Assembly: GCA_035308905.1 (NCBI GenBank)
Contig: DATGFS010000069.1
Span: forward strand, 1-33,256
Direction: 5' to 3'
Source of the DNA: a bacterium
GTDB lineage: Bacteria; Sysuimicrobiota; Sysuimicrobiia; Sysuimicrobiales; Segetimicrobiaceae
Length of the DNA: 33,256 bases
Shown: one piece after another, positions 1-33,256 of the stretch
How positions within the stretch are numbered: position 1 is the stretch's first letter
How the letters are laid out: the number at the start of each line of letters is the position of its first letter
The notes under the pieces: generated by a model
Databases searched by the model: none
What the model was told of the DNA's origin: nothing
Seen by the model: only the letters and a program-made list of their open reading frames with translations
Made by a program: the position numbers and the translations under genes

Positions 1-457
1 ATGCGCCCCCCGCGCTCGTGATCTGCACGGTGGCGCTCGCGGCATCCCACGCCGCCATGGCGCCGAGGGCCTGGCTGACGAAGCGCAGCGGCACAAGCGT
101 CCGGCCGCCGATCAACATCGCCGGGACATCGAGGGACTGCGCCTGGCCGTTGACAAACGCCTGCGGGGCCCCGATCCGCAGCGAGACACTGGTGGCGCCG
201 CGCGTTGCGACCACGGTCTGCGCACCCGGATTCCACGTCACCGCGGCGCCGAGCCGCTCGAATACGCCGCGGAGGGGCACGAGCACGCGCCCGTTGCTTA
301 TCATAGGGGGCTGATCGAACGTCACCGGCGCCCCGTCGACGAACACCTTGACGTCGGGCGCCGGGGTCTGCGCCGCGGCGGTGGACGTGAAGCCGGCGGC
401 GAGCGCCGCGACGAGGACAACGCCGGCGAGCGCTCTTCGCGATCTATCGGTTCTCAC
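1..457 (-). CDS. Secreted protein with copper-amine-oxidase-N-like domain (3' end outside window)
   Basis: Only the first 152 codons are visible; the gene runs off the left edge. I chose the GTG at 457 because a GGATGAGGTG ribosome site lies just upstream and because the downstream paralogue (550-2007) begins with the same VRTDR residues. A signal peptide (about residues 1-30, ending in AAAQT) is followed by two repeats of the copper amine oxidase N-terminal-like fold. Its hallmarks are VFVDG, NGRVLVPLRGVFERLGA, VNGQAQ, GGRTLVPLRFVSQALGA and a closing TVQIT strand. In this family the domain is a cell-surface beta-alpha module and carries no copper-oxidase active site. The protein is probably exported and wall-associated; its function is unknown. 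It is the second copy of a tandem duplication. Confidence 0.85.
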   Translation of the reverse strand, partial: MRTDRSRRALAGVVLVAALAAGFTSTAAAQTPAPDVKVFVDGAPVTFDQPPMISNGRVLVPLRGVFERLGAAVTWNPGAQTVVATRGATSVSLRIGAPQAFVNGQAQSLDVPAMLIGGRTLVPLRFVSQALGAMAAWDAASATVQITSAGGA

Positions 458-472
458 GGGGGACACCTCATC

Positions 473-508
473 CGCCCGGGCGGCCGGCTGTTGCCGGCCG
501 CCCGGGCG
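473..508 (-). terminator. Perfect 16-bp GC hairpin between the two paralogues
   Basis: A 16-bp perfect inverted repeat (473-488 and 493-508) with a TGTT loop lies 41 bp past the stop of the 550-2007 gene and ends 15 bp before the GTG of the next gene. On the minus strand no U-run follows it; the T-rich stretch is on the plus side (509-530). It may be a terminator without a tail, a processing or stabilising hairpin, or an attenuator in front of the next ribosome site. Confidence 0.5.
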
Positions 509-549
509 TGGTTCATCTTTTCAGTTTTTAACCCGCTGCTGGTGCAACG

Positions 550-2007
550 TTACTGCAACGTCGTGTTGACCGTGGTCGACGGCGAGCGGGCCGCCCCCGT
601 GTAGTCCACGAGGGTCGCGGAAATCGTCACGTTGACCCCTCGCACCGGCGGCGCCTGCGCGAATGTCGCCGACCAGTTGCCGTTCGCGTCGGCCGTCACG
701 GTCTGCGTGCCGAGCGTGCCCTGGACGGGAAAGAGCAGCACGGTCCCGTTATAATCCGCTTGAACCTTGACGAGGGAGCCCGGTGGGGCGCTGCCCGTCA
801 CGGTAAAGGGCGTCCGGATGGGAGTCCCCGGACCCGGCTGGCTGATCACCGGCGCGCCGCCCATCGCGGGCGGCACAATCGCCGACGCGCTGATCGTTAC
901 CGGACTCGGCGCCGTGGCCGTCAACAACTGTCCGGTGGGCGCCGTCAGCGAGACCACCACGGTGGTGTTTTGAACGAAGTCGCCCGGCTGGACCGCGTAA
1001 TTGCCGACGTACGTGCCGGGCTGGTTCGCGGATTCGGTCATCGGCAGGCCGTTCCGGAGCCCGGTGATCGCAAAGGTCGCGGTGCCGTGCGCCGGGCCTA
1101 TCGCGACGACCGTCATCACGTCCCCGGGCACCAATGGACGCCCGGTCGGCGTAACGGTCGCCGACGTAATGGCCCCGGCCGGTACCGGCGCCGGAGACGT
1201 GAACGACGCCTGGACGTTCTGCGCCGTGCCGGACTGATCGGCCGTCACCGTGACGGAGTCACCCGGTCTGAGCGCGCTGAGGGACACCGGCCCGCTCACG
1301 CCCGTGACCACGTTTTGACGAACGATGGTCGTCCCGGAGACGATGTTGTAGGTATACACTTCGCCGGGCGGCGTCTGGACGAGCAGCTGACCCGGGTACG
1401 TCGTGGCGTTCACGCGCACGACCGTCCCCGAGATCGTGGTAGGCGCGGGGGGTTGATAGGCCGTCGGCGGATAGGATTGGGTCGGCGGATAGGATTGGGT
1501 CGGCGGATAGGACTGCGTCGGCGGGTAGGTCACCGGCGGACCGGTGAGCGCTCCCTGGCTGGTGATCTGGACCGTCGAGGTCGCCGCGTCCCACGTCACG
1601 CCCGCGCCGAGCGCCTGACTGACGAAGCGCAGCGGCACCAACGTCCGGCCGCCGACGAGCATCGCCGGAACGTCGAGGAACTGCGCCTGCCCGTTGACGA
1701 ACGCCTGGGGCGAGCCGATCCGCAGCGAGACGCTGGTTGCGCCGCTCTGCGCGAGCACGGTCTGAGAGGTCGGATCCCATGTCACCGTGGCCCCGAGCCG
1801 CTCGAACACGCCGCGAAGCGGAACGAGCACGCGCCCGTTGGCCATCACGGGGGCCTGGTCGAAGTACACCGGACTGCCGTCCACAAACACTTTCACGTAT
1901 GGCGCCGGCGTTTGGGCTACGGCCACGGACACGAGGCCGGCGCCTAACGCCGCCACCAGGACGGCGGTGACAAACAATCGCCGCATCGGTCGTCGATCAG
2001 TTCTCAC
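550..2007 (-). CDS. Secreted protein: copper-amine-oxidase-N-like domain plus Ig-like C-terminus
   Basis: This is a 485-residue protein. The GTG at 2007 is preferred because it sits behind AAGGGAGGAGAGGT, and an upstream ATG extension has no ribosome site. A signal peptide (about 1-32) leads into a copper-amine-oxidase-N-like domain at about 33-150, with two copies of the VLVPLR motif. A PPTQSY repeat linker follows at about 157-180, encoded by 18-bp DNA repeats. A beta-rich segment with GTVVRV and LRPGDSVTVTAD comes next, and the C-terminus has Ig/Big-like character (VTGSAPPGSLVKV, ADANGNWSATF). The chain is rich in Thr, Val, Pro and Gly, as is typical of surface proteins. Its first 150 residues are very close to those of the gene at 1-457. 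It is likely extracellular or S-layer/wall associated; no enzymatic residues are recognised. Confidence 0.88.
   Translation of the reverse strand: MRTDRRPMRRLFVTAVLVAALGAGLVSVAVAQTPAPYVKVFVDGSPVYFDQAPVMANGRVLVPLRGVFERLGATVTWDPTSQTVLAQSGATSVSLRIGSPQAFVNGQAQFLDVPAMLVGGRTLVPLRFVSQALGAGVTWDAATSTVQITSQGALTGPPVTYPPTQSYPPTQSYPPTQSYPPTAYQPPAPTTISGTVVRVNATTYPGQLLVQTPPGEVYTYNIVSGTTIVRQNVVTGVSGPVSLSALRPGDSVTVTADQSGTAQNVQASFTSPAPVPAGAITSATVTPTGRPLVPGDVMTVVAIGPAHGTATFAITGLRNGLPMTESANQPGTYVGNYAVQPGDFVQNTTVVVSLTAPTGQLLTATAPSPVTISASAIVPPAMGGAPVISQPGPGTPIRTPFTVTGSAPPGSLVKVQADYNGTVLLFPVQGTLGTQTVTADANGNWSATFAQAPPVRGVNVTISATLVDYTGAARSPSTTVNTTLQ
1463..1528. repeat. 18-bp tandem repeat, about 3.7 copies, coding for PPTQSY linker
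   Basis: Units begin at 1463, 1481 and 1499, with a partial fourth unit at 1517. Units 1 and 2 are identical and unit 3 differs at a few bases. Each unit keeps the frame and encodes six residues (PPTQSY) in the linker of the surface protein. Such repeats can change copy number by slippage and so vary linker length. Confidence 0.85.
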
Positions 2008-2090
2008 TACTGATACCTCTCCTCCCTTCAGGTTCTCGTGATACGTTGGGGTGCGTCGTCCGCTGCCGCGTCGGTGTCGTCCTGACAAAC

Positions 2091-2122
2091 GCGGGGGGGA
2101 GGGCGTCCGCCCTCCCCCCCGC
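2091..2122 (-). terminator. Perfect 15-bp GC hairpin after the small secreted protein gene
   Basis: A G-run arm (2091-2105) pairs perfectly with a C-run arm (2108-2122), leaving a TC loop that opens to four bases in practice. It lies 29 bp after the stop at 2152 on the minus strand and is followed by GTTTGTC. It is probably a terminator for the 86-residue gene. Confidence 0.6.
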
Positions 2123-2151
2123 CGTCCAGCGGCAAACCAGCGAACGCTATC

Positions 2152-2412
2152 CTACATGCCGCGCTGCTGGTTGACGATCCGCACCGCCTCTTCGCGGGTG
2201 AGCCACTGCCCCGTCTGCTGGAACACCAGGTACCGGAGATATCCGGCGAGGGACATGTAGTTCGCTTCCGCGGAGAACGGCTTCAGGTTGGCGACGTTGG
2301 GATACTGACCCTGAGTCTGCGTCGTCGCAGGTGCCGGGGTTGTCTGAGCCATGGCTGCGCTGGCGAACGACAGGACCATTACGCCGAGTACGAGCAAGGC
2401 GATCTTGCGCAT
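2152..2412 (-). CDS. Small secreted protein of unknown function (86 aa)
   Basis: The ATG at 2412 follows AAAGGGAGGGTTGT, a strong ribosome site. A clear signal peptide (residues 1-22, ending ASAAMAQ) is followed by a short T/P/Q-rich stretch (23-37). A compact helical region of about 45 residues contains FSAEANYMSLAGYLRYLVF and a terminal LTREEAVRIVNQQRG. The mature protein would be about 64 residues with no cysteines. I do not recognise the family. A TTGACA-containing promoter candidate lies about 90-110 bp upstream and a GC hairpin follows, so it is probably a single-gene unit. It neighbours surface proteins, which fits an envelope role, but the function is not known. Confidence 0.8.
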   Translation of the reverse strand: MRKIALLVLGVMVLSFASAAMAQTTPAPATTQTQGQYPNVANLKPFSAEANYMSLAGYLRYLVFQQTGQWLTREEAVRIVNQQRGM

Positions 2413-2498
2413 ACAACCCTCCCTTTGTCTCTGTGTGAATCGTTTTCTTACTATCTGTCGAACACCGGTTTCGGCGATCCCGCCGGCACCGTCGGTCG

Positions 2499-2525
2499 TT
2501 TCTATCGCTCTCTATCGACTGTCAA
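2499..2525 (-). promoter_or_regulatory. Candidate sigma-A-type promoter for the 86-aa secreted protein
   Basis: On the minus strand a perfect TTGACA (2525-2520) is followed after 15 bases by TAGAAA (2504-2499). The spacing is short and the -10 is weak. The position, between the stop of the 20-aa gene (2561) and the ATG at 2412, is right for a promoter. Confidence 0.35.
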
Positions 2526-2560
2526 CGGTCACTCGCTGCATCGGCCCGACCGCCGCCGCC

Positions 2561-2623
2561 TTACCGCAGGAGCATGTGACCCGTGGCGGCGAGGATCAGC
2601 AGACCGAGGAGCAGAAAAATCAT
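2561..2623 (-). CDS. Very small single-pass membrane peptide (20 aa)
   Basis: The open reading frame ATG(2623)-TAA(2561) encodes 20 residues, MIFLLLGLLILAATGHMLLR. It is almost entirely hydrophobic with a single terminal Arg, as in known tiny membrane proteins. The ribosome site is strong (AGAGGGGGTGAGATTAC before ATG), which is the main evidence that it is translated. A promoter-like pair lies 45-75 bp upstream. The TM segment spans about residues 2-19. No family is recognised. It could be a regulatory membrane peptide, a toxin-like peptide or a leader for the downstream gene; the sequence does not decide. Confidence 0.55.
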   Translation of the reverse strand: MIFLLLGLLILAATGHMLLR

Positions 2624-2668
2624 GTAATCTCACCCCCTCTCGTGCCCCTCTCTACATGTGACCGCCTT

Positions 2669-2696
2669 ATTATTTCCCTGGGGGACGCAAGGCCAA
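2669..2696 (-). promoter_or_regulatory. Candidate promoter for the 20-aa membrane peptide gene
   Basis: On the minus strand TTGGCC (2696-2691) is followed after 16 bases by AATAAT (2674-2669), a 5/6 match to the -10 consensus in a locally AT-rich patch of an otherwise GC-rich region. It would give a leader of about 40 bases ending in the GGGGGTGA ribosome site. Confidence 0.3.
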
Positions 2697-2750
2697 ACGC
2701 GGTAGCGGCGGAATGCCGCCGAATTATGGGGGGAGTTCGGGGTTGACGCG

Positions 2751-3749
2751 CTAGGGCCCAGCCGGTTCGGGAAGCGGCAGTGCGATCGAACGGCCTTCCC
2801 GCACCGCGCGGTAGGACGCCTCGACCAGTTCCGTCGCGCGATAGCCGTCGGCCGCGGTCACGGCGGGAGGACGTTCGCCGAGCACGGCGTCGACGAACAG
2901 CCGGTCCTCGATCACGTACCCCCACTTCTGCTCGAACGGCATCGCGCCGCAGTCGATCGCCTCGACCTGCGCGCGCGCTCCGGCGCTGAACGCCGCGCGC
3001 TCGAGCTCTTCGGTCATCACGGAGGCGTGATCGCCGTAAATCTCGATGCGCTCCGAGGGAAAGAGCCAGCTCGCGTGCGCGACGCTGGTCACGGACGTGA
3101 TCAGTCCGCTGTGGCACCGCAGCAGCAGGGTGAACGCGTCCGGCTCCGCGTAGAGGCTCTGCCGCGCCCAGCCCTGCACCTCCGCGACGTCGCCGAAGAG
3201 AAAGCGGGCCATGTCGAACAGGTGTACCGGCGTCTCGTAGAGATAGCCGCCGGTCACCGTTGGATCGGAGGTCCAGGGCGGCTGGCGCAGTTCCCCGCGG
3301 TTGTGCTTCAGCTGCGCCGCGAGGGGCCGGAGGCGCCCCTCGTCGATGAGCCGCCGTGCGAACGCGTACACGTTGGCGAACCGCCGGTTGAACCCAACCT
3401 GGTAGACGCCGCGCGACCGCTCCGCCGCGCGGCGGATCCGCGCCGCCCCGTCGAGCGACGTGGCCATCGGCTTTTCGGAGAACACGTGCGCGCCGTGCGC
3501 GAGCGCTCCAAGCACCGGCTCGACGTGATGGGTGTTCGGCGTTGTGACGTACACCGCGTCCGCGCCGGCATCGAGCAGCGCGGCGAGATCCGGCAGGGGC
3601 GCCGTCTGCGCTTCGGCGGCGAGGCGGGCGGCCGCGGCCGGGACCGCGTCGGCGATCCCGACCAGCGAGACCCGCGCGTCCGCCTTGAGGTTGAGCGCGT
3701 GCAGCCGGCCGATGAAGCCCGCGCCGAGGATCCCGACTTTAACCGTCAC
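2751..3749 (-). CDS. Gfo/Idh/MocA-family oxidoreductase
   Basis: This is a 332-residue NAD(P)-dependent oxidoreductase. The GTG at 3749 overlaps the TGA of the upstream SDR gene (GTGA), indicating translational coupling. The Rossmann motif GILGAGFIG (6-14), the EKP signature (92-94, with Lys as the usual catalytic base) and the sheet-domain motif TPVHLFDMARFLFGD (His176) place it in Gfo/Idh/MocA. Members typically oxidise or epimerise sugars, inositols or their amino derivatives; the substrate cannot be read from sequence. It is the last gene of a long operon whose other genes run beta-oxidation, so it could act on a product of the preceding SDR. No terminator is obvious after 2751. Confidence 0.9.
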   Translation of the reverse strand: MTVKVGILGAGFIGRLHALNLKADARVSLVGIADAVPAAAARLAAEAQTAPLPDLAALLDAGADAVYVTTPNTHHVEPVLGALAHGAHVFSEKPMATSLDGAARIRRAAERSRGVYQVGFNRRFANVYAFARRLIDEGRLRPLAAQLKHNRGELRQPPWTSDPTVTGGYLYETPVHLFDMARFLFGDVAEVQGWARQSLYAEPDAFTLLLRCHSGLITSVTSVAHASWLFPSERIEIYGDHASVMTEELERAAFSAGARAQVEAIDCGAMPFEQKWGYVIEDRLFVDAVLGERPPAVTAADGYRATELVEASYRAVREGRSIALPLPEPAGP

Positions 3750-4519
3750 GTCGCGGTGCGACCTCCGTCGACGGGGATGATCTGACCGGTCACGTAGTCC
3801 GACGCCGCGGAGGCGAGGAAGACCGCGACGCCTTTGAGCTCGCCGGGCCGGCCGATGCGCCCGAGCGGAATCTGCGCCTCGACGCGGGCCTGATTCCGCT
3901 CGAGCAGCGACTCCGTCATCCGGGTACGGAAGAAGCCGGGCGCGATGGCGTTCACGTACACGCCGTAAGGCGCCCACTTCACCGCCAGGTCGCGCGTGAA
4001 CGCGATGACGCCGCCCTTCGCGGCGCTGTAGCCGATGGTGTCGAGCACCTCCGGCGGATTGCCGGCGAGCCCGGCGATCGAGGCGATGTTGACGATCTTG
4101 CCGTAGCGCCGGTCGACCATGGATCGCCCCACCGCCTGGGTCACGAGAAACGTCCCCGTCAGATTGGCCTCGAGCACGCGCTGCCACCGGTCGAGCGGCA
4201 TCTCGAGCACGGACGCGCCCCACGTCGCGCCCGCGTTGTTGACCAGGATGTCGATCTTGCCGTATCGTGCCGCCACCGCCGCGACCAGGGCGTGCACCGC
4301 GTCCGGCCGGGTGACGTCGCACGCGGCCGCCATGCAGTCGATGCCGGCGGCGCGGAGCGCCTGCTCGGCCTCGTGGAGCCACTCCTCCCGGCGCGCCGTG
4401 AGCGCGACCGCGGCCCCCGCCTCGCCGAGCCCTTCGGCGATCTCCCGGCCCAGTCCGCGCGAGCCGCCGGTGACCAGCGCCACGCGGCCGGAGAGACTGA
4501 ACAGATCGTGCACGCGCAT
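3746..4519 (-). CDS. Short-chain dehydrogenase/reductase (FabG-like SDR)
   Basis: This 257-residue classical SDR has the coenzyme motif TGGSRGLG (17-24), NNAG (94-97), and the catalytic Ser147, Tyr164 and Lys168 (YSAAKGG). A C-terminal IIPVDGG closes the fold. SDRs of this type reduce or oxidise secondary alcohols such as 3-oxoacyl groups or sugar acids such as gluconate. The Arg after TGGS suggests NADP(H) preference (inference). It starts 3 bp after the acyl-CoA dehydrogenase stop and its TGA overlaps the GTG of the next oxidoreductase by 4 bp, so it is co-translated with both. A role in fatty-acyl metabolism or in a sugar-acid side pathway is possible. Confidence 0.92.
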   Translation of the reverse strand: MRVHDLFSLSGRVALVTGGSRGLGREIAEGLGEAGAAVALTARREEWLHEAEQALRAAGIDCMAAACDVTRPDAVHALVAAVAARYGKIDILVNNAGATWGASVLEMPLDRWQRVLEANLTGTFLVTQAVGRSMVDRRYGKIVNIASIAGLAGNPPEVLDTIGYSAAKGGVIAFTRDLAVKWAPYGVYVNAIAPGFFRTRMTESLLERNQARVEAQIPLGRIGRPGELKGVAVFLASAASDYVTGQIIPVDGGRTAT

Positions 4520-4522
4520 GCG

Positions 4523-6277
4523 CTACGCCACGTACGTGCCGGCGTCCAGCAGCCGCTCGGCGATCCGCCGCCGCAGCGCGATGCCGTCGGGCGGTACGTC
4601 GCCGAGCAGCCGGTGCACCGCGCCGAGCTGGCCGCGCAGCGCCTCCCCCGCGCCCGCCGCGGCCAGGATCTGCCGGCACCATCCTTCGACGCGCGCCACG
4701 CCGTCGGCGACCCCGGCGCGGACGAGGTCGCCCTTGCCGTCCTCCGGCCGTCCCGGCCCCGTCGCGCGGCGCGCCCGCAGCAGGCCGCTCTCCATCGCGA
4801 AGATCTCGATGATCAGGTCGGCGATCCGCGCGAGCACTTCTTGCTGCTCGGCGAGCGCGTCGCCGTATCGCGCGGCGGCGATGCCCGCGACGGCCAGGCA
4901 CGCCTGCTTCGCGCGTTCGACCTGGGTCCACGCGTCCGCGAGCGGACCGGGGTCCCCGGGGCGTCCCGGGGGCGCCGCGTCTCCCATCGTGGCGTCCACC
5001 GCGGCCCGGCAGGCCTCGAGGAGCGGCAGCCGTCCCCGCTGGGCACGGCGCAGCAGCATGCTCGTGATCAACAACCGGTTGATCTCGTTCGTCCCTTCGT
5101 AGATGCGGCTGATACGGGCGTCGCGGTACGCGCGGGCCGCGGGGTAGTCCTCGATGAATCCGTAGCCGCCGTAGACCTGCACGAGCTCGTCCATGACGAA
5201 CCCGGCCGCCTCCGATCCGTACACTTTATCGATCGCGCATTCCACCGCGTACTCCTCGACCGATCTGACCGGCGTGTCCGCGGTCTGCCGGCCCGCCTGG
5301 ATCAGCCCGCCGGTCCGGTAAACCATGCTCTCGAGGAGATAGGTGCGCACGGCCATCTCGGCGAGTTTCTGCCGCACCAGGCCGAAGGACGCGATGGGGC
5401 GGCCGAACTGGTGGCGCTCCGTCGCATAGGCGATCGCCTGGCGGACGGCGCGCTTGGCGGCGCCCGTGGACGCGGTCGCCAGCTTGAGGCGCCCCATGTT
5501 GAGGATGTTGAGCGCAACGCGGTGCCCCCCGCCCACCTCCCCGAGGAGGTTCTCCGCCGGCACCCGGGCGTTGTCGAAGAAGAGGCTCGCCGTGGACGAG
5601 CCCTTGATGCCCATCTTATGCTCTTCCGGGCCGACCTCCAGGCCTTCCGTCGCGCGGTCGACGATGAAGCCCGTGAACCGCTCGCCGTCGACCTTGGCGT
5701 ACGTCGTGAACACGTCGGCGAACCCCGCGTTGGTGATGAACTGCTTCGTGCCGGTGAGGCGGTACGCGCGCCCGTCCTCGGCGAGAACCGCGCGCGTGCG
5801 GGCGGCCAGGGCGTCCGACCCCGCGGTGGGCTCCGTGAGCGCGTAGGCCCCGACGAGCTCCCCTGCGGCGAGACCGGGCAGGTAGCGGCGCTTCTGATCG
5901 TCCGTCCCGAAGTAGACGATCGGCAGCGTCCCGATCACGGTATGGGCGCCGAAGGCCACCGCGAACGACCCGCGGCTCATCGTCTCAGCGACGAGCAGCG
6001 ACGTGATGAAGTCGAGCCCCGTGCCGCCGTACGCCTCCGGGATGTCGACGCCGAGGAAGCCGAGCGCGCCCAACTCCCGCAGGAGCCGCCGCATCAAAGG
6101 ATAGTCGTGGGTCTCGAGTTGCGCCGTGCGCGGCTCCACCTCGGCGTCGAGGAACTCCGCGAGGCTGCGGGCCGCCAGCCGGTGCTCCGTCGAGAAATCC
6201 TCGGGCGTGAAGGCCTCCCCCGGCGTGGACGCCGTGATGAGGAAACTGCCGCCCGCGGCCACACCCGTCATCTCCAT
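4523..6277 (-). CDS. fadE: Acyl-CoA dehydrogenase, FadE-like
   Basis: The protein is 584 residues long if it starts at the ATG at 6277, behind GGGGGAG; a GTG at 6295 would add six residues but has no ribosome site. It catalyses the FAD-dependent first oxidation of beta-oxidation. Seen motifs include YALTEPTAGSDA, the GFxxVFTTYAK-type central beta region, MGIKGSSTASLFFDNARVPA, YGGYGFIEDYPAARAYRDARI and IYEGTNEINR, where the Glu of YEGT is the catalytic base of the family. The length of about 590 residues, with an extra C-terminal helical region, matches the Bacillus FadE class rather than 380-residue ACADs. It lies third after FadN-like and thiolase genes, the Bacillus fadN-fadA-fadE order. 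The SDR follows after 3 bp. Confidence 0.93.
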   Translation of the reverse strand: MEMTGVAAGGSFLITASTPGEAFTPEDFSTEHRLAARSLAEFLDAEVEPRTAQLETHDYPLMRRLLRELGALGFLGVDIPEAYGGTGLDFITSLLVAETMSRGSFAVAFGAHTVIGTLPIVYFGTDDQKRRYLPGLAAGELVGAYALTEPTAGSDALAARTRAVLAEDGRAYRLTGTKQFITNAGFADVFTTYAKVDGERFTGFIVDRATEGLEVGPEEHKMGIKGSSTASLFFDNARVPAENLLGEVGGGHRVALNILNMGRLKLATASTGAAKRAVRQAIAYATERHQFGRPIASFGLVRQKLAEMAVRTYLLESMVYRTGGLIQAGRQTADTPVRSVEEYAVECAIDKVYGSEAAGFVMDELVQVYGGYGFIEDYPAARAYRDARISRIYEGTNEINRLLITSMLLRRAQRGRLPLLEACRAAVDATMGDAAPPGRPGDPGPLADAWTQVERAKQACLAVAGIAAARYGDALAEQQEVLARIADLIIEIFAMESGLLRARRATGPGRPEDGKGDLVRAGVADGVARVEGWCRQILAAAGAGEALRGQLGAVHRLLGDVPPDGIALRRRIAERLLDAGTYVA

Positions 6278-6316
6278 GGCGTCACGCTCCCCCACGAATT
6301 CGCCGGCGCCGCGGCG

Positions 6317-7492
6317 CTACGGACGCTCGAACACGCCGGCCGCGCCCATCCCACCGCCGATGCACATCGTGGCGACGCCGTACCGCGCGCCCCGGCGCGC
6401 CAGTTCGTGCAGCATCGTCACCGTGATGCGGGCGCCGCTGCACCCGAGCGGATGCCCGAGCGCGATCGCCCCGCCGTTCGGGTTGAGCCGCGCCTCGTCG
6501 AGGTCGAGACGCCGGGCAACCGCGACGGCCTGCGAGGCGAACGCTTCGTTCAACTCGATCACGTCGACGTCTTGCAGGCGCACCCGCGCCTGACGCAGCG
6601 CCTTGGGCACCGCCTCGACCGGGCCGATGCCCATGATCTCCGGCGGCACGCCGGCGACGGCGAAGGACCGGAAGATCCCCAGCGGTTTCAGGCGCAGCCG
6701 CTCCGCCGTCTCCTCCGACATCACCACCACGGCCGCGGCGCCGTCGCTCGTCTGCGACGAGTTGCCGGCCGTCACCACCCCGTCCTTGGCGAAGACGGGC
6801 GGCAGCGCGGCGAGCCGCTCGAGCGAGGTGTCGGCGCGCACGCCCTCGTCCGCCCCAAAGGTCAGCTCGCGTGACGCCGGGCGGCCGTCGCCGTCCTCCC
6901 ACCGCCGGACCGTGAGCGGCAGAACCTCGTCCGTGAAGCGGCCGGCCGCGATCGCCGCCGCGGCGCGCGCGTGGCTCCGCAGGCTGAACGCGTCCTGGTC
7001 CTCCCGCGAGACCTCGAACCGCCGGGCCACGTTCTCGGCGGTAAGCCCCATCGACAGATACACGTCGGGCCACTCGCCCGCGAGGTGCGGATTCGGCGCG
7101 TATTTGTTACCGCGCATCGGCACGAGGCTCATGCTCTCGACGCCGCCCGCCACCGCCACGTCCACCTGCCCGGTCATGACCTCGTATGATGCGAGCGCGA
7201 TCGCCTGCAGGCCGGAGGAGCAGAACCGGTTGATCGTCTGGCCGCAGGTGGTGACCGGCAGTCCCGCCCGCAGCGCCGCCACCCGCGCCATGTTGAGCCC
7301 CTGCTCCCCCTCCGGCAGGGCGCAGCCCAGGATTACGTCCTCCACGGCGGCCGGGTCGAGTCCGCTCACGCGGCGGACCGCCTCCCGAATCACCGCCGCG
7401 GCCAGCTCATCCGGGCGCGTATCGCGGAGCGCGCCCCGCGGCGCCTTGCCGATGGCGGTTCGGACCGCCGAGACGATCACCGCGTCACGCAT
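6317..7492 (-). CDS. fadA: Acetyl-CoA acyltransferase (thiolase), FadA
   Basis: This 391-residue protein has the usual thiolase length. The ATG at 7492 follows AAAGGGAG. The nucleophilic Cys91 lies in [13 protein letters not shown], and His347 ([12 protein letters not shown]) and Cys377 ([10 protein letters not shown]) complete the active site. It cleaves 3-oxoacyl-CoA with CoA to acetyl-CoA and a shortened acyl-CoA. Its position between the FadN-like and FadE-like genes supports a degradative role over a biosynthetic acetoacetyl-CoA thiolase. Gaps to its neighbours are 39 and 50 bp, consistent with one transcript. The conserved [11 protein letters not shown] stretch is typical of degradative thiolases. 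Confidence 0.95.
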
Positions 7493-7542
7493 CGCCGCAC
7501 TCCCTTTGTCCGTCCCCTAGCGTGGTTCGCGTCCGCCCTTCG

Positions 7543-9966
7543 CTAGTTGCGAAGCGGCCGGCCGGTCTGCACCTGGTGCCGCATCCGCTCGCGCGTCTTC
7601 GCCTCGCCGAGCAGCCCGAGAAACGCCTCGCGCTCCAGATCGAGCAGGTAGCCTTCGGAAACCGCGGTCCCCTCCGGCACGGCGCCCCCGGCCATCACGT
7701 GCGCCAGCCGGCGGCCGACGACCTCGTCGAACGCCGTGATCTGGCCGCCGGCCTTCAAGATGTAGAGCGTTTCGTGCAACGCCGCCCGAATCCGCTCGCC
7801 GCCGACGCGAATCCGGTCCGGCAGCGCCGGCCGGTAGCCGAGGCGGACCATCGCCAGCGCGGCGTCCTTGGCATCTTGGATCAACCGTTCGGCGTCCATC
7901 GTGATGCCGTCCGCGTCTCTCACGTACCCGAGCCGCCGCGCCTCGAGGGCCGACTGCGAGATCGTCCCCCGCGCAATCGCCTCGAACGCCCACTGGATAA
8001 AGGGCAGCAGGTCGGCCGTCACGCCGGGCGGGATGCGTGACTGGGCGCGCCGGACGATTTCCATGGTACCGCCGCCCGCGGGGACGAGGCCGACCTCCGT
8101 GTCGACCAGTCCCATGTAGGTCTCGGCGGCGGCCTGCAGGCGGCCGCAGGCCAGGCAGATCTCGCCGCCGGCGGCGAGCGTTCGCCCGCGAGGGGCGGCG
8201 ACGACCGGTTTCGAGGCCCGGCGCACCCGCCGCGCGAGTTCTTGGAACCGGCGGACCCGCTCATCCACCGCCGCCCAGCGGCCTTCGTCCGCGAGCGACA
8301 GCCATTCGCGAAGGCTCGCGCCCGCGCAGAAATCGCGCGCCTGCGTGCCGATCACGAGCGCCTCGAACTCCCCTTCCAGCCTGTCGAGGGCCGATTCCAG
8401 CACGCGCAGGGTTTCCAGTGTCACACCGTTCAGGTGCGAGTGGAATTCGACGCAGCCGACGCCGTCGCCGAGGTCGAGCAGCGACGCATCAGGAGTGCGC
8501 TCGAGTTCGCGTTCGGTCCGCGCGAGGTCGGCGAGCACGATCGCGCCGGCGGGGGTGGGTACCGGTCGGTACCCGGCGGCCGGCATATCGAAGAACTGAC
8601 GGCGGCCGCCTTCCGCTCGCCTCCCGGCCGCCACGACATTCGAGCCCGCGTCCCGATAGAAACGCCCGTCTCCGCGCCGGATCACTTCGTCCACCACCGG
8701 GGGGATCGCCGCGCCGTCGGCCGCGAGACGCGCGGCGATCTCCGCCGGGCCGAGGGCATCCCAGAGCTCGAACGGACCGAGCTCCCAATGGAAGCCCCAC
8801 CGCATCGCGCGGTCGACATTGACCACGTCGTCGCTGATCTCCGGCAGCACCCGGGCGGCGTAGGCGAGGGTGCGGTCGAGGAGCTGCCGGACGAACGCGG
8901 CGGCCCGGTCGCCGGCTCGAAAAAGCGTGGTGAGCCGCTCACCGATACCGGCGATGCCCGCGACCGCGGCGACGGACGGCAGGTCGGGCGGCCGCAGCGG
9001 ACGGTACTCCAGGCTGTCGAGGTCCACCACCATCGTGGCGTCGCCGCGCCGCCAGTAGAATCCGCGGCCCGTCTTGGCGCCGAGCCAGCCGCGCTCGACC
9101 ATGCCGCGCAGCAGCGCCGGAGGATTGAAGACCTCCCGATCCGGGTCGTGAGGCAGGCTCTCGTAGACGTTGCGGCGGACGTGATACGCGGTGTCGAGCC
9201 CGACCAGATCGGCGAGGCGGAAGCTGCCGGTGCGCGGCCGGCCGATCAGCGGGCCCGTCAACAGGTCCACTTCTTCGACCGTGTAGCCGCCTTCGAGCGC
9301 GAGCTTCCACGCCAGGCACGAAGTGAACGCGCCGATGCGGTTGCCGATGAAATTCGGCGTGTCCTTGGCGGTCACGACGCCCTTGCCGAGCACGCGGCCG
9401 ATGACGTCGGCGGCGGCCGCGAGGACCTCCGGCAGCGTGTCGGCGGCCGGAATGACTTCGACGAGCCGCATGTAACGGGGAGGGTTGAAGAAGTGCGTGC
9501 CGAGAAAATGCCGCCGAAACGCGGGCGAGCGTCCCTCGAGCATGGCGTTGATCGAGAGGCCGCTCGTGTTGGAGCTCACGAGGGCGCCCGGCCGCCCGTG
9601 GGCCTCGATTTGGGCCAGGACCGCCCGCTTGGCCGCGAGGTTCTCGACCACCGCCTCGATGATCCAGTCGGACTCCCGGGCGTGGTGCAGGTCGTCCTCG
9701 AAGTTTCCGGGCGTCACGAGCGAGGCCAGTTCGGGGGCCATGAACGCGGGCGGCGTGGCGCGGAGCGCCCGTTCCTTGCCGGCGCGCGCGAGACGCGCGC
9801 GAACCTCCGGGTGGGCCGGTGTGCGGCCTGCCCGGCGGTCGTCGTCGGTGAGCTCCCGCGGCGCCACGTCGAGCAGCCGGACGGACACGCCGGCGTTCGC
9901 AAGGTGCGCCGCGATCGCGCTCCCCATCACCCCCGCGCCGATGACCGTGGCCCGCCGGACGTGCAC
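7543..9966 (-). CDS. fadN: 3-hydroxyacyl-CoA dehydrogenase / enoyl-CoA hydratase, FadN-like
   Basis: This is an 807-residue fusion. The GTG at 9966 is chosen because GGGAGG lies 5 bp upstream and the Rossmann motif VIGAGVMG (8-15) follows at once, as in FadN. The order is the NAD-binding HAD domain (about 1-190), the C-terminal HAD helical domains (about 200-400, with GNRIGAF and MRWGFHWELGPFELWD) and an enoyl-CoA hydratase/isomerase-like domain (about 470-720; VIGTQARDFCAGASL, PAGGGTMEI). HAD-first order with a C-terminal crotonase domain is the Bacillus FadN arrangement and the reverse of proteobacterial FadB. It should perform hydration and NAD-dependent oxidation of enoyl-CoA. In its crotonase domain the usual oxyanion-hole GGG is seen as AAGGE. 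It lies 20 bp after the acyl-CoA synthetase gene. Confidence 0.93.
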   Translation of the reverse strand: MHVRRATVIGAGVMGSAIAAHLANAGVSVRLLDVAPRELTDDDRRAGRTPAHPEVRARLARAGKERALRATPPAFMAPELASLVTPGNFEDDLHHARESDWIIEAVVENLAAKRAVLAQIEAHGRPGALVSSNTSGLSINAMLEGRSPAFRRHFLGTHFFNPPRYMRLVEVIPAADTLPEVLAAAADVIGRVLGKGVVTAKDTPNFIGNRIGAFTSCLAWKLALEGGYTVEEVDLLTGPLIGRPRTGSFRLADLVGLDTAYHVRRNVYESLPHDPDREVFNPPALLRGMVERGWLGAKTGRGFYWRRGDATMVVDLDSLEYRPLRPPDLPSVAAVAGIAGIGERLTTLFRAGDRAAAFVRQLLDRTLAYAARVLPEISDDVVNVDRAMRWGFHWELGPFELWDALGPAEIAARLAADGAAIPPVVDEVIRRGDGRFYRDAGSNVVAAGRRAEGGRRQFFDMPAAGYRPVPTPAGAIVLADLARTERELERTPDASLLDLGDGVGCVEFHSHLNGVTLETLRVLESALDRLEGEFEALVIGTQARDFCAGASLREWLSLADEGRWAAVDERVRRFQELARRVRRASKPVVAAPRGRTLAAGGEICLACGRLQAAAETYMGLVDTEVGLVPAGGGTMEIVRRAQSRIPPGVTADLLPFIQWAFEAIARGTISQSALEARRLGYVRDADGITMDAERLIQDAKDAALAMVRLGYRPALPDRIRVGGERIRAALHETLYILKAGGQITAFDEVVGRRLAHVMAGGAVPEGTAVSEGYLLDLEREAFLGLLGEAKTRERMRHQVQTGRPLRN

Positions 9967-9986
9967 GCCCGCCTCCCGCCCCGCCC

Positions 9987-11573
9987 TCAGTGGACCCGGC
10001 GCGGCTGTCCGGCCCAGTACTGCTCGCGCAGCTGGCCCTTGAGGATCTTGCCGGTCCCGCCCTTTGGGAGGGCCTCCAGGAACTCCACCGATTTCGGGAC
10101 CATGAAGCCGGCCAGCCGCTCCCGGCAGAACTGGAGCACGTCGGTCTCCGTGGCCGCGGCCCCCGGCTTGAGGACGACCAACGCTTTCGGCACTTCGCCC
10201 CACCGCTCGTCGGGCACGGGAATGACCGCGCACTCGAACACCGCGGGATGGGCGTAGAGTGTGTTCTCGATCTGCACCGACGAAATGTTCTCGCCGCCGC
10301 TGATGATGATGTCCTTCTTGCGGTCGACGATGTTGACGTAGCCCTCCGCGTCGAGGGTGGCCATGTCGCCGGTGTGAAACCACCCGTCGCGAATGGCGGC
10401 GGCGGTCGCCTCCGGATCCTTGAAGTACCGGTCCATCACGACATTGCTGCGGGCCACGATCTCCCCGACCGTCTCGCCGTCGGCCGGCACGTCGCGCCCG
10501 TTCTCATCCATGACGCGAACCTCGACGCCGAGAATCGGGTACCCGGTCCGCGTCCGCCGCTCGAGCTGCCGCTCGGGCGGCTCGTGCTGCAGATGGGTCT
10601 TGGGCCGCGCCAGCGTCAGCACCGGACTCGTCTCGGTCAGGCCGTAGCCGACGAACGCCTCGCACCCGAATTTGTCCAGCATCGCCGCAACGAGCGCGGG
10701 CGCCGGCGGCGCGCCGCCGCTCATCAGCAGCCGGAGGCTGCGCAGATCGTACTTCCCGAACTCCGGGTGGTTGACGAGCGCGTTGAAGATGGCCGGCACC
10801 GCGTACAAGTCGGTCACCCGCTCGGCCTGGACGAGACGGAAGATCTCGACGGGATCGATCTTGCGGAGCAGCACGTGCGTGCCGCCGATGCCGGTGATCG
10901 TGTGCGGGGCGCCCCACCCGTTCACGTGGAACATCGGCACGACGTGCAGGTGCACCGTCGCGTCGCCGAGCCGCTTGGAGATGATGCAGTACAGGGCGTG
11001 CAGGTAGAGCGACCGATGGGTGAGGGCGACCCCCTTCGGCCGGCCCGTCGTGCCGCTGGTGTAGAAAAGTTCGGCCACGCTGTTCTCATCGACGTCCGGG
11101 TCGACGCTGATCGGCGCGGCCCTCCCGAGCAGCGTCTCGTACTCGGCCGCGCCGGGCGGCGGCGGCCCGTCCGGCTCCAGGACCACCAAGTGCTTCACCG
11201 TCTCGAGGCCGGGCCGCATCGTCGCAACCATCGGGGCGAAGTCTTTATGGAAGAACAGCGCGCGGCTCTCGGCGTGGTTGAGCACGTACGCGATGTCGTT
11301 CGGATGCAGGCGGATGTTGATCGGGTTGAGCACCGCGCCGGCCTGCAGCACGCCGTAGTACGCCTCGAGCAGATGGTGCGTGTTGTAGGTCAGGAAGGAC
11401 ACGACGTCGCCGGGGCGGACCCCCTGATCTCGAAGCGCCGCGGCGAGCCGGCGCGAGCGTTCGCCGAACTCGGCGTACGTGAAGCGCTTCTCGCCGTCGA
11501 TCACCCCCACCTTGCCGCCGAAGAGCGTCTCCGCGCGGCGGCGGAATTCCAGCGGTGTGAGCGGGACATGCAT
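9987..11573 (-). CDS. Long/medium-chain acyl-CoA synthetase (AMP-forming)
   Basis: This is a 528-residue ANL-superfamily enzyme. The ATG at 11573 is preceded by GGGAGGTCAGAGCC. Motifs in order are the P-loop-like YTSGTTGRPKG (171-181), the VVPMFHVNGWG substrate-gate region (211-221), YGLTE (310-314), HTGD (400-403), the DRKKDIIISGGENIS hinge (417-431) and GGTGKI with the adenylation Lys509. It activates fatty acids to acyl-CoA and thereby feeds the beta-oxidation genes directly downstream. It is the first gene of the minus-strand operon, so the 178-bp divergent region to mscL should hold its promoter. The exact chain-length preference cannot be told; related proteins act on medium- to long-chain or aromatic acids. 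Confidence 0.92.
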   Translation of the reverse strand: MHVPLTPLEFRRRAETLFGGKVGVIDGEKRFTYAEFGERSRRLAAALRDQGVRPGDVVSFLTYNTHHLLEAYYGVLQAGAVLNPINIRLHPNDIAYVLNHAESRALFFHKDFAPMVATMRPGLETVKHLVVLEPDGPPPPGAAEYETLLGRAAPISVDPDVDENSVAELFYTSGTTGRPKGVALTHRSLYLHALYCIISKRLGDATVHLHVVPMFHVNGWGAPHTITGIGGTHVLLRKIDPVEIFRLVQAERVTDLYAVPAIFNALVNHPEFGKYDLRSLRLLMSGGAPPAPALVAAMLDKFGCEAFVGYGLTETSPVLTLARPKTHLQHEPPERQLERRTRTGYPILGVEVRVMDENGRDVPADGETVGEIVARSNVVMDRYFKDPEATAAAIRDGWFHTGDMATLDAEGYVNIVDRKKDIIISGGENISSVQIENTLYAHPAVFECAVIPVPDERWGEVPKALVVLKPGAAATETDVLQFCRERLAGFMVPKSVEFLEALPKGGTGKILKGQLREQYWAGQPRRVH

Positions 11574-11600
11574 GGCTCTGACCTCCCATCACCGGACCTG

Positions 11601-11620
11601 CACACCTAGTATTGGGTGTG
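11601..11620. promoter_or_regulatory. Inverted repeat in the acyl-CoA synthetase/mscL divergent region
   Basis: CACACC and GGTGTG form a perfect 6-bp dyad with an 8-bp AT-containing spacer, a typical operator size. It lies 28 bp upstream of the acyl-CoA synthetase ATG, just before its ribosome site, so a bound regulator or an RNA hairpin could block expression. It might serve a FadR-like repressor, but no regulator gene is in the window. Confidence 0.3.
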
Positions 11621-11751
11621 AGGAGACGCGTTACCCTCCGGAGAAGGTGTGACACTCCCGGCCGCCCCGGCCACACAGGCAACACGTCCGTCCCCGCGCC
11701 GGCGCGGGCGAACGCCGACGAACAGGAGATCCGAATCCGAGGAGGGCGATC

Positions 11752-12186
11752 ATGCTGAAAGAGTTCCGGGAATTTGCGATGCGCGGGAGCTTGCTCGACT
11801 TGGCAATCGGGATCGTCATCGGCACCGCGTTCGGCCGGATCATCTCATCGCTCGTGAGCGACATCATCATGCCGCCGATCGGCCTGGCGCTCGGCGGCCT
11901 GGACTTCGCGAACCTGTTTGTCACGCTGAAAGGAGGTCCGTTCCCCTCGGTCGCGGCGGCCAAAGCGGCGGGGGCGCCCACGATCAACTACGGCGTCTTC
12001 ATCAACACGATCGTCGACTTCGTCATCGTGGCCTTCGTGATGTTCCTGGTCATCCGGCAGGTCAACCGGATGCGGCGGCAGCCCGAGGTCGCGCCCACGA
12101 CCAAGTCGTGCCCGTACTGCGTGTCGACGATCCCGCTCAAAGCCGTCCGGTGTCCACACTGCACCTCCGACCTCAAGGCGGCGTAG
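11752..12186 (+). CDS. mscL: Large-conductance mechanosensitive channel MscL with C-terminal zinc ribbon
   Basis: This 144-residue protein starts at an ATG behind GAGGAGGGCGATC. The MscL signature begins at the N-terminus ([20 protein letters not shown], then [19 protein letters not shown]). TM1 is at about 16-42, a periplasmic loop with [13 protein letters not shown] at about 55-90, and TM2 at about 85-103 ([14 protein letters not shown]). MscL opens on membrane tension during hypo-osmotic shock. The C-terminal tail carries CPYC and CPHC pairs 14 residues apart, a probable zinc ribbon replacing the simple helical bundle end. It is divergent from the fatty-acid operon and stands alone with an AMIN-domain gene 76 bp downstream. 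Confidence 0.95.
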
Positions 12187-12212
12187 CCGGACGGTCTCGT
12201 CCGCGATATGAG

Positions 12213-12231
12213 TTCGCCGCCGGGCGGCGAA
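12213..12231 (+). terminator. Short hairpin after mscL
   Basis: TTCGCCGC pairs perfectly with GCGGCGAA around a CGG loop, 27 bp after the mscL stop. A smaller 6-bp stem (CGGACG/CGTCCG) precedes it. There is no U-run, so this is a weak terminator call. Confidence 0.35.
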
Positions 12232-12262
12232 TGCTAAACGGCGGCACACCTTAGGGGGGCGG

Positions 12263-13186
12263 ATGGGGATGAGACGGCTCTGCGGCATCCGGGCGGCGCG
12301 TACCGCCGCCGCGATCGTTGTCTCCGCCCTCTGCGCCCTCGCCGGACGGCCGGCCGCCGCGGTTTCCGCCGAGCCGGCAACCGTGACGGGCGTCACGACA
12401 CGAATGGAGGGCCGCGAGCTCCAGGTCGTGATCCGGGCGTCGGCGGCCGTCCACTACGAGGTGCAGCCGGTTCGACCGGCCTGGATCGTCGTCGACATCC
12501 TGAACGCGCGGCTCGGGTTCCGGGCGGGCACCGTGCACCCCGCGGAGGGTGTGATCCAACAAATCCGGGCAGGTCAGTTCACACCGGATGTCGTGCGGGT
12601 GGTGGTGGAGTGCGTCGCGCCCGTTCGCTTCCGCGTCGCGGCGGCCGACGAGGAGAGCGCGGTCATTGTCGCCATCCCCGACGGTGCCGGTCGGCCGGCC
12701 GCCGCCCCGGCGGGACAGCGGAGCGGCGCGACGACGATCGTTCCCGGCCGGAGCATCGGCACCGTCCGTCTCGGAATGACGCTGCCGGACGTCGTCGCGG
12801 CGCTTGGACGCGCCACGAACACGGCGGAACGGCCCGGCGTCGGCGTGGACTACACCTGGTATGCGGCCCCGGTGGAATCGGGCCTCGGTGTCCGCGCGAC
12901 GGGCGCGGGCATCGTCCGCCGGATCTGGGTGATCGAGGACCCCGCCTATCGGACGCGGGAAGGGCTGCACACGGGCAGCACGGAGGCCGACGTCCGGGCG
13001 GTGTTCGGCGCGCCCTCGTGGACGGTCGCCGTCGCCTCTCAGGAAAAATCCATCACGCTGATGTATGAGCGGCTCGGCGCGTGGTTCGGCGTACGGCCGA
13101 GTGCCGTGAACGGGGACCGTAACACCGTGTTTCGCATCGATGTGATAGAGCCGTCGTCCTCAGGCACGCCGCGGAGCGGTCCCTAA
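12263..13186 (+). CDS. Secreted AMIN-domain protein
   Basis: The protein is 307 residues; the ATG at 12263 or the one at 12269 could be used, both behind AGGGGGGCGG. An N-terminal Arg-rich signal peptide runs to about residue 37 (AAAVSAEP). An AMIN-like beta domain spans about 38-140 (GRELQVVIRASAAVHYEVQ, AWIVVDILNARL, IRAGQFTPDVVRVVVE), as found in front of AmiC amidases and PilQ. A C-terminal region of about 155-300 has two repeats of a GRSIGTVRLGMT / GLHTGSTEADVRAVFG type, resembling small lipoprotein-like modules that begin with a 'GxxxGMT...VxxxxG' turn. No catalytic residues are visible. It probably binds peptidoglycan or another envelope polymer. It ends 23 bp before the convergent SPOR gene. 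Confidence 0.8.
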   Translation: MGMRRLCGIRAARTAAAIVVSALCALAGRPAAAVSAEPATVTGVTTRMEGRELQVVIRASAAVHYEVQPVRPAWIVVDILNARLGFRAGTVHPAEGVIQQIRAGQFTPDVVRVVVECVAPVRFRVAAADEESAVIVAIPDGAGRPAAAPAGQRSGATTIVPGRSIGTVRLGMTLPDVVAALGRATNTAERPGVGVDYTWYAAPVESGLGVRATGAGIVRRIWVIEDPAYRTREGLHTGSTEADVRAVFGAPSWTVAVASQEKSITLMYERLGAWFGVRPSAVNGDRNTVFRIDVIEPSSSGTPRSGP

Positions 13187-13209
13187 CCCGCGCGCGCCGG
13201 CCGCTCAGC

Positions 13210-14010
13210 TTACGGCATGCGATACGCGGTGAGCTCCGCCGGGAGACCAATCTCCTCAAGGCCGCGCACGACAGACGCGGCCTGACGGCGCGTTCGATAC
13301 GGCGGGGTCACCACTTCGGAAAGCTCGCCGCGGGGCACGACGTCCACGATGTACCCTTTCCGCCGAACCAGGTGCATCATCCGCTGCGCGCTGGCGGCGC
13401 TCGCGAAGCTTCCGACGGTCGCCGCGTACTTGACCACGGGCCGCCGGCGCGCCGTTCGCTGAGCCGGAGGGGTCGCTCGCGGCGTCGCGGGCGGCGCCGG
13501 CTCAGCCTCGGCGGGCGGCACAACGACGTTCGCCAGCGCGGCGGCCAGAGGTTTGGGAAACGTGGCGGAGGCCTGTCCCGCGCTCCGGTCCGGACGCGGC
13601 CACAGGGTCAGGCCGCCCGGGCCGCGAACGGCGCCGGTGGCCACTATAATGAAGGCCGCGGCGACCGCGACGGCGACCGGGCCGATGACGCGCCGGAAAC
13701 CCGGTTCGATTCGGATCAGCCCGGTCTGTGGCTCCGAGCGGATATTGGCGACGGCGTCCCACATGCGGAAATACTGGCGCGTACGGCGCATTTCGTGCAG
13801 GGAACGAACCCCCGCTTGAAACGCGGCGATTTCGTCGTCGATATCCTCGTCGATCCGGCACCAGACATCGCGCCAGGCGTACTGTTCGATCCTCGCCGCA
13901 TCCGCGGGACCGGTAAGCATGACGTTCCTCTGGTCGAAGAGGTACCAGACCCCGTCGACCTCCCGTGCCCAATATCCGTCGGGCAGCGACAGGTGTTGGC
14001 GACCTTCCAT
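13210..14010 (-). CDS. Single-pass membrane protein with C-terminal SPOR domain
   Basis: This is a 266-residue protein with the ATG at 14010, after GGGGGGAGCGTACGCTG. Residues 1-100 are cytoplasmic and rich in acidic and aromatic residues (DGYWAREVDGVWYLFDQ). One TM segment follows at about 107-127 (VIGPVAVAVAAAFIIVATGAV), then a Pro/Ala linker (about 150-188) and a SPOR domain (about 190-262; KYAATVGSFASAASAQRMM, RTRRQAASVVRGLEEIG). SPOR domains bind denuded glycan strands at division septa. Type II topology with an external SPOR domain is that of FtsN/DedD-like division proteins. The cytoplasmic part is not recognised. It is convergent with the AMIN gene, so two probable peptidoglycan-interacting proteins are side by side. 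Confidence 0.82.
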   Translation of the reverse strand: MEGRQHLSLPDGYWAREVDGVWYLFDQRNVMLTGPADAARIEQYAWRDVWCRIDEDIDDEIAAFQAGVRSLHEMRRTRQYFRMWDAVANIRSEPQTGLIRIEPGFRRVIGPVAVAVAAAFIIVATGAVRGPGGLTLWPRPDRSAGQASATFPKPLAAALANVVVPPAEAEPAPPATPRATPPAQRTARRRPVVKYAATVGSFASAASAQRMMHLVRRKGYIVDVVPRGELSEVVTPPYRTRRQAASVVRGLEEIGLPAELTAYRMP

Positions 14011-14109
14011 CAGCGTACGCTCCCCCCTATCCCCCCGCTATTCCTTGTGCCCTGATGGCCGCGCGAAAGGACATGCATCGGGAACCTGTGTTCGGCAGGA
14101 GCGCCTTGG

Positions 14110-14277
14110 TCATGGACGCCTGAGGAATCTCGAGTAGAAAGCCGCGAACACCAAGACAATGCCAATATTCACTGTCAGCCGCTCCCAGAATCGGGTTCTG
14201 AAGAACATGAAATCTACGCCGACTATGACGGCTGCCATCACCACCACGTAAAACACGACAGGTACCTGTCTGCCCAT
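14110..14277 (-). CDS. Small two-TM membrane protein (55 aa)
   Basis: Translation from the ATG at 14277 gives MGRQVPVVFYVVVMAAV and on to FLRRP. There are two hydrophobic segments (about 5-22 and 34-48) joined by a basic/aromatic loop (FFRTRFWERLT). GGCGAGGA lies immediately before the ATG, which is tight for a ribosome site; a TTG at 14301 is an alternative start with no site. The family is not known to me. It lies directly outside the left attachment repeat of the tRNA-Pro element. Before insertion it would have followed tRNA-Pro by about 40 bp on the same strand, perhaps in the same transcript. Confidence 0.6.
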   Translation of the reverse strand: MGRQVPVVFYVVVMAAVIVGVDFMFFRTRFWERLTVNIGIVLVFAAFYSRFLRRP

Positions 14278-14315
14278 TCCTCGCCACGCTTTGATTAACA
14301 AGGCTTTGGGGTCTT

Positions 14316-14361
14316 TGGTCGGGGCGGCCCGATTTGAACGGGCGACCTTCTGCTCCCAAAG
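14316..14361. repeat. Attachment repeat (att, left): tRNA-Pro 3' fragment
   Basis: These 46 bp are identical to 17234-17279, running from the CCA end back to the CTTTG of the anticodon loop. After 14361 the sequence departs from any tRNA. It is the displaced original 3' end of the tRNA gene and marks the far boundary of the element. Confidence 0.9.
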
Positions 14362-14501
14362 TGTGCTCCGACCATTCTATCGAACAGCGCAGAAACGTAG
14401 GCGGGACGCGGAAACGCTTGTCCCACTTGCGTCCGTGACCGCCGCGACCTTTCGAGTCGCTTTGGGTTGTTCGGTATCGTTTCGGGAGATTCCGCCTCGG
14501 C

Positions 14502-14522
14502 AAGGCACCAGGAAGGCACCAG
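14502..14522. repeat. Tandem 10-bp direct repeat near the left att site
   Basis: AAGGCACCAG occurs at 14502-14511 and again at 14513-14522, an 11-bp period (one helical turn), about 140 bp inside the left att repeat. Helically phased short repeats near att cores are often integrase arm-type sites. Nothing else supports this here. Confidence 0.4.
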
Positions 14523-14606
14523 AACAGCGTGCCGCCGAGCGGTAAGAAAATAGGACGGTCCTACGCGCTTGTGCGTTCATGCGTGGCGGAAGGCCGAAAC
14601 GAACCA

Positions 14607-14635
14607 GGAGGCCGCCCCCGTCGGAGCGGCCCTCC
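14607..14635 (-). terminator. Hairpin after the secreted Ig-like protein gene
   Basis: GGAGGCCGC and GCGGCCCTCC pair with one bulged C, 12 bp past the stop at 14648. On the minus strand the stem is followed by TGGTTCGTTTC, giving a moderately U-rich tail. It is a fair intrinsic terminator. Confidence 0.5.
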
Positions 14636-14647
14636 CCCGCGCAAGTC

Positions 14648-15022
14648 TTACCGCACGGTAAACTCGGTCTGCAACGTTCCCTTTCGATCCCCCGTCGCGC
14701 ACACGACCTCGAGTTGCCGTGTTTCCATAACATGGCCTTTGCCGCTGCTCGCCGCGGTCTTCCATGACCACCGAACGAGGCCGTCGCTCCCCGCTTTGCG
14801 GGCCGCTAAGTTGAAGTTGATCCCTTTTGTGATCGCGTGCGCTTGGCACATGGCACCGGCTTCAGTCTGAACCACGAGAGTCTCCTGCTCGCCGTACCCG
14901 ATGGGAGAGACGATTGAGACGAGTTTGACTGTAAGGTCTTCCGCCAAGGCCGTGATGCATGTCGTTCCGACTACTGCCGAGATCAATATCGTATTGAGCG
15001 CGAGCAGACGCAATGAGCGCAT
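14648..15022 (-). CDS. Small secreted Ig-like protein in the element (124 aa)
   Basis: The ATG at 15022 sits behind TTGGGGGGTGTTT; a GTG two codons upstream is less likely. A signal peptide spans about 1-27 (LRLLALNTILISAVVG, cut near ALAED). The mature part of about 97 residues is a predicted beta sandwich. Strand-like segments TLVVQTEAGAMCQAHAI, GLVRWSWKTA and LEVVCAT carry two Cys that could form a disulfide, and the chain ends in TEFTVR. This pattern matches small Ig-like modules common in secreted proteins of high-GC bacteria, in which a GLVxWxW core follows a Cys strand. The binding partner is unknown. It is divergent from the DUF5681-like gene. A CCAAGA/TCTTGG dyad at 15032-15048 overlaps its ribosome region. 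Confidence 0.7.
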   Translation of the reverse strand: MRSLRLLALNTILISAVVGTTCITALAEDLTVKLVSIVSPIGYGEQETLVVQTEAGAMCQAHAITKGINFNLAARKAGSDGLVRWSWKTAASSGKGHVMETRQLEVVCATGDRKGTLQTEFTVR

Positions 15023-15193
15023 AAACACCCCCCAAGAAAGAGTCTTGGAACCAAGGTCCTTGCCGCTGGATTCCTTGACGATTCTTTGATAACTTGCCGC
15101 ACCCCTTCTCTACGGGCCGGACAGCGCGCCGCCCGAGCATGCCGTCCGCCTGGGCGGACACCTGTCCGACATGCCGGATAAGGAAGGCCATCG

Positions 15194-15895
15194 TTGCCGC
15201 CAGCAGCCGCAACGCATACAATGCCCTCAATGGCGGTTGAGAGCAACGCGGGAACAACGCCTCGGCCCGGAGGAGCGACCGGCAAGGGCTTCGTGCCGGG
15301 GCAGTCCGGCAACCCCGGCGGTCGGCCGCGAGGGCTGGCCCGGATGGTCCGTGAGGCAGTGTCCGACGGCGCTGATGTGGTCGCGCTGATGACGGCCGTT
15401 CTCAAAGGCGACCGCAAGGCCCTGGGCGTCAGGACAGTCTCGCTCAAGGACAGGATGCAGGCGGCCGAATGGCTGGCCGAACGAGGCTTCGGCAAGACGA
15501 TTCCCGTCGTGGACCTTCCCGAGGAACGGCCGCAAGTTTCGTTTGAGGACCAGTTGCAAGCGTGGATGGAGCAACTGCCCCCGGCGCTGCGCGAGCCGCT
15601 CGCACGGGAACTCGACGCCCAGTTCTATGCGGCTATAGACGCGGAGGTCGCGAAGGCGGAAGCGGCAGTGCGCGCCAACCTGCCGGGACCACCGATTGAT
15701 ATTCGGGACTTCGTAGTCGCGCACCGAGCGGATTGTCTGACCATCCCAGGTGTTCGGGATGTCACGTTATCTGACTCGTACGACATCATCTTGGAGGTCG
15801 ATGCCGAAGTCCCCGACGATAGATTGATGTGGATAGAGCGCGAGGCTTGTAAACGTTTGCGACATCCCGTGGTAACGAAGAGGAGGTCACGTTGA
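15194..15895 (+). CDS. DUF5681-like phage/mobile-element protein
   Basis: This 233-residue protein uses a TTG at 15194 behind AGGAAGG; ATGs at 15221 and 15230 lack ribosome sites. Residues 28-45 carry the DUF5681 hallmark GKGFVPGQSGNPGGRPRG. A helical, charged region follows (LKDRMQAAEWLAERGFGKTIP), as in the DNA-binding-like proteins next to phage terminase genes. The rest (about 100-233) contains an acidic amphipathic section (SFEDQLQAWMEQLPPALRE) and a C-terminal tail with LSDSYDIILEVDAEVPDDRL that I do not recognise. In phages these proteins are thought to act near DNA packaging, as small-terminase-like or HTH proteins, but the function is not settled. Here no large terminase or capsid gene accompanies it. 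It is the best evidence that the element has phage ancestry. Confidence 0.7.
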   Translation: MPPAAATHTMPSMAVESNAGTTPRPGGATGKGFVPGQSGNPGGRPRGLARMVREAVSDGADVVALMTAVLKGDRKALGVRTVSLKDRMQAAEWLAERGFGKTIPVVDLPEERPQVSFEDQLQAWMEQLPPALREPLARELDAQFYAAIDAEVAKAEAAVRANLPGPPIDIRDFVVAHRADCLTIPGVRDVTLSDSYDIILEVDAEVPDDRLMWIEREACKRLRHPVVTKRRSR

Positions 15896-15915
15896 AGGGC
15901 GTCTTCTGGGCGCTT

Positions 15916-15996
15916 GCCACCATCTATACAGGGACGCCTGAATGGTGGCGTGGCTCTCGGGTGGGCGAGGAGGCCCGATCGGACCGTCACGCCACC
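15916..15996. promoter_or_regulatory. Mutually exclusive stem set after the DUF5681-like gene
   Basis: Segment B (15942-15952) can pair with A (15916-15923, 8 bp perfect) or with C (15988-15996, 9 bp perfect), but not both. This is the layout of an attenuator or antiterminator switch on either strand. It lies in a 260-bp stretch (15896-16155) where I find no convincing gene. Confidence 0.3.
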
Positions 15997-16155
15997 CTGC
16001 CCGTTGTCGATCACCGTCCCGACGATCGCTCCGCTCCGATAGATCGAGTACGTTGTTATCGGCCTGACCTCATCGCGCGGGGGACGCGTGTTTCGAATCG
16101 GCAACCAAGCGCACGTTGGGTCCTCGATCCGCGCGGACTATAACTAACCCATTGC

Positions 16156-16746
16156 TTACCCGCACACTGGGCTCCAGAGATACGTTTTTACCGTTTGCTC
16201 TTGAGGCCTCCCTCCACCCCCCCATGCGATCATGTTGACTTGTTGCATCTGAGCCTTTCCATCTAGCCGAAAGACTAGTAGCCTGTTCTTTAGTTTCTTG
16301 AAGATCCACGTGAACGTGTCGGTGTGGGGGGAATTAAGCCGGTAGTGACCGAGTAAGGCGCTCTCGGCGACGTTGGCACTGAAGGTCCTATTAAAGACGG
16401 GGCTTGTTGCCTCTACTTGATTAAGATCAAGAAAGGCTTTGTCACTCTGTGGCCACACAAATTCCCACACCCTTGCCTGCAGGCTATTCACGTCGACCGG
16501 CGTCGTCCCTCCATTGAGCAACGTTACCGCAACACTAGCAGCACACATGTCTTTTTGCGGCAAGACATGCCACTTCAGTTGCGCTTGAGACACATGGAAT
16601 TGTTCGAGAGACGGGGCTTCGGTGCGTATGAACTTGTTATACGTCCAGATGCCGCCTATGATGATTGCGATAATTTGGACGATGGCCTTAGCGACCTCAG
16701 TCCACCGAGCAATACCATCGTTGTGCATGTTTTCGGTCGGCTCCAT
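16156..16746 (-). CDS. Membrane-anchored protein of unknown function, low GC (196 aa)
   Basis: The ATG at 16746 follows GGAGGGGGAGACAC, an excellent ribosome site. A single TM segment near the N-terminus (about 18-37; VAKAIVQIIAIIIGGIWTYN) is followed by an extracytoplasmic domain of about 155 residues with beta character. This domain contains VSQAQLKWHVLPQ, CAASVAVTLLNGGTTPVDVNSLQARVWEF and RLLVFRLDG. The 'VTLLNGGTTPVDV' stretch resembles Ig-like domains of membrane-anchored proteins often found in defence or stress loci, but I cannot assign a family. Codon use and GC (near 50%) differ strongly from the chromosome, showing recent acquisition. It is the most foreign-looking gene of the element. 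Confidence 0.7.
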   Translation of the reverse strand: MEPTENMHNDGIARWTEVAKAIVQIIAIIIGGIWTYNKFIRTEAPSLEQFHVSQAQLKWHVLPQKDMCAASVAVTLLNGGTTPVDVNSLQARVWEFVWPQSDKAFLDLNQVEATSPVFNRTFSANVAESALLGHYRLNSPHTDTFTWIFKKLKNRLLVFRLDGKAQMQQVNMIAWGGGGRPQEQTVKTYLWSPVCG

Positions 16747-16805
16747 GTGTCTCCCCCTCCATACAGGTTCGTATTCGGTAAGTGCTTATGTCGCCTCGCA
16801 AGCGG

Positions 16806-16982
16806 CTATCCCACCGGGCTCAGCGGGCGCGTTTTCCAGGTCCCCGACGACTCCAAGAACTCCCGCTCCTCGGCAGTCCACTCGTGGTCGTCGAGTTCGC
16901 GGAGGTACGGCAGAATCTCGTAGCCGAGGCGAGTCAGCAGTTCGATCGGGATTGAGTCGGTGACGGTAACGCGAGGCATCAT
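16806..16982 (-). CDS. Possible small acidic protein (58 aa), antisense to HtrA remnant start
   Basis: The frame ATG(16982)-TAG(16806) encodes 58 residues beginning MMPRVTVTDSIPIELL. It has an amphipathic helical middle (GYEILPYLRELDDHEW) and an acidic stretch (TAEEREFLESSG). Third positions are mostly G/C, as in coding DNA. GAAGGGCACTT precedes the ATG pair. Its first seven codons overlap, antisense, the HtrA-like fragment on plus. It lies 59 bp downstream of the 196-aa gene's start on the same strand side, so it could be co-transcribed ahead of that gene. No family is recognised. Confidence 0.45.
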   Translation of the reverse strand: MMPRVTVTDSIPIELLTRLGYEILPYLRELDDHEWTAEEREFLESSGTWKTRPLSPVG

Positions 16983-17229
16983 AAGTGCCCTTCATCCCCA
17001 ACAGGGGCTAATACAACTCGACGCTGCGACGAACCCCGGTAACAGCGGCGGTCCCGTGATCACTGCGGGTGGTAATGCGATCGGCATCCTGGTCGGAGGC
17101 CTACCGAACACCCAAGGTCTCAACTTTGCCGTTGCACTGAACACCGTGCGCGACATCACATCTCAACTCTCGCCGATTCCGCGCCCGGCCCCTTCTGTCG
17201 GAAACGCGAACACACGCGAACCCAAGTAA
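16960..17229 (+). pseudogene. C-terminal fragment of an HtrA/DegP-type trypsin-like protease
   Basis: Residues TVTRGIISAL, IQLDAATNPGNSGGPVI and AIGILVGG match the last part of the S1C protease domain, including the catalytic Ser in GNSGGP. The His and Asp of the triad, the signal/TM region and a PDZ domain are all missing. The reading frame is stopped upstream at 16921. An in-frame GTG at 16960 exists but a protein from it could not be an active protease. The fragment ends 5 bp before the right att repeat, so it abuts the tRNA gene. It is either a remnant carried by the element or debris from an earlier event at the same att site. Confidence 0.72.
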
Positions 17230-17233
17230 GGTC

Positions 17234-17279
17234 TGGTCGGGGCGGCCCGATTTGAACGGGCGACCTTCTGCTCCCAAAG
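17234..17279. repeat. Attachment repeat (att, right) inside tRNA-Pro
   Basis: This is identical over 46 bp to 14316-14361. It forms the 3' half of the functional tRNA gene, from the CCA end to the anticodon loop, and is inferred to derive from the incoming element's attP. Confidence 0.9.
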
Positions 17280-17310
17280 CAGACGCGCTACCAAGCTGCG
17301 CCACGCCCCG
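17234..17310 (-). tRNA. tRNA-Pro (anticodon TGG)
   Basis: The 77-nt gene folds as a full cloverleaf: acceptor CGGGGCG/CGCCCCG, D stem GCGC/GCGC, anticodon stem TCTGC/GCAGA with loop TTTGGGA (anticodon TGG), T stem GCCCG/CGGGC with loop TTCAAAT, discriminator A and an encoded CCA. It reads Pro CCN codons. Its 3' half is the target of the integrated element that lies immediately downstream. Confidence 0.97.
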
Positions 17311-17439
17311 GCCGGATCGATCGTAACACGAACCGGGATAGGGTACAAACCACGCCGCGCCGGCGGCGGGCCTGCACGGCGCGCCCGGCGTCGTGCGGCG
17401 GCTCAAGGGATCGCCGCCGCGGCCGGTGAACCGCGTTCC

Positions 17440-19101
17440 ATGCCCGCACCCTCGCCCGGCGCTGCGCTTGCCGCCGTCGTCCAAGAATTCTTGACCTCGC
17501 TGTACGAAACACACCCGACGCTCGCCGCCTCGCTCGGCCTGCACGACTACGACGGCCGTGTGCCGGACCTGAGCGAACGGGGCCGCGCCGGCCGCGCATC
17601 CGCACTCCGGGGTCAGGCCGCCCGCGCCGCCGCGATCGCCCCTGACGAGGCCGGGCTGACGCGGGACGAGCGCCACGACCTGACGCTCGTGCGGCTCGCG
17701 ATCGACGAGGAGTTGTTCGAGCTCGAGTCGCTGCGCGACCTCGAGCGCAATCCCATCACCTACAGCGGCGCGATCGACGTCAGCAACTACGTCAAGCGCG
17801 ACTACGCGCCGCTCGAGCGCCGCGTCGCCGCCCTGACCGAGCACCTCCGGCGCATCCCCGAGGTGCTCGCGGTCGCCCGGGCCACCCTGCGTCCCCCGCT
17901 CCCGCGGCCGTTCATCGATACGGCGCTCGATGTCTACGGCGGCACCGTCACGTACCACGAAGGCGAGCTTCCCGCTGCGGTGCACGCGGGCGTCTCGACC
18001 GAAGCGCGGTCCGCGTTTGAGCGCGCCAACACGGCGGCGCTGGCGGCCCTCCGCGGGTTTGTCCAGTACCTCGCCGGCGATCTGCGGCCGACGGCGATCG
18101 CGGAGTTCGCGATCGGCGAGGAGCGGTTTCGCACCATGCTGCGCCTCGGCGAGATGGTCGACCTCGACCTCGACCGGCTGCTGGAGATCGGCCGGCAAGA
18201 CCTCGCCACCAACACCCAGCGGCTCCGCGCCGCGTGCGAGGTCGCCGCGCCCGGCATGGCGGTCCGCGACGTCATCAAGCGCCAGTCCAGCGACCACCCG
18301 GCCGCCGACCGGCTCGTCGACGAAGCCGCCCGCGTGCTCGACGAGCTGCGGGCGTTTGTGGGCGCGAACGCCATCGTCACGATTCCGTCGGACGTCCCCG
18401 CCCGGGTCGAGCCGACCCCGCCATTTCTACGGTGGGCGTTCGCGATGATGGACACCGCGGGACCGTTCGAGCCGTCCTCGGAGTCGTTTTACTACGTCAC
18501 GCCGCCGGAACCCGTCTGGACCGCGGCCGAAACGGAAGAATGGCTGACCAAGTTCGATTACGCGACGCTGCGGGACGTGGGCATTCACGAGGTCTATCCG
18601 GGGCACTACGTCCACTTCCTCCATGTCCGAGGGATCGGCCGGCCGCTGCGCCAGGTCCTCAGCAGCTACGCGTTCGTGGAAGGCTGGGCGCACGACTGCG
18701 AGCAGCTGATGCTGGAGCGCGGCTTCCGGCCCGATGACACGGCGCTGCGCATCGCGCAGCTGTCGGAGGCGCTGCTGCGCGACGTCCGCTTCGTCGCCGC
18801 GATCGAGATGCACACGCGCGGCATGCGGGTCGAGGAGGCCGCAAGACTGTTCGTGGACCACGCCTATCTCGAAGCGCTGCCGGCCGAAAAAGAGGCGGTG
18901 CGCGGGACGTTCGATCCGGGCTATCTCAACTACACGCTCGGCAAGCTGATGCTGCGGCGCCTGCGGGACGACGTCCGCGCGCGAGAGGGCGCGCGGTTCG
19001 ACCTCCGGGCTTTCCACGACGCGCTGCTCGGGCTCGGCGCGCCGCCGCTGCCGCTCGCGCGGCGGACGCTGCTCGGCGAGGACGCGGGCCCGCTGCTCTA
19101 G
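17440..19101 (+). CDS. DUF885-family metallopeptidase-like protein
   Basis: This 553-residue protein, the usual size for DUF885, starts at the ATG at 17440; no strong ribosome site is visible. The zinc motif HEVYPGHYVH (His383, Glu384, His389) is the HExxPGH signature of the family, with a downstream EGWAHDCEQLMLERGF carrying the third-ligand Glu. The fold is predicted to be all helical, like M3/M32 carboxypeptidases. Members are thought to be zinc peptidases, often exported lipoproteins; this one has no signal peptide, so it is likely cytoplasmic. Its stop lies 4 bp from the convergent neighbour's stop. It sits 129 bp from the tRNA-Pro 5' end on the opposite strand. Confidence 0.9.
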   Translation: MPAPSPGAALAAVVQEFLTSLYETHPTLAASLGLHDYDGRVPDLSERGRAGRASALRGQAARAAAIAPDEAGLTRDERHDLTLVRLAIDEELFELESLRDLERNPITYSGAIDVSNYVKRDYAPLERRVAALTEHLRRIPEVLAVARATLRPPLPRPFIDTALDVYGGTVTYHEGELPAAVHAGVSTEARSAFERANTAALAALRGFVQYLAGDLRPTAIAEFAIGEERFRTMLRLGEMVDLDLDRLLEIGRQDLATNTQRLRAACEVAAPGMAVRDVIKRQSSDHPAADRLVDEAARVLDELRAFVGANAIVTIPSDVPARVEPTPPFLRWAFAMMDTAGPFEPSSESFYYVTPPEPVWTAAETEEWLTKFDYATLRDVGIHEVYPGHYVHFLHVRGIGRPLRQVLSSYAFVEGWAHDCEQLMLERGFRPDDTALRIAQLSEALLRDVRFVAAIEMHTRGMRVEEAARLFVDHAYLEALPAEKEAVRGTFDPGYLNYTLGKLMLRRLRDDVRAREGARFDLRAFHDALLGLGAPPLPLARRTLLGEDAGPLL

Positions 19102-19105
19102 CGCC

Positions 19106-19873
19106 TCAGGGCGTTTCGGCGCCGCCTGAAGGCGCGCCGCCGTCGGGCGTCTTGCCGGCTTCCCGCTGCGCCTTGATCGCCTCCGCCTTCGCCTTCGCGG
19201 CGGCGATTCGCTCTTCGCGGCTCATTTCGGCGCCGGGTGCGCCGGCGGGCGCCGCGGGACTCGTGCCCGGCGCGGCGGTCCCCACCGCGGAAGCGCCGCC
19301 CGGCGCGGCGGTCCCGGCCGCGGCCGCGGCGGGCGCGGCCGTCCCCGCGGGCGTGGCGGCCGGTGCGGTTGGCGCCGCGGGCTTGGGCGCGGGTACCGCC
19401 GGCGGCGGCGCCGGTTTCTCGCCGAGGAACTCGACGCGCAGATACTGCTCGACCGCGCGGCGGATGTGTTCCAACTGATCGGCCTTGCCGGCGCGGGCGT
19501 CCGCGACCCAGGCTTTGTCGACGCGGTAGGTCACCAGGCGGGCTCCCTGGGCGAAGTGCACGAGGAAATGGTCCATCGAGTCCTGCAGCACCACGATCTT
19601 GACCGACAACCCGAGGGAACTCGCGATACGGGAGACTTCGCCGTACACCCAGTCCTGAGCTTCGGTACGGGCAGGCGACGCGAGGGTCTCTGCGACCGAC
19701 AACCCCGCGAGGGGGTTAACCGGCCGCAGTCGGGCTTTTCCCCGCGCCACCCACTGCTTGTAGATCTTATCGAGCAGCTCGTCTTTGACGTCCGCGAGCG
19801 CGACGGCAATTGAGATGATCCAGATGAAGAATACCGCGAACGCGAGCGACCAATAGGTGAGGAACTTGCTCAC
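19106..19873 (-). CDS. Membrane-anchored protein with Ala/Pro-rich linker (255 aa)
   Basis: The GTG at 19873 follows GGGAAGGAGGGACGC. One N-terminal TM segment or uncleaved signal (about 5-27; TYWSLAFAVFFIWIISIAVA) is followed by a folded region of about 120 residues. This region has DELLDKIYKQWVARGKARL, TEAQDWVYGEVSRIASSLGL and HFLVHFAQGARLVTYRVDKAWVADARAG. A low-complexity A/P/G/T tail of about 70 residues and a charged helical end (SREERIAAAKAKAEAIKAQREAG) complete it. I do not recognise the folded domain. It follows RdgB by 28 bp and is likely in the amidase-rph-rdgB operon. The repeat-rich tail is encoded by very GC-rich, slippage-prone DNA. Confidence 0.75.
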   Translation of the reverse strand: MSKFLTYWSLAFAVFFIWIISIAVALADVKDELLDKIYKQWVARGKARLRPVNPLAGLSVAETLASPARTEAQDWVYGEVSRIASSLGLSVKIVVLQDSMDHFLVHFAQGARLVTYRVDKAWVADARAGKADQLEHIRRAVEQYLRVEFLGEKPAPPPAVPAPKPAAPTAPAATPAGTAAPAAAAAGTAAPGGASAVGTAAPGTSPAAPAGAPGAEMSREERIAAAKAKAEAIKAQREAGKTPDGGAPSGGAETP

Positions 19874-19901
19874 GCGTCCCTCCTTCCCGGCGAGGAACCA
19901 T

Positions 19902-20579
19902 TCACGGCTGCGACGCTCTGCTATTGGCGTCCGTCGAAGAGCCCTCCTGCCCTGCGCGCACCAGCGCGTGCGCCACGGCTGGGCGGGCCGCGCGCAGCGC
20001 GCGGGCCCGGTGGCTGATCTCGTTCTTCACCTCGAGCGGCACCTCGGCCATGGTCCGCCCGTCGCCGGCGATCTCGAAGATCGGATCGTACCCGAAGCCG
20101 CCCGTCCCACGCGGGCGCTCGGCGATCGCGCCCTCGCAAACGCCCTCGAAGGTCTCGACGCGGCCGTCGGGTGTCGCGACCGCGATGACCGCACGGTAGC
20201 GCGCCCCGCGGCGGGGCGCCGGAAGGCCGGCCAGCTGCGATAGCACGTACGCGTTGCGGGCTTCGTCGGAGGCCGCGTCGCCGAGGAGCCGCCGGGACCG
20301 CACACCGGGGCCGCCGCCCAGGGCGTCGATCTCGACGCCGGAGTCGTCGGCGAGCGCCGGATACCCGGTCGCGCGCGCAACGGTCAACGCTTTGCCCGCC
20401 GCGTTGTCGGCGTAGGTCTCGCCCTCTTCCGGCAGGTCGCCGAGCTCCGGCCAGTCCTCGAGCCCCGACAGCCGGGCGCCGAGGACGGCATAAACCGCGC
20501 TGATCTCGCGGACCTTCCCGGAGTTACGAGTGGCCAGCACCAGCCGCGGCACGCGGCGCGCCCGAGCCGGACGCGTCAC
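19902..20579 (-). CDS. rdgB: XTP/dITP pyrophosphatase, RdgB/HAM1 family
   Basis: This 225-residue protein starts at a GTG at 20579 that overlaps the RNase PH stop (GTGA). It hydrolyses non-canonical purine nucleotides (XTP, ITP, dITP) to monophosphates and so keeps them out of nucleic acids. Motifs are [12 protein letters not shown] (substrate phosphate binding), [27 protein letters not shown] and ISHRARAL near the C-terminus. The family's usual SARYAG after PGV reads SRRLLG here. Its coupling with RNase PH is a common bacterial arrangement. The first 10 residues before PRLVLATRN are an Arg-rich extension and might not be translated if a later start is used. Confidence 0.94.
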
Positions 20580-21301
20580 AACGCGGACAGTACGTCGGCG
20601 AGGGCGTCGCGCTGGCGCGCGACCAGGGTCACGATGCCGCGTTCGGCGAGCTGCGTCAGCGCGGCGGCCTCGGCCTTGGTGAACGGACCGCCTTCGCCCG
20701 TGCCTTGGAGCTCCACGAACTTTCCGGATTCGGTCATCACGACGTTCATGTCCACCCGCGCCCGCGAGTCTTCCTCGTACGTCAGATCCAGGACCGGGGT
20801 CCCCTCGACGATGCCGACGCTCGTCGCGGCGAGAAACTCGCGGATCGGCACCCGCTGAAGCGCGCCGGTGCGCCGCAGCAGCATGAGCGCGTCGACAAGC
20901 GCGACGAATGCGCCGGTGATCGCGGCCGTGCGCGTGCCCCCGTCGGCCTGCAGCACGTCGCAGTCGAGGGTCACCGTGCGCTCGCCGAGGCGCTCCAGCT
21001 CGACGACGGCCCGCAGCGAGCGGCCGATCAGACGCTGGATCTCGTGGACCCGCCCTCCGGTGCGGTCGCCGCGGGGACTGCGTTCCTGGGTCGACCGCGG
21101 CAGCATGCCGTACTCCGCCGTGACCCACCCCTGTCCGCTGCCCCGCAGAAAGGGCGGCACGCGCTCCTCGACGGACGCGGTGCAGAGCACGCGCGTGTCC
21201 CCGAGTTGCACCAGCACGGAACCCTCGGCGAACTTGGTGTACCCGCGGGTGAGCGTGAGCGCGCGGAGCTGATCGTCCTTGCGGCCGTCACGGCGTGCCA
21301 T
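20576..21301 (-). CDS. rph: Ribonuclease PH
   Basis: This 241-residue protein starts at the ATG at 21301; the ribosome site is weak. RNase PH trims the 3' ends of tRNA precursors by phosphorolysis. Seen landmarks are [80 protein letters not shown] and a C-terminal [14 protein letters not shown]. Each is a conserved block of the PH family, and the phosphate-binding Arg and active-site Asp regions are present. It lies 61 bp after the amidase and overlaps rdgB by 4 bp. Since tRNA-Pro at 17310 encodes its own CCA, 3' trimming by RNase PH would stop at or near that end. Confidence 0.95.
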
Positions 21302-21362
21302 GATCGTTCCGCTTCGCGCAGCCGCCGAGGCCTTCCTCCGGCGCGGCGAAGCCGGACGGCGC

Positions 21363-23249
21363 TTACGGCGCGGCGGGCTGCCGCTGCGCGTCGAGGTACT
21401 TGACGATCGCGCGGGCGACGGCGTCGGCGATGCGCCGCTGGGTCGCCGGATCGCGCAGCATTGCCTCTTCCGAAGGGTTGGTGATGAACGCCGTCTCGAC
21501 GAGGACCGACGGCATCGGGGTGTTGACCAGAACGTAGAAGTCCGCGGAGCGGACGCCGCGGTCGGGCTCACCCAGGGCCTGGGCCAGTTCGGACTGCACC
21601 ACCCTCGCCAGCGCCTGGCTCTCCGGCGTCTTGTAGTACGTCTCCGTGCCCGCGGCGCCGGCGCTGCGGCTCGCGTTCGCGTGGATGCTGACGAACACGA
21701 TTCCGCCGTTCCGCTGCGCCAGATCGGGCCGTTCCTCGAGCGGGACGGTCGAATCGTCGGTCCGCGTCATCGCGACCGGAACGCCCTGCCCCGCGAGCGC
21801 GTCGCGCACGAGGCGCGAGATCGCGAGCGCCGCGTCGGCCTCCCGCAGGCCCGACGGCCCCACCGCGCCCCCGTCCACGCCGCCGTGGCCCGGGTCGATG
21901 ATCACCGCGGAGCCCCGGGCCAGCCGGCGGCCTGGATTGCCGAGCGTAACCACGAGCGTGCGGCCGGCGTCGGCGACGGCCGCACTGTACGGCATCTTCC
22001 GGTTCAGATGCACGAGGACCCGGGTCAGATTCGGCTTCAGCTGAAACTGGGAAATGACGATGTTGCGCACCGCCTCGCTGTCGACCTCGATGTCGTGGCG
22101 CCGCGCGAGATAGACGCCGCCCGTGATGTCGATGGCCAGACGATCGGGATAGACGAACTGATGCAGCGCGTACGTCACGCGCTGAGACGCCTGGATCGTG
22201 ATTCGGCCGGCGTGTCCCTGGTCGTCGTAGGCGACCGTCTGAACGTGGAAGGCGCCCGGACGGTCGACAAACTCCGGCAGGGGCGGCAACGCGAGCGGCT
22301 CCGGCGCAGTACCGGAAGGATCGGCGGGCGTCGGGGATGGCGCCGCGACGGACGGCGCCGCGCTCGACGTCGTGCCGGCCGGTGACGCCCCGGAGGGCGC
22401 GGCCCCGGGGGCCGCGGGAGTCGCCGGCGGCACCGTCGCCGTGACCGGTATGGGCGGCGAGGCAGCCGTGGGCGGGTGCGGCGCCGGGGTGCCCGCCGGC
22501 GGGGCCGGACGCACGGCGACGACCTCACCGAGCGCCAAGGCGATCTCACCGGGACTGGCGGCCACCGTGAATTTCATCGCGTGATCCAGATCGAACACGA
22601 TGCGTGTAATGAAGGGGCGGAGCTGAAACTGCCCGCCGCGGACACGCACAACGCCGGCGACGCCGATGTCCTGCGCGCCCAGGGTGAGCCGCGCGACGGC
22701 GCCGCCGAGATCGACCACGAGGCGCTCGGGCTGGTGCAGCAGGTGCGCGTCGACGTGCACGGGCCCCGTCGCCGAGACGCGCACGGCGAGGCCGCCCCCG
22801 TCCGGCCGCCAGGAGACGTTTGTCACCTGCGCGAGTGCGAACCGCGTCTGCCCGTCATTGCCGTCCGCGACGTATGCGCCGAGGGCCCGGAGTACCGCCA
22901 CCGCCGGCACCCACAGCGTCCCGCTGCGCAGCACGGGCGGCAGCGGCAGCTCGCGCGCGGTCCCGTCGACCTGCGCGCCGGTGCGCCCGGCGGCCAAACG
23001 CACCACCGTACCCGCGACGCCCGTGAGCGTCAAGGTTTGCGCGGCGGCGTTCCACGCCGCGGTCGCGCCGAACGCGCGGGCAACCAGCTCGGCGGGAAGC
23101 ACCAGGACACCGTCTTGGACCTCGGGGGTGGTCTCACGGGTGACGTCGACGTCGTTGACGATCAGGTGCGGCAAGGCCGCCTGGCCCAGGGACGGGACAG
23201 GCCGGGCGAGCAGAAGCGCAACCATCAGGGCGGCCGCCCGCAGCGACAT
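21363..23249 (-). CDS. N-acetylmuramoyl-L-alanine amidase with copper-amine-oxidase-N-like and AMIN domains
   Basis: This 628-residue protein starts at an ATG behind GGAGGAATCG. A signal peptide (about 1-22) precedes a copper-amine-oxidase-N-like domain (about 25-140; [15 protein letters not shown]), an AMIN domain (about 145-250), a long Pro/Ala/Ser linker (about 255-325), a second AMIN domain (about 335-430) and an Amidase_3 catalytic domain (about 445-622). Zinc and catalytic residues are seen at His455 (DPGHGG), Glu470 (LREAD), His523 (SIHANA) and Glu585 (VLVETAFI). It cuts the bond between N-acetylmuramic acid and the stem peptide during septum splitting or turnover. The two AMIN modules probably target it to the septum or wall. 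It begins the operon with rph and rdgB, a less usual pairing. Confidence 0.93.
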
Positions 23250-23366
23250 CGATTCCTCCGGCGAAAGGTGCGAACTCGGGTGGTGTAGCCGCGGGGCCGG
23301 GTATTCGGGGGCCGGGGCGGGACTCCTGCCCCGTCCGCCACGGCCGGCCCTGCCCTTGGGAAGCAG

Positions 23367-23395
23367 GCCGGGCCCGGGCGAGGCCCGGGCCCGGC
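23367..23395 (-). terminator. Perfect 13-bp GC hairpin after the FBPA/P gene
   Basis: GCCGGGCCCGGGC (23367-23379) and its complement (23383-23395) flank a GAG loop, 20 bp past the stop at 23416 on the minus strand. It is followed by CTGCTTCCC, not a clean U-run. It probably ends the peptide-transporter/FBPA/P transcript. Confidence 0.55.
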
Positions 23396-23415
23396 GCTGT
23401 TTCTGCGATCGACGA

Positions 23416-24582
23416 CTAGCTGCGCGGCTTGACGACCCGGGGCGACGGCGCGTGCCCGTCGAGCACGAACCGGGTGTCCAGATTCTTGAGCCGTTCCATG
23501 ATGCCCCCGTACTCGAGTTCTTCCATCCCGAGCATCGCCGGGTTGAAGAAGCCCTGCGCGCGGATCTCGGCGCCCTTCTCCACCGCTTTGTTCCGGAAGA
23601 CGTCCCACACCGGGTTTTTGAACAGGTCCACCGGTCCGGTCAGCACGCCGTCACGCACCGAGTACCCCGCCGCCGACACCATCGGCAGACAGTAGAAGAT
23701 GCTCGAATCGGTGTTCATCGGCACCGGCGCAAGCGGCATGTTATGGCTGCCGCGGGTGTCGCCGGCCACGAACGGAACCTTGCTGAACGCGAGCCCGAAC
23801 TCTTCGGTCGCCGGGAAGATCCGCTGCGTGCGCACGATCGCCACGGGGTCGTCCTTCCCGACGTACTTGCCGGCGATGTGCTTCAACCGCGTCGTGCTGA
23901 GCGCCGCCGCCTGCTCTTCCGGATGCGCCCGCGAATGAATGCTCTTGACAACGAACCGGCCGGTGTCGCGCAGGAGCGTCGCAAGATCGTAGAGGTCCTC
24001 CGGCGCGTGCAGCGTGATCTCGCGCTCCGCCTCGGTGTGGTTGACGTCCACGACCGTAAACGTAAACCCCTTGCCGATGTCCGGACTCAGCAGCAGGCCG
24101 GAGCAGTACATCGGGTCGCAGAACGTCAGGTACAGCAGAAGGTTGAAGGCGCCGGGCTCCGTCTTGTCGGCGGTCAGCACCATGAACGGCTCGGCCGCCC
24201 GCTCGGTGATCTCCATCTCCGCGACGCCCGGCCCCATCCCCTGAACGTTGCCGGAGAACTCGCTCTTCAGCAAGTCCTGCTTCGCCCCGTAGAGGCCCTG
24301 CCGCTCCGCGATCGACCCCGCGGCCATGAACACGTCGAACGCCAGCCGGTGGATCTCTTCCGCGCCCGCGCCCCGCTTGTGCGTCATCAACAGACAGATG
24401 TCGTCGCCCGTGTGCGTCACGCGAAAATCGATCAGTGAGGCGCTGCGGCGGGCCTCCAGCATCTGCGAGGCGGCCTGCAGCATCTCCGGACTCGGCTGGG
24501 TGTGGCCCGCGATGCTGCCGACGTCCGCCTTGATCGCTGTGAGCGTGACCCGGGATCGGCCCGAGCCTGCGGAACTGGCCAT
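23416..24582 (-). CDS. Bifunctional fructose-1,6-bisphosphate aldolase/phosphatase (class V FBPase)
   Basis: This 388-residue protein starts at an ATG behind CGGAGGTGTACCG. It is the archaeal-type FBPA/P, which condenses DHAP and glyceraldehyde-3-phosphate and then dephosphorylates FBP to fructose-6-phosphate, driving gluconeogenesis one way. The Mg-binding ADVGSIAGH (Asp20, His27), HTGDD (Asp60-61), GLYGAKQD and TADKTEPG (Asp139) are present. The aldolase Schiff-base Lys lies in KYVGKDDP (Tyr240, Lys243, Asp244-245), as in the characterised archaeal enzymes, and DPMYCSGLLLSPDIGKGF is another family block. Its N-terminal 9 residues are extra. It follows the Dpp permease by 107 bp and probably shares its transcript. 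No FBP aldolase or FBPase of another class is in the window. Confidence 0.93.
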   Translation of the reverse strand: MASSAGSGRSRVTLTAIKADVGSIAGHTQPSPEMLQAASQMLEARRSASLIDFRVTHTGDDICLLMTHKRGAGAEEIHRLAFDVFMAAGSIAERQGLYGAKQDLLKSEFSGNVQGMGPGVAEMEITERAAEPFMVLTADKTEPGAFNLLLYLTFCDPMYCSGLLLSPDIGKGFTFTVVDVNHTEAEREITLHAPEDLYDLATLLRDTGRFVVKSIHSRAHPEEQAAALSTTRLKHIAGKYVGKDDPVAIVRTQRIFPATEEFGLAFSKVPFVAGDTRGSHNMPLAPVPMNTDSSIFYCLPMVSAAGYSVRDGVLTGPVDLFKNPVWDVFRNKAVEKGAEIRAQGFFNPAMLGMEELEYGGIMERLKNLDTRFVLDGHAPSPRVVKPRS

Positions 24583-24689
24583 CGGTACACCTCCGGAGGA
24601 CTTCTGCGCGGACGTAGAGATCGGTGCAGGGCTGTGTTCGGCGGGAGGGGACGCGTCCTCCTCCTCATCGATGCGCGCAGTGCGGTTGG

Positions 24690-25643
24690 CTAGAAAACGC
24701 GGGTCGGGTCGAGCGCGTCCCGGAGGCCGTCACCGACGTAGTTGATCGAAAGGATGGCCAGACAGATCATGATGCCCGGGAAGAGCGCCATGTGAGGCGC
24801 GAGATCGAGGTAGTTCTGCGCGTCGAACAGGAGCCGCCCCCAGGTGGGGACATCCGGCGGAAAGCCATACCCGAGAAACGAGAGCGTCGACTCGAGCAGT
24901 ATCGCCGCGGCCACGGAGAGCGTCCCGGCCACGATGACGGGGCTGAGCACGTTCGGCAGGATATGCCGGACCATCTGCGTGATCGGGCCGACGCCGACGC
25001 TTCGGGCGGCTTCGACGAACTCCTTTTCCTTGACCGCGAGGAATCCCGCCCGCACGAGCCGCGCCGTCGGCATCCAGTTCAGGATGCCGATCACGCTGAC
25101 GATCAGCACGAACGTACCGACCTGCGTGCCCAAATGACGGGTGATCGTGTCGTGGAACAGGTAGACGATCAGCAGGAGCAGCACGAGCGCCGGAAACGAC
25201 AGAAACATGTCCGTGACCCGCATCAACACGTTGTCGATCTGGCCGCCGAAGAAGCCCGCGACCGCGCCGACGAGCACGCCGAGGGTGATGGATGTCAGCA
25301 TCGCCGCAAAGCCCACGGCGATCGAGATGCGCCCGCCGTACAAGACGCGGGCGAGCATGTCCTGGCCGAGATCGTTGGTGCCGAACGGATGCTCCGCGCT
25401 CGGCGGCGACATCGAGTGGCCGAAGTCGATCGCGTTGATGGGCACCCGGTAGACGATGGGCCCTACCAGGCACCCAAACGTCAGCAGCAGGAACGTCGCG
25501 GCCCCGGCCATCGCGAGACGGTGCCGGCGAAACCGGCGCCAGGCGTCGCCCCACAGGGTCCGCGCGCGGCGCGGGCGCTCGAACGCGAGCCGGGCGGCGA
25601 TCGGGCCGAGCTGCGCGACTTGGCCGGAGCGCGTGCTAGCCAT
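24690..25643 (-). CDS. Dpp/Opp-type peptide ABC transporter permease, DppC-like
   Basis: This 317-residue permease starts at an ATG overlapping the DppB-like stop by 8 bp. A cytoplasmic N-terminal part with WRRFRRHRLAMAGA precedes TM1, followed by the DppC-type external loop (HPFGTNDLGQDMLARVLYGGRIS). The BPD_transp_1 core contains EFVEAARSVGVGP, the EAA loop that contacts the ATPase. About six TM segments are seen. The C-terminal WGRLLFDAQNYL and GDGLRDALDPTRVF are family endings. It forms the membrane channel with the DppB-like protein. No gene for the ATPase partners follows; the next gene is FBPA/P. Confidence 0.93.
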   Translation of the reverse strand: MASTRSGQVAQLGPIAARLAFERPRRARTLWGDAWRRFRRHRLAMAGAATFLLLTFGCLVGPIVYRVPINAIDFGHSMSPPSAEHPFGTNDLGQDMLARVLYGGRISIAVGFAAMLTSITLGVLVGAVAGFFGGQIDNVLMRVTDMFLSFPALVLLLLIVYLFHDTITRHLGTQVGTFVLIVSVIGILNWMPTARLVRAGFLAVKEKEFVEAARSVGVGPITQMVRHILPNVLSPVIVAGTLSVAAAILLESTLSFLGYGFPPDVPTWGRLLFDAQNYLDLAPHMALFPGIMICLAILSINYVGDGLRDALDPTRVF

Positions 25644-26580
25644 AGCGGATCCTCGGATCGAGGGTGCCGTAGATGACGTCGGCGACCAGGTTCAAGAGCA
25701 CGACCAGGATCGCCGCCACGAACGCGATGGCCATCAGGACCGGGGTGTCGCTGTTTTGCAGCGACGAGATCAAGAGCGAGCCGATTCCGGGCACGCGGAA
25801 GATCTGCTCGGTCACCACGGCGCCGGTAAAGACGCCGGGCAGCTGCAGCGCGATCAGCGTGACCACCGGGATCAGGCTGTTGCGCAGGACGTGGCGCAGG
25901 ATCACCTTCCGCTGCGCCAGGCCTTTCGCGCGGGCCGTCCGGACGTAGTCCAACCCGACGTTGTCGAGCATCGACGAGCGCACGAACCGGGTCAGCGACG
26001 CCGACTGGAACAGCGCCAGCACGGCCACGGGCATGATCGTCTGCTTGATGATTCCGATCGGATCGTGCACCTGCACGTTATAGATGAAGGGCAGCCACCG
26101 CAGCCGGACGCTGAAGATAATGATCATCAGGATGCCGGTGAAGAACGTCGGCAGCGAGTACCCGACAAACGCCGCCGTGGTCGCGATCTGGTCGGACAGC
26201 GAGTACTGTCTCACCGCCGAAATCACGCCGACCGGGATCGCGATCAGCACCGCCAGGAGGTAGGCGGAGCCGAGCACCCACAGGTCGGTCGGCAGCCGCT
26301 GCATCAGGAGGCGCGTCACCGCCATGTGGCTGCCGAACGAGTAACCCCAGTTGCCCAGCGCCCAGGACTCGGCCCACTTGACGTAGCGGATCGGGAGCGG
26401 CTGATCGAGGCCCATCTGGTGCAGGATGTTCTGCCGCACCTCGGCCGGCACGTCGGGATTTGTCGCCAGACCCGCCAGCGGATCGCCCGGCGCCAGCGCC
26501 ACGATGGCGAACACGGCCATGCTGATCAGGACCAGCGTGGGAATGGCGGTCAGCAGGCGACGGACGATGTACTGGGTCAT
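25636..26580 (-). CDS. Dpp/Opp-type peptide ABC transporter permease, DppB-like
   Basis: This 314-residue protein starts at the ATG at 26580, with a modest ribosome site (TAGGAT). The N-terminal MTQYIVRRLLTAIPTLVLIS leads into TM1 and the MGLDQPLPIRYVKWAESWALGN loop typical of DppB. The permease core has DYVRTARAKGLAQRKVILRHVLRN, the EAA motif that binds the ATPase, and ends in DVIYGTLDPRIRYG. Six TM helices are expected. It pairs with the DppC-like protein encoded in the overlapping next gene. The binding protein gene upstream ends 83 bp before it, with a GC-rich hairpin in between that could lower its expression relative to the binding protein. Confidence 0.93.
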   Translation of the reverse strand: MTQYIVRRLLTAIPTLVLISMAVFAIVALAPGDPLAGLATNPDVPAEVRQNILHQMGLDQPLPIRYVKWAESWALGNWGYSFGSHMAVTRLLMQRLPTDLWVLGSAYLLAVLIAIPVGVISAVRQYSLSDQIATTAAFVGYSLPTFFTGILMIIIFSVRLRWLPFIYNVQVHDPIGIIKQTIMPVAVLALFQSASLTRFVRSSMLDNVGLDYVRTARAKGLAQRKVILRHVLRNSLIPVVTLIALQLPGVFTGAVVTEQIFRVPGIGSLLISSLQNSDTPVLMAIAFVAAILVVLLNLVADVIYGTLDPRIRYG

Positions 26581-26618
26581 CGCATCCTACGCGCGATCGC
26601 CGAAGCGGGATGGGGTCG

Positions 26619-26658
26619 CGCCGGGCCCGGCGGCGGGATGCGCCGCCGGGCCCCGGCG
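26619..26658 (-). terminator. GC-rich hairpin between the binding-protein and permease genes
   Basis: Two arms of about 17 bp pair with one bulge around a GGATG loop, just after the stop of the first binding-protein gene. No U-run follows. Such stems between a periplasmic binding protein and its permease often act as partial terminators or as a 3' stabiliser that raises the binding-protein level. Confidence 0.5.
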
Positions 26659-26663
26659 TGCTT

Positions 26664-28460
26664 TTACCCCGTGCGCTTCCAGTCCGCGATATTCCACGTC
26701 TCCGCGTCGAACGCGGTCATGTTCTTGCCGGTGTCGAGCGTCTTCCCCCGGGCCGACGCGGACTTGCGGTTGATCAGCGGGATCCCGGCCACCTGGTCGA
26801 CCGCCACGTCGTTGGCCTTGATCCAGAGCTCCGCGTTCTTCTGCGGGTCGAGCTCCTTCAGGGCTTCGTCGAACAGCTTGTTGTAGTCCGCGCTCTGCCA
26901 GCGGACCAGATTGTCGCCGGACCAGTTGTTCTCTTTCTGCGCGATGTCGCGGGCCGGGTCGCCGCTGTACCACTGCCGCATGTACGGAATCGGCGAGAGG
27001 CTGAACGAGTCGGTGAACATCTCGATGTCGCGGTACAAGTGCGCGATCGTGTCGTTGTTGCCCGGCGAGCTGCTGAAGAAGACGCCGGCGTCCACCGACT
27101 GCAAATTGACCTTCGCGCCCAGTTTGTCGAAGCCGGCCTTGACGATTTGCTGCTCCTTCTGCCGCAGGCTGTTCACGCTGGTCACGTAGTTGACTTCCAT
27201 CTTGATGCCGTTCTTTTCGCGGACACCGTCCGGCCCGCGCTTCCATCCCGCCTCATCCAGCAGGCTGTTCGCTTTGTTGAGATCCATCGTCATCTTGGTG
27301 TTCTTGGAGTAGTACTTGCTCGGCGTCGTGAGCAGGTTCGGGGACGCGTCGCCAGTCTGGCCGTACAGCTGCGACGCCATCGTCTGCCGGTCGACCGCGA
27401 GCGCGAGCGCCTGGCGCACTTTGAGGTCCGACAGGAACGGATGTTTGGTCTTGACGGAGGAGCGCTGGCCGTCCACCTCTTTGTTCGGATCGGTCTCGTT
27501 GAGATAGAGGCACTCTACCCCGCCGCCCGGCTCGGTGAGCAGCGTGCCTTTGCCGCCGGCGATCATGTGCTCGAGCACGGGCCACTCGACCTGCAGGTTC
27601 CACGCGTAGTCGTACTCGCCGGTTTCGAGCACGGCGCGCGCCGCGGACACCGCGTCCCCGCCGCCCTTCATCTGCACCTGGCTGAACGCCGGCTTGTTCG
27701 GGTCGCGGTAGTACGGGTTGGGCTTGTAGACCACGAGGTCGCCCGGCCGGAACGTCTCCACCAGATACGGCCCCGTGCCGAAGGACTTGAGGTTGAAGGG
27801 CGCGTTGCGCGAGTTCGACCCGACGTAGGCGTCGAGCGCGTGGCGCGGGAGAATCGCGCCGTACGATCCGACGAACGGAATGTACCAGAACGGCGTGGGG
27901 TCTTTGAACGTGACCTTCACCGTGTACGCGTTGACCGGCTCGACCTTGGCGATGTTTGTGTAGCTGCCGTAGCTGGTGGCGCCGGTCTGCTTGTTGATCA
28001 CATACTGGTAGGTAAAGACGACGTCGTCGGACGTGAACGCCCGGCCGTCGGCCCATTTGACGCCCTGCTTGAGCTTGTAGGTGACGGAGCGGCCGTCTTT
28101 GGCCACGCCGCCGTTGGCGAGGGTCGGCACCTCCGCGGCCAGCACCGCGGTGAAGTTGCCCGCCGTGTCCGCGCTCAGCAGCGGCTCCATCACGATCCGC
28201 GAGGCGTGGTAATCCTTCGTGCCGTTGGCCAGGTGCAGGTTCACGATCGTCGGCGCCTGCCAGTAGAGCAGCTTCAAGGTACCCTGCGCGCCGCGGCCGG
28301 CCGCCGCCGCCTGCGCGGGCAGCGCGGTCGCGCGGTCGAGCAGCGTCCATGCCGCGCCGAGCGACAGGCCGAGCTCGCCCATCCGTACCACAACTTGGCG
28401 CCGCGTCAACCGGCGGCCTCGGAAATCCCTGACGAGCTTTCCGATATCGTCCTTCTGCAT
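26664..28460 (-). CDS. Family-5 peptide/oligopeptide substrate-binding protein (copy 1)
   Basis: This 598-residue SBP starts at an ATG behind GCAAAGGGAGGCGCTC. An N-terminal segment with LTRRQVVVRMGELGLSLGAAW (about 17-37) resembles a Tat-type twin-Arg signal, though the n-region is long. The SBP_bac_5 fold follows, with LKLLYWQAP, YKLKQGVKWADGRAFTSDDVVFTYQY (the family signature region), SFGTGPYLVETFRPGDLVVYKPNPYY and DLKVRQALALAVDRQTMA. It binds peptides or other oligomers outside the membrane and passes them to the DppB/C-like permeases. It is very similar along its full length to the next gene, copy 2. The ligand cannot be predicted from sequence alone. Confidence 0.93.
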   Translation of the reverse strand: MQKDDIGKLVRDFRGRRLTRRQVVVRMGELGLSLGAAWTLLDRATALPAQAAAAGRGAQGTLKLLYWQAPTIVNLHLANGTKDYHASRIVMEPLLSADTAGNFTAVLAAEVPTLANGGVAKDGRSVTYKLKQGVKWADGRAFTSDDVVFTYQYVINKQTGATSYGSYTNIAKVEPVNAYTVKVTFKDPTPFWYIPFVGSYGAILPRHALDAYVGSNSRNAPFNLKSFGTGPYLVETFRPGDLVVYKPNPYYRDPNKPAFSQVQMKGGGDAVSAARAVLETGEYDYAWNLQVEWPVLEHMIAGGKGTLLTEPGGGVECLYLNETDPNKEVDGQRSSVKTKHPFLSDLKVRQALALAVDRQTMASQLYGQTGDASPNLLTTPSKYYSKNTKMTMDLNKANSLLDEAGWKRGPDGVREKNGIKMEVNYVTSVNSLRQKEQQIVKAGFDKLGAKVNLQSVDAGVFFSSSPGNNDTIAHLYRDIEMFTDSFSLSPIPYMRQWYSGDPARDIAQKENNWSGDNLVRWQSADYNKLFDEALKELDPQKNAELWIKANDVAVDQVAGIPLINRKSASARGKTLDTGKNMTAFDAETWNIADWKRTG

Positions 28461-28498
28461 AAGAGCGCCTCCCTTTGCGCGGGCGGGGCGCCGCCGGG

Positions 28499-30298
28499 TC
28501 AGGCTTTACGCCGCCAGTCCGCGATGTTGCGCGTTTCGCTGTCGAACGGGCTCATGTTCTTGCCCACGTCGAGGTTATTGGATCGGACCGACACGATTTT
28601 GCGATCGATGAGCGGAATCGAGATCGCCTGATCGACGACGATGTCGTTCATCTTGATCCAGAGCGCGGCGTTCTTCTGCGGATCGAGCTCCTTCTCCGCC
28701 GCGTCGTACAGGGTGTTGTACTCCTTGCTCGTCCACCGGCAGATGTTGAGCCCGGACCAGCTGTTCTCTTTTTGCGCGAGGTCCTTGGCGGGGTCGCCGC
28801 TGTAGAATCGCCCCATGTACTGCAGCGGGAACGGTGACCCGAACGTCGAGGTGAACATCTCCAGGTCTCGGTAGAAGTGGGCGTACGTGTCGTTGTTGCC
28901 GGGCGAGCTGCTGAAGAAAACGCCGGCGTCCACGGACTGCAGCGTCAGCGCGGCGCCGACCTTGGAGAAGCCGTCCTTGACGATCTGCTGCTCCTTCTGC
29001 CGCAGGCTGTTCACGCTGGTGACGTACGTCGCCTGGAGCTTCACGCCGCCCTTCTCGCGAATCCCGTCCGGACCTTTCTTCCAGCCGGCCTCGTCGAGCA
29101 GCCGGTTCGCGCGCTCGATGTCGAACGTGATCTTGGTGTTCTTGGATGACAGCGAGGACGGCGTCGTCAGCACGTTCGCCGTGGCATCGCCCTCGAGGCC
29201 GTAGAGCTGCTTGGCCATCGTGCCGCGATCGATCGCGAGCGCCAGCGCCTGACGCACCTTCAGGTCGGTCAGGAACGGGTGCGGCGCCTTGACCGAGGAG
29301 CGCTGGCCGTCGATGTCTTTGTTGGGATCGGTTTGGTTGCAGTAGATCTGTTCGACACCCCCGCCGAGTTCCGTGAGGATGGACCCTTTGCCGGCCGCCA
29401 GCATGTGCTCCAGCACAGGCCACTCCACCTGCATGTTCCAGGCGTAGTCGTATTCGCCGGTCTCCAGCACCGCCCGCGCGGCGGACACGGCGTCCCCGCC
29501 GCCCTTGATCTGCACCTGGCTGAACGCCGGTTTGTTGGGCTCACGGTAGTACTCGTTGATCGAATAGACCACCAAATCGCCCGGCCGGAACGTGTCCACC
29601 TTGTAGGGGCCGGTGCCGAACGATTTTAGATTGAAGGGCGCGTTGCGCGCGTTCGAGCCGACGTACGCATCGAGCGCGTGCCGGGGAAGGACGACCCCGT
29701 CCTCGCCGACAAACGGCGCATACCATGCGGGCGTCGGCGTTTTAAACGTGATCTTGACCGTGTGGGTGTCGATCGGCTCGACCTTGTCCACCGTCGTGTA
29801 ATAGCCGTAGGTCGTCGCCGCGGTCTGCTTGTTTTGCACGTACTGGAAAGTGAACACAACGTCGTCGGAAGTGAAATTGCGCCCGTCCGCCCATTTCACG
29901 CCCTGCTTGAGCTTGTACGTGACCGACCGGCCGTCCGCCGAAATCCCGCCGTTCTGCCGGGACGGCACCTCGGCTGCCAGCACGGGCGTGAAGCGCCCGG
30001 CGGCGTCGACCGTCAACAGTGGCTCGAGGACCGGCCGCGATGCGTGAAAGTCCTTGGTGCCCTGCGCCAGGTGCGGGTTGACGATGGTCGGCGCCTGCCA
30101 GTAGAGGAGCTTGAGCGTGCCTTGCGAGCCCCGGCCGGCCGCGGCCGCGCGCGCGGGCAGCGCCGTCGCGCGGTCGAGCACCGCCCAAATCGCCGTGATG
30201 CCGAGCCCGAGGTCCATCATTCTGGCCACTACTTGCCGGCGGCTGAGCCGGCCGGTCTTCAACTCCTTCAGCAATTGCGCGATGTCGCGGTCCGCCAT
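28499..30298 (-). CDS. Family-5 peptide/oligopeptide substrate-binding protein (copy 2)
   Basis: This 599-residue protein starts at an ATG at 30298 that follows AAGGGGGCACGGA; an upstream start at 30319 has no ribosome site. It shares with copy 1 the twin-Arg-like signal (LSRRQVVARMMDLGLGITAIW), LKLLYWQAPTIVN, the DGRNFTSDDVVFTFQYV signature and the SSSPGNND stretch. Differences cluster in surface and pocket segments such as GGVEQIYCNQTDPN against GGVECLYLNETDPN in copy 1. It is first in the importer operon, divergent from glucokinase. The tandem pair suggests two ligands served by one permease pair, or gene dosage. The gap to copy 1 is 38 bp. Confidence 0.93.
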   Translation of the reverse strand: MADRDIAQLLKELKTGRLSRRQVVARMMDLGLGITAIWAVLDRATALPARAAAAGRGSQGTLKLLYWQAPTIVNPHLAQGTKDFHASRPVLEPLLTVDAAGRFTPVLAAEVPSRQNGGISADGRSVTYKLKQGVKWADGRNFTSDDVVFTFQYVQNKQTAATTYGYYTTVDKVEPIDTHTVKITFKTPTPAWYAPFVGEDGVVLPRHALDAYVGSNARNAPFNLKSFGTGPYKVDTFRPGDLVVYSINEYYREPNKPAFSQVQIKGGGDAVSAARAVLETGEYDYAWNMQVEWPVLEHMLAAGKGSILTELGGGVEQIYCNQTDPNKDIDGQRSSVKAPHPFLTDLKVRQALALAIDRGTMAKQLYGLEGDATANVLTTPSSLSSKNTKITFDIERANRLLDEAGWKKGPDGIREKGGVKLQATYVTSVNSLRQKEQQIVKDGFSKVGAALTLQSVDAGVFFSSSPGNNDTYAHFYRDLEMFTSTFGSPFPLQYMGRFYSGDPAKDLAQKENSWSGLNICRWTSKEYNTLYDAAEKELDPQKNAALWIKMNDIVVDQAISIPLIDRKIVSVRSNNLDVGKNMSPFDSETRNIADWRRKA

Positions 30299-30442
30299 TC
30301 CGTGCCCCCTTCTCGTCACGTCTGCCGGATGCGCCGCTGAGCGTGACCCCGGCGCGCCCGACCCTTACGGTTCCCCTACGCCAAGGACGGCCACGATGTT
30401 TCGCGGTACCCGGTGCGAGTCCTGCGGCGGGCGCCGCCGTTT

Positions 30443-30523
30443 GCCCTGTCTGGCGCAGGACCTCCGCCGCCTTCGCGGCTCCTGCCCTGTCTGCGCAGGA
30501 CCTCCGCCGCCTTCGCGGCTCCT
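30443..30523. repeat. Two-copy 41/40-bp tandem repeat with hairpin potential
   Basis: Copy 1 (30443-30483) and copy 2 (30484-30523) differ by one base deletion. Each copy contains GCAGGA...TCCTGC arms enclosing a GCCGC-CTTC-GCGGC stem-loop, so each transcript copy would fold into a stem with an internal bulge. It lies in the 261-bp divergent region between the binding-protein gene and glucokinase. It resembles REP-like dispersed hairpins; no other copy was noticed in the window. Confidence 0.75.
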
Positions 30524-30559
30524 GCAGGACCGTGACACCCCCGCGACGGAGCGGACGGT

Positions 30560-31597
30560 ATGGCGCGACGCGAACTGTTGTTGGTCGGTGACGTCGGCGG
30601 CACCAACACCCGGCTGGCCCTCTACGAGGACGGCGGGCGGGGCCGCGGAGCGGCCCGCCGGCGCGGCGACGCCGTTCGCCTGGTCGAACCCGCGGCCTTT
30701 CCGAGCGGGGCCTCGCCGTCGCTGGAGGGTCTCGTCAAAGAGTACCTGCGGCGGACCGGCGCCCGGCCGGCACGCGCCGCCTTCGGCGTCGCGGGGCCGG
30801 TGGTCGGCGGCCGCGCCGAGATCACCAACCTCCCTTGGCGCCTTTCGGAGGGCGCGCTGCGCCGGACGCTCGGGGTGCGGGCGGTGCGGCTGCTCAACGA
30901 CCTGGTCGCCATCGCCTGGGCCGTTCCCGTCCTCGGCCTGCGGGACACGCGAAGTATCAACCGGGGCGCGGCCGAGCGGGGCGGCACGATCGGCGTCGTG
31001 GCGCCCGGCACGGGACTCGGCCAGGCGTTCCTGACGTGGGACGGCGCACGATACCGCGCCCACCCGTCTGAAGGGGGCCACAGCGACTTCGCCCCGCCGA
31101 CAGACTTGGCCGCCGATCTCCTCGCGTTCATGCGGCGGACGGTGCCGCACGTGAGCGTCGAGTGGGTCTGCTCCGGGATGGGCATTCCGCACCTCTACGC
31201 GTTTCTGAAGTCGCGCGGCGAACCGGAGCCCGCGTGGCTGGCCGACCGGCTCGCCGCCGGGGACGATCCGGCGCCGGTCATTGCCGCCGCCGCGCTCGAC
31301 CGCGAGCGGCCGTGTCCGATCGCGTCGGCGACCCTCGACCTGTTCGTCGACATCCTGGGCGCCGAGGCGGGCAATCTGGCCGTGAAGGTCCTCGCGACCG
31401 GGGGCGTCTACCTGGCCGGCGGCATCCCGCCCAAGATCGCGGACGCGCTGACCGACGGCCGCTTCATGCGGGCGTTTACGCGCAAGGGCCGGCTTACCGA
31501 ACTGCTGTCGCGCATTCCCGTGCGGCTCGTGGTCCATCCCGAACCTGCGCTCGTCGGCGCGGTCCGCGCGGTGCTGGCGGACACCGACAGCCGCTAG
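30560..31597 (+). CDS. glk: Glucokinase (Glk family)
   Basis: This 345-residue protein has the length and motifs of the bacterial Glk family (COG0837-type) rather than ROK. The ATG at 30560 follows GGAGCGGACGGT. The phosphate-binding GDVGGTNTRLALYE lies at 10-23, a substrate region at FGVAGPVVGGRAEITNLPW (the Asn of TNLPW binds glucose), LLNDLVAIAWAVP holds the likely catalytic Asp, GVVAPGTGLGQAFL binds phosphate, and a SEGGHSDFAP block follows. It phosphorylates glucose to glucose-6-phosphate with ATP. It is divergent from the peptide importer/FBPA/P operon. The next gene on plus, an aldo/keto reductase, begins 119 bp later, perhaps separately. Confidence 0.93.
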   Translation: MARRELLLVGDVGGTNTRLALYEDGGRGRGAARRRGDAVRLVEPAAFPSGASPSLEGLVKEYLRRTGARPARAAFGVAGPVVGGRAEITNLPWRLSEGALRRTLGVRAVRLLNDLVAIAWAVPVLGLRDTRSINRGAAERGGTIGVVAPGTGLGQAFLTWDGARYRAHPSEGGHSDFAPPTDLAADLLAFMRRTVPHVSVEWVCSGMGIPHLYAFLKSRGEPEPAWLADRLAAGDDPAPVIAAAALDRERPCPIASATLDLFVDILGAEAGNLAVKVLATGGVYLAGGIPPKIADALTDGRFMRAFTRKGRLTELLSRIPVRLVVHPEPALVGAVRAVLADTDSR

Positions 31598-31607
31598 AGG
31601 CACCCGC

Positions 31608-31626
31608 CCTGCCGGTCCGCGGCAGG
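31608..31626 (+). terminator. Weak hairpin after glucokinase
   Basis: CCTGCCG and CGGCAGG pair around GTCCG, 10 bp past the stop. There is no U-run, so this may only be a minor terminator or processing site. Confidence 0.3.
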
Positions 31627-31716
31627 CCCCCGCACGCACGGCCGCCAATGCTCTCAAGCAGTGATTGGTCGGGTCGGGCGGCCGGCCAACGATACGCAGA
31701 CGGGAGGTTTTGATCG

Positions 31717-32664
31717 ATGATCTACCGCACGCTCGGCCGGTCCGGCCTCAACGTATCGGCCTACGGGCTTGGCACGAACGCGTTCGGCGGCCGGGCCGAC
31801 GAACAGACGTCCGTCGCGATCATCCACCACGCGATCGACCACGGCGTCAACCTGATCGACACCGCGAACGTCTACACCGACGCGAACTCCGAGCGGATCA
31901 TCGGCAAGGCGACGCGCGACCGGCGGGATCGGGTCGTACTCGCGACCAAATGCGCGCTCAAAGTGGGCGACGGCCCCAACGACCAGGGGGCCTCGCGCGG
32001 GCACATCATGCGCGAAGTCGAACGCAGCCTCGCGCGGCTTGCAACCGACTACATCGACCTCTACCAGATCCATACGTGGGACGGCCACACGCCGCTCGAG
32101 GAGACGCTCCGGGCGCTCGACGATCTCGTCCGCGCCGGCAAGGTCCGCTACGCCGGCTGCTCCAACTACGCCGCCTGGCAGGTGTGCCGGGCGCTCTGGA
32201 TCAGCGACCGCCGCGGATTCACGCGGTACGAGTCGGTGCAGCCCGCGTATTCGCCGGCCGACCGGCGGATCGAGACCGAGCTCGTCCCGTGCTGTCTCGC
32301 CGAAGGTCTCGGCCTCCTGGTCTACTTCCCGCTGGCCGGGGGCGTCCTGACCGGGAAGTACAAGCCGGGGTCGCCGCCGCCCCAGGGGTCGCGGGCGCTC
32401 ACCCAGCCGCAGTTCGCCAAGCGGCTGAGCGAGCAGAATCTGCGTTTGGCGCAGGACATGGCGGGACTCGCCTCGGAGATCGGCAGTACGGTCTCGCAGC
32501 TCACGTTATCTTGGGTGATGCAGCGGCCGGGCATCACGAGCGCGCTCGTCGGTGCCACGAAGATCGCGCAGCAGGAGGAAAATCTCGGGGCGGTCGACCT
32601 CAAGGTGCCGCCGCAGATCCTGGACCGCGTCACCGAACTCTCCGCCGCGTTCGTCGCGTTCTAG
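31717..32664 (+). CDS. Aldo/keto reductase (potassium-channel beta-subunit-like class)
   Basis: This 315-residue protein starts at an ATG behind GACGGGAGGTTTTGATCG. The AKR tetrad is visible as Asp48, Tyr53, Lys78 and His119, in [13 protein letters not shown] and QIHTWD. The [35 protein letters not shown]-like segment and the C-terminal [18 protein letters not shown] block bind the NADPH phosphate region. It reduces aldehydes or ketones with NADPH; the substrate is unknown. TIM-barrel length and motifs point to the AKR11/AKR6-like class rather than aldose reductase. It precedes the HemQ-like gene by 53 bp, so the two may form one transcript. Confidence 0.93.
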   Translation: [315 protein letters not shown]

Positions 32665-32717
32665 CACGCGGCGCCCGCGTCGCGGCGTGCCGGCAGTCCG
32701 GCGTGAAGGAGCACCGA

Positions 32718-33256
32718 ATGGCTGACGTACCGCACGTCCATGGCTTCTTGTTCTTCCGGGTCCCCGCCGGCCACCACACCACGGCGACGGCGCACGCGGT
32801 CTCCACGGCCGCCGGCGACGCGGCCCGGTCGGACGGCGTGGCGGGCCTGTACGCCTACGACCTCCAGGGCCTGCGCGGCGACGTGGACCTCGGGTTTTGG
32901 GTCGCGGCCGCGGACGCGGAGGCGTTCCAACGGGCGGCGGCGACGCTGGCCCGCACAACGCTCGAGCTCACCTGGTCGCTGTGGGGATTTGTCCGGCCGT
33001 CGCAGTACACCGGGCGAGACGGGACGAGCGTGCACGTCCCCGGCGACCGGCGGCGGTTCCTCGTCGTGTATCCATTCAGCAAGACGCACGAATGGTACCA
33101 GCTCTCCGCGGACGACCGCCGGGCGATGATGACCGAGCACGCGCGGCACGGCCACCGCTTCGAAGACATCGAGCAGCTGCTGCTGTACTGTACCGGTCTG
33201 GCGGATTGGGAGTTCGTCGTCGGATACGAAACCGACGATCTCGCGCGCTTCTCTGA
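32718..33256 (+). CDS. Chlorite-dismutase-family protein, coproheme decarboxylase (HemQ/ChdC)-like, partial
   Basis: Only the first 179 codons are visible; the gene runs off the right edge. The ATG at 32718 follows GAAGGAGCACCGA. The family blocks are LGFWVAAADAEAF, YPFSKTHEWYQLSADDRRAMM and GLADWEFVVGYETDDLARF. YPFSK carries the Tyr-(x3)-Lys pair found in ChdC, where Tyr supplies the radical for decarboxylating coproheme III to heme b. The His in TEHARHGH is in place of the proximal heme ligand. The position equivalent to the distal Arg of true chlorite dismutases (before LLLYCTGL) reads Gln, which favours ChdC over chlorite detoxification. This alignment was made by eye. No other heme genes are in view. 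Confidence 0.85.
   Translation, partial: MADVPHVHGFLFFRVPAGHHTTATAHAVSTAAGDAARSDGVAGLYAYDLQGLRGDVDLGFWVAAADAEAFQRAAATLARTTLELTWSLWGFVRPSQYTGRDGTSVHVPGDRRRFLVVYPFSKTHEWYQLSADDRRAMMTEHARHGHRFEDIEQLLLYCTGLADWEFVVGYETDDLARFS

Follow-up and report, generated by a model that had tools for sequence, protein, structure and literature searches.

The window, a stretch of 33,256 nucleotides analysed as a whole, contains a single tRNA gene according to both ARAGORN and Rfam, tRNA-Pro(TGG), and the Rfam scan of the window returned no other family. The 3' half of this gene, running from within the anticodon loop through the CCA end (tRNA positions 32-77), is present a second time: positions 14316-14361 and 17234-17279 form a direct repeat of 46 nt, 100% identical and spaced by 2918 bp, exactly as an earlier, sequence-only reading of this DNA had described it. 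About 5e-17 such repeat pairs would be expected by chance within the window, and a genome-wide search with a 28-nt piece of the repeat, allowing up to 3 mismatches, recovered these two sites only. The features of the segment are the following.

14316-14361, minus strand: attR core, the displaced tRNA 3' half, identical to the attL core (two copies in the genome)
14362-14560, no strand: attR (P) arm, with homology to its counterpart in the element of genome G005 (alignment and shuffle test)
14377-14386, no strand: CTATCGAACA, forming an inverted pair with TGTTCGGTAT at 14468-14477
14403-14424, no strand: GGGACGCGGAAACGCTTGTCCC hairpin, with a counterpart in the G005 arm
14504-14520, no strand: GGCACC twice in direct orientation at a distance of 11 bp, probably arm-type sites for the integrase
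14648-15028, minus strand: cargo gene for a 126-aa secreted protein with a signal peptide
15194-15895, plus strand: cargo gene for a DUF5681 protein of 233 aa
16156-16746, minus strand: cargo gene for a 196-aa membrane protein with a single helix
16806-16982, minus strand: cargo ORF of 58 aa, with a match on contig C74 of genome G001
16960-17229, plus strand: truncated HtrA/Do-type protease, C-terminal fragment (Trypsin_2 positions 97-144 of 144)
17189-17233, minus strand: attL interior, with weak similarity to ~40 bp of the G005 P' arm (marginal shuffle score)
17234-17279, minus strand: attL core, the tRNA 3' half from anticodon loop to CCA (repeat match)
17234-17310, minus strand: intact tRNA-Pro(TGG), the target gene (ARAGORN; Rfam RF00005, 65.2 bits)

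The reported drop in GC content is clear between the repeats (59.7%, against 69.1% on the left side and 71.8% on the right), but it does not end exactly at the repeat, as low GC runs on for ~300 bp past the distal copy (55.7% in the 300 bp directly outside it).

Among the genes between the repeats, the DUF5681-like label assigned earlier proved correct (E 3.9e-7, above the cut-off), and relatives of this protein are present in the congener G001; its match to a PHROG small terminase (E 0.034) is very weak and not significant. Two further genes had been read as envelope proteins, which the signal peptide and the membrane helix make plausible but no family assignment supports. The 126-aa secreted protein matched no Pfam, PHROG or PADLOC family; distantly related proteins (27-46%) are encoded by 10 other genomes of the order. 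For the 196-aa membrane protein, a search of the order's other 42 genomes gave no homologue. No defence match was obtained for the cargo with PADLOC, and no transfer gene was found among the ORFs scanned in the window. The 58-aa ORF (63% identity to the G001 ORF, which lies ~1.8 kb from an integrase gene) and the protease fragment were both absent from the earlier reading. HtrA models match the latter from about position 145 onward; of the domain, only the end with the serine remains and the first two thirds are gone, and the stop codon of the fragment lies 5 bp from the tRNA end. A separate ORF of 55 aa lies at 14111-14278.

The same tRNA-Pro gene is occupied in G005 (JAJPJJ010000035.1), a genome of the same family as that of the window, by a 9.8-kb element bounded by 44-bp repeats (42/44 identical). 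Unlike the window segment, this element encodes an intact tyrosine integrase (406 aa, its end ~15 bp from the tRNA), an excisionase-like HTH_17 protein, a RepA-like AAA_25 ATPase and a large terminase (TerL), with no significant structural-family match among the ORFs scanned. It shares no cargo gene with the window segment. What the two elements have in common, besides the target gene, is the distal attachment arm with its arm-type motifs: over ~200 bp the attR arms align with z = 11.1, a score reached by 0 of 500 shuffles; an inverted pair of the ATACCGAACA/TGTTCGGTAT type is common to both arms; and the GGCACC pair of the window has GGCACC + GGCACA as its counterpart. The earlier claim of an integrated element is supported by this related element, which occupies the same tRNA gene and whose distal arm is homologous. 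Related integrases were further found at the same tRNA-Pro in G029, at tRNA-Pro(GGG) in G004, and on an IMG/VR contig, where the integrase adjoins tRNA-Pro(GGG) end sequence; the attR arm on contig 31 of G029 resembled that of the window no more than shuffled sequences did.

These comparisons also bear on whether the repeat is an insertion scar at all. As the contig belongs to a draft assembly, an assembly error could be considered as its source, and so could a partial duplication of the tRNA. Yet the second copy begins in the anticodon loop, a usual position of integrase crossover (PMC4383910), homology links the sequence just inside this copy to the attachment arm of the integrase-bearing element that occupies the same tRNA in G005, and both chromosomal flanks share one neighbourhood in the congener G002. 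The arm homology argues against a partial tRNA duplication, which was rejected on this ground, and duplication or misassembly as a whole is highly improbable. G002 also allowed a partial empty-site comparison: both neighbouring gene blocks are kept there and no further piece of the tRNA is present, but the flanks are separated by 7.9 kb with other genes, and no clean empty site between matching neighbours was found.

At the tRNA-side end, a paired GGTGCC lies 45-75 bp inside attL in G005, G029, contig C21 of the window's genome (G000) and contig C17 of G004, where it overlaps or adjoins the integrase end. The attL interior of the window has neither GGTGCC on the tRNA strand nor an integrase, and its similarity to the G005 P' arm is marginal and confined to the first 40 bp (z = 3.6, 3 of 500 shuffles). 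The window thus has arm sites at attR and none at attL. The absence of a recombinase noted from the sequence was confirmed: no tyrosine recombinase (PF00589) is present on the contig, with 8 PF00589 matches elsewhere in the genome, and at E < 1 a tblastn search of the window with the G005 integrase detected no trace of such a gene. Contigs C21 and C72 each carry a same-subfamily integrase that was considered as an in-genome helper and rejected; both are truncated, the former without its N-terminal arm- and core-binding parts and the latter a fragment. No intact integrase of the G005 subfamily was found in the assembly, which is ~97% complete and so leaves room for an intact helper in the missing remainder.

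The sequence-only reading had left two options, a decayed element or a helper-dependent one. Under the second, the 2.9-kb unit would be complete, and a tRNA-Pro-specific integrase of another element would move it in trans. The identical core repeats at both ends, the paired arm-type sites kept in the distal arm, the integrases for the same tRNA in G005 and G029 with a related one at tRNA-Pro(GGG) on the IMG/VR contig, and several other integrase-less units in the same genome are all consistent with such a lifestyle. However, attL is without the second set of arm sites, the assembly yielded no intact subfamily integrase, the truncated gene at the tRNA end suggests a deletion, and a search of 40 relatives recovered no further copy of the unit. 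We consider helper dependence improbable; judged from sequence, mobility in trans would be possible but is not favoured. Decay is favoured over a satellite because the integrase-side arm and the gene are both missing and the genome's own integrases of this subfamily are truncated.

The 2.9-kb unit most probably represents an unexceptional mobile-element leftover and not an active element. In all likelihood it is the remnant of a tyrosine-integrase element in tRNA-Pro(TGG) that has had its integrase end deleted and is now passive DNA; it appears to be a deletion remnant of the G005-type integrase family and not a helper-dependent satellite. Recombination at the anticodon loop would have brought such an element into tRNA-Pro(TGG); the 3' half that it carried would have made the gene whole again, and the original 3' half would have ended up at 14316-14361. 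The parent would have been a member of the integrase family that is intact at the same tRNA in G005; since the G005 element has none of the window's cargo genes, the set of genes in this parent may have been another one. Subsequently, the integrase gene and the adjacent arm-type binding sites would have been lost in a deletion at the tRNA end, which left the end of the HtrA-type protease gene abutting the tRNA; the surviving parts are the distal arm and some of the cargo. The simplest reading is a single deletion that removed both integrase and arm sites and brought the protease fragment to the tRNA. As passive chromosomal DNA, the segment would at most be lost through homologous recombination between the repeats, and a new element inserting into the same tRNA could carry it along. 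Against this deletion-remnant reading stand the lack of a clean empty site and the merely marginal similarity of attL to G005.

In a narrower form of the deletion-remnant reading, a phage satellite with a terminase but no capsid would have been the parent, and DUF5681 would be its surviving packaging gene. The TerL, the RepA-like ATPase and the excisionase-like gene of the G005 element, its lack of significant structural matches, and the weak PHROG small-terminase match of DUF5681 point in this direction; that match is far from significant, though, DUF5681 is absent from the G005 element, and the remaining window cargo is not phage-like, so that we regard a satellite parent as possible but doubtful.

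The identity of the repeats had also been taken to suggest a recent insertion, which is not supported. One of the two copies is a functional tRNA, and the identity says little about age because that copy is under tRNA constraint; moreover, 46 bp is short, a cargo gene is truncated and one end is lost. Perfect repeats alone should not be taken as a sign of recent or active insertion, and the window offers a worked case in which a tRNA-integrated element would have lost its integrase end while the repeats stayed perfect.

For nearly every tRNA gene of the window's genome, the 3' flank was searched for copies of that gene's own 3' half. At tRNA-Pro(GGG), an integrase-less unit of 2,186 bp is bounded by a 43-bp repeat and carries a PAP2-family gene, and tRNA-Thr(CGT) is followed by two tandem integrase-less units of 744 and 908 bp, each with toxin-antitoxin-type genes: a HigA antitoxin and a HigB-type toxin in the first, and in the second a Phd/YefM antitoxin with a downstream ORF that is PIN-like by reading and has no Pfam match. 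Integrase-bearing islands occur in the same genome at tRNA-Ala(GGC) (5.5 kb) and tRNA-Met (14 kb). The same scan of the congener G002 gave nothing above 19 bp. Elsewhere among the relatives, a 4633-bp unit at tRNA-Pro(GGG) in G006 has kept GTGCCTT arm sites at attL but is without an integrase, and its genes include one for a Gp49/RelE-type toxin; further, weaker cases of tRNA-bounded units occur in that genome, and partial tRNA-Thr(CGT) copies bound tandem or single units in G036, G033, G003, G004 and G001. One could view these short units, including that of the window, the 2.2-kb unit at tRNA-Pro(GGG) and the tandem 0.74- and 0.91-kb units at tRNA-Thr(CGT), not as leftovers but, by analogy with integron cassettes, as a cassette system in which integrases acting in trans capture, stack and move units of one to five genes; we think this very unlikely. 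In the two smallest islands, toxin-antitoxin-type genes are the sole recognised content, which fits the idea that addiction modules withstand the final stage of loss. As the pattern across the genome shows, much of this integrase-less class escapes island finders that require an integrase and a length of at least 2 kb.

Integrase-less elements of this anatomy have been described as CIMEs, which lack integration and transfer genes, keep attL and attR (PMC5704250), and can be carried along by a new insertion at the same target (PMC5704250). By its sequence, the window segment seems to fit this label: it is bounded by two identical 46-bp repeats derived from one target gene, one of them within the intact tRNA-Pro, has neither integration nor transfer genes, and resides in a genome with other integrated elements. 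It differs from a typical CIME in that its intact same-site relative in G005, which shares no cargo with it, looks phage- or satellite-like, with a terminase in place of conjugation genes; in that the arm sites of attL are gone, making att function doubtful; and in that it shows no accretion with a second element. The label of a phage satellite (PICI- or P4-like) fails because the window element has no integrase, replication or packaging set of its own, DUF5681 with its non-significant small-terminase match being the only candidate among packaging or hijacking genes. Other parallels are the Dehalococcoides ssrA islands, 15 of 31 of which are without an integration module (PMC3146451): there, too, several islands of one lineage share a structural-RNA target, some with a module and some with repeats only, although a serine recombinase and tmRNA are involved there, and a tyrosine recombinase and tRNA genes in the window's lineage. 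Like the tRNA-gene islands catalogued by Islander, 2,083 of 3,919 of which have their crossover in the anticodon loop (PMC4383910), the window segment has a complete tRNA at one end and a correctly oriented 3' fragment at the other; unlike them it has no integrase gene inside, and since Islander requires an integrase and a length of at least 2 kb (PMC4383910), it would drop the window island as well as the mini-islands at tRNA-Thr. Integrase-less islands at structural-RNA genes are established and anticodon-loop crossovers are common; the window element is therefore of a known kind, another example of the integrase-less, CIME-like tRNA islands.

The intact tRNA-Pro element of G005, a relative from the same family, spans 9.8 kb (contig C83; L013:6275-16102), encodes an integrase, an excisionase-like protein, a RepA-like protein and a large terminase subunit, and is a candidate phage satellite; a search of this element for structural genes returned nothing significant. 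The tRNA-Pro gene restored at its attL (L013:16059-16133) ends in GACAG, not GACCA, and the displaced tRNA-Pro copy has retained its CCA.

Immediately beyond the distal repeat of the window element, on its outer side, lies a small ORF:

14110-14277, (-) strand, 55-aa ORF with two helices

DNA 89-95% identical to this ORF occurs in unrelated contexts in five other genomes (G001, G003, G004, G006 and G007), with similarity stopping ~10 bp beyond each ORF end. Because amino-acid identity (84-93%) is lower than nucleotide identity, the sequence comparison suggests either recent spread or constraint at the nucleic-acid level. The family search gave a sole match, to TrbC, which was below threshold, and the Rfam search of the ORF matched nothing. 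Elsewhere in the window, 27050-28350 and 28900-30150 form a diverged direct repeat longer than 1 kb, offset by ~1.85 kb and with many exact 16-24-mers in register; it is probably a tandem gene duplication.

The same genome also contains two tandem mini-islands of 744 and 908 bp (C28; L062:99-1827), bordered by perfect tRNA-Thr(CGT) 3' halves, the first carrying a HigA/HigB pair and the second a Phd/YefM antitoxin gene with a putative PIN-like ORF. On C64 (L187:9067-10423), three partial tRNA-Thr(CGT) 3' halves, distant from any tRNA, enclose two single-gene segments, one with a PNPOx-family gene and the other encoding a membrane protein; additional orphan copies are present on C22 and C31.

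A 4.3-kb island in G004 has, at its distal end, a trypsin-like N-terminal fragment that continues into a tRNA-Thr repeat copy (C9; L186:4120-4608), mirroring the C-terminal protease fragment located on the tRNA side of the window element.
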